From Bacilli bacterium (GTDB taxonomy: Bacteria > Bacillota_I > Bacilli_A > RF39 > UBA660): 38,587 nucleotides of DNA. Below, in pieces: positions 1-38,587 of the stretch. Position 1 is the stretch's first letter. Each line of letters opens with the position of its first letter. The notes under the pieces are model-generated. The model did no database searches, was not told the origin of the DNA, and was given only the letters and a program-made list of their open reading frames with translations. Where the stretch lies: positions 1 through 38,587 of the forward strand of contig JAUNMV010000002.1 in NCBI GenBank assembly GCA_030531695.1, in the 5' to 3' direction. The position numbers were made by a program, and so were the translations under genes.

Positions 1-261
1 ATCAATATGTAATATACTTCCAGGTAAATAAAAATATTCACTTCTATCTAAATCTATATCATTAAAAGTATCATCTATAAAAGAATCATCATTTTCTTCT
101 ATATTATTAGTTAATCTTAAATCAGATAAATTTGAATCAGCACTTAATCGAACATTAACACCCTTTAAATAAGCTATATCATTATTAATATCTATAATTT
201 TAAAAATAATATCATTATTATAAGAATCTCTAGTAACATAATCTCCAACTTTATAATTCAA
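1..261 (-). CDS. yabG: Sporulation protease YabG, N-terminal 87 residues (cut by window edge)
   Basis: The reading frame stays open to base 1, so only the N-terminus is present. The translation starts NYKVGDYVTRDSYNNDIIFK, then has ALKG-like text (AYLKGVNVRLSAD), an acidic stretch, and ends in LPGSILHID. This order of motifs matches the YabG family, the cysteine-type protease that trims spore coat proteins such as SpoIVA in the mother cell. An in-frame stop lies at 268-270, so the start is the TTG at 261; a GGAGA ribosome site lies 9 bases upstream. It follows rsmA, as in B. subtilis where rsmA and yabG are neighbours. Together with bofA it is the sporulation evidence in the window. The catalytic part lies outside. 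Confidence 0.85.
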   Translation of the reverse strand, partial: MNYKVGDYVTRDSYNNDIIFKIIDINNDIAYLKGVNVRLSADSNLSDLRLTNNIEENDDSFIDDTFNDIDLDRSEYFYLPGSILHID

Positions 262-290
262 TAAATATCATCTCCATTTAAATATATGCA

Positions 291-316
291 AAAAAAAAGA
301 AAGTATTCTAAATACT
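291..316 (-). terminator. Weak intrinsic terminator after rsmA
   Basis: A 6-bp inverted repeat AGTATT/AATACT (302-307 and 311-316) with a 3-base loop is followed on the minus strand by a T-rich run (291-300). The stem is all A/T except one pair each side and it includes the rsmA stop codon, so termination may be partial. Confidence 0.4.
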
Positions 317-1102
317 ATTAGCAATATCTACAAATACTTCCACTGATAATTGTTCTGCACGTACATTTAAATCATAATTATATTTACTTAATACATCACT
401 TATTACATTAAGATCATAATTCTTTAAATTATTCTTTAGATTCTTTCTTTTAAATTGAAAACTATCTAACACAAGTTTTTGAAACTTATCAAAATCATTT
501 AATTGTAATCTATCTTCTCTATTAGTAAAAGAAACTATTACACTATCAACATTAGGTACAGGTACAAAATTATTACGTGATACATTAAATTCCTTCTTAA
601 CTTTAAAATAATAATTTAAAAGAACAGTAATAGATCCATACTCTCTATTACCAGGAGATGTCGAAAATCTATCTCCTACTTCTTTTTGTACCATCATCAC
701 TATCTTATTAAAATTCAATTTAGAATTAATTAACTTCATTAAAATAGGAGTAGTTATATAATAAGGAACATTACTAACAAAATATAAATTATCATAATCA
801 TACTTATCCAAATCTTTTAATAAATCAGCCTCTAAGAAATCACAAAAATTAACATCTACATTATTTAAACCAACTAGTCTACTATATAATTCATCTTTTA
901 AATCAGTATCTATTTCATAAGCAACAACTTGATCAGCAACATTAGCTAATTCTCTAGTCATAATTGCTCCACCAGGACCAACCTCAATAACTAAAGATTT
1001 ACCAGTAATATTAGCACAACTAACTATATGTTTAACAATATTAACATCCTTTAAAAAATTTTGACCAAATTTCTTTTTAAATTTAACATCATACTTCTCC
1101 AT
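308..1102 (-). CDS. rsmA: 16S rRNA (A1518,A1519)-dimethyltransferase RsmA/KsgA
   Basis: RsmA dimethylates two adjacent adenines near the 3' end of 16S rRNA, using S-adenosylmethionine, late in small-subunit assembly. The 264-residue protein carries KKKFGQNFL near the N-terminus, the SAM-binding VIEVGPGGAIMT motif and the NVPYYITTPI catalytic motif (family NxPY), followed by the C-terminal helical domain with VPxPNVDSV. Length is normal for the family. The frame extends to a TTG at 1117, but the ATG at 1102 is chosen because a GGCGGTG ribosome site sits just upstream of it. It lies downstream of the sipW-type gene with about 40 bases between, and upstream of yabG. In B. subtilis rnmV sits just before it; here that place is taken by the SipW locus. 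Confidence 0.95.
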   Translation of the reverse strand: MEKYDVKFKKKFGQNFLKDVNIVKHIVSCANITGKSLVIEVGPGGAIMTRELANVADQVVAYEIDTDLKDELYSRLVGLNNVDVNFCDFLEADLLKDLDKYDYDNLYFVSNVPYYITTPILMKLINSKLNFNKIVMMVQKEVGDRFSTSPGNREYGSITVLLNYYFKVKKEFNVSRNNFVPVPNVDSVIVSFTNREDRLQLNDFDKFQKLVLDSFQFKRKNLKNNLKNYDLNVISDVLSKYNYDLNVRAEQLSVEVFVDIANSI

Positions 1103-1142
1103 ACGAATCACCGCCAAAATTATATCACAAAAAAAGAAATAA

Positions 1143-1751
1143 TTAAATCATTTCTTTTTTCTCTTTAAAACTATTAATATTTATACCAATTATTCCAAAA
1201 ATAGGAATAACAATTAATACTATAAATCCTATTGGCTTATTTATAAAATCTTTTATATATCCTAACTTAGGAAATTTTAAAACTACTTTTCCATATATAT
1301 TTCTAAAATCAACTACTGCAGAATCTTCTATTTTATTATTATCTCCTTTAGTTCTATATACTAAACTACCCGAAGAAATAGTTTGAGTACCTACAACCCT
1401 ATGAGTAATAATAAGACCTTTATATCTATCATCAGTAGATTTAAATGTGATGATATCACCGATAGTTAATTCATTATCACTAACTCTTTTTACTAATACA
1501 GCATCTTTAACTTTAATAGTAGGAACCATACTCGGAGTAATAATAACATAACCACCTATTAAAGGTACAACATTATTACCCTTTTTTACATTATAAACAG
1601 TATCACCTATAACAATTAAGGCAACAAGAGAAATTCCCACAATAACTGTGAATAAAGCAATAAATAAAGCTTTAGTAATAAAATGAAAAAAGAACTTATA
1701 TGTGTCTTTAGAAGAATAATCAGTTGAATTTTCTAAACCATGTATCTTCAT
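1143..1751 (-). CDS. sipW: Signal peptidase I of the SipW (ER/archaeal) type
   Basis: This 202-residue membrane protease should remove signal peptides on the outer face of the cytoplasmic membrane. There is an N-terminal transmembrane segment (about residues 27-50), a catalytic Ser74 in TPSMVPT, His117 in THRVVG in place of the lysine of standard bacterial SPases, and acidic residues around 137-143 (KGDNNKIED), then a second membrane segment (about 173-193). The Ser-His-Asp arrangement is that of SipW, which in Bacillus processes TasA and related matrix proteins. Two genes for related exported proteins lie immediately upstream in the same orientation (1842-3019), so they are its likely substrates (inference). 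A terminator at 1828-1851 separates them. The ATG at 1751 has an AGGGTG ribosome site. Confidence 0.88.
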   Translation of the reverse strand: MKIHGLENSTDYSSKDTYKFFFHFITKALFIALFTVIVGISLVALIVIGDTVYNVKKGNNVVPLIGGYVIITPSMVPTIKVKDAVLVKRVSDNELTIGDIITFKSTDDRYKGLIITHRVVGTQTISSGSLVYRTKGDNNKIEDSAVVDFRNIYGKVVLKFPKLGYIKDFINKPIGFIVLIVIPIFGIIGININSFKEKKEMI

Positions 1752-1768
1752 CTTATCACCCTACTTTA

Positions 1769-1774
1769 ATTATA
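1769..1774 (-). promoter_or_regulatory. Candidate -10 box for sipW
   Basis: A perfect TATAAT on the minus strand lies about 17 bases before the sipW start codon and just after the terminator of the upstream gene. No convincing -35 element is visible at the right distance, so this is a tentative call. Confidence 0.35.
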
Positions 1775-1827
1775 ATACAACTAAAATAAAAATCTAGTAA
1801 AATACATCAAGTAAACATTTAGTGTAC

Positions 1828-1851
1828 AAAAAAAAGACATCTTATGATGCC
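1828..1851 (-). terminator. Intrinsic terminator after the exported-protein pair
   Basis: On the minus strand GGCATC-ATAA-GATGTC forms a 6-bp stem (one G-U pair) followed by eight T residues. The stem contains the TAA stop of the gene at 1842-2447. Confidence 0.7.
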
Positions 1852-2447
1852 TTTCCATGTACTTCTACATCTAAAACAATTTTATCAGTCATATTAGGAA
1901 CATATAAACTAGTATTATCTACCCATGCACGTAATCTATAATTCTCACTAACTGATTTTTTAGTACTATTTGAATAGATAACCATAGAACCAGATTCAGC
2001 ACCCAATTTTGACTTCTTGTTACTTAATTTAAGTTGAACAGGATTACCAGTTGAAGTAAATGTTCCACTCTTTAATTTTTCTAAATAAACTTTTATATTT
2101 TTTGTAGGAACAGTATTATCTTTATTAGGTTTAACAGATATTTCATAATCAATACCAGTAGCTTCATCTAAAGATACAGAAACAGTAAAATCAAAATAAC
2201 TATCTGCTTTATTAATCTTCATACCACTAATATCATCTATTACTTGTACTGTTGTTATATTTAAAGAATTAGAATCATCAGAATAAGATAAATTAATATT
2301 TCCTCCTTCAAGTACTTTTTCTTGCACTTTTTTAGGAGCATTATAATAAAAATAACTAACAGCACCAACTAAACTAATTACCATTAAACTAGTAATTATT
2401 AAACCAACAACAAGTCCTTTAGAGACTTTACCCTTTTCATTATCCAT
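1842..2447 (-). CDS. Putative exported/membrane-anchored protein, SipW-associated, family unknown
   Basis: The product (201 residues) has a short charged N-terminus, one hydrophobic segment at about residues 12-34 ending in SYFYYNAPK, and then a soluble, Thr/Ser/Asn-rich domain with alternating beta-like segments and no cysteine. Its end (YRLRAWVDNTSLY...DKIVLDVEV) resembles the end of the next protein upstream (FILRSWIGDAYS...EVKFVVNVEV), and both share a YxxFxxx...YEIxV...KxYL stretch, so the two look like diverged paralogues. Beside a SipW-type signal peptidase, a role as secreted surface or matrix protein, analogous to TasA/camelysin, is a fair inference, but no TasA signature is clear. 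The gene follows its partner by 5 bases and ends in a terminator. The ribosome site GGAGG lies inside the end of the upstream gene with a longish 13-base spacer. Confidence 0.7.
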   Translation of the reverse strand: MDNEKGKVSKGLVVGLIITSLMVISLVGAVSYFYYNAPKKVQEKVLEGGNINLSYSDDSNSLNITTVQVIDDISGMKINKADSYFDFTVSVSLDEATGIDYEISVKPNKDNTVPTKNIKVYLEKLKSGTFTSTGNPVQLKLSNKKSKLGAESGSMVIYSNSTKKSVSENYRLRAWVDNTSLYVPNMTDKIVLDVEVHGKAS

Positions 2448-2452
2448 AATAA

Positions 2453-3019
2453 TTAATCAACCTCCACATTAACAACAAACTTTACTTCTTTTTCATATGA
2501 ACCAATAGAATAAGCATCGCCTATCCATGAACGTAAAATAAAAGATTTACTCTCTTTAGATTTTATATAACCTCTATATAATCTTTTACCAGTAACTGAA
2601 GAACTAGATCCTTTTAACTTATAAAAAGTAGGAACTGCTTTACCATTAAATCCATCTACAGCTTTATTATTTCCATCAGTTAAATACAATTTAATAAAGT
2701 TAGAATGAACTAAGTTAGGATAATCTTCCATATCAACATATATTTCATAGAAAGTACCATTATCATATTTATTAGTTATTTCAAATTCATAATAACCTTG
2801 AACATTCTTATTATCATCATTATATTTAAAATCTTTTCCCATATTATCATTAAGTGGTAACTTATCAGTATAACTAATAATATTACTTTGAGATGAATTA
2901 ACCTCTAGCTTCATCAAAGATTTTCTTTTTTGACTATTTTGAAGAAACACGACACTAATCGAAATACACATAATCACAATAAGAGAAATAATAATATAAA
3001 TCTTAGTTTTTTTATGCAT
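2453..3019 (-). CDS. Putative exported/membrane-anchored protein, paralogue of the next gene
   Basis: A 188-residue protein with a basic N-terminus (MHKKTK) and a strongly hydrophobic helix at about residues 7-26, followed by a soluble domain predicted by eye as beta-rich (YYEFEITN, FYEIYVDME, FIKLYLTDG, LYRGYIKS, FILRSWIG). No cysteine follows the helix, so it is not a lipoprotein. The C-terminal pattern (LRSWI...FVVNVEV) matches that of the protein encoded at 1842-2447. First gene of the SipW locus; ribosome site AAGGTGGTG. The function is not recognised; cleavage by the neighbouring SipW-type peptidase is an inference from context. Confidence 0.7.
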   Translation of the reverse strand: MHKKTKIYIIISLIVIMCISISVVFLQNSQKRKSLMKLEVNSSQSNIISYTDKLPLNDNMGKDFKYNDDNKNVQGYYEFEITNKYDNGTFYEIYVDMEDYPNLVHSNFIKLYLTDGNNKAVDGFNGKAVPTFYKLKGSSSSVTGKRLYRGYIKSKESKSFILRSWIGDAYSIGSYEKEVKFVVNVEVD

Positions 3020-3045
3020 TTAAATGCACCACCTTACAAACCCCT

Positions 3046-3051
3046 ATTATA
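3046..3051 (-). promoter_or_regulatory. Candidate -10 box for the exported-protein pair
   Basis: A TATAAT on the minus strand lies about 26 bases before the start of the 3019 gene and just beyond the tatD stop codon. The -35 region is poor. It would make the SipW locus a separate transcription unit from tatD. Confidence 0.3.
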
Positions 3052-3074
3052 AATAAAGTTTATCATCAATTATA

Positions 3075-3824
3075 TTACAAGTCAAATAATTGAGACGTAT
3101 TATTAAGGGTAATTTTAGATACTTCTTCATTAGAAATATCAAGTAAATTAGCTATATATTCAGCAATAATAGGAATATTCTTAGAAGAATTTTTCATACC
3201 TCTATAAGGTACTGGAGAAAGATATGGACTATCAGTTTCTAATAATACATTAGATAATCCAATCTCTTTAATAACATTACCTAAATTACTATTTTTAAAA
3301 GTAACAACTCCACCTATACCTAGATAATATCCCATAGATATATAAATCTTAGCAGTCTCAAGACTACCACTAAAACAATGTATATCTCCTTTTAAATTAA
3401 ATTTCTTTAAACAATTAATAGTATCATTAGTAGCATCCCTAGAATGAATTACTACAGGTAAATTATATTCTTCAGCTAATTTTAATTGCTTTTCAAACAA
3501 AATAATTTGCGCTTCCTTTAATTCTTTAGAATAATGATAATCTAATCCTATCTCACCAATACCAACAACTTTAGGATGTGATAATTTATCTTTTAAAAAC
3601 AATAATTCTTTTTCAGTAATAACTTCTACTTGATCAGGATGATATCCAATAGTAACATAAACATCTTCATATTTATCAGCAATATCCAAAGATTCTATTA
3701 TAGAATCATAACTACATCCAGATATAATTATTTTACTAATACCAGCAGCTCTATTTTCTTTTATAACAGTATCAATATCATCATAATCCTCAACAGATAA
3801 ATGACAATGTGTATCAATAAACAT
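3075..3824 (-). CDS. tatD: TatD family metal-dependent deoxyribonuclease
   Basis: TatD proteins are TIM-barrel metallohydrolases with 3'-5' DNase activity linked to DNA repair. The protein shows the family metal ligands in order: FIDTHCHL at the N-terminus, GEIGLDYH in the first third, PVVIHSRDA, HCFSG and ETDSPYLSP. With the ATG at 3824 the length is 249 residues, normal for the family. The frame runs to an ATG at 3851, but GGAGGTG lies 5 bases before the 3824 codon and THCHL normally sits right at the N-terminus. It follows metG, as in many Firmicutes, but a strong terminator separates them; a TATAAT at 3843-3848 between terminator and ribosome site could be its own promoter. Confidence 0.95.
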   Translation of the reverse strand: MFIDTHCHLSVEDYDDIDTVIKENRAAGISKIIISGCSYDSIIESLDIADKYEDVYVTIGYHPDQVEVITEKELLFLKDKLSHPKVVGIGEIGLDYHYSKELKEAQIILFEKQLKLAEEYNLPVVIHSRDATNDTINCLKKFNLKGDIHCFSGSLETAKIYISMGYYLGIGGVVTFKNSNLGNVIKEIGLSNVLLETDSPYLSPVPYRGMKNSSKNIPIIAEYIANLLDISNEEVSKITLNNTSQLFDL

Positions 3825-3848
3825 AAATACACCTCCATAATAATTATA

Positions 3849-3880
3849 CAAAAAATAAGAGTCTAATTATAGACTCTTAT
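3849..3880 (-). terminator. Intrinsic terminator after metG
   Basis: A perfect 10-bp inverted repeat (3855-3864 with 3871-3880, core AAGAGTCT/AGACTCTT) and a 6-base loop, followed on the minus strand by TTATTTTTTG. It begins one base after the metG stop codon. Confidence 0.85.
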
Positions 3881-3881
3881 A

Positions 3882-5399
3882 TTATTTTTCAACTTCTATT
3901 CTTTGGAATAAAGCCTCAGGTTTATTTAAACTATATTCATTATCTTCTAAATAAGATAACTCTTTTCTATCATTACCTAATTGATTAGCAATCTTCTCAC
4001 TAGTTGTTGGTATAAATACACTTAGTAATCTACCACATACTCTAATAGATTCTAATAAATTATAAAGTACAGTCTCTAATCTATCTAATTTAGATTCATC
4101 TTTTGCTAAAACCCAAGGAGTTGTTTCATCTATATACTTATTAGATGCTCTAAGTACTTTAAATACTTCATCAAATGCATCAGCTATAAATAAAGTATCA
4201 ATCTTATTAGTTACTTTATCATATAAAGCATTAATATTATTAATAAATTCTTTATCAACATCTTCTACAACATTTTTATTAGTAATCTTTCCATCAAAAT
4301 ATTTATTACCCATAGAAATAGTTCTTTGAACTAAGTTTCCTAAAGTATTAGCTAAATCAATATTAACTTTTTCAATAAATTGTTCTCTAGTAATATTTCC
4401 ATCTTGAGTTTGACTAACTTCATGTAATAAGTAATATCTAACAGTATCTAATCCAAATTCTTCTACATAATCATCTGCATATATTACATTACCTTTAGAT
4501 TTACTCATCTTATCATTACCTGTTAATACCCAAGGGTGACCAAATATTTTCTTTGGTAATTCTAATCCTAAACTCCATAAGAAACAAGGCCAATAAATAG
4601 AATGAAATCTAACTATATCTTTACCTATAACATGTAAATCACAAGGCCATAACTTATTGAATTCTTCACTACTACCATCAGGATCATATCCTATTTTAGT
4701 AATATAGTTAGTTAATGCATCAAGCCATACATAAACAACATGCTTAGGATCAAAGTCTACAGGAATACCCCATGAGAAAGATGTTCTAGAAACACATAAA
4801 TCTTGAATTCCAGGTTTAATAAAGTTGTTATACATTTCATTAACTCTAGATTCTGGTTTTAGGAAATCAGAATGATTCTTAAATAAATCCTCTAATCTAT
4901 CTTGATATTTACTAAGTTTAAAGAAATAGCATTCTTCTTTTTCAGGATGTACATCTCTACCACAATCAGGACATTTACCATCAACTAATTGAGTTTCAGT
5001 CCAGAAAGCTTCACAAGGAGTACAATATAAACCATTATATTCACCTTTATAAATATCACCACTATCATACATTTTCTTAAAAATCTTTTGTACTATTTTT
5101 TCATGATCTTCATCTGTTGTTCTCATGAATACATCATAGTCAATTCCTAAAACATCATAAATTCTTTTTACTTCACCACTAATATTATCGACATATTCCT
5201 TTGGACTAACACCAGCAGCTTCAGCTTTCTCTTGAATTTTTATACCATGTTCATCAGTACCAGTTTGAAAATGAACATCATAACCTTGTAATTTTTTAAA
5301 TCTAGCAATACAATCTGCAAGTACAGCATCATAACAGTTACCTATATGAGGCTTACCTGAAGTATACGCAATTGCTGTAGTAATATAATACTTATCCAT
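3882..5399 (-). CDS. metG: Methionyl-tRNA synthetase, short form
   Basis: MetRS charges tRNA-Met with methionine. The class I motifs are clear: KPHIGN (HIGH motif) at residues 16-21, a zinc knuckle CTPC...CPDC at about 123-143, and KMSKS near residue 300, then the anticodon-binding helices. At 505 residues it lacks the C-terminal tRNA-binding (EMAP/Trbp111-like) domain that makes B. subtilis MetS about 660 residues. The frame extends to an ATG at 5450, but that part lies within the T-box terminator; the ATG at 5399 has AGGAGGG 5 bases upstream and starts MDKYYITTAIAY, the usual N-terminus. Expression is controlled by the T-box leader directly upstream and it is a single-gene unit ending in the 3849-3880 terminator. 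Confidence 0.97.
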   Translation of the reverse strand: MDKYYITTAIAYTSGKPHIGNCYDAVLADCIARFKKLQGYDVHFQTGTDEHGIKIQEKAEAAGVSPKEYVDNISGEVKRIYDVLGIDYDVFMRTTDEDHEKIVQKIFKKMYDSGDIYKGEYNGLYCTPCEAFWTETQLVDGKCPDCGRDVHPEKEECYFFKLSKYQDRLEDLFKNHSDFLKPESRVNEMYNNFIKPGIQDLCVSRTSFSWGIPVDFDPKHVVYVWLDALTNYITKIGYDPDGSSEEFNKLWPCDLHVIGKDIVRFHSIYWPCFLWSLGLELPKKIFGHPWVLTGNDKMSKSKGNVIYADDYVEEFGLDTVRYYLLHEVSQTQDGNITREQFIEKVNIDLANTLGNLVQRTISMGNKYFDGKITNKNVVEDVDKEFINNINALYDKVTNKIDTLFIADAFDEVFKVLRASNKYIDETTPWVLAKDESKLDRLETVLYNLLESIRVCGRLLSVFIPTTSEKIANQLGNDRKELSYLEDNEYSLNKPEALFQRIEVEK

Positions 5400-5410
5400 A
5401 ATATCCCTCC

Positions 5411-5645
5411 TAAAAATAAAAAAAGCATTATGCATAAGGACGTAAAACACGCGGTACCACCTTATTTCATAATACTTTTATTACACACTTGATAAGTTAA
5501 CGCCTTAATACGTCTAAGCCTACATATCGACTTAGAAGTTCAGAAGCCATACTTTTATTATTTCATCTTGCTTACTTTCACCTTACTAAGCTCTCTAATA
5601 AAGATTCCATAACAAAGCTCTTCATCAACACTTTTCAAAAAAGTT
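5411..5645 (-). promoter_or_regulatory. T-box riboswitch leader of metG
   Basis: The conserved T-box AAGGTGGTACCGCG is at 5450-5463 on the minus strand. The terminator pairs AAAGTATTATG...AATAAGG upstream with CCTTATGCATAATGCTT (5425-5439 and beyond) and ends in a T run (5411-5424). Further 5', stem I features are visible: AGAGAG, a terminal hairpin GCTTA...TAAGC whose loop holds AGGTGAAAG, and CTGAAC at the lower 3' side. By simple folding, the specifier-loop 3' strand reads TATG before GCTTCTGAAC, giving AUG at 5548-5550, the methionine codon expected for metG. Uncharged tRNA-Met would stabilise the antiterminator and allow metG expression. Known: T-box mechanism. Inferred: the specifier position. 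Confidence 0.92.
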
Positions 5646-5651
5646 ATCTGT

Positions 5652-5680
5652 AATTTATCACAAAAAGTAAGAAAAATCAA
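5652..5680 (-). promoter_or_regulatory. Promoter of the metG T-box transcript
   Basis: On the minus strand TTGATT (5675-5680), a 17-base spacer and TAAATT (5652-5657) preceded by TGA, giving an extended -10. It lies between the terminator of the upstream gene and the start of stem I. Confidence 0.6.
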
Positions 5681-5693
5681 GTGTTTTAAATAA

Positions 5694-5724
5694 TAGAAAA
5701 AAAACACTATTTATAATAGTGTTT
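5694..5724 (-). terminator. Intrinsic terminator of the dnaX-to-mfd operon
   Basis: A 9-bp inverted repeat AAACACTAT/ATAGTGTTT (5702-5710 and 5716-5724) with a 5-base loop, followed on the minus strand by a run of T. The stem reaches into the stop codon of the 5723-6373 gene. Confidence 0.8.
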
Positions 5725-6373
5725 AAATATTATCTTTAAATAATCTAGAATTAGATATAGTAAATAAATATCTTTCTGTTTGTTCCTTAACTAAATTCAT
5801 TAATGTAGTATCTTTTATTAATATTTTAATATCTACATTTTCAATCATCTGTCTCTCATAAATACCATTAATAAACTTTTCAATATCTTTAATAATCTTT
5901 TCTTTAATAGTACTATCTATATCTTCAACAAATACTTGATCTATCTTTTTAAAGAACTTTTTAGAACCATCTTCTAAAGAATCTTTTAATATTTTTCTTA
6001 TACTTTTATTAACATTATTAAAATCTTTTTTTAATAACTTTATAACTGATTCAGAATCATTAAAACTATCTACTACACTAATTAAAGTATCATTTCTAGT
6101 TTTTTTTATTTTTTTAGTACACTTAAGTAATTCTTCCCTATAATTATCTAATAATGTACTAAGACCTTCAGTATTAAGTACAATTTTATTTTTTTTTGCC
6201 AAAGAAAGAAACTTAGATTTAATTAAATCCATAGAATCTAGAGGAGGTTTTTTTAATAATGATGTTAAATCCTCATCTGTTAAAACATTAGTATTATTCT
6301 TAATGGTTTCTATAATAGCACTCTTATATGTATTAAAATGTTGTTGTTTAATTTGTTCTATTTGATTCTCCAT
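5723..6373 (-). CDS. Uncharacterised charged helical protein, last gene of the operon
   Basis: A 216-residue protein that I do not recognise. It is highly charged (Lys, Asp, Glu rich), has one cysteine, no signal peptide and no membrane segment, and by eye consists almost wholly of alpha-helix with possible coiled-coil stretches (for example around residues 70-95 and 110-150). No nucleotide-binding or catalytic motif is visible. AGGAG lies 7 bases before the ATG. It follows mfd by 43 bases in the same direction and precedes a strong terminator, so it is probably co-transcribed with mfd and pth. In the B. subtilis order spoVT or other genes follow mfd; this is not SpoVT. Function unknown. Confidence 0.75.
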   Translation of the reverse strand: MENQIEQIKQQHFNTYKSAIIETIKNNTNVLTDEDLTSLLKKPPLDSMDLIKSKFLSLAKKNKIVLNTEGLSTLLDNYREELLKCTKKIKKTRNDTLISVVDSFNDSESVIKLLKKDFNNVNKSIRKILKDSLEDGSKKFFKKIDQVFVEDIDSTIKEKIIKDIEKFINGIYERQMIENVDIKILIKDTTLMNLVKEQTERYLFTISNSRLFKDNI

Positions 6374-6416
6374 AATTTAACTCCTAGCATATTAAATTTA
6401 ACTATTATTAAATAAT

Positions 6417-9400
6417 TTAGTCAATAGAATTTCCTAAATTATCTAAAATTTTATTTAGTAAATCAACTAAATAGTAAATAGGGTGTTTTTCTAATTTAAT
6501 AATATCAAGTACAATTATCATATTAGTACCCTTACTTAAGAATCTAAACATATTAGTAATATGGAAAGCATCCATAAATAATTGCTCAGTATCTAATTTC
6601 TTAACAATGTCTTCACCAAAGACTAACTCAATAGAGTTCTTTGTTTGATGAACATTTTTAACTTTAATTTTAGAAGCAAGTTTCTCAAACCATTCTTCAT
6701 ACATATAAATAATTAAATCTTCACTAATCTTACCAAATCTATCTTCAAGTTCTTTCTTAACTTCAGTAAATTTATCATAAGAATCAATCTCATTAATCTT
6801 TTTATGTATTTCAATCTTTAATTCATCTTCTTTAACATAAGAATCTTCAATATGAGTAGAAACATTAATAAGAGGTTGAGAATTATTATCATCTTCTTCA
6901 ACGATAATATTCTTACGTCTATTAACTTCATCATTTAACATTTTTAAATATAAATCAATTCCTACACTATCAATAAATCCAGCTTGTTCACTACCTAATA
7001 TATCTCCAGCACCTCTAATAGATAAATCACGAGTAGCAATACTAAAACCACTACCTAATTCAGTAAATTCTTTAATAACATTAAGTCTTTTAACCGCAGT
7101 CTCAGTAAGAGATTTAAAAGGTTTATACATAAGATATGCATAAGCAAACTTATCACTTCTACCTACTCTACCTCTTATTTGATATAACTGACTTAATCCA
7201 AATCTATCAGCATCTAAAATAATTAAAGTATTAACATTAGGTATATCAATACCTGTTTCAATAATAGTTGTACAAATTAATACATCATATTCATGATTAA
7301 TAAAGTCATATAATCGAGACTCTAACTCATTTTTATTCATTTGACCATGAACAATTGTAACTCTAGCTTCAGGTACTAAATTACTAATCTTAGAAAACTC
7401 TTCTTCAATAGATTGTACCTTGTTATATAAGATAAACACTTGTCCATCTCTAGATAACTCTTTATATATAGCATCTTTAATAATTTGATTATTCTCTTCA
7501 ATAACATAAGTTTGAACAGGAAATCTATTAATAGGAGGTGTCTCAATTAAAGATAAGCTTCTTATTCCAACTAAAGACATTTGTAATGTTCTAGGAATAG
7601 GAGTTGCAGTTAGAGTTAATACATCTACATTAACTTTATATTGCTTAATTTTCTCTTTATGTGCTACTCCAAATCTTTGTTCCTCATCTATTATTAATAA
7701 TCCTAAATCTTTAGGTTTAATATCATCACTCAACAATCTATGAGTACCAATAACCATATCAATAGTTCCATCTTTTAAACCTTCAATTATATGATTAACT
7801 TCTTTAGGTGAAGTAAATCTATTAAGTAAAGCAATATTAACAGGAAAATCCTTAAATCTCTCAATAGCATTATCATAATGTTGACTTGAAAGAATAGTTG
7901 TAGGACATAAGAATAAAACCTGCTTAGAATCTAACATAGCTTTAAAAGCAGCAACAAAAGCAACTTCAGTCTTACCAAATCCTACATCACCACATAATAA
8001 TCTATCCATAGGATTAGGTTTTTCCATATCATCTTTAATCTGAGAAATTGCTCTTACTTGATCTTTAGTTAAATCATAAGGAAAGGCATTTTCAAAATCT
8101 TGAGACATTTCATTATCCTTAGAGAAAGCAAATCCTTGTTTAGCTTCACGTTCAGCATAAAGTTTTAATAATTGATCTGCCATATCATTAATACGTTTTC
8201 GTACTCTAGCTTTAGTCTTTTCCCATTCAACACTATCAAGTTTATTAATTTTAGGAGATGAACCTTCTTGTCCAGAATATTTAAATAAGGTATCAATTTT
8301 CTCAACAGGTACATAAATTTTATCAGTACCTTGATATAAAATTTCTAAATAATCTTTAGAAATACCATTTAAAGATAAATTTTTAATACCATTATAAACA
8401 CCTATACCATGTACATTATGTACAACATAATCACCTAAAGATAATTTAGATATATCTTTTAAACCAATACCATACTTAAAATTAGTATGATATTTCTTTT
8501 TATTATCAGACTTTTTAAATAATTCATTAGCAGTCAAAACAACTAAGTTTTCATAAATAAATCCTTGATTTAATTCAGACTCAATCATATTAACACTATT
8601 TAAAGAAATATTATCCATAGTTGAATCAATAACTTTCATATTTAATATAGATAATATTTTTCTTAATTGATACTTCTTTAAACATATTAATACAGTATAT
8701 TTATCCTCAATTCTTTTTCGAATATATTCATTAATACGTTCAGAATCTTCATTAAAATTATTAATAGTATGTATATTTAAATTCTCTATAGAAGAAATAT
8801 GATCATTAGAAATATTATTAATACTCATATAATACATACAATCATCATTAGTTACATCAACTAAATCAAACATATAATTACCCTTAAATTCAGTATCAGT
8901 ATTAGTACGATATTCCAAAGTCTCATTAATAATACTTTTATAAGATAACTCCAACTGACTAAAATCTTTATATATAGTAATACAATCAGTAAGATAATCC
9001 TGTATAGAAGATACTTCTTCGTATAAAGGTAAATACTTTTGTTTATTAAAATGATTCTCATCAACCTTTTTGTCAGTAACAAATTCAGAATAAGGATTAA
9101 TATCAATATATCTTAAAGTATCAATAGACTTTTGATTATCAACATCAAAATATCTAATAGATTCAATTTCATCACCAAAAAACTCTATACGTACAGGATA
9201 TTCTTCACCTAAAGGAAAAACATCAATAACAAATCCACGTACAGCAAATTCACCAGTTTTATTAACTATAGTAGTTCTAACATAACCATCTGATACTAGT
9301 AAATCTATAATCTTATTAGGAGATATTTCATCATTAACCATTAATCTAAAAGTATGAGAAGAATAATTAAAAACTGTAGGTAGAAATCTTAAATATCCCA

Positions 9401-9722
9401 TTAAATTTGTAATAACAATACGTTTATTAGAAGATAAAATGCAATTTAAAGTCTCTAATCTTGATATAGTTAAATCAGGACTAATAGCCAAAGCTTCACT
9501 AGTTAAAAAATCATCCATAGGAAACAAATTAACATTATCAGTATAATTAATTAAAGAAGAATACAAATTATTTGCTTCAAATAAAGAATTAACCACAACA
9601 AGTAAAGGTCTATCTTCCTTCTTTAATAAAGTAGATAAATAGACACAAAAAAACTCATCGGTTAAACCGGTGATACCCTTACCCTTTTTATAAGAAAAAT
9701 TGAATTGATCAAAAAAATTCAT
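6417..9722 (-). CDS. mfd: Transcription-repair coupling factor Mfd
   Basis: Mfd removes RNA polymerase stalled at DNA damage and recruits UvrA. At 1101 residues it is full length. In order: the N-terminal UvrB-like module, the CarD-like RNA-polymerase interaction domain (LGDYVVHNVHGIGVY, about residue 425), the RecG-like translocase with Walker A GDVGFGKTE (about 577), DEEQRFG (about 677), TLTATPIPRTLQMS (TRG motif region), GRVGRS (about 852) and the C-terminal TRCF domain. The frame opens at a TTG at 9725; the ATG at 9722 is preferred since AGGTG lies 5 bases before it. It starts 4 bases after the pth stop, so pth and mfd are translationally close, the same pair as in B. subtilis. Confidence 0.97.
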   Translation of the reverse strand: MNFFDQFNFSYKKGKGITGLTDEFFCVYLSTLLKKEDRPLLVVVNSLFEANNLYSSLINYTDNVNLFPMDDFLTSEALAISPDLTISRLETLNCILSSNKRIVITNLMGYLRFLPTVFNYSSHTFRLMVNDEISPNKIIDLLVSDGYVRTTIVNKTGEFAVRGFVIDVFPLGEEYPVRIEFFGDEIESIRYFDVDNQKSIDTLRYIDINPYSEFVTDKKVDENHFNKQKYLPLYEEVSSIQDYLTDCITIYKDFSQLELSYKSIINETLEYRTNTDTEFKGNYMFDLVDVTNDDCMYYMSINNISNDHISSIENLNIHTINNFNEDSERINEYIRKRIEDKYTVLICLKKYQLRKILSILNMKVIDSTMDNISLNSVNMIESELNQGFIYENLVVLTANELFKKSDNKKKYHTNFKYGIGLKDISKLSLGDYVVHNVHGIGVYNGIKNLSLNGISKDYLEILYQGTDKIYVPVEKIDTLFKYSGQEGSSPKINKLDSVEWEKTKARVRKRINDMADQLLKLYAEREAKQGFAFSKDNEMSQDFENAFPYDLTKDQVRAISQIKDDMEKPNPMDRLLCGDVGFGKTEVAFVAAFKAMLDSKQVLFLCPTTILSSQHYDNAIERFKDFPVNIALLNRFTSPKEVNHIIEGLKDGTIDMVIGTHRLLSDDIKPKDLGLLIIDEEQRFGVAHKEKIKQYKVNVDVLTLTATPIPRTLQMSLVGIRSLSLIETPPINRFPVQTYVIEENNQIIKDAIYKELSRDGQVFILYNKVQSIEEEFSKISNLVPEARVTIVHGQMNKNELESRLYDFINHEYDVLICTTIIETGIDIPNVNTLIILDADRFGLSQLYQIRGRVGRSDKFAYAYLMYKPFKSLTETAVKRLNVIKEFTELGSGFSIATRDLSIRGAGDILGSEQAGFIDSVGIDLYLKMLNDEVNRRKNIIVEEDDNNSQPLINVSTHIEDSYVKEDELKIEIHKKINEIDSYDKFTEVKKELEDRFGKISEDLIIYMYEEWFEKLASKIKVKNVHQTKNSIELVFGEDIVKKLDTEQLFMDAFHITNMFRFLSKGTNMIIVLDIIKLEKHPIYYLVDLLNKILDNLGNSID

Positions 9723-9726
9723 CAAA

Positions 9727-10296
9727 TCACCTATTCTTTTTATTATATTTATTCATTAATTGAGAAAATCCACAAGTAAAATAATCGTCAAATACATTAA
9801 CTAATTCATCAAAACAATTATTAAGTACTTTTTTCTCCTCACTATTGAATTTAGATAATACATAATCCTTAGTATCATAATCATTATTTTTAGATATACC
9901 AATCTTTAATCTCTTATATTCTTGAGACCCTAAATTCTTCTCAATATCTTTTAAACCATTATGTCCACCAGAAGAGCCATTCATCTTTAACTTATAATTA
10001 CCTAAAGAAAGATCTAAATCATCTGATATAACAAGAATATCTTCTAGATTAATCTTGTAGAAATCTACAAACTTTCTTACTACTCCTCCACTTAAATTCA
10101 TATAAGATTGAGGCTTAACAATAATAACTTTTTCACTATTAATAACTAAATCACAATATAATCCATTAAATTTATTAGCCCAATTAACAGAAATACCTTT
10201 CTTATTAAAATAATAATCTACAAACATAAATCCCATATTATGTCTAGTATTCTCATATTCTTTACCAGGATTACCTAAAGCAACTATTAGTTTCAT
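9727..10296 (-). CDS. pth: Peptidyl-tRNA hydrolase
   Basis: Pth recycles peptidyl-tRNA dropped from ribosomes by cleaving the peptide-tRNA ester. Starting at the ATG at 10296 the protein has 189 residues, the family size, with VALGNPGKEYENTRHN (Asn10, catalytic His20), KPQSYMNLSG, SDDLDLSLG (Asp of the active site) and GGHNGL. The frame can be extended upstream to 10350, but GGAAGTG 5 bases before 10296 and the family N-terminus MKLIVALGNPG decide the start. It follows rsmI by 4 bases with its ribosome site inside the rsmI end, and is followed by mfd after 4 bases. Confidence 0.96.
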   Translation of the reverse strand: MKLIVALGNPGKEYENTRHNMGFMFVDYYFNKKGISVNWANKFNGLYCDLVINSEKVIIVKPQSYMNLSGGVVRKFVDFYKINLEDILVISDDLDLSLGNYKLKMNGSSGGHNGLKDIEKNLGSQEYKRLKIGISKNNDYDTKDYVLSKFNSEEKKVLNNCFDELVNVFDDYFTCGFSQLMNKYNKKNR

Positions 10297-10300
10297 ATTA

Positions 10301-11140
10301 TCACTTCCCAACATGATATTCTTTATAAATAATAGACTTAGAAACTCCACGTTCCTTAGCTACAGTCTTTATCGCATCATTTGTACTCATACCATCTTTA
10401 ATATATAAATCAACATGTTCAATAATAGATAAATCATCATAAGATACTTCTTCATGGTTACCATCTACTATAATAACAAATTCACCTTTTAGTTCATCAG
10501 CAATCTTAACTATCTCACTAAGTTTATTTCTTATTACTTCTTCATGTATCTTAGATATTTCCCTTTCTAAGCATACATATCTATCACCTAATATCTCTAA
10601 CATATTAGATAAAGTTTCTTTTAATCTATGAGGAGCTTCATAAAAAATCATTGTATATGGATATTTTTTAAGAGATTCCAACTCTTTCTTTTGTTTAGAT
10701 GATTTAGCATTTAAAAATCCATAAAATGTAAAAGGAGCAGGATTAATACCAGAATTAATTAAAGCAGGAACAAAAGCAGTAGCTCCTGGAAGAGAAATAA
10801 CATTATATCCTTTATCAATAACTTCTTTAACAACAATAAAACCAGGATCACTAATAATAGGAGTACCTTGATCAGTAACTAATCCAATATTTAAACCCTT
10901 ACTTAATTCATCAACCACATATGATTTAACTTTATCTTGATTAAACTCATGACATGCCACTAACTTCTTTTTAATATCATATTTATTTAGTAGTTTACTA
11001 GTTTCACGTGTATCTTCACAAAGTAATAAATCAACTGTTTTTAAAACATTTAATGATCGAATAGTAATATCATCTAAATTACCAATAGGTGTAGGAATTA
11101 AATATAAAGATGCACTATCATCATAACTTTTTTGACTCAT
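10301..11140 (-). CDS. rsmI: 16S rRNA (cytidine-1402-2'-O)-methyltransferase RsmI
   Basis: RsmI 2'-O-methylates C1402 in the decoding centre of 16S rRNA with SAM. The 279-residue protein has the tetrapyrrole-methylase fold signatures LYLIPTPIGNLDDIT, LLCEDTRETSKLL, VTDQGTPIISDPG and FYEAPHRL, and the C-terminal RsmI HTH-like tail (VAKERGVSKSIIYKEYH). Its ATG overlaps the TGA stop of trmN by 4 bases. This order (yabB-rsmI) matches B. subtilis yabB-yazA-yabC without the GIY-YIG gene yazA, and without the abrB gene that follows there. Confidence 0.96.
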   Translation of the reverse strand: MSQKSYDDSASLYLIPTPIGNLDDITIRSLNVLKTVDLLLCEDTRETSKLLNKYDIKKKLVACHEFNQDKVKSYVVDELSKGLNIGLVTDQGTPIISDPGFIVVKEVIDKGYNVISLPGATAFVPALINSGINPAPFTFYGFLNAKSSKQKKELESLKKYPYTMIFYEAPHRLKETLSNMLEILGDRYVCLEREISKIHEEVIRNKLSEIVKIADELKGEFVIIVDGNHEEVSYDDLSIIEHVDLYIKDGMSTNDAIKTVAKERGVSKSIIYKEYHVGK

Positions 11141-11865
11141 TTTCTCACCTCATTTATAAGAGATTGATATTCTTCTGTCATAGAACCATCTAAATTATAC
11201 ATAACCAAAGGTGTATCAATTTTTAGACCAGACTTACCACACTTTTGTCCCTCTACTAAAACTAATGTAGAAGGTTTATCAATGTTTTCATAAACAAATT
11301 TAATTCTTTTTGGCTCTATATTATATTTACGCATAACATCAAAGATTTCTAATAATCTCTCAGGTCTATGTACTATATCAATATTACCATTATTTTTCAA
11401 TATTTTTTTAGAAACACTAAATAATTTATCTAAATCCATTGTTAATTCGTGTCTAGCAATTTGTTTTTCTTTAGATAAATTTATGAAAGACTTTTCATTA
11501 AGTTTAAAATATGGAGGATTACAAAGAACTAAATCGAAATAGTTATTAAAGCTATCATCTAAATCGACAATGTCAGAATTAATTAATTCAATTTGATTAT
11601 CCAAATGGTTATATTTAATTGATTCTATAGCCAAATCATAGCATTTCTTTTGTATCTCAACACCATATATTTTTTTTGAAGTTCTCTTACTTAGAATTAA
11701 TGGAATAACTCCATTACCACAACCTAAATCAATAATAGTATTATCTCTTAATCTAACATTAGAATAATTAGCTAGTATAACACTATCTAGAGAAAAGCAA
11801 AAAAAATCCGGATCTTGATAAATACACAGATTTTTATATCCTAATATATCATTTAGTACCTTCAT
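11137..11865 (-). CDS. trmN: tRNA1(Val) adenine-37 N6-methyltransferase family protein (YabB/TrmN6-like)
   Basis: A SAM-dependent N6-adenine methyltransferase expected to modify A37 of a tRNA. Visible motifs are IIDLGCGNGVIPLIL (SAM binding) and the catalytic NPPY in LVLCNPPYFK, with FSLDSVILANY near the N-terminus as in YabB. With the ATG at 11865 the protein has 242 residues, the usual length. The frame runs on to a TTG at 11889, but AAGGA sits 8 bases before the 11865 codon. It overlaps the end of ricT by 17 bases and the start of rsmI by 4, a tightly coupled operon. Substrate assignment rests on family membership only. Confidence 0.88.
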   Translation of the reverse strand: MKVLNDILGYKNLCIYQDPDFFCFSLDSVILANYSNVRLRDNTIIDLGCGNGVIPLILSKRTSKKIYGVEIQKKCYDLAIESIKYNHLDNQIELINSDIVDLDDSFNNYFDLVLCNPPYFKLNEKSFINLSKEKQIARHELTMDLDKLFSVSKKILKNNGNIDIVHRPERLLEIFDVMRKYNIEPKRIKFVYENIDKPSTLVLVEGQKCGKSGLKIDTPLVMYNLDGSMTEEYQSLINEVRK

Positions 11866-12652
11866 TTTTTTCATCCTTATTAAATTCAATAATTCCTTTA
11901 TCCTTTAAATCAACCTTATAAGTTCCCCTTAAAATATCGATCTCAGTAACTTTACCCATACCAAAAGGAGTATCAGTAACCATTCCAACTTTAGGTAAAT
12001 CTTTTTTTAATTCAGAATAAACTTCATTCTCATAACCTAAACAACAAAGTAATCTACCACAAGAACCATTAATTTTATTAGGAGAAAGAGCTAAATTTTG
12101 ATTCTTAGCCATATTTATAGAAACACTATTAAAATCAGTAAGGAAAGAATTACAGCATAAAAATAAACCACAAGGACCAATACCACCTATTCTCTTAGCT
12201 TTATCTCTAACACCAACTTGTCTTAATTCAATACGACTATGAAATTTTTGAGCAATCTTTTTTGCAAGCTCTCTAAAATCAACTCTAGATTCAGAAACAT
12301 AAGAAATAATTAATACAGATTTATCTAAATTATATTTAGCATCAATAAAACTCATATCTAACTCTAATGACTTACTTGTCTTTTTAGCAAAATCTAAAAT
12401 TTTCTCTTCCTCAGAATCTAATTTAGAAATAAGTTTAACATCTTCATCTGTAATTATTCTATCAACTTTCTTTAAAGGTAAAACTAAGTTATCTTCCTTT
12501 TCCATATAATTACCTTTAATTATTCTTGCATCAAATAAACCAAGGTCAGTTTCTATAATAACCTTGTCATTAATTTTTAAAGATAAATTGTTATTAGACA
12601 AGTAATAAATATTCTTACTTGAATCAACGATTGCTGCTACTATCTCTACCAT
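11849..12652 (-). CDS. ricT: RicT (YaaT), PSP1-domain iron-sulfur protein of the Ric (Y) complex
   Basis: RicT with RicA and RicF forms an Fe-S-containing complex that in B. subtilis promotes RNase Y-dependent mRNA maturation and affects sporulation, competence and biofilm. The 267-residue protein shows the PSP1 domain with the cysteine pairs GGIGPCGLFLCC and GSCGRLLCCLGYEN at about residues 155-200 that ligate the cluster. AGGAGAAG precedes the ATG at 12652. It overlaps holB by 29 bases and trmN by 17 bases. The B. subtilis order is holB-ricT-yabA-yabB; here yabA, the brake on DnaA, is missing from between ricT and trmN. Confidence 0.95.
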   Translation of the reverse strand: MVEIVAAIVDSSKNIYYLSNNNLSLKINDKVIIETDLGLFDARIIKGNYMEKEDNLVLPLKKVDRIITDEDVKLISKLDSEEEKILDFAKKTSKSLELDMSFIDAKYNLDKSVLIISYVSESRVDFRELAKKIAQKFHSRIELRQVGVRDKAKRIGGIGPCGLFLCCNSFLTDFNSVSINMAKNQNLALSPNKINGSCGRLLCCLGYENEVYSELKKDLPKVGMVTDTPFGMGKVTEIDILRGTYKVDLKDKGIIEFNKDEKNEGTK

Positions 12653-13490
12653 AAACTTCTCCTATAATTCTAGAATAAAATGAATCTAACCACATTTTAA
12701 AATTAATATTATATTCTAATTTTTGTTTTTCTATTTCAATTATCTTAACATATAAAATGATATCTTCAATATCTAATAGTTTTACTCTCTTAGAAATTTC
12801 TTCTTCACTTACTCCTACCAAATAAGATAAAAAACACTTTTCTATTTCAGACAATAATTTCTTAGTAATATTTTTATCAGTAAAAACTTCTTCATTTAAA
12901 TATTTATAATCCAAAAAGAAATTCCTTTTCCTTATAAAATAATCTAATAAGTTTACTGTATTTTCAAATAAATCTGAATCTAAATTATAATCTGAATTTT
13001 TTAAGTTAAATATCTGACATCTAGATATAATAGTATCTAATAATAAATAACGATTAGTAGTTAACAATATAGCTACTATATCATCTTCAGGCTCTTCTAA
13101 AAACTTTAATAAAGAATTAGAAGAAGAAGCATTTAATTTTTCTGCTTCATTGATAATATATATTCTCTTATTATCTAACATAGATTTATTATTAAAGTCA
13201 TTCTGTAAATCTATCAATTGCTGTTTCTTAATCCAATTACCATCAGAAGAAATTATCCTAAGATCAGGATAATTATCAACATCTATTAGATTACAAATAT
13301 TACATTTAGTACAGTTTATTTTATCTAAAGACTTATCTTTATTCTTACATAAAATTAGTTTAACTATTTCTTTAACAGTTTTTAAACCTTCATTACAATC
13401 ATCAACTTCAATTAAAATAGCATGAGGTAACTTATTATTAATAATAATATGCTCTAATATTGAAAGATTCCCATTTAAAGCATCAACCAT
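12624..13490 (-). CDS. holB: DNA polymerase III delta' subunit
   Basis: Delta' is the rigid arm of the clamp loader that places DnaN clamps on DNA. The 288-residue protein has the arrangement of the family: HAILIEVDDCNEGLK where other AAA+ proteins keep a Walker A (lost here, typical for delta'), a cysteine cluster (C-x-K-C-x-x-C at about 60-67), ASSSNSLLKFLEEPEDD and the arginine-finger motif IISRCQIF at about 158. GGAGGTG lies 4 bases before the ATG. It follows bofA by 13 bases and overlaps ricT. Neither tmk nor darA, which precede holB in B. subtilis, is present. Confidence 0.93.
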   Translation of the reverse strand: MVDALNGNLSILEHIIINNKLPHAILIEVDDCNEGLKTVKEIVKLILCKNKDKSLDKINCTKCNICNLIDVDNYPDLRIISSDGNWIKKQQLIDLQNDFNNKSMLDNKRIYIINEAEKLNASSSNSLLKFLEEPEDDIVAILLTTNRYLLLDTIISRCQIFNLKNSDYNLDSDLFENTVNLLDYFIRKRNFFLDYKYLNEEVFTDKNITKKLLSEIEKCFLSYLVGVSEEEISKRVKLLDIEDIILYVKIIEIEKQKLEYNINFKMWLDSFYSRIIGEVYGRDSSSNR

Positions 13491-13503
13491 AAAACACCTC
13501 CTA

Positions 13504-13674
13504 CTATAATAAAGTCTTATATATAACTAAAACTATAAATCCAGGTATACCTAAAAATGTAACCAATGCAACAGTAATAATATTAATAGGTATAATCAAA
13601 TTAACATAAATAGCTAATAAATTATATGTATACAACAACACAAAACTTAAAACTATTCTTTTTAATAATTTCAT
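13504..13674 (-). CDS. bofA: BofA family protein (pro-sigma-K processing inhibitor type), 56 residues
   Basis: A 56-codon gene between recR and holB. It has a basic start (MKLLKRIV), a first membrane helix at about residues 8-28, then IPINIITVALVTFLGIPGF leading into a second helix and the end VIYKTLL. The motif I-P-[IV]-N-x-x-T-x-x-[IV]-x-x-x-L-G-[IV]-P-G is that of BofA, which in B. subtilis holds the SpoIVFB protease inactive in the outer forespore membrane until sigma-K is needed. It is shorter than B. subtilis BofA (87 residues). The position after recR is the same as in B. subtilis (recR-yaaL-bofA). AGGTG lies 8 bases upstream of the ATG. Outside sporulation, BofA-domain proteins can also occur without sigma-K, so the exact role is uncertain. 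Confidence 0.82.
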   Translation of the reverse strand: MKLLKRIVLSFVLLYTYNLLAIYVNLIIPINIITVALVTFLGIPGFIVLVIYKTLL

Positions 13675-13712
13675 AATAATCACCTATTAGAGATTATGAA
13701 ATTAAATACAAA

Positions 13713-14309
13713 TTATTCAACAGATTTTCTATCATTAAGAGCTCTCTCAAGTGTCAAACTATCAATAAACTCTATATCAGCACCAATAGGTATACCACTA
13801 GCTAATCTAGACACCTTAATATTTAAACCATCTAAAACCCTTTTTATATAAAGTGATGTAGTTTCACCTTCAATACTAGGCTTAAATGCAAAAATAACTT
13901 CATCAAAATGTTCTTTTTCAATTCTACTTAATAATTTATCAATACCAATATCCTCTGGATTAATACCTTCTAATGGAGAAATAAGACCATCAAGAACATG
14001 ATATTTTCCACGAAAAATACCTAACTTTTCAAAAAGAAAAACACTTTTTGAATCTTCAACAACACACAACATATGTTCGTCTCTATCATGGTTCATACAT
14101 ATATAACATAGATCATTGTCAGTTAAATTATTACAAACAGAACATTTATGAATAGTACTTTTTACATCATTAATACTATTAGAAAAGAATTCAGCTTGTT
14201 CATCATCTAAATCCAAGACAGAGAAAGCTAATCTTTCCGCTGTCTTAGAACCAATACCAGGTAATAACTTAAATGATTCAATTAAATTTTTAATACTATC
14301 TGGATACAT
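13713..14309 (-). CDS. recR: Recombination mediator RecR
   Basis: RecR works with RecF and RecO to load RecA on SSB-coated gaps. The 198-residue protein has a helix-hairpin-helix (LLPGIGSKTAERLA, about residues 15-28), a C4 zinc finger (Cys56, 59, 68, 71), a Toprim domain beginning VVEDSKSVFLFE, and a C-terminal Walker-like end with ASGIPIGADIEF. It follows ebfC by 5 bases, as in the widely conserved dnaX-ebfC-recR cluster. Confidence 0.97.
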   Translation of the reverse strand: MYPDSIKNLIESFKLLPGIGSKTAERLAFSVLDLDDEQAEFFSNSINDVKSTIHKCSVCNNLTDNDLCYICMNHDRDEHMLCVVEDSKSVFLFEKLGIFRGKYHVLDGLISPLEGINPEDIGIDKLLSRIEKEHFDEVIFAFKPSIEGETTSLYIKRVLDGLNIKVSRLASGIPIGADIEFIDSLTLERALNDRKSVE

Positions 14310-14314
14310 AGTTA

Positions 14315-14611
14315 TTAGAATAATCCTGGGATATTGCCGAATTTACCCATTTTCTTTTCTGTAGTATCATCAACTTTTTTTGCTGCTTCATTATAAGCAC
14401 TTTTAATCATATCTTGAAGCATATCAATATCATCACTATCTAAAGATTCTTGTACCTTTAATTCAACATCAGAAATCTCCTTAGTACCTTTAATAGTGAT
14501 CTTAATCATAGCATTTTCACCAACAAAGTCACTTTTATCGATTTCATCCTTAATTTTCATCATATCTTTTTGTAAAGCTTGCGCTTGTTTCATCATTGCT
14601 TGTATATTCAT
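14315..14611 (-). CDS. ebfC: YbaB/EbfC nucleoid-associated protein
   Basis: A 98-residue member of the YbaB/EbfC family, dimeric DNA-binding proteins that coat the nucleoid. It starts with MNIQAMMKQAQALQKDMMK (the typical amphipathic helix) and ends MGKFGNIPGLF, the family C-terminus. The gene lies 8 bases after dnaX and 5 before recR. Its precise role is unknown even in model species. Confidence 0.95.
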   Translation of the reverse strand: MNIQAMMKQAQALQKDMMKIKDEIDKSDFVGENAMIKITIKGTKEISDVELKVQESLDSDDIDMLQDMIKSAYNEAAKKVDDTTEKKMGKFGNIPGLF

Positions 14612-14619
14612 ATATCCTC

Positions 14620-16362
14620 CTATTTTATCTCAACAATATCAGCACCAAATATTTGTACTGCATTATTACTTATTATATCATCATTTTTTTCTTCAATAAA
14701 TATCTCTGCTGGTTCATCTTCTAACTCATAAGAACCACCAGATTTAATTGTCTTAATATAATCATTTTTAATATCATCCCAATAAGCATCTGATATAATC
14801 GCAATTTTCTTATTAGAATTAGTAATTTGATTATAAACATCATTTAATTTATGAATCTCAGCCAAATTTTGTTTAACTATAGAATCATATTCAAAACTAA
14901 TAATTATATTATCTTCACTAACAGCTCTAATCTTAGAATCTAAAATAGAACAAGCAAGATACCCAATATCAGAATCAAATGTATAATCATTAAAAATATC
15001 TATATTAGAAATTTCTTTCATTAATAACTGTTTATTAGCCTTAGCTAAAGTATTGTGAACACGAATTTTTATAATTTCATCTAAATTAGTAATTTTATTC
15101 ACAGAAAGTTGTGGATTATTTAAATTACTATTTTCATTAGATGAAGAAGCATCATAATTACTAGTTACATCCTCTTTTGTAGTAATTTTTTTGTTATCTT
15201 CAACATCTACAATTTCTTTGTTTTTCAATGGTTTAAGAGTTTTTTCATCATAACCAACAGGTTTAATTTCAGGCTTATTAGTAACACCACTATCTACCTT
15301 ATTAGATATAACTGGCTGAGAATTCACGTTAGAGTCATTCATAAATTCTAATAAAATCATCTCTATATATATAACAGGATTAGAACTCTTCTTAATCTCT
15401 ACTAATTTTTCATTTATTAATGAAACTAATTTGTGAATTTTTAAAACATCAAATTCACATGGAATATTATCAGTATAAAACTTAACAATTTTATCACGCA
15501 TAAAGCGCATCAATTTTTCTAAAATTGTAATTAAATTTTTACCTTGCTCATTATACTTTTTTATAGAATTTAAAACTAAACTATATTCAGAGTTAAAAAT
15601 ATTTGAAAAAAATGAAGCGAGTTCTGCGTTCGTTAATGAACCATTTACATTAGCATAATCATCTAAAGTAATTTTAGAATCAGAATAAGAACGTAACTGA
15701 TCTAAAGAACTTAAAGCATCACGCATACCACCATCGCAAGAATAAGAAATTTCATCAATAACAGAATCATCTATATCAATTTTTTCTTTATCACATATTT
15801 TCTTAAGATTAGATGCAATTTTATCTGTGGAAATTCTTTTAAAAGAGAAACACTGACATCTAGAAATAATAGTTTCAGGTACTTTTTGTGGATCAGTAGT
15901 AGCTAAAATAAAAATTACATGTTCAGGTGGCTCCTCTAATGTTTTTAATAATGCATTAAACGCACCAATTGATAACATATGAACTTCATCAATAATATAT
16001 ACTTTATATTTTAATTCAGATGGAACTAAAGATATTTTATTTTTTAATTCTCTAATCTCATCTACTCCATTATTTGATGCCGCATCTATTTCTATAATAT
16101 CAACACATTCTTTTTCATAAGAATTAAGACAATTTTTACATTTTCCGCACGAATTACCATCAACTGGTTCTAAACAATTAAGTGATCTTGCAAAAATCTT
16201 AGAAATACTAGTTTTTCCAGTACCTCTAGGACCAAAAAACATATAAGCATGACTATATGATTTATTTTTAATAGAATTTCTTAAAGTCTGAACAATAGTT
16301 TCTTGACCATAAACATCATCAAATGTAAAAGGCCTATATTGTCTATATAAAGCTTTATACAT
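14620..16362 (-). CDS. dnaX: DNA polymerase III subunits gamma/tau
   Basis: DnaX is the ATPase of the clamp loader and ties the polymerases to it. The 580-residue protein has YRQYRPFTFDDVYGQE, Walker A GPRGTGKTS at about 46-54, the zinc site CLEPVDGNSCGKCKNC at about 62-77, DEVHMLS and the SRC motif IISRCQCF, then domain III and a tau-like tail of low-complexity (roughly residues 360-430) and a polymerase-binding end. The frame goes back to 16383, but GGAGG is placed 7 bases before the ATG at 16362. No slippery A-run with a following stem was noticed, so there is no evidence for a separate gamma. It is the first gene of the long operon running to 5723. Confidence 0.97.
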   Translation of the reverse strand: MYKALYRQYRPFTFDDVYGQETIVQTLRNSIKNKSYSHAYMFFGPRGTGKTSISKIFARSLNCLEPVDGNSCGKCKNCLNSYEKECVDIIEIDAASNNGVDEIRELKNKISLVPSELKYKVYIIDEVHMLSIGAFNALLKTLEEPPEHVIFILATTDPQKVPETIISRCQCFSFKRISTDKIASNLKKICDKEKIDIDDSVIDEISYSCDGGMRDALSSLDQLRSYSDSKITLDDYANVNGSLTNAELASFFSNIFNSEYSLVLNSIKKYNEQGKNLITILEKLMRFMRDKIVKFYTDNIPCEFDVLKIHKLVSLINEKLVEIKKSSNPVIYIEMILLEFMNDSNVNSQPVISNKVDSGVTNKPEIKPVGYDEKTLKPLKNKEIVDVEDNKKITTKEDVTSNYDASSSNENSNLNNPQLSVNKITNLDEIIKIRVHNTLAKANKQLLMKEISNIDIFNDYTFDSDIGYLACSILDSKIRAVSEDNIIISFEYDSIVKQNLAEIHKLNDVYNQITNSNKKIAIISDAYWDDIKNDYIKTIKSGGSYELEDEPAEIFIEEKNDDIISNNAVQIFGADIVEIK

Positions 16363-16385
16363 ATATATTCCTCCAAACCACAATT

Positions 16386-16394
16386 ATTATATCA
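16386..16394 (-). promoter_or_regulatory. Extended -10 promoter of the dnaX operon
   Basis: On the minus strand TGATATAAT (TATAAT at 16386-16391 with TG one base before) lies 23 bases upstream of the dnaX start, directly behind the tadA terminator. No good -35 is visible, as expected for an extended -10 site. Confidence 0.5.
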
Positions 16395-16395
16395 T

Positions 16396-16426
16396 AAAAA
16401 AACAAGAAATTTATTTATTCCTTGTT
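16396..16426 (-). terminator. Intrinsic terminator after tadA
   Basis: On the minus strand AACAAGGAAT and ATTTCTTGTT (16417-16426 and 16401-16410) form a 10-bp stem with one G-U pair, followed by a T run. The stem and loop contain the last codons and the stop codon of tadA. Confidence 0.75.
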
Positions 16427-16860
16427 AAATTAAAGAAATCTGTTAATATTTTTTTACCTCGATCTGTATCTAAGTCGTTAACAAGATTTACTTGTGGATT
16501 AGATTTATCAGTAGATAATATTTCTTTAACTCTATTGTGGATATTTTGATCATCATTAGATATAGCACAATAGATATTTCTAATACGACATTGTTTAAGA
16601 GCAGCAGCACACATTTCGCATGGCTCTAACGTAATATATATATCGCAATCAATCAATCTCCAATTGTTTAATTTGTCAGAAGCATCACGAATCGCAATTA
16701 ATTCGGCATGATCAAGCACACACTGTGAATATTCTTTAGAATTATGTGCTGTGGAAATTATTTTTCCATCTTTCACAATAACTGCACCTACTGGCACTTC
16801 ATTATTGTGGAAAGACTTATATGCTTCTTCAAAGGCTACATCAAAATATTTCATATCCAT
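16411..16860 (-). CDS. tadA: tRNA-specific adenosine-34 deaminase TadA
   Basis: TadA converts A34 of tRNA-Arg(ACG) to inosine so one tRNA reads several codons. The 149-residue protein has the zinc deaminase motifs VLDHAELIAI (His51, catalytic Glu53) and LEPCEMCAAAL (Cys81, Cys84), with NEVPVGAVIV before them. A GTG at 16869 opens the frame, but AGGTG lies 6 bases before the ATG at 16860. It lies between the SRP RNA and dnaX; in B. subtilis the order is tadA-SRP RNA-dnaX, so the RNA gene has changed sides. No clear separate promoter is visible, so it may depend on read-through from the SRP RNA promoter. Confidence 0.96.
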   Translation of the reverse strand: MDMKYFDVAFEEAYKSFHNNEVPVGAVIVKDGKIISTAHNSKEYSQCVLDHAELIAIRDASDKLNNWRLIDCDIYITLEPCEMCAAALKQCRIRNIYCAISNDDQNIHNRVKEILSTDKSNPQVNLVNDLDTDRGKKILTDFFNLTRNK

Positions 16861-16886
16861 ATATATCACCTATTTTTTTATAAAAT

Positions 16887-16967
16887 AAAAAGTGCACATG
16901 GAAGTTGGACCTTAAGGCTGCTACCTTCCGATCCTGACCTGGTTCAATCGCATCCATTGCACGAATA
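16887..16967 (-). ncRNA. ffs: Small signal recognition particle RNA (4.5S type)
   Basis: The minus strand reads GAACCAGGTCAGGATCGGAAGGTAGCAGCC, here cited in parts: CCAGGTCAG and GGAAGGTAGCAGCC, the conserved Ffh-binding domain IV with its GGAA tetraloop and symmetric loop. The flanks GTGCAATGGA (16962 side) and TCCATGTGCAC (16892 side) pair to close a single hairpin, followed by TTTTTATTTT which ends transcription. The 80-base length shows the short eubacterial form without the Alu domain, unlike the long 6S-like scRNA of B. subtilis. The ends are estimated from the -10 box and the T run. Confidence 0.93.
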
Positions 16968-16973
16968 TATTGT

Positions 16974-16979
16974 ATTATA
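16974..16979 (-). promoter_or_regulatory. -10 box of the SRP RNA gene
   Basis: A perfect TATAAT on the minus strand ends 7 bases before the inferred RNA start. The -35 region is A/T-rich without a clear TTGACA. A parS site (17004-17019) lies just upstream, so ParB bound there could touch this promoter. Confidence 0.6.
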
Positions 16980-17003
16980 ATTGAATAGCTTTGTAAATAA
17001 AAA

Positions 17004-17019
17004 TGTTTCACGTGGAACA
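17004..17019. promoter_or_regulatory. parS site 1 (ParB binding)
   Basis: TGTTTCACGTGGAACA. The reverse complement is TGTTCCACGTGAAACA, a full match to the bacterial parS consensus TGTTNCACGTGAAACA. ParB loads here as a CTP-dependent clamp. Confidence 0.95.
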
Positions 17020-17076
17020 TTTTTTTTGTTTAATAAGAAGAATAAAGCATATATACAGTGGATAATTGTTTAATAA

Positions 17077-17092
17077 TGTTTCACGTGGAACA
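17077..17092. promoter_or_regulatory. parS site 2 (ParB binding)
   Basis: Identical 16-mer and same orientation as site 1, 73 bases further on. Confidence 0.95.
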
Positions 17093-17133
17093 TAATAGCT
17101 CACTAAATAAATAAATATACTTTCAGTAGAAAA

Positions 17134-17149
17134 TGTTTCACGTGGAACA
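17134..17149. promoter_or_regulatory. parS site 3 (ParB binding)
   Basis: Identical 16-mer and same orientation, 57 bases after site 2. Confidence 0.95.
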
Positions 17150-17216
17150 TCAATCGATAAATCAAAATAATTGTGTAATTGTTGATTAACTTTTTAAGCA
17201 TTAAATAATAAAATAA

Positions 17217-17232
17217 TGTTTCACGTGGAACA
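17217..17232. promoter_or_regulatory. parS site 4 (ParB binding)
   Basis: Identical 16-mer and same orientation, 83 bases after site 3 and about 60 bases before the first perfect Noc site. Confidence 0.95.
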
Positions 17233-17263
17233 TGCTAATAAATATTGTGGAATATGTATTATT

Positions 17264-17277
17264 ATTTTCTGGGAAAT
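17264..17277. promoter_or_regulatory. Degenerate Noc-binding site
   Basis: ATTTTCTGGGAAAT differs at two positions of the left half from the NBS core ATTTCCCGGGAAAT. The right half is intact. It lies 30 bases before the first perfect site and may be a weak or decayed copy. Confidence 0.45.
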
Positions 17278-17293
17278 ATATATTATTACTTAA

Positions 17294-17317
17294 AAATTAT
17301 TTCCCGGGAAATAATTT
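17294..17317. promoter_or_regulatory. Noc-binding site 1 (NBS)
   Basis: The core ATTTCCCGGGAAAT is the known B. subtilis NBS; here it is embedded in a perfect 24-base palindrome (flanks AAATT/AATTT). A Noc-type protein is encoded at 33049-34338. Confidence 0.9.
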
Positions 17318-17349
17318 GATGTGGAAATAATGTTTTTTTATAATTTATT

Positions 17350-17367
17350 TTATTTCCCGGGAAATAA
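17350..17367. promoter_or_regulatory. Noc-binding site 2 (NBS)
   Basis: TTATTTCCCGGGAAATAA, an 18-base perfect palindrome with the full NBS core, centred 53 bases from the centre of site 1. Confidence 0.9.
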
Positions 17368-17528
17368 TTAATACTATTTAAATGCATTTTGAGAAAATTT
17401 AATGTATAACTTATTTATTCTAAAAAAATAAATCTCTCTAAATGCATTATTTAAAAATATTTATTGTGGAAACTATATTAAGTAAAACAATAATGCAAAT
17501 TGTGGAAAAAATATTTTAACAAAAGTAA

Positions 17529-17650
17529 AACGCAATATGTGAATAAAAATATAAAAAACAAAACGTATTGTGTTAATAAAAATTTATAAAAAGTATTGAA
17601 CGCATTATGCGTGAAAAAAATATCAAAAAAAATCTAACGCATTGTGCGTT
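17529..17650. repeat. Array of four ACGCATTATGCGT-like palindromes
   Basis: Four related elements start at 17530 (ACGCAATATGTG), 17563 (ACGTATTGTGTT), 17600 (ACGCATTATGCGT, a perfect 13-base palindrome) and 17637 (ACGCATTGTGCGT). Starts are 33, 37 and 37 bases apart and the spacers are A-rich. The last copy, with its flanks, also forms the gyrA terminator. The regular spacing argues for either a protein-binding array or repeated duplication of the terminator. No known site family is recognised. Confidence 0.7.
17538..17546 (-). promoter_or_regulatory. Isolated DnaA-box match
   Basis: TGTGAATAA, the complement of TTATTCACA, matches the DnaA box consensus TTATNCACA. It overlaps the first copy of the palindrome array and stands alone, so it may be chance in AT-rich DNA. 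Confidence 0.3.
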
Positions 17651-17653
17651 AGA
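17624..17653 (-). terminator. Strong intrinsic terminator after gyrA
   Basis: On the minus strand TCTAACGCA-CAA-TGCGTTAGA, a perfect 9-bp stem (17633-17653), followed by eight T residues. It ends the recF-gyrB-gyrA unit, 13 bases after the gyrA stop. Confidence 0.9.
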
Positions 17654-17666
17654 CTTCTTTTATCAT

Positions 17667-20174
17667 TTATTCAGTCTCTTCTTCGCTTGTTTGCTCAACT
17701 ACATCAGATACTTCTGTATCAGTATCAATTGATTCAGAATTAACATCATCATTTGAACTTTCTTCTTCTTTTTCTACAACAGCTACAGATGAAACTATTT
17801 GATCATCTTTCAAGTTAATAAGTCTTAAACCTTGAGTAGCACGTTTTAATATAGATACTTGAGATAATGGCATCTTCATTACTACACCACTATTTGTAAT
17901 AAGCATTAAATCATAATTTTCAATGTCATTTACCTTTTCAAGATCAGTCATTAAACCATTCTTATCAGTAACATTATATGCTTTAACACCTTTACTTCCC
18001 CTATGAGTTAATCTATATTCACTTATTGGAGAAATCTTACCATATCCACTTTCAGTAACTATTAGAATTAAATCTTCTTCATTTACTACATCTGCTCCAA
18101 CAACAATACTTCCATCTAAATCCATACCTTTAACACCAGCAGCAGATCTTCCCATGACTCTTACTTCATTTTCATCGAATCTATTCATCTTACCATTCTT
18201 AGCTCCGATAACAAGAATATTTTTTCCACATGTCTTGTTTACACTAATTAACTCATCATCATCTTTTAAACTAATGGCAATTTTACCACTCTTACGTATA
18301 TTTTCAAACTCATTAATATCAGTTCTCTTAACAAGACCTTGTTTAGTAACAAAGGCTAAATACTTAATATCTTCATCATTTGAAACATTTATTATCGAAC
18401 TAATGTTCTCTTCTTTTTCTAGTGGTAATAAGTTAATAATTGGTAATCCTTTTGACTGTCTAGAAAATTCAGGGATTTCATATCCTTTAATTCTATAAAC
18501 TTTACCTTTATTTGAGAAGAACATTACATGATCATGTGTTTTTAAAGAAATCATTTGATCAACAATATCTTCTTCATTAGTTGTCATACCTTTAATACCT
18601 ACTCCACCTCTATTTTGTGTTTTATAAGTATCTTTTCTTAATCTCTTAATATAACCATTCTTAGTTAATGTAATAATTACATCTTCATTAGGAATTAATG
18701 ATTCATCTTCAATATAATCAATTGCTGTCATATCAATATGTGTTTTACGCTCATCTCCGTAACGTTCTTTAATATCTAGTAATTCTTCCTTGATTACACC
18801 TAAAACACGCTCATCGCTAGCTAAAATAGCCTTTAATTCAGCAATTTGAACTAATAAATCATTTAATTCATTTTCAATTTTCTCTCTTTCTAATCCAGTT
18901 AAACGACGTAACTTCATTTCAAGAATTGCATTTGCCTGAACTTCAGTTAATTTAAAGTTAGTCATTAAACCTTCTTTAGCTTCATCATCAGAAGCAGCAC
19001 CTCTAATTAATTTAATAACAGCATCAATATTATCAAGAGCAATCTTTAATCCTTCTAAAATATGAACTCTTTCTTCACATTTATTTAAATCAAATTTTGT
19101 TCTTCTGATAATAATTTCTTTTTGGAACTCTATATATTTAGAAATAATATCAATTAAACCTAAAGTCTTAGGAGTTCCTTGATCTAACATTAAGAATATA
19201 ATTCCATATGTCTTTTGAAAATCTGTATGTTTATATAATTGATTTAAAATAACTTGTGCATTTGCATCCCTTTTTAAAGAAATAGTTATTTTAATTCCTT
19301 CTTTTAAATCTGAATGATAATCTGAAATACCCTCAATTGTCTTATTGTGAACTAATTCAGCAACTTTATTTTTTAAATCTAATGTATTAACACCATAAGG
19401 AACTTCATCAATTACAATAAATTGTTTACCATTTTCTTCCTCTATTGTAGCTTTACTACGAATAGTAATTGAACCTCTACCAGTTTCATAAGCTTGTCTA
19501 ATACCACTATTACCTAAAATAATAGCTCCAGTAGGGAAATCTGGTCCTTTAATATGTTGCATCATTTCATCTAATGTAATATCAGGATTATCAATATAAG
19601 CAACACATCCATCAATAACTTCACTTAAATTATGAGGTGGAATATTAGTAGCCATACCAACAGCAATACCAGTTGTACCATTTACTAATATATTAGGGAA
19701 TCTAGAAGGTAAAACTGAAGGTTCTCTTTCACTTTCATCAAAGTTAGGAGTAAAATCAACAGTTTCTTTATTAATATTTCTAAGTAATTCAAGAGAAATC
19801 TTAGATAATCTAGATTCTGTATAACGCATAGCAGCAGCACCATAACCTTCAATATTACCAAAGTTACCATGACCATCTACTAACATATAACGATAAGAAA
19901 AGTCTTGAGCCATTCTTACCATTGCTTCATAGATTGAAGAATCACCATGTGGGTGAAATTTACCCATAACATCTCCAACTATTCTTGCACTCTTCTTATG
20001 AGGTTTATCAGGAGTATATCCTGAAGAATACATTGAGTATAAAATTCTACGATGAACTGGCTTTAAACCATCTCTTAAATCAGGTAAAGCACGAGCTACA
20101 ATAACACTCATTGAATACTCTAAGAATGAGTCTTCAACTTCTTTTACTATATTATTTTTCTCTAAACGATCCAT
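17667..20174 (-). CDS. gyrA: DNA gyrase subunit A
   Basis: GyrA is the DNA-cleaving subunit of gyrase, which adds negative supercoils using ATP hydrolysed by GyrB. The 835-residue protein has the winged-helix cleavage domain with catalytic Tyr118 ([10 protein letters not shown]) and the quinolone region [19 protein letters not shown]: Ser79 and Glu83 correspond to E. coli Ser83 and Asp87, so the common resistance substitutions are absent. The C-terminal beta-pinwheel carries the GyrA box as QNRGGVG, which departs from the usual QRRGGKG at two positions. The protein ends in an acidic tail rich in Glu, Asp and Ser. AGGAGG precedes the ATG. It follows gyrB by 10 bases and ends at a strong terminator. 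Adjacency to gyrB and recF at oriC supports gyrase rather than topoisomerase IV. Confidence 0.97.
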
Positions 20175-20184
20175 ACCTAACCTC

Positions 20185-22146
20185 CTATATATCTAAGTTT
20201 TCAACATACGTTGCATTAGTTTCAATAAATTCTCTACGAGGTTCAACTTCTTCACCCATTAATTTATTAAATACTTCATCAGCAGCTTGTGTATCCTCTA
20301 CTGTAATTTGTCTTAATATTCTCTTATTAATATCCATAGTTGTTTCATTTAACTCTTCAGCATCCATTTCTCCTAAACCTTTCATACGAGCTATATCGTA
20401 TTTAGTATTAGGTGATAATGTAGCTAAGTATTCATCTCTTTCTTGTTCATTTAAAACATATTTTATAACTTTACCATGTTTAATACAGAAAAGAGGAGGT
20501 TGAGCAGCATATACATGTCCTGCTTCAACTATAGGTCTAAAGAAACGATAGAATAATGTTAGAAGTAATACACGAATATGACTACCATCAACATCAGCAT
20601 CTGTCATTATTATAATTTTATGATATCTAAGTTTTGATAAATCAAATTCTTCGCCAATACCTGTACCAAAAGCTGTAATAATTGTTCTAATTTCTTCATT
20701 AGATAAAGCTCTATCTAATCTAGCTTTTTCAACATTTAATATTTTACCTCTTAAAGGAAGTATTGCTTGAGTCATTGAATCTCTACCTTTTATAGCAGAA
20801 CCACCAGCAGAATCTCCCTCGACTAAGAATATTTCACATTCTGTAGCATCTTTACTCTTACAATCAGAAAGTTTTCCATAGAAGTTAGTGACATCTAAGT
20901 CCCCTTTTCTTCTTGTTAATTCACGAGCCCTTTTAGCTGCAACTCTTGCTCTACTAGCTGTCATTGCTTTATCAACAATAATTCTAGCTTGATCAGGATT
21001 TTCCATTAAGAATCTTTCAAATGCCTCTGAGAAAACATCATTTGCAACTCTTCTAGCTTCAGCATTACCAAGTTTAGTTTTAGTTTGTCCTTCAAATTGA
21101 GGATTAGGATGCTTAATAGAAATTATCATTGATAAACCTTCTTTAACATCATCACCAGAAAGATTATCATCTTTTTCTTTTAATATATTATTATTTCTAG
21201 CATAATTATTAAGAATTCTAGTTAAAGCTGTTCTAACACCTTCTTCATGAGTACCACCTTCAGGAGTAATAATGTTATTAACAAATGAATAGATACTAGA
21301 GTTGTAAGTTTCATTGTATTGTAAAGCAACTTCAAGTTCTATATCATATGTAGTCTCATTATCTTTAGGTCCAACTTTAACACTTTGTTGTCCTTCAACA
21401 TAAATAATTGATTCATGAATAGGTTTCTTAGTAGCATTAAGCATTTGAATATATTCAATAATTCCACCTTCATAATAGAAACTATCCTTTTTATCTTCTT
21501 CTCTCTCATCATATAATGAAATTCTTAATCCTTTATTTAAGAAAGCAAGTTCTCTCAATCTTGTTCTTAATACATCGTAATCATATACAGTAGTTTCAGT
21601 AAAGATTTCATCATCTGGTAAGAAATGAACAGTAGTACCAGTTCTATTCTCATCACATTTATCAATTACTTTTAATTGATCTTCTGGTTTTCCACCTTTA
21701 CTAAATCTTTGATAATAAACATTACCATTCTTATATACTTTAACTTCAAGCCAATCACTTAAAGCATTAACAACACTGGCACCAACACCATGTAGTCCAC
21801 CAGATACTTTATATCCGCCACCACCAAATTTACCACCAGCATGTAATACTGTATAAACTGTTTCAACAGTACTTTTACCAGTCTTTGGATGGATTTCTAC
21901 AGGTATACCTCTACCATCATCCTTAACAGTAATACTGTTATCTTTACCTACAATTACTTCGATATGTTTACAATAACCAGCTAAAGCTTCATCAATAGCG
22001 TTATCAACAATTTCCCATACTAAATGGTGTAATCCACGAGATTCAGTACTACCAATATACATTCCTGGACGTTTTCTTACAGCCTCTAAACCTTCAAGTA
22101 CTTGAATGGCAGAAGCATCATATTCTCTTTCAACTTTTTCTTCCAT
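20185..22146 (-). CDS. gyrB: DNA gyrase subunit B
   Basis: GyrB supplies the ATPase gate of gyrase. The 653-residue protein begins with [19 protein letters not shown], has the GHKL ATP site ([11 protein letters not shown], then a glycine-rich loop [19 protein letters not shown]), the transducer, the Toprim motifs ([12 protein letters not shown] and [11 protein letters not shown]) and the C-terminal [15 protein letters not shown]. Full length for the Gram-positive form. The ATG has GGGAAG upstream and starts 9 bases after the recF stop. Confidence 0.98.
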
Positions 22147-22155
22147 ATAACTTCC

Positions 22156-23268
22156 CTACTTTCTCACTATATTTGCATTCTTAACTTCAAAAATAAAAGC
22201 ATCATCTAAATTTTTCTTATTAATATTCTTTAAATCAGTGGTTGTAATAATACTTTGTATTTCAAAATCATTTATAAGTTTAAGAAGCTTATTTCTCTTT
22301 TTTATATCTAGTTCACTAAATATATCATCCAACAACAATACAGGATAAAAACCAGAAATATTTTTAAATATAGGTATCTCAGATAACTTAAAACATAAGA
22401 TTGCAATCTTTTGTTGACCTTGAGAACCATATATTTTTAAATCTTTACCTTGATAATTAAATATTAAATCATCTCTATGAGGACCATACATAGTCATACC
22501 ATACTGTAATTCTCTATTATAGTTCTTATATAATTTATGTTTCAGTTTTTTTCTTATAGATTCATAATCATATTCTTCTAATTCAATATTATCCACATAT
22601 TGAATAGATAAACCTGACTCCCCTGAAATATATTTAAAATTATCATTTATTGATTCATTTATAAAATCTATATATTCCTTACGTTTTTGATAAATTAAAA
22701 TAGCTTTTTCAATTAATTTATCAGTTAGAACATCTAAATAAGTCTTATCTGCAATATTATTGCTATAAAGTATTTTTAAATATTCATTTCTAGTTTTTAA
22801 GATTTTATTGTATTCATTATATGTATTTAAATAAGATTTAGAAATTTGAGATAATTGAATATTCAGCAAATTTCTTCTGATATTAGGTGATCCTTTAACT
22901 ATTTCTAAGTCATCAGGAGTAAAAACTATTACATTTAAATTTGATATATAATCTGCAATTTTTCTAATATTTGTTTTATTAATATAAAGTTTCTTCTCTT
23001 CATTCGTTAACTCTACTTGTAGTTTAGAAATAAGTTTATCTTTTTTTATTACTCCTTCAATTTTACTCTTAGATTTACCAAAAGTAATTATATTAGGATT
23101 ATTAACAACTCTGTGTGATTTAGTCAAAGCAAGAATAACAATTGATTCGAGAATATTAGTCTTTCCTTGAGCATTATCACCCACAAAAATATTCATTTTT
23201 TCATTTAATTTAACACTTGCACTTAGATAATTTCTAAAATTAGTTAAATTAATTTTACTTATACGCAT
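22156..23268 (-). CDS. recF: DNA replication/repair protein RecF
   Basis: RecF is an SMC-like ATPase that guides RecOR to gap edges for RecA loading. The 370-residue protein has the Walker A GDNAQGKTNILES near residue 30, the LSQISK-type signature region and the D-loop/Walker B LLLDDIFSELD toward the C-terminus. The ribosome site (GGGT) is weak. An S4-domain gene (yaaA/rlbA), which sits between dnaN and recF in B. subtilis, is not there; the comK-like gene takes its place. First gene of recF-gyrB-gyrA with its own promoter. Confidence 0.97.
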   Translation of the reverse strand: MRISKINLTNFRNYLSASVKLNEKMNIFVGDNAQGKTNILESIVILALTKSHRVVNNPNIITFGKSKSKIEGVIKKDKLISKLQVELTNEEKKLYINKTNIRKIADYISNLNVIVFTPDDLEIVKGSPNIRRNLLNIQLSQISKSYLNTYNEYNKILKTRNEYLKILYSNNIADKTYLDVLTDKLIEKAILIYQKRKEYIDFINESINDNFKYISGESGLSIQYVDNIELEEYDYESIRKKLKHKLYKNYNRELQYGMTMYGPHRDDLIFNYQGKDLKIYGSQGQQKIAILCFKLSEIPIFKNISGFYPVLLLDDIFSELDIKKRNKLLKLINDFEIQSIITTTDLKNINKKNLDDAFIFEVKNANIVRK

Positions 23269-23337
23269 TTTTACCCGTTAAAAAGAACCATATAATCACC
23301 TATCCCCTAAATCAGTATTCCTATACATACAAGACCT

Positions 23338-23346
23338 ATTATACCA
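23338..23346 (-). promoter_or_regulatory. Extended -10 promoter of recF-gyrB-gyrA
   Basis: On the minus strand TGGTATAAT, with TATAAT at 23338-23343, lies 70 bases before recF and just past the terminator of the comK-like gene. It gives a leader of about 60 bases containing a 6-codon reading frame with its own GGTG site just before recF. Confidence 0.55.
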
Positions 23347-23363
23347 CAAACGCGCTTAAAAAG

Positions 23364-23393
23364 CACTAAAAAATAGCCTAGAAAGGCTATTTT
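23364..23393 (-). terminator. Intrinsic terminator after the comK-like gene
   Basis: A 10-bp inverted repeat AAAATAGCCT/AGGCTATTTT (23370-23379 and 23384-23393) with a 4-base loop, followed on the minus strand by T residues. It overlaps the stop codon of the gene at 23392. Confidence 0.8.
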
Positions 23394-23838
23394 ATTTATT
23401 TTTTCTTGTACGAATTGTGTAATCTAGTCTAGTTGCTCTAGAAATTTGATTTTCTACAGATCTAAAACTAACTGGAACAATAATTTCTTTACCATTATCA
23501 AAGATAATTTTAGTGTTATTTGAATCAATTTTTATATATTTTTGTACATGACTTAATGAAACCCAAACACAATCTTGTGATAAAGGAGACGTTGTTGGGA
23601 ATAATATTATATGATCACTATCATCAACTAATATTGGAACTTTATATTCAGCACCCAATATACTTTTAGCTCCCTGTTTTCTACCTTCATAACTACTTCC
23701 AAAATATAAACAACTTGATTCCATTACTTCATATGGAGTCTGATCAACAAGATATCTCTCATTATCTTCATATACAAGACTTCCATTTTTTTCATTAGGT
23801 ACAACAGCTAAAGTACCCTTACTAACTTCATAATTCAT
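23392..23838 (-). CDS. comK: ComK-family competence transcription factor, short form
   Basis: The 148-residue protein lines up with B. subtilis ComK from near its start (YEVSKGTLAVVP vs YEVNGATIAVLP) through SSCLYFGSSYEGRKQG (vs RSCRFFGSSYAGRKAG), PILVDDSDHIILFPTTSP (vs PIMVDPSNQIFLFPTLSS), CVWVSLSHVQKY and SFRSVENQISRA. ComK binds A4-N5-T4 boxes and activates DNA-uptake genes. The C-terminal 40 or so residues of B. subtilis ComK (192 residues) are missing here, as in ComK-like proteins of other Bacilli. A strong GGGGGG ribosome site lies 6 bases before the ATG. It stands alone between dnaN and recF, with its own terminator. Comparison is from memory of the B. subtilis sequence; the family call is firm, the role as a competence master regulator is inferred. 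Confidence 0.87.
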   Translation of the reverse strand: MNYEVSKGTLAVVPNEKNGSLVYEDNERYLVDQTPYEVMESSCLYFGSSYEGRKQGAKSILGAEYKVPILVDDSDHIILFPTTSPLSQDCVWVSLSHVQKYIKIDSNNTKIIFDNGKEIIVPVSFRSVENQISRATRLDYTIRTRKNK

Positions 23839-23851
23839 AAATTTCCCCCCT

Positions 23852-23870
23852 GAGAACTAATTCAGCTCTC
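23852..23870 (-). promoter_or_regulatory. Hairpin in the comK leader
   Basis: On the minus strand GAGAGCT-GAATT-AGTTCTC can fold into a 7-bp stem (one G-U pair) ending right before the GGGGGG ribosome site. There is no T run after it, so a role in translation or mRNA stability is more likely than termination. Confidence 0.45.
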
Positions 23871-23891
23871 GAAAAAAGGATAACAAAGGAA

Positions 23892-23921
23892 ATTGTCGAA
23901 TAATGACGAATTTTGTCGAAT
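23892..23921. repeat. Three 10-bp tandem units upstream of comK
   Basis: On the minus strand the units ATTCGACAAA, ATTCGTCATT and ATTCGACAAT follow without a gap, so the ATTCG core recurs every 10 bases, one DNA helix turn. They lie between the dnaN terminator and the comK start, 54-83 bases before the ATG, where an activator or repressor would bind. Confidence 0.6.
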
Positions 23922-23925
23922 GTAG

Positions 23926-23960
23926 TAAAAAAATAAAAAAATCCACAAAAATTGTGGATT
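23926..23960 (-). terminator. Intrinsic terminator after dnaN
   Basis: A 9-bp stem AATCCACAA/TTGTGGATT (23940-23948 and 23952-23960) with a 3-base loop, followed on the minus strand by a long T run. It starts 3 bases after the dnaN stop. Confidence 0.88.
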
Positions 23961-23963
23961 AAA

Positions 23964-25091
23964 TTAATAAGTTCTAATAGGTAAAACTAATTGAGTAAGA
24001 GTTTCATCTTCTGTTGATTTAATTAAGATAGGTTTAACTTCACCTACAAAATGAATATCCACAGTTTCTGTTGAAAAACTCTTTAATGCTTCCATCATAT
24101 ATTTAGCACTGAATGAAATCTTAATATCTTCACTATTATTCTTTGAAATAGGCATTTTTTCTTCTACTCTACCTATTTCTGCAGAACTACTTCTTAAAAT
24201 TAAAGTGTTTCCAGAAGTTTCAAGTGTAACAATGTTCTTTTCTTTATCACTAGTTAAAATACTTACACGATCAATTACATCATAAAATGCATTTAATGAA
24301 GTTGTAACAACTAAGAATGAATCATCTGGTAATAAATTAGATGTATTAGGATAAGTACCATTAATTAATCTAGATTCAAATTTTAAATTACCAGTTTTAA
24401 ATAAAATTTTATTACTAAAGATATGTAATTCAACATCTTCTTCATCATCAGTTAAAATTCTTGAGAATTCAATAATATTATGACTAGGAATAACTATATT
24501 ATAATTTTCTTCACTTGCTTTATCTAATTTAACAACTTTTCTAGCTAATCTATAAGAATCTGTAGAGTTACATTCTAATACATCCCCTACTATATTAAAG
24601 TTTAATCCAGTTAAAACAGGTTTACTTTCTTCATTAGATGTAGCAAAAGCTGTTTGATTAACTATAGCTTTAAAAGTACCAGCTTTAATATTAACTTTCT
24701 TTTTACTTTCTTCTAAACCAATATTAGGATATTCACTTTCACTAATACCATTTAAATTAAATTCACTATTTTCTGTGTAAATTAATATCTTTAATTCATC
24801 AATAACTTCTATATTAATATACTTATCAGGTAATTTTCTAACTATATCTAATATATATTTACCTTGAATAATAATACTACCTTCACTTTCTACAGTAAAA
24901 TCATCATCATTATTAGATTCTATAGTAGTTTGAATAGTTATATCATTATCACTAGCTGTTAAAGTTAATTTTTTCTTTTTTAATTCAAATTTTATTCCTG
25001 CAAGAACAGGTATTAAGTTCTTAGTTGAGATTGCTTTTGAAACTTTATTTAAAGCATCAAGTAATAGTTCCTTTTTAATTGTTAATTTCAT
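23964..25091 (-). CDS. dnaN: DNA polymerase III beta sliding clamp
   Basis: The clamp encircles DNA and tethers polymerases. The 375-residue protein has three similar domains, starting MKLTIKKELLLDALNKVSKAIS, with NDITIQ, ESEYPN, and the C-terminal MEALKSF...PILIKS...LVLPIRTY, which forms the peptide-binding pocket. AAGGA lies before the ATG. Unlike B. subtilis, a promoter between dnaA and dnaN and a terminator directly after dnaN suggest separate expression. Confidence 0.98.
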   Translation of the reverse strand: MKLTIKKELLLDALNKVSKAISTKNLIPVLAGIKFELKKKKLTLTASDNDITIQTTIESNNDDDFTVESEGSIIIQGKYILDIVRKLPDKYINIEVIDELKILIYTENSEFNLNGISESEYPNIGLEESKKKVNIKAGTFKAIVNQTAFATSNEESKPVLTGLNFNIVGDVLECNSTDSYRLARKVVKLDKASEENYNIVIPSHNIIEFSRILTDDEEDVELHIFSNKILFKTGNLKFESRLINGTYPNTSNLLPDDSFLVVTTSLNAFYDVIDRVSILTSDKEKNIVTLETSGNTLILRSSSAEIGRVEEKMPISKNNSEDIKISFSAKYMMEALKSFSTETVDIHFVGEVKPILIKSTEDETLTQLVLPIRTY

Positions 25092-25130
25092 ATTTATTCC
25101 TTCTTTCTGTTTTTTATTATTATTTTTACT

Positions 25131-25153
25131 GTGGAAAATGTTGAAAACTAATT
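25131..25153. repeat. 23-bp direct repeat, copy 1 (dnaN side of dnaA)
   Basis: The sequence GTGGAAAATGTTGAAAACTA plus ATT recurs at 26858-26880 with a single change (A to G at position 8) and in the same orientation, so dnaA is flanked by two copies. Confidence 0.8.
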
Positions 25154-25159
25154 AATTAT

Positions 25160-25188
25160 ATTATATACCAACAAAAAGTTATCAACAA
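25160..25188 (-). promoter_or_regulatory. Promoter of dnaN
   Basis: On the minus strand TTGTTG (25183-25188), a 17-base spacer and TATAAT (25160-25165); a second TATAAT overlaps 5 bases later. DnaA-box-like sites flank it, so DnaA may regulate dnaN here. Confidence 0.6.
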
Positions 25189-25221
25189 TACCTGTGGAAA
25201 ACTTGTGGATTACTAGAAGTT

Positions 25222-26595
25222 TTACACAAGCCCAATATCTTTTTTTAGTTTTTCGATAATATTAGCTAAATCTTTATTAACTTTTATCTCATTTTCTATC
25301 TTTTCTACAGAATGCATTACAGTAGAATGATCTTTTCCACCAAACTCTATTCCAATCCTTGGAAATGACTCATTAGTCATTACTCTACATAGGTACATAG
25401 CAATTTGTCTAGGAAAAGAAATATTAGAACTCCTCTTTTTACTCCTTATATCTTCGACAGATATTGAGAAATACTCAGATACTATTTTTTGGATTCTATG
25501 AACATCGTTCTTCTCCCCTATTCCTTTACTAATAGTATCTTTCAATGCTTCCATAGCTAAATCCAAAGTAATTTTAGCACTACCCATCATTGATGAATAA
25601 GCAACTACTCTTGTAATAGATCCCTCTAACTGTCTTACATTTGTACCAGTATTTGATGCAATATACTCTATTACATCATCAGGTATTTCCTTTTCTAATT
25701 TCTCAGCAATGATCTTTTTTCTAACAATAGCTGATCTTAATTCAAAATCTGGCGGAAATATATTTACTTCCAATCCCCAAGTAAATCTTGTTCTTAAACG
25801 ATCTTCTAACACTTTTAAATCATTTGGTGATCTATCTGAGGAAATAATAATTTGCTTACTATCATTATACAAATTATTAAATGTATGGAAAAATTCTTGT
25901 TGAGTTTTAGTAGCTCCACCAAGAAATTGAATATCATCTATTATGAGGACATCAATATTTCTATATTTATTTTTAAAGAATTCAACATAGTTGAAATTTG
26001 TTTCTAAATCATCTTTTCTATTAGTTTTAATAAAATCTTGTATAAATTGTTCACTTGTTACATATAATACTCTTTTATCTGTAGTCTTTGTAATATAATT
26101 ACCAATAGCATGCATTAAATGAGTCTTACCTAAACCACTTTCTCCATATAAGAATAAAGGATTATACATCTTACCAGGATTTTCAGCTACAGATAAAGCT
26201 GCAGCATGTGCAAATTTATTACTGTTACCTACTACAAAGTTATCAAATGTATATTGAGACTTTAAGTTTGAATTAACAGCCTCTACTGGTTCGTTTTTAT
26301 TATTTGAAGATAATTCATGACTCTCATCTTTTGGAACCATCTCCTCTATTTCTTCATTTAATATAAATATTAATTCACAATACGCACCAGCAATATTATT
26401 AAGTTTTTCCGTAATTAAATCAGTATAGTTTTCTGTTAAATGTTTTTTATGTATAGCCATAGGAACTATAATATAAGCTTTTTGATTTTCAATTTTTAAA
26501 AGTTTAGTTTCTTCAAACCAGGTAGTATATGCTAGATTAGATAGTTCTTCTTTAACATCAGATAAAAAAGTTGTCCAAATTGAATCGTAATTCAT
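25222..26595 (-). CDS. dnaA: Chromosomal replication initiator DnaA
   Basis: DnaA binds DnaA boxes and opens the origin. The 457-residue protein has domain I (WTTFLSDV...TWFEET), a short acidic linker, the AAA+ domain III starting YTFDNFVVGNSNKFAHAAA with Walker A YGESGLGKTH at about 150-159, Walker B VLIIDDIQFL and the arginine-finger region, and domain IV with FPRQIAMYLCR and GKDHSTVMHSVEKI, the DNA-binding signature. The frame includes an ATG at 26604, but the GGGGAG ribosome site would touch that codon, while it lies 9 bases before the ATG at 26595. The leader is inside the putative oriC, so autoregulation is likely. Confidence 0.98.
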   Translation of the reverse strand: MNYDSIWTTFLSDVKEELSNLAYTTWFEETKLLKIENQKAYIIVPMAIHKKHLTENYTDLITEKLNNIAGAYCELIFILNEEIEEMVPKDESHELSSNNKNEPVEAVNSNLKSQYTFDNFVVGNSNKFAHAAALSVAENPGKMYNPLFLYGESGLGKTHLMHAIGNYITKTTDKRVLYVTSEQFIQDFIKTNRKDDLETNFNYVEFFKNKYRNIDVLIIDDIQFLGGATKTQQEFFHTFNNLYNDSKQIIISSDRSPNDLKVLEDRLRTRFTWGLEVNIFPPDFELRSAIVRKKIIAEKLEKEIPDDVIEYIASNTGTNVRQLEGSITRVVAYSSMMGSAKITLDLAMEALKDTISKGIGEKNDVHRIQKIVSEYFSISVEDIRSKKRSSNISFPRQIAMYLCRVMTNESFPRIGIEFGGKDHSTVMHSVEKIENEIKVNKDLANIIEKLKKDIGLV

Positions 26596-26604
26596 TTCTA
26601 CCAT

Positions 26605-26893
26605 CTCCCCTGATTTGAAATTTCGATTATTAGTGTAACCTAAAAGAATAAAAAAAGGAATATATTTTTCAAAAAAAACAAAATTTGTGCAAAACTCTGT
26701 TTATAACTATATCAACAAATTGTGAATAAAAATTTTCAACAACTTATCCACAGAATTATCCACAAATAAAACTATTGAAAAATAAAGCAATAATATAGTT
26801 TTCCACATTTTCCACAATTTATAATTCACAACCTATACTTATATTATACACAGGGATGTGGAAAGTGTTGAAAACTAATTTCCACATTTATTG
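26605..26893. other. Putative oriC with DnaA boxes (dnaA-rpmH side)
   Basis: Perfect matches to TTATNCACA lie at 26721-26729 (minus strand, TTATTCACA), 26744-26752 and 26756-26764 (both TTATCCACA, 12 bases apart), and 26844-26852 (TTATACACA). TAATTCACA (26822-26830) and two TTTTCCACA near 26800-26816 are one mismatch away. The region is A/T-rich and lies where gene orientation flips, which with the adjacent dnaA marks it as the origin. Two divergent units (dnaA left, rpmH right) start from it. Confidence 0.9.
26858..26880. repeat. 23-bp direct repeat, copy 2 (rpmH side of dnaA)
   Basis: Twenty-two of 23 bases equal copy 1 at 25131-25153, same strand. It lies between the last perfect DnaA box and the rpmH promoter. 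Confidence 0.8.
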
Positions 26894-26923
26894 TTGACAA
26901 AAATACAAATATTTTATTATAAT
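26894..26923 (+). promoter_or_regulatory. Promoter of rpmH
   Basis: TTGACA (26894-26899), an 18-base spacer and TATAAT (26918-26923): consensus hexamers, the best promoter in the window, as expected for a ribosomal protein. Confidence 0.8.
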
Positions 26924-26953
26924 AAGGTGGATTTATGTCTGGAGGTGGAGTAG

Positions 26954-27076
26954 ATGAAGAGAACATATCAACCAAACAATCGTAAAAAAGCTAAAAAATT
27001 AGGTTTTTTTGCACGTAAGAAAACAAATATTTTAAATCGTCGTCGTCGTAAAGGACGTAAAAGTCTATGTAAATAG
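26954..27076 (+). CDS. rpmH: 50S ribosomal protein L34
   Basis: L34 of 40 residues: [20 protein letters not shown], then [20 protein letters not shown]. The start KRTYQP and the RRRRKGR end are the family marks, but the usual 44-residue form has TKNGRKVLARRRRKGR, so about four residues are missing in the middle, and the end is CK. GGAGGTGGAG is a strong ribosome site. It stands next to rnpA in the standard order; a terminator follows after 3 bases. Confidence 0.93.
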
Positions 27077-27079
27077 AAT

Positions 27080-27104
27080 ACCGCTGCTCAAACAGTGGTT
27101 TTTT
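27080..27104 (+). terminator. Intrinsic terminator after rpmH
   Basis: ACCGCTG (27080-27086) pairs with CAGTGGT (27093-27099, one G-U pair), followed by T residues to 27104. It would let rpmH be expressed far above rnpA. Confidence 0.8.
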
Positions 27105-27141
27105 ACTCTTTATATATATAAAGATAATAGGGTGATTTATT

Positions 27142-27492
27142 ATGAGAAAATTATATATTGTTCAAAGGCATGATGAATTTGATGCAATAATAAATAACTG
27201 CCCATCTAAAAAGAGTAACAGTTTTGTTATATATTATAAGGATAATAATTATAAATATGATAGATATGGTATTTCAGTAGGGAAGAAGCTAGGAAACGCC
27301 GTAGAAAGAAATTCTTATAAAAGAAAAATTAGAGCAATAATCGATAATTACAAAAAAAACTATGTTAATCAGAAAGATTATATTATAATATTAAGGAGAA
27401 GTGCAAAAGATAAGTCTTTTCAAGAACTTGAGAGTGATTTTAACAATTTAATGCACAAGATTAGAAAGGATTTTTGTAATGAAGAAAAATAA
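27142..27492 (+). CDS. rnpA: Ribonuclease P protein component
   Basis: RnpA binds the RNase P RNA and helps it cleave 5' leaders from tRNA precursors. The 116-residue protein has the RNR motif in GNAVERNSYKRKIR and KDYIIILRR. AGGGTG precedes the ATG. A 16-base perfect palindrome CTTTATATATATAAAG lies at 27108-27123 in the gap after rpmH, with a GATAAT behind it that could act as a -10. It overlaps yidC by 14 bases. Confidence 0.95.
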   Translation: MRKLYIVQRHDEFDAIINNCPSKKSNSFVIYYKDNNYKYDRYGISVGKKLGNAVERNSYKRKIRAIIDNYKKNYVNQKDYIIILRRSAKDKSFQELESDFNNLMHKIRKDFCNEEK

Positions 27493-28414
27493 TAAAATAT
27501 TAAAGATTATTGTAGTAATTTTATTAGTAATGTTAACCACAGGTTGTACTAAGACATTAACTGATTCTAATAAGAAAGCTGTTAAGAATGAAACAACAGG
27601 GCAAAATTTAACTGAAAATATATTATGCCAACCAACAAATAAAACAACAATTAAAGCATATGAAGATAATGGAGTAGATATTACAAAATTACCAAAATGT
27701 ACTGAATTTAAAGTAACATCTGGTAAGTATGAAGGTCTATGGACAAGCTTATTTGTAAAACCATTAGCTTATCTATTAATATTATTAGGAAAGAATATTG
27801 GTAATTATGCTATTTCATTAATAGTTGTAAGTTTAGCAATTAGATTAATTGCATTCCCAATAACAAAAAAAACAGCCTTACAATCAGAATTAATGAAAAA
27901 AGCTCAACCAGAATTGAATAGACTTCAAAAGAAATATGAAGGTAAGCAAGATCAAGAATCAATGATGAAACAAAATCAAGAAATGATGGCAATTTACAAG
28001 AAATATAATATTAATCCTATGGCTGGATGTATATTTGCAATGTTACAACTACCATTATTTATAGCATTCTTTGAAGCAGTTCAAAGAACTCCAGCTATAT
28101 TTGAAGATAAATTCTTAGGATTACAATTAGGTACAACACCTAGTGTTGGTATTGGAACACCTACATTCTATGCATATGCATTAGTAATTATATTAATAGG
28201 TGCTACAACATTATATTCATTCAAAATGAATGCAACAGGAAATATGCAAGATCCAGCAATGAAAATGATGCCTATGTATATGTCAGTAACAATTATAGTA
28301 ATGGCTTTATTTATGCCTTCAGCACTAGGATTATACTGGATTACATCTAATGTGTTTACAATAGTTCAAAATATATTAGTTAAAAGGAGTAAAGAAGCAA
28401 ATGGAAAAGCATAG
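27479..28414 (+). CDS. yidC: Membrane protein insertase YidC/Oxa1 (SpoIIIJ type), lipoprotein
   Basis: YidC inserts membrane proteins with or without SecYEG. The 311-residue protein has a lipoprotein signal (lipobox MLTTGC, Cys23), then the Oxa1 domain with about five membrane segments; the first includes the conserved Arg in VVSLAIRLIAFP, and the cytoplasmic loop has QPELNRLQKKYEG and NINPMAGC. The end KRSKEANGKA is short. AAGGA lies 8 bases before the ATG inside rnpA, and it overlaps jag by 14 bases, so rnpA-yidC-jag is a coupled unit. Confidence 0.96.
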   Translation: MKKNNKILKIIVVILLVMLTTGCTKTLTDSNKKAVKNETTGQNLTENILCQPTNKTTIKAYEDNGVDITKLPKCTEFKVTSGKYEGLWTSLFVKPLAYLLILLGKNIGNYAISLIVVSLAIRLIAFPITKKTALQSELMKKAQPELNRLQKKYEGKQDQESMMKQNQEMMAIYKKYNINPMAGCIFAMLQLPLFIAFFEAVQRTPAIFEDKFLGLQLGTTPSVGIGTPTFYAYALVIILIGATTLYSFKMNATGNMQDPAMKMMPMYMSVTIIVMALFMPSALGLYWITSNVFTIVQNILVKRSKEANGKA

Positions 28415-29018
28415 TTATACAGGAAAAACTAAAGAAGAAGCAATAATTAATGCAAAAGAGGATTTACAAGAGGTTGAAACTAATTTAATCATTAGAGAAG
28501 TGGGAACACAAAAGGGTGGTTTATTTAAATCTTCAAAAGTAGAAATAGAAGTAATTGAAAAAAGAGAAGTAGTAAGATATATCAAAGAATATATCATTCA
28601 ATTATTAAAAGAATTAGGATTTTCTGCTCAAGTTGAATTGAAAAATAAAGATGAAGTTCCAACATACATGATTTACTCAGATAATGATGCACTATTAATT
28701 GGTAAAAATGGTAAGAATTTAAAAGCTCTTTCATTTTATGTAGGATTACATATCAATAAAATGATAGGAAGAAATTTTAGATTTATTATTGATATAAATG
28801 AATATAATAAGAAAAGAGAAAAAAGAATTGAAAGTTTAGCTAAAAGAGTAGCTAAAGAAGTTGCTCAAACAAAGATTGAAGCTAAATTAGATGCTATGAA
28901 TTCTTATGAAAGAAGAATAGTACATAATGTATTAACTAATAATAAGAGAGTTTATACAGAGAGTGAAGGCGAAGAGCCAAATAGATGTGTAGTAATTAAA
29001 CCAAAGGAAGATGAATAA
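28401..29018 (+). CDS. jag: RNA-binding protein Jag/KhpB
   Basis: The 205-residue protein has the Jag-N domain (GKTKEEAIINAKEDL... VGTQKGGLFKSSK), a KH domain with IGKNGKNLKAL at about 100, and an R3H domain around MNSYERRIVHNVL. In streptococci KhpB with KhpA binds many RNAs and affects cell elongation. It is translated from within the end of yidC and followed by a terminator. Confidence 0.95.
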   Translation: MEKHSYTGKTKEEAIINAKEDLQEVETNLIIREVGTQKGGLFKSSKVEIEVIEKREVVRYIKEYIIQLLKELGFSAQVELKNKDEVPTYMIYSDNDALLIGKNGKNLKALSFYVGLHINKMIGRNFRFIIDINEYNKKREKRIESLAKRVAKEVAQTKIEAKLDAMNSYERRIVHNVLTNNKRVYTESEGEEPNRCVVIKPKEDE

Positions 29019-29031
29019 TCTTCTTTTTTTT
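29007..29031 (+). terminator. Intrinsic terminator after jag
   Basis: GAAGAT (29007-29012) pairs with ATCTTC (29018-29023), 5-base loop, followed by eight T residues. The stem contains the end of the jag reading frame. Confidence 0.75.
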
Positions 29032-29043
29032 ATTTTAAATATG

Positions 29044-29052
29044 TGCTATAAT
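29044..29052 (+). promoter_or_regulatory. Extended -10 promoter of mnmE
   Basis: TGCTATAAT, with TATAAT at 29047-29052, lies 27 bases before the mnmE start; no -35 box is visible since the terminator T run occupies that place. Confidence 0.6.
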
Positions 29053-29078
29053 ATGTTCGATATTGGAGGGGATCCTAG

Positions 29079-30443
29079 ATGAATGATACTATTTGTGCTA
29101 TTGCAACTAGTCAAGGAGTAGGGGCAATTTCTATAATTAGAGTTAGTGGAGAAGAATCAATTTCTATTGTTAATAAACTATTTAAAGGAAAAAATTTAGA
29201 AGAAGTTGAATCTCATACAATTAATTATGGACATATTATTAATAAAAATGGTGAAACAATAGATGAAGTATTAGTATCTATAATGAAAGCACCAAAGACA
29301 TTTACAGCAGAAGATACTGTAGAAATAAATACTCACGGCGGTATAGCACCTACAAATAAAGTATTAGAATTATTACTTGAAAATGGATGTCGTCTAGCAG
29401 AACCCGGCGAATTTACAAAAAGAGCATTTTTAAATGGAAGAATAGATTTATTAGAAGCAGAAGCAGTTATGGATATGATAAATGCTAAAACTGATGTACA
29501 AAGAAAAATGGCTGCTAATCAAATAAGTGGTAAGACTTCAGATCTAATAAATGAATTAAGAAATGACATGGTACAAATCATATCCAATATAAATGTTAAT
29601 ATCGATTATCCTGAATATGATGATGTTGATATTATTACAAATGATTTATTAGTACCAAAAATGACTAATCTAAAGCAAAAAATTACAAAGATATTAAAAG
29701 AATCTGAAAACGGTAAAATTATAAAAGAAGGTATTAAAACATCTATAATTGGAAGACCTAACGTTGGAAAAAGTTCATTATTAAACGCATTATTGGAAGA
29801 AGACAAAGCTATAGTTACAGATATTGCTGGAACAACACGTGATATAGTAGAAGGACAAATTAGAATAAACGGTATTATTCTAAATATGATAGATACTGCA
29901 GGTATAAGAGAAACAGAAGATAAAATTGAAGCAATCGGTGTAGAAAAAAGTAAGAAGATAATGGAAGAGTCTGATTTAATCCTATTTATGCTTAATAATA
30001 ATGAAGAATTAACTGATGATATAAAAGAATTACTAAATAAATTAGATAATAAGAATTATCTTATTCTAATAAATAAAAATGATTTAACTCAAAAACTAAA
30101 TAGAGAAGAGCTTAATGTAGATAAATCTAGAATAATAGATTTAAGTATCATAGAAAATAAAGGTATAGATGAACTAAAAGACAAAATAGTTGAATTATTT
30201 AATATTGAAGAAATTGAAACTAAAGATCCTACATACCTAAGTAATACAAGAAGTATAAGTATTCTAAGAAGATGTTTAGAAAGAGTAGAGGATGTAGAAC
30301 AATCATTAAAGGATAATATGCCTATAGATATGATAGAATTAGATATAAAAAACATCTGGGAAGAATTAGGAACAATTAATGGTTCAAATTATGAAGAAGA
30401 ATTATTAGATGAGATGTTCTCAAGATTCTGCTTAGGTAAATAG
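29079..30443 (+). CDS. mnmE: tRNA modification GTPase MnmE
   Basis: MnmE with MnmG installs the 5-carboxymethylaminomethyl group on U34 of certain tRNAs. The 454-residue protein has the N-terminal tetrahydrofolate-binding domain (TICAIATSQGVGAISIIRVSG), the helical domain, the G domain (GRPNVGKSSLLNALL, GTTRD, DTAG, NKND) and the C-terminal Cys motif FCLGK. GGAGG lies 9 bases before the ATG. It is followed by mnmG after 14 bases. Confidence 0.97.
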   Translation: MNDTICAIATSQGVGAISIIRVSGEESISIVNKLFKGKNLEEVESHTINYGHIINKNGETIDEVLVSIMKAPKTFTAEDTVEINTHGGIAPTNKVLELLLENGCRLAEPGEFTKRAFLNGRIDLLEAEAVMDMINAKTDVQRKMAANQISGKTSDLINELRNDMVQIISNINVNIDYPEYDDVDIITNDLLVPKMTNLKQKITKILKESENGKIIKEGIKTSIIGRPNVGKSSLLNALLEEDKAIVTDIAGTTRDIVEGQIRINGIILNMIDTAGIRETEDKIEAIGVEKSKKIMEESDLILFMLNNNEELTDDIKELLNKLDNKNYLILINKNDLTQKLNREELNVDKSRIIDLSIIENKGIDELKDKIVELFNIEEIETKDPTYLSNTRSISILRRCLERVEDVEQSLKDNMPIDMIELDIKNIWEELGTINGSNYEEELLDEMFSRFCLGK

Positions 30444-30457
30444 AGAAGGTGAACATA

Positions 30458-32326
30458 ATGTACGAAATAATAGTAGTAGGTGGAGGACATGCCGGATGTG
30501 AAGCTGCTCATGCTGCAGCAGCAAAAGGTCATAAAACTCTACTAGTAACTAGTAATATAAAAAATATAGCAGACATGCCATGTAACCCACATATAGGTGG
30601 TAGTGCTAAAGGTATAGTAGTTAGAGAAATAGATGCCTTAGGTGGATTAATGGGTAAAGTAGCAGATAAAACACATCTCCAAATAAAGATGTTAAATAGC
30701 GCTAAAGGACCAGCAGTACAATCTCTAAGAGCACAAGGAGATAAAATTGCTTATCCAAAAGAAATGTTAAAAGAATTAAATAGCTTAGATAACTTAGAAA
30801 TAAGAGAAGCTATGGTAGAAGATTTAATAGTAGAAGATAATAAAGTAAAAGGTATTATATTAGAAGATGGTGAAAAAATAGAGTCTCAAGCAGTAATTTT
30901 AACTACAGGGACATATTTAAAAGCAGATATATTAGTAGGTAGTACAAGAACAAGACAAGGACCTCACGGAGAAAAGCCATCAAATCATTTAAGTGATAAA
31001 TTAAGAGATTATGGATTTACTATTAAAAGATTAAAAACAGGTACTCCACAAAGAATTGATAGAGCATCAATTGACTTTTCTAAAACAAAAGTTGAACCTG
31101 GAGACGATAAATATCTTACATTCAGTTTTGATTTAGAACCTTGCTATAAAATAGAAGATCAAATCCCATGTCATTTAACTTATACAACAGAAGAAACACA
31201 TAGAATTATTAGAGAAAACCTTAATAAATCAAGTATGTATGGTGGTCTAGATGATATTGAAGGTATAGGTCCAAGATATTGCCCATCAATAGAGGATAAA
31301 GTTGTTAGATTTAGTGATAAAGAAAGGCATCAATTATTTATAGAACCAGAAAGTAGATATTATGATGATATGTATCTACAAGGATTCTCTACATCAATGC
31401 CTCCAGAAGTTCAAGAACTAATGGTACATTCATTACCAGGGTTTGAAAACGCTAAAATATTAAAATATGGTTATGCCATAGAATATGATGCAATATATCC
31501 AACACAATTAAACGCTTCCCTTGAAACAAAAGTATTAGAAAACTTATATACAGCAGGACAAATAAATGGTACAAGTGGTTATGAAGAAGCTGCTTGCCAA
31601 GGATTAATGGCTGGTATAAATGCAGCATTAAAAATAGAAGGAAAAGATCCATTAGTGTTAAAAAGAAATGAAGCTTATATCGGAGTATTAATAGATGACC
31701 TTATAACAAAAGGTATTAGAGATCCATATAGATTATTAACTAGTAGAGCAGAGTTTAGATTACTATTAAGAAGTGATAACGCAGATCAAAGACTAAGAAG
31801 ATATGGATATGAAGTAGGTTTAATTAATGAAGATCAATTAGAAAAACTTAATAGAAAAGAAACAGAAATACAAGAGTTACTAGAATGGACTAAAGTAAAT
31901 AAGTTAAAGATTACTAAAGATGTAGAAAAAGTATTTGAAGAAAATAATATTCAAATACCTACAGCTACATTAACAATAGAACAATTATTAAAAAGACCAG
32001 AAATTACAGTAGAATTCTTAGAGAACTTTATAGAATTTCCATATAGTGAAGAAATAAAAGAACAAGTAGAAATCTATTTAAAATATGAAGGATATATTGC
32101 AAAAGCATATAAAGAAGCAGAAAAATTATTAAAATTAGAGAAAAAACAAATACCTAAAGATATTGACTATGATAAAATCTCCAATATTGCTTCAGAAGCA
32201 AGACAAAAATTAAAAGAAGTAAGACCTACAACTATAGCTCAAGCTATACGTATCAGTGGAGTTAATCCTTCAGATATCTCAATATTATCAGTATATTTAA
32301 AAAGAGAGTATGGTAAAGATGAATAA
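30458..32326 (+). CDS. mnmG: tRNA uridine 5-carboxymethylaminomethyl modification enzyme MnmG
   Basis: MnmG is the FAD/NADH-dependent partner of MnmE. The 622-residue protein opens with the FAD motif IIVVGGGHAGCEAA, has MPCNPHIGGSAKG, GPRYCPSIEDK, and GTSGYEEAACQGLMAGINA, and the C-terminal MnmE-binding helices. A GTG at 30449 lies in frame, but AAGGTG is 6 bases before the ATG at 30458 and GTG is part of that site. Ends overlapping rsmG. Confidence 0.97.
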   Translation: MYEIIVVGGGHAGCEAAHAAAAKGHKTLLVTSNIKNIADMPCNPHIGGSAKGIVVREIDALGGLMGKVADKTHLQIKMLNSAKGPAVQSLRAQGDKIAYPKEMLKELNSLDNLEIREAMVEDLIVEDNKVKGIILEDGEKIESQAVILTTGTYLKADILVGSTRTRQGPHGEKPSNHLSDKLRDYGFTIKRLKTGTPQRIDRASIDFSKTKVEPGDDKYLTFSFDLEPCYKIEDQIPCHLTYTTEETHRIIRENLNKSSMYGGLDDIEGIGPRYCPSIEDKVVRFSDKERHQLFIEPESRYYDDMYLQGFSTSMPPEVQELMVHSLPGFENAKILKYGYAIEYDAIYPTQLNASLETKVLENLYTAGQINGTSGYEEAACQGLMAGINAALKIEGKDPLVLKRNEAYIGVLIDDLITKGIRDPYRLLTSRAEFRLLLRSDNADQRLRRYGYEVGLINEDQLEKLNRKETEIQELLEWTKVNKLKITKDVEKVFEENNIQIPTATLTIEQLLKRPEITVEFLENFIEFPYSEEIKEQVEIYLKYEGYIAKAYKEAEKLLKLEKKQIPKDIDYDKISNIASEARQKLKEVRPTTIAQAIRISGVNPSDISILSVYLKREYGKDE

Positions 32327-32954
32327 AGAATTATTTGTAGAAGAACTAAAAAAATTAAATATAGACATAACAGAAGAACAGTTATCCAAGTTAAATAAAT
32401 TATATGAATTATTAATAGAATGGAATGAAAAGATTAATTTAACAAGAATAACTGAAAAAGAAGATGTCTATTTAAAACATTTCTATGATTCCTTAACAAT
32501 AACTAAAGTGATAGATTTAACTAAAGCAAATACATTATGCGATATTGGTACTGGAGCAGGATTTCCAGGAGTAGTATTAAAGATAATGTATCCAAACTTA
32601 AAGATAACTTTAGTAGATGCCTTACAAAAAAGAGTTAATTACCTAAATGAAATAATAAACGAATTAGGGTTAACAGATATTGAAGCTATTCATGTAAGAG
32701 GAGAAGACTTAAAAGAAAAATATGATGTAGTTACTTCTCGTGCAGTTGCCAACATAGAAAAATTACTAACATATACTATGCATTTAGTAAATAAAGATGG
32801 AGTAATGATAGCTATGAAAGGTAATATTGAAGATGAATTAACTGAACAAGTAGCAGATAAGATAAATAAGAAATATAAGATTGTTGAAATTAATAAGTTC
32901 ATCTTACCAATAGAAAATAGTAATCGCAGTCTAGTAGTTATTAAGAATAAGTAG
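32319..32954 (+). CDS. rsmG: 16S rRNA (guanine-527-N7)-methyltransferase RsmG
   Basis: RsmG methylates G527 of 16S rRNA. The 211-residue protein has the helical N-terminus LYELLIEWNEKINLTRI and the SAM motif CDIGTGAGFPGVVLKI. Two ATGs (32310 and 32319) overlap the end of mnmG, and the ribosome site (GAGAG at 32304-32308) is better spaced for the second, though neither is strong. Last gene of mnmE-mnmG-rsmG. Confidence 0.94.
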   Translation: MNKELFVEELKKLNIDITEEQLSKLNKLYELLIEWNEKINLTRITEKEDVYLKHFYDSLTITKVIDLTKANTLCDIGTGAGFPGVVLKIMYPNLKITLVDALQKRVNYLNEIINELGLTDIEAIHVRGEDLKEKYDVVTSRAVANIEKLLTYTMHLVNKDGVMIAMKGNIEDELTEQVADKINKKYKIVEINKFILPIENSNRSLVVIKNK

Positions 32955-32979
32955 TACCTGTAAAGGTGCTTCTTTTTTT
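32953..32979 (+). terminator. Intrinsic terminator after rsmG
   Basis: AGTACCT (32953-32959) pairs with AGGTGCT (32964-32970, one G-U pair), 4-base loop, followed by TCTTTTTTT. Confidence 0.75.
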
Positions 32980-32980
32980 A

Positions 32981-33009
32981 TTGAAACAATCTCTGATTTA
33001 ATATATAAT
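32981..33009 (+). promoter_or_regulatory. Promoter of noc
   Basis: TTGAAA (32981-32986), a 17-base spacer and TATAAT (33004-33009), just after the rsmG terminator. Confidence 0.7.
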
Positions 33010-33048
33010 GATAATATAGGGTTACTAAAGAATGAAAAGAGGGATACG

Positions 33049-34338
33049 ATGAATAACGAAACAAAAGATGAAGTAGTTTATTTATACTTAGATGATATTA
33101 TACCTAATAGATTTCAACCAAGAGAGGTTTTTGATGAGAGAGCATTAAAAGAATTAGCAGTATCTATTAGAGAACATGGTGTTATTCAACCTATTATTGT
33201 AAGAAAAGTTAATGGTAAGTATGAAATAATTGCTGGTGAAAGAAGATATAAAGCATCTGCATTAGCTGGATTAACTAAAATTCCTGCAATAGTTAGAGAT
33301 TTAGATGATAAAGAAAGTTCTAAAGTAGCATTACTTGAAAACCTTCAAAGAAAGAATTTAAGCCCTATAGAAGAAGCAAGAACATATCAAAAAATATTAG
33401 AGATAGATCAAATGACTCAAGAAGAATTGGCTAAAACTATGGGAAAAAGCCAAGCTTCTGTTGCTAATAAATTAAGATTATTAACACTTCCAGATGAAGT
33501 ACAAGAAGCATTATTAAAAGAGCAAATATCTGAACGTCATGCTAGAAGTTTATTAAGTATTCCAGATGTTAAAAAACAAAAAGATATGCTAAAGAAAATA
33601 ATAAATGAAAAAATGAGCGTAAGAAGTCTAGAAGAAGAAATTAAACAAGAATATCATAAAGAAGAGGAACCTGTAATAGAAGAAGTAGAAGAAGAAAAAG
33701 GAATTCCAGAAATATCTCTTCAAAATGATTTTATGAATAATGCTCCATTAATGCCTACTAATGAATTTGCACCTAAAGAAGAAAGTTATGGATCATTTAA
33801 AGTTGTTCCACCAGATGAAGATATGCATGAAGAAACTCCTAAATTTATTAATTATGGAGATGTAAAAAATGAAGAAGAGATTATTAATAATGCTCCAACT
33901 CAATTAAATCTAGAAAGTAATATGGAACCTATTGATATTTCAAGTATAAAAGAAAATACAGAAGATCTAAATATTGATAAATCACAAGTTGGTGGATTAG
34001 ATTCACTACTAAATATTGGTAGTGGTGCAACAGGTCCATCAATTGGTGGAGATAATTTTAAATTTATAACACCAGCTGAAGGATTAGTAAAAGAAGAATC
34101 TAATAAACAAGAAGAAAAAACAGATGGAGATTATTTTAGACCAATGGATAATGATAGTTTTACTGATGCTATTCCTGAAGCATTTATATCACCTGCTGAT
34201 GAAAAATATTCTATTGATACAGCAGTAGAAAAAATTAAAGAATTAGTAGAAGATTTAAAAGCTCATGGAATTGAATTAAAGACAGATGAAATGAATTTTG
34301 AAAAATCTTATCAAATAATTATAAAATTAGCAAAATAA
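33049..34338 (+). CDS. noc: Nucleoid occlusion protein Noc with a long acidic insert
   Basis: A ParB-like CTPase of 429 residues, against 283 in B. subtilis Noc. The N-terminal ParB domain has FQPRxxFDE and GERRYKAS (63-70, CTP motif), then a helix-turn-helix (TQEELAKTMGKSQASVANKL). At the four residues known to switch ParB to Noc specificity it has Gln135 (GKSQ), Lys141 (NKLRLL) and Arg163 (SERHAR), all Noc-like; the fourth (Thr146) is neither. The ParB encoded downstream has GKSR and SMGHAR instead. Residues about 203-385 are an acidic, Asn/Pro-rich, likely unfolded stretch, and the last 43 residues look like the dimerisation helix domain. The N-terminus lacks the amphipathic membrane helix of B. 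subtilis Noc. Order rsmG-noc-parA-parB is as in B. subtilis; perfect Noc sites exist at 17294 and 17350. Confidence 0.9.
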   Translation: MNNETKDEVVYLYLDDIIPNRFQPREVFDERALKELAVSIREHGVIQPIIVRKVNGKYEIIAGERRYKASALAGLTKIPAIVRDLDDKESSKVALLENLQRKNLSPIEEARTYQKILEIDQMTQEELAKTMGKSQASVANKLRLLTLPDEVQEALLKEQISERHARSLLSIPDVKKQKDMLKKIINEKMSVRSLEEEIKQEYHKEEEPVIEEVEEEKGIPEISLQNDFMNNAPLMPTNEFAPKEESYGSFKVVPPDEDMHEETPKFINYGDVKNEEEIINNAPTQLNLESNMEPIDISSIKENTEDLNIDKSQVGGLDSLLNIGSGATGPSIGGDNFKFITPAEGLVKEESNKQEEKTDGDYFRPMDNDSFTDAIPEAFISPADEKYSIDTAVEKIKELVEDLKAHGIELKTDEMNFEKSYQIIIKLAK

Positions 34339-34343
34339 CAATT

Positions 34344-34371
34344 ACCTAAGTAATCAATACTTAGGTTTTTA
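34344..34371 (+). terminator. Intrinsic terminator after noc
   Basis: A perfect 9-bp stem ACCTAAGTA/TACTTAGGT (34344-34352 and 34358-34366), 5-base loop, followed by TTTTT. Confidence 0.88.
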
Positions 34372-34415
34372 ATTGGACAAATTTATACAAAATCATTTAA
34401 AATTTTTCTTTTCTT

Positions 34416-34424
34416 TGATACAAT
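34416..34424 (+). promoter_or_regulatory. Candidate extended -10 promoter of parA-parB
   Basis: TGATACAAT with TACAAT at 34419-34424, 31 bases before parA. No clear -35 box. Confidence 0.45.
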
Positions 34425-34454
34425 TATTAATGAAAATGGAAAATGGGTGATTAG

Positions 34455-35243
34455 ATGGGAAAGGTTATATCATTAGTAAATCAAAAAGGTGGAGTAGGTA
34501 AAACTACTACTAGCATAAATCTTTCTGCATCATTAGCAGTATTAGGGAAAAAAACACTATTAATAGATTTGGATCCTCAAGGAAATACAACTACTGGTGT
34601 AGGAATAAATAAAGGTGAAATAGAAAAGAGTGCATATGATGTTTTAATAGGAGAATGTGAAATATCAGATGCTATGATAAAAACTAAATATAAAAACTTA
34701 TATGTCTTACCTGCTACAATCAATCTAGCTGGTTTAGACATAGAATTAATAGAAAAAAGTAAAATAGAAAGTACATTCTCAAAAGGTGAACAACTAAAGA
34801 ATCATATAGAAAAAATTAGAGATAAGTTTGACTATATAATTATAGATTGTCCTCCTTCATTAGGCGTTATTACAACAAATGCTTTAACTGCATCAAACTC
34901 AGTAATAATCCCAGTACAATGTGAATTCTTTGCGCTAGAAGGAATTACACAATTATTAAAGACAATAATGCTAGCTCAAAAAAATTTAAATCCAACATTA
35001 GATATAGAAGGAGTTCTATTAACTATGTTAGATTCTAGAACAAACTTAGGATTTGAAGTTGTAGATGACATAAGAAAATTCTTCAAAGAAAAAGTTTATA
35101 ACACAATAATTCCAAGACTTGTTAGATTAACAGAGGCTCCATCACACGGAGAACCTATTATTGCATATGATCCAAAGAGTAGAGGATCTGAAGCATACCT
35201 AAATTTAGCTAAGGAAGTGATTGAAAGAAATGGAAACAAATAA
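34455..35243 (+). CDS. parA: Chromosome-partitioning ATPase ParA (Soj)
   Basis: ParA drives origin segregation and, in B. subtilis, regulates DnaA. The 262-residue protein begins VISLVNQKGGVGKTTTSIN (deviant Walker A, Lys11 and Lys16), has DLDPQGNTTTG, IIDCPPSLGVIT and the C-terminal helices. GGGTGATTAG precedes the ATG. It overlaps parB by 23 bases. Confidence 0.97.
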   Translation: MGKVISLVNQKGGVGKTTTSINLSASLAVLGKKTLLIDLDPQGNTTTGVGINKGEIEKSAYDVLIGECEISDAMIKTKYKNLYVLPATINLAGLDIELIEKSKIESTFSKGEQLKNHIEKIRDKFDYIIIDCPPSLGVITTNALTASNSVIIPVQCEFFALEGITQLLKTIMLAQKNLNPTLDIEGVLLTMLDSRTNLGFEVVDDIRKFFKEKVYNTIIPRLVRLTEAPSHGEPIIAYDPKSRGSEAYLNLAKEVIERNGNK

Positions 35244-36138
35244 TGAAAATCAAGCACCTAAGAGAAGAGCATTAGGTAGAGGACTAGAAGAATTATTCTA
35301 TAACGAACCAATCAACTATGAAAAAGTAGAAGAAAAGATAATAAGAGAAACTCCAAAAGAAGAAATAGTAAATGTTAAATTAGATGAATTAAGAAGCAAT
35401 CCATATCAGCCAAGAAAGATATTTGATGAAGAAGCATTAAATGAATTAGCAGCATCTATTAAAGAACATGGAGTATTTCAACCAATTATTGTTAAGAAGA
35501 GTATTAAAGGATATGAAATAATTGCTGGTGAACGAAGAGTAAAAGCTTCACAATTAGCTGGTAAGAAAGAAATTCCTGCAATTATCAGAAACTTTGATGA
35601 TACTCAAATGATGGAAATTGCCTTACTAGAAAACTTACAAAGAGAAAACTTAAGTGCAATAGAAGAATCTATGGCATATAAGAAATTACAAGATACTTTA
35701 GGATTAACACAAGAACAGTTGGCAGAAAGATTAGGAAAGAGTAGAAGCCATATAACTAATATGTTAGGTCTATTAAATCTTCCAGAATCTATCCAAAAAG
35801 AAGTAGGAGAAAAGAAAATCTCTATGGGACATGCTAGAGTATTAAGTAAACTAGAAAGTAAGGAACAACAAGAAGAATTAGCAAATAAAGTAATAGAAGA
35901 TGGCTTAAGTGTTAGAGAGTTAGAAACACTAACACAAGAAAAAGAGCAATACGCTAGAACTCATAAGATAAATAAAACATATAAATCTAACAATGAATAT
36001 AAATATATACAAGAAGATTTATGTGAAAAGTTAGGTACAAAAGTAAAAATAAAAAATAATAAAATTGAAATAAGCTTTGTTAATGGTAATGATCTAAATA
36101 GAATTCTTGAAATCATGAAAGTTGATAATAGAGGTTAA
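35221..36138 (+). CDS. parB: Chromosome-partitioning protein ParB (Spo0J)
   Basis: ParB is a CTP-dependent clamp that loads at parS and spreads. It has the ParA-stimulating peptide LGRGLEELF near residue 20, a ParB N domain with NPYQPRKIFDE and GERRVKAS, a helix-turn-helix with GKSRSHITNMLGLL and SMGHAR (ParB-type specificity), and a C-terminal dimerisation domain, total 305 residues. The TTG at 35221 has AAGGA 5 bases upstream; an ATG at 35230 is an alternative start. Its target sites are the four parS at 17004-17232. Confidence 0.96.
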   Translation: MKEMETNNENQAPKRRALGRGLEELFYNEPINYEKVEEKIIRETPKEEIVNVKLDELRSNPYQPRKIFDEEALNELAASIKEHGVFQPIIVKKSIKGYEIIAGERRVKASQLAGKKEIPAIIRNFDDTQMMEIALLENLQRENLSAIEESMAYKKLQDTLGLTQEQLAERLGKSRSHITNMLGLLNLPESIQKEVGEKKISMGHARVLSKLESKEQQEELANKVIEDGLSVRELETLTQEKEQYARTHKINKTYKSNNEYKYIQEDLCEKLGTKVKIKNNKIEISFVNGNDLNRILEIMKVDNRG

Positions 36139-36140
36139 TT

Positions 36141-36956
36141 TTGAAAATAAACCTATTTAATACATCTATTGATATAAAGCTAATAATATCTCCTATCATT
36201 ACCATAATAATAGGAGTTATTATTTATAAAGTATTAAAAAATATAATTAAAAAAATCCTTAAAAAAGGTAAAGATAGAAAAATCAAGAATGCTCAAAGAG
36301 TAGAAACATTAATAAGCTTAGTATTAAATATAATAAAATATCTAATTGTTGCGATAGTAATAATTACAATATTAGGTACATTAGGAGTAAATGTTACCTC
36401 TATTATTGCAGGATTAGGAGTAACAACAGCTATTATAGGTTTAGCATTCCAAGACTTAGCAAAAGACTTAATTGCTGGATTCTCAATAATAACAGAAGGC
36501 CAATATGAAGTAGGAGATACTATTGAATATGATGGCTTTACTGGTACAGTTGTATTCTTAGGATTAAAAACTACAAGAATACGTAATTTCAAAGGACAAA
36601 CAAAAATTATAGCTAATAGATATATGGATAATATAATTAACTATAGTTTAAATAATTCATTAGCAATTGTAGATGTAAGCGTTGCTTATGAAGAAAACAC
36701 TAATAAAGTTGAGAAAGCTTTAAATAGATTAGCTGAAAAACTTAATGGTACTATAGAAAATGCAACAGGAGATATTCAGGTGTTAGGAATAACTGAATTA
36801 GCAGATTCAAGTATGGTATACAGAGTGATGGTAGAAACAAAGTCTATGCAACACTATGCTGTTGAAAGACAATTAAGAAAAGAAATAAAAAGGGCGTTTG
36901 ATGAAGCAAATATAAAGATTCCTTACCCACAAATAGAGGTGCATAATGGAAAATAA
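36141..36956 (+). CDS. mscS: Small-conductance mechanosensitive channel (MscS family)
   Basis: MscS channels open on membrane tension to release solutes after osmotic downshock. The 271-residue protein has three membrane segments (about residues 12-32, 57-80, 83-110), the third being the pore helix with GLGVTTAIIGLAFQDLAKDLIAG, then the beta domain (QYEVGDTIEYDGFTGTVVFLGLKTTRIRN) and the cytoplasmic alpha-beta domain. It starts with TTG 2 bases after the parB stop, with GAGGT before it, and overlaps the DUF951 gene by 11 bases. This neighbourhood is common in Firmicutes. Confidence 0.93.
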   Translation: MKINLFNTSIDIKLIISPIITIIIGVIIYKVLKNIIKKILKKGKDRKIKNAQRVETLISLVLNIIKYLIVAIVIITILGTLGVNVTSIIAGLGVTTAIIGLAFQDLAKDLIAGFSIITEGQYEVGDTIEYDGFTGTVVFLGLKTTRIRNFKGQTKIIANRYMDNIINYSLNNSLAIVDVSVAYEENTNKVEKALNRLAEKLNGTIENATGDIQVLGITELADSSMVYRVMVETKSMQHYAVERQLRKEIKRAFDEANIKIPYPQIEVHNGK

Positions 36957-37146
36957 TACGCAATATACAATAGGTACTAAAGTAGTAATGAAAAAACAAC
37001 ATCCTTGTGGAAGCAACGAATGGGAAATTACTAGAGTAGGTGCTGATATAAAAATCAAATGTCTTAAATGTGGAAGAACAATATTACTTCCTAGAATAGA
37101 TTTTAACAAGAAATTAAAAAGAATAATTTCACAGGAAGGACAATAA
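36946..37146 (+). CDS. yyzM: DUF951 small zinc-ribbon-like protein (YyzM family)
   Basis: A 66-residue protein with MKKQHPCGSNEWEITRVGAD, IKIKCLKCGRTILLPR and a lysine-rich end. The CxxC plus the HPCGSNEWE motif define the DUF951 family, found almost always next to parB and mscS or ychF in Firmicutes. Cys22, Cys40 and Cys43 may bind metal. Function unknown. Confidence 0.9.
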   Translation: MENNTQYTIGTKVVMKKQHPCGSNEWEITRVGADIKIKCLKCGRTILLPRIDFNKKLKRIISQEGQ

Positions 37147-37147
37147 T

Positions 37148-38587
37148 ATGAAAGATGGAAGAAAACTGAGACTAAAGAAATTTTATTTCCACCCGATAAC
37201 ACAATATATAGTAATGACTATAATTGTTATTGTATTAAGTGGAATATTCTCTGCATTACAAATGCAATCTACTTATAGAATAGTAAATGAAAACACATAT
37301 GAATTAGATCCAACACTTATAGCAGTAGAAAACTTATTAAGTTTTAATGGATTTAAATATTTAATAAGTAATGCAGCAAAGAACTTCTTAAGTTTTGGAC
37401 CTTTAGCAAGTTTAATAATATCATTAATAGGTATTACAGTAGCTGAAGCTACAGGTTTAATAGAGACTTTCTCTAAGAAATACTTAAAGAAGATTCCTAA
37501 ACCAACATTAACATTTATTATTATATTTATAGCTACAATATCATCATTAATAAATGATGTAGGATTTGGTATCTTAATACCATTAGTAGCACTAATATAT
37601 TTTATAAATGGAAGAAATCCAATATTAGGTATAGTAACAGCATTCTGTGGAGTAGCATTTGGATATGGAGTATCTATATTCGTTGGTTCTACAGAAGTAG
37701 CATTAATGGATTATACAAAGAATGCTGCTATGTTAATAGATGATACAACACATATCGCTTTAACAAGTAACTTAATATTCATAATAGTAGCATCAATAGT
37801 ATTATCAATAGTTGGTACAATAATTATTGAAAAGATAATATCTAATAGAGTAGGTAAGTATAAAAGAGAAGAGGATTTTGCAACTACTGAACAATATAGA
37901 GTAATAAGTCTTGAAGAAGAAGAACAAAAGAAAATAGAAAAAGAAAAGAATGAAAAACGAGGATTAAAACATGCTCTTATAGTAGCAATTATATTTGCAT
38001 TTATAATAGTTTATTCATTAATACCAAACCTACCATATTCAGGAATGTTACTAGATATGAATGAAGTAACATACTTAAATCAATTATTTGGTGAAAATGC
38101 ATACTTCCAAGATGGATTTACTTACATGGTATCATTATTCTTTGTATTAACAGGTTTAGCATATGGTATAGGAGCTAAATCAATAAAGAACGATAGAGAT
38201 CTAATAGAAAAAGCCAATCAAGGATTTGAGAACATTGGTTCTTCAATAATATTATTATTTGTAGCTGCACAATTTATTGCTATGTTTAAAAAGTCTAATA
38301 TAGGAATAGTAGTAACTTCATGGTTAGCTAACTTATTAGGAATAATGAATCTAAGTGGAGTAGCTTTAATAATAGTAGCTTTAATATTTATAGCAGTAGC
38401 TAACTTATTATTAACAGGAGCTTCTAATAAATGGATGATATTCTCTGCAGTGTTAGTACCATCATTTATGCAAGCTAACATATCTCCACAATTTGCTCAA
38501 ATAATTATGAGAGCAGGAGATTCAATGACTAATGGTATTACTCCATTATTTGCTGCATCAGTAATATATATTTCATATTTAAATATT
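37148..38587 (+). CDS. AbgT family transporter, C-terminus cut by the window edge
   Basis: 480 codons are open to the last base. The protein begins MKDGRKLRLKKFYFHPITQY, has about ten hydrophobic segments, and near the end has TGASNKWMIFSAVLVPSFM, SPQFAQIIMRAGDSMTN and ITPLFAAS, which match the AbgT family signature (family xxSxKWxxxxPxFVPM, RxGDSxTNxITPL). AbgT members carry p-aminobenzoyl-glutamate or act as antimetabolite exporters; the substrate here is not known. An internal hydrophilic stretch of about 50 residues rich in Glu and Lys sits mid-protein (around 37870-37970). AAGGA is 7 bases before the ATG, one base after the DUF951 stop, so it is part of the parA operon. Confidence 0.88.
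   Translation, partial: MKDGRKLRLKKFYFHPITQYIVMTIIVIVLSGIFSALQMQSTYRIVNENTYELDPTLIAVENLLSFNGFKYLISNAAKNFLSFGPLASLIISLIGITVAEATGLIETFSKKYLKKIPKPTLTFIIIFIATISSLINDVGFGILIPLVALIYFINGRNPILGIVTAFCGVAFGYGVSIFVGSTEVALMDYTKNAAMLIDDTTHIALTSNLIFIIVASIVLSIVGTIIIEKIISNRVGKYKREEDFATTEQYRVISLEEEEQKKIEKEKNEKRGLKHALIVAIIFAFIIVYSLIPNLPYSGMLLDMNEVTYLNQLFGENAYFQDGFTYMVSLFFVLTGLAYGIGAKSIKNDRDLIEKANQGFENIGSSIILLFVAAQFIAMFKKSNIGIVVTSWLANLLGIMNLSGVALIIVALIFIAVANLLLTGASNKWMIFSAVLVPSFMQANISPQFAQIIMRAGDSMTNGITPLFAASVIYISYLNI

Follow-up and report, generated by a model that had tools for sequence, protein, structure and literature searches.

Beside the ParB and Noc loading sites downstream of gyrA, a low-GC member of the Bacilli carries an array of short ACGCA elements that is real, specific to this locus, recurrent within one genus and more than a duplicated terminator. 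The elements are clustered, unique in the genome and found at the same position in related species. They are best read as young, fast-evolving, operator-like predicted sites within the centromere block, with a putative function in protein binding. At a probability of about one half, we take them to be lineage-specific putative binding sites for a dimeric helix-turn-helix protein outside the ParB family, possibly one of the Cro/CI (XRE) class.

Results

The window, the whole stretch of 38,587 nucleotides that was analysed, makes up the origin region of a low-GC metagenome-assembled genome (MAG) of 1.46 Mb in 84 contigs, ~81% complete, which belongs to uncultured Bacilli of the gut. It carries dnaA at 25.2–26.6 kb and noc, soj and parB at 33–36 kb. 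The intergenic block 3′ of gyrA (gene call at 17667–20174, minus strand) ends at its left border with the bacterial small SRP RNA (ffs; 16879–16973, minus strand), followed by tadA. Between gyrA and the SRP RNA lie four parS sites for ParB (TGTTTCACGTGGAACA; 17018–17233), two NBS sites for Noc with their flanks (ATTTCCCGGGAAAT; 17308–17370), and then the elements reported here. No convincing ORF was found in the ffs–gyrA interval, whose only neighbours are gyrA, tadA and ffs. B. subtilis Noc carries an N-terminal membrane-targeting helix; a helix of this type is apparently missing from the window Noc (429 aa; 33049–34338, plus strand), which begins at its ParB_N domain and has a long acidic insert ahead of its C-terminal end.

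Re-reading the sequence confirmed the four elements at 17530, 17563, 17600 and 17637, with spacings of 33, 37 and 37 bp; their description in the original prediction as 13-base palindromes held for the last two, which have the form ACGCA-N3-TGCGT, but not for the degenerate first two. Element 3 (ACGCATTATGCGT; 17600–17612) is a perfect 5-3-5 palindrome whose 13-mer recurs at the syntenic place in the congener G005, and element 4 (ACGCATTGTGCGT; 17637–17649) is a perfect palindrome within the gyrA terminator stem; 12 and 10 of their 13 positions, respectively, are self-complementary, compared with 6 and 2 for elements 1 and 2. Element 1 (ACGCAATATGTGA; 17530–17542) has one good half-site, a degenerate second half and no RNA hairpin, and the degenerate element 2 (ACGTATTGTGTTA; 17563–17575) is its 33-bp tandem copy, Tandem Repeats Finder reporting a two-copy 33-bp repeat with an 81% match at 17527–17592.

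The exact palindrome ACGCANNNTGCGT occurs in its own 1.46-Mb genome at 17600 and 17637 only. Across the 1.285 Mb of the genome that was read, noncoding ACGCA/TGCGT words number 20, and 5 of them sit in the array (~120 bp), which is the sole noncoding cluster with more than two such words, and no second target of the array word was found in this 88% of the genome. None of 2000 dinucleotide shuffles of the 302-bp region matched the observed ACGCA count, to which each palindrome contributes both of its halves. The weaker ATGCATT elements proposed to continue upstream, which lie at 17382, 17442 and 17493 (ATGCAAA), rose above shuffles in the window genome but were not enriched in any of the five congeners, and we therefore left them out of the array. 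A further local excess of ACGCA/TGCGT lies within dnaX (15496–15960), in the congeners too; it was rejected as a second array since it is coding and explained by conserved repeated Met-Arg codons (ATGCGT).

We then compared six species of the genus (G000–G005, window genome included), all draft MAGs. Among the five congeners, the exact palindrome occurs once, in G005 at the same spot downstream of gyrA, so that in the six genomes it is confined to this locus in two species. Six of the eight listed places with at most one mismatch from ACGCAWWATGCGT fall in the gyrA-downstream intergenic region of the six genomes. With the window genome set aside, the five congeners hold 18 ACGCA words at the locus versus 3.0 expected, a count reached in none of 500 shuffles. 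By species, G000, G002, G004 and G005 show a significant excess, G003 a borderline one and G001 none; in the sampled contigs of the first four, no window is denser in ACGCA than the array locus. Copy number, spacing, half-site content and completeness of the palindrome vary strongly between species: G004 has single unpaired half-sites in both orientations, G003 two terminator-like copies alone, and G001 retains the terminator copy alone. Copies that are not terminators nevertheless recur at the same place in G002, G004 and G005; conservation of the terminator copy alone, the pattern that the original prediction had named as speaking against a binding array, was not found, and if anything the reverse holds. 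In G004 (L007), what looks by eye like a piece of an IS200-type transposase sits between the array and gyrA.

Outside the genus, essentially no ACGCA excess was seen at ~70 gyrA-downstream loci of other genera, where parS is present and NBS usually so, which makes the array a property of one genus. It was absent from the other genera and from truncated near relatives, and the idea of a centromere element conserved throughout the family was rejected on the grounds that ACGCA is near zero at the same place in other genera. Searching for the palindrome elsewhere across the family gave scattered matches near control level, with the exception of one genome that has a repeated GC-rich variant, and our literature search found no paper describing the 13-mer as a bacterial site. 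In several loci of other genera of the family (L125, L119, L106, L118 and L126), the region 3′ of gyrA as far as the SRP RNA holds either tandem alternating parS and NBS units, with up to ~8–9 of each site, or eight NBS alone, and so forms a built-in ParB/Noc centromere array.

The resemblance of the elements to operators was assessed against phage and mobile-element Cro/CI (XRE) regulators. Palindromic symmetry and at least two regularly spaced copies, as looked for in an operator, were both found, with two perfect and two weak copies at 33/37/37 bp; the phage and mobile-element operators have their copies in rows of two to three. In G217, a genome of a sister genus, ACTCAAATTGCGT, ACGCATTATGCGT and ACGCGTTATGCGA stand exactly 33 bp apart directly upstream of a gene for a 78-aa HTH_3 protein, and we presume this set to be the operator of a Cro/CI (XRE) regulator. 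Since the same word and the same 33-bp spacing occur there, XRE is the likeliest class for a binder of the array. Pairs of ACGCANNNTGCGT were also found at CI/Cro-type repressor genes on four phage contigs (L313, L320, L372 and L380); the viral scan, in which only loci with multiple palindromes were followed, gave a total that a rough estimate puts close to the chance number, which makes the phage analogy a post hoc selection.

In other respects the array differs from Cro/CI operators: many of its copies are half-sites, its setting is a conserved centromere block and not an immunity region, and no adjacent regulator gene or regulated promoter was found beside it, with no XRE regulator among its neighbours. 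No candidate gene for a binder was found in the genus; the G217 XRE protein has no close homologue there (best E 6e-5, generic HTH similarity), and no XRE gene in G000 has ACGCA palindromes in its own promoter. One candidate for such a promoter, C78:8699 in G000, precedes an XRE membrane regulator and was rejected because it is not palindromic. At another G000 locus (C76:814), the palindrome ACGAATTTTTCGT is flanked by a divergent XRE regulator on one side and a replication-type gene on the other and is probably a mobile-element operator.

Discussion

Duplication of the gyrA terminator, which would have produced tandem intrinsic terminators for stacked or back-up termination with the degenerate copies now dead, is a rather unlikely explanation, although part of it stands. 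The intrinsic terminator of gyrA (17624–17662, minus strand) has the core stem TCTAACGCA/TGCGTTAGA and a U run at −18.9 kcal/mol, and element 4 lies inside its hairpin at 17633–17653; on the gyrA strand, element 4 alone gave a stable hairpin and a following U run, elements 1, 2 and 3 folding at 0, −1.1 and −4.3 kcal/mol. The 33/37-bp periodicity and tandem similarity also favour duplication, as do two hairpins 37 bp apart in G003, each with a U run, and the sole copy in G001, which is a terminator. Yet if a terminator-grade hairpin is required to fold below −5 kcal/mol and to carry a U run, only 4 of the 19 copies in the genus qualify (one in the window genome, two in G003 and one in G001), and with the other 15 unable to fold as terminators, the proposal does not explain the array, even if it accounts for the copies of G003 and G001. 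In G002, G004 and G005 the terminator is another hairpin and the ACGCA words remain outside it, in G005 neither strand of the perfect palindrome has a U run, and the half-sites of G004 are unpaired and lie in both orientations. Neutral leftovers of a short minisatellite that underwent a single expansion at the base of the genus, and now decays without function, we consider unlikely. The 33-bp tandem repeat and the variable copy number are what such decay would leave, and the tandem parS–NBS repeats formed by this block in other genera mark the locus as prone to duplication; against it, GC-rich cores (CGC) survive in DNA of 17–23% GC while the spacers align poorly between species, and copies occur in both orientations.

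Two further explanations involve DnaA and a ParB-family clamp. DnaA-box clusters such as datA, DARS and DBC resemble the array in being noncoding, origin-proximal groups of short sites, irregular in spacing and orientation, and DnaA-box-like elements are interleaved with the array, among them ATTGTGGAAAAAATATT (17499–17515, plus strand), which recurs in the same region of congeners. GTGGAA/TCCACA is enriched when the arrays of the six species are taken together, and GTGGAA is the other enriched word besides ACGCA in the five congeners, so that two enriched words share one region in six species; TTTTCCACA is used at oriC of the window genome too. A datA/DARS-like control cluster, in which ACGCA and TTTTCCACA would jointly titrate or regulate DnaA, is nonetheless improbable: ACGCA differs from the DnaA box and does not occur at oriC, and the block of the window genome has one strict TTWTCCACA box, a number reached in 64 of 2000 shuffles and thus not much above chance. 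A DnaA-box-like TTTTTTCCACAA element, here at 17499–17515, recurs close to the end of gyrA across most of the family's genera. That a third ParB-family CTPase clamp loads at the array is barely credible, even though the array adjoins parS and NBS in the same intergenic block, shares with these Bacillota sites the character of short, clustered, origin-proximal palindromes and, like them, would have a dimeric HTH binder. The array has another sequence, is restricted to one genus and consists of 13-bp 5-3-5 elements with a 3-bp centre, unlike the 14–16-bp parS and NBS. Exactly two HTH_ParB proteins above the cut-off were found in each genome of all six species, matching parS and NBS and leaving no third ParB-family protein to load at the array. 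PMC7383237 describes the residues that set specificity; in an alignment with the solved Noc and Spo0J structures, the window Noc has at these positions Q, K and R (NBS-type) and the window ParB/Spo0J (305 aa; 35221–36138, plus strand) has R and G (parS-type), which fit the NBS and parS codes, so both sites have their proteins. A third ParB paralogue as binder was accordingly rejected; an additional ParB_N-domain protein of 288 aa is present in G004 only (G004:C76:3610-3891). The proposed third array beside the parS/NBS block is thus real and recurs in congeners, but its reading as the site of a further ParB-family clamp found no support.

We therefore return to a dimeric helix-turn-helix protein outside the ParB family as the putative binder. 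Its full site would be the 13-bp palindrome ACGCA-N3-TGCGT, with weaker copies keeping one half-site, WACGCAWWA, and binding may be cooperative as in phage operators. The protein would then sit beside the sites where ParB and Noc load, among the DnaA-box-like elements, and the bound array might mark or organise the origin-proximal centromere region, or tune origin or segregation activity. The array may have evolved by tandem duplication of a 33–37-bp unit followed by decay, its last copy in the window species having merged with the gyrA terminator.

Sequence-specific markers of the origin region are few in bacteria: ParB, Noc, DnaA, RacA and some others. In a bolder form of the proposal, which we hold to be quite unlikely, the genus would have recruited a phage-type (XRE/CI) protein to join ParB and Noc as a third sequence-specific centromere component, each chromosome carrying one dedicated array. 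Were the elements terminator debris only, they would show that terminator stems are able to mimic operators. If a third array was indeed recently gained in the parS/NBS block, it would allow the recruitment of a new centromere component to be studied.
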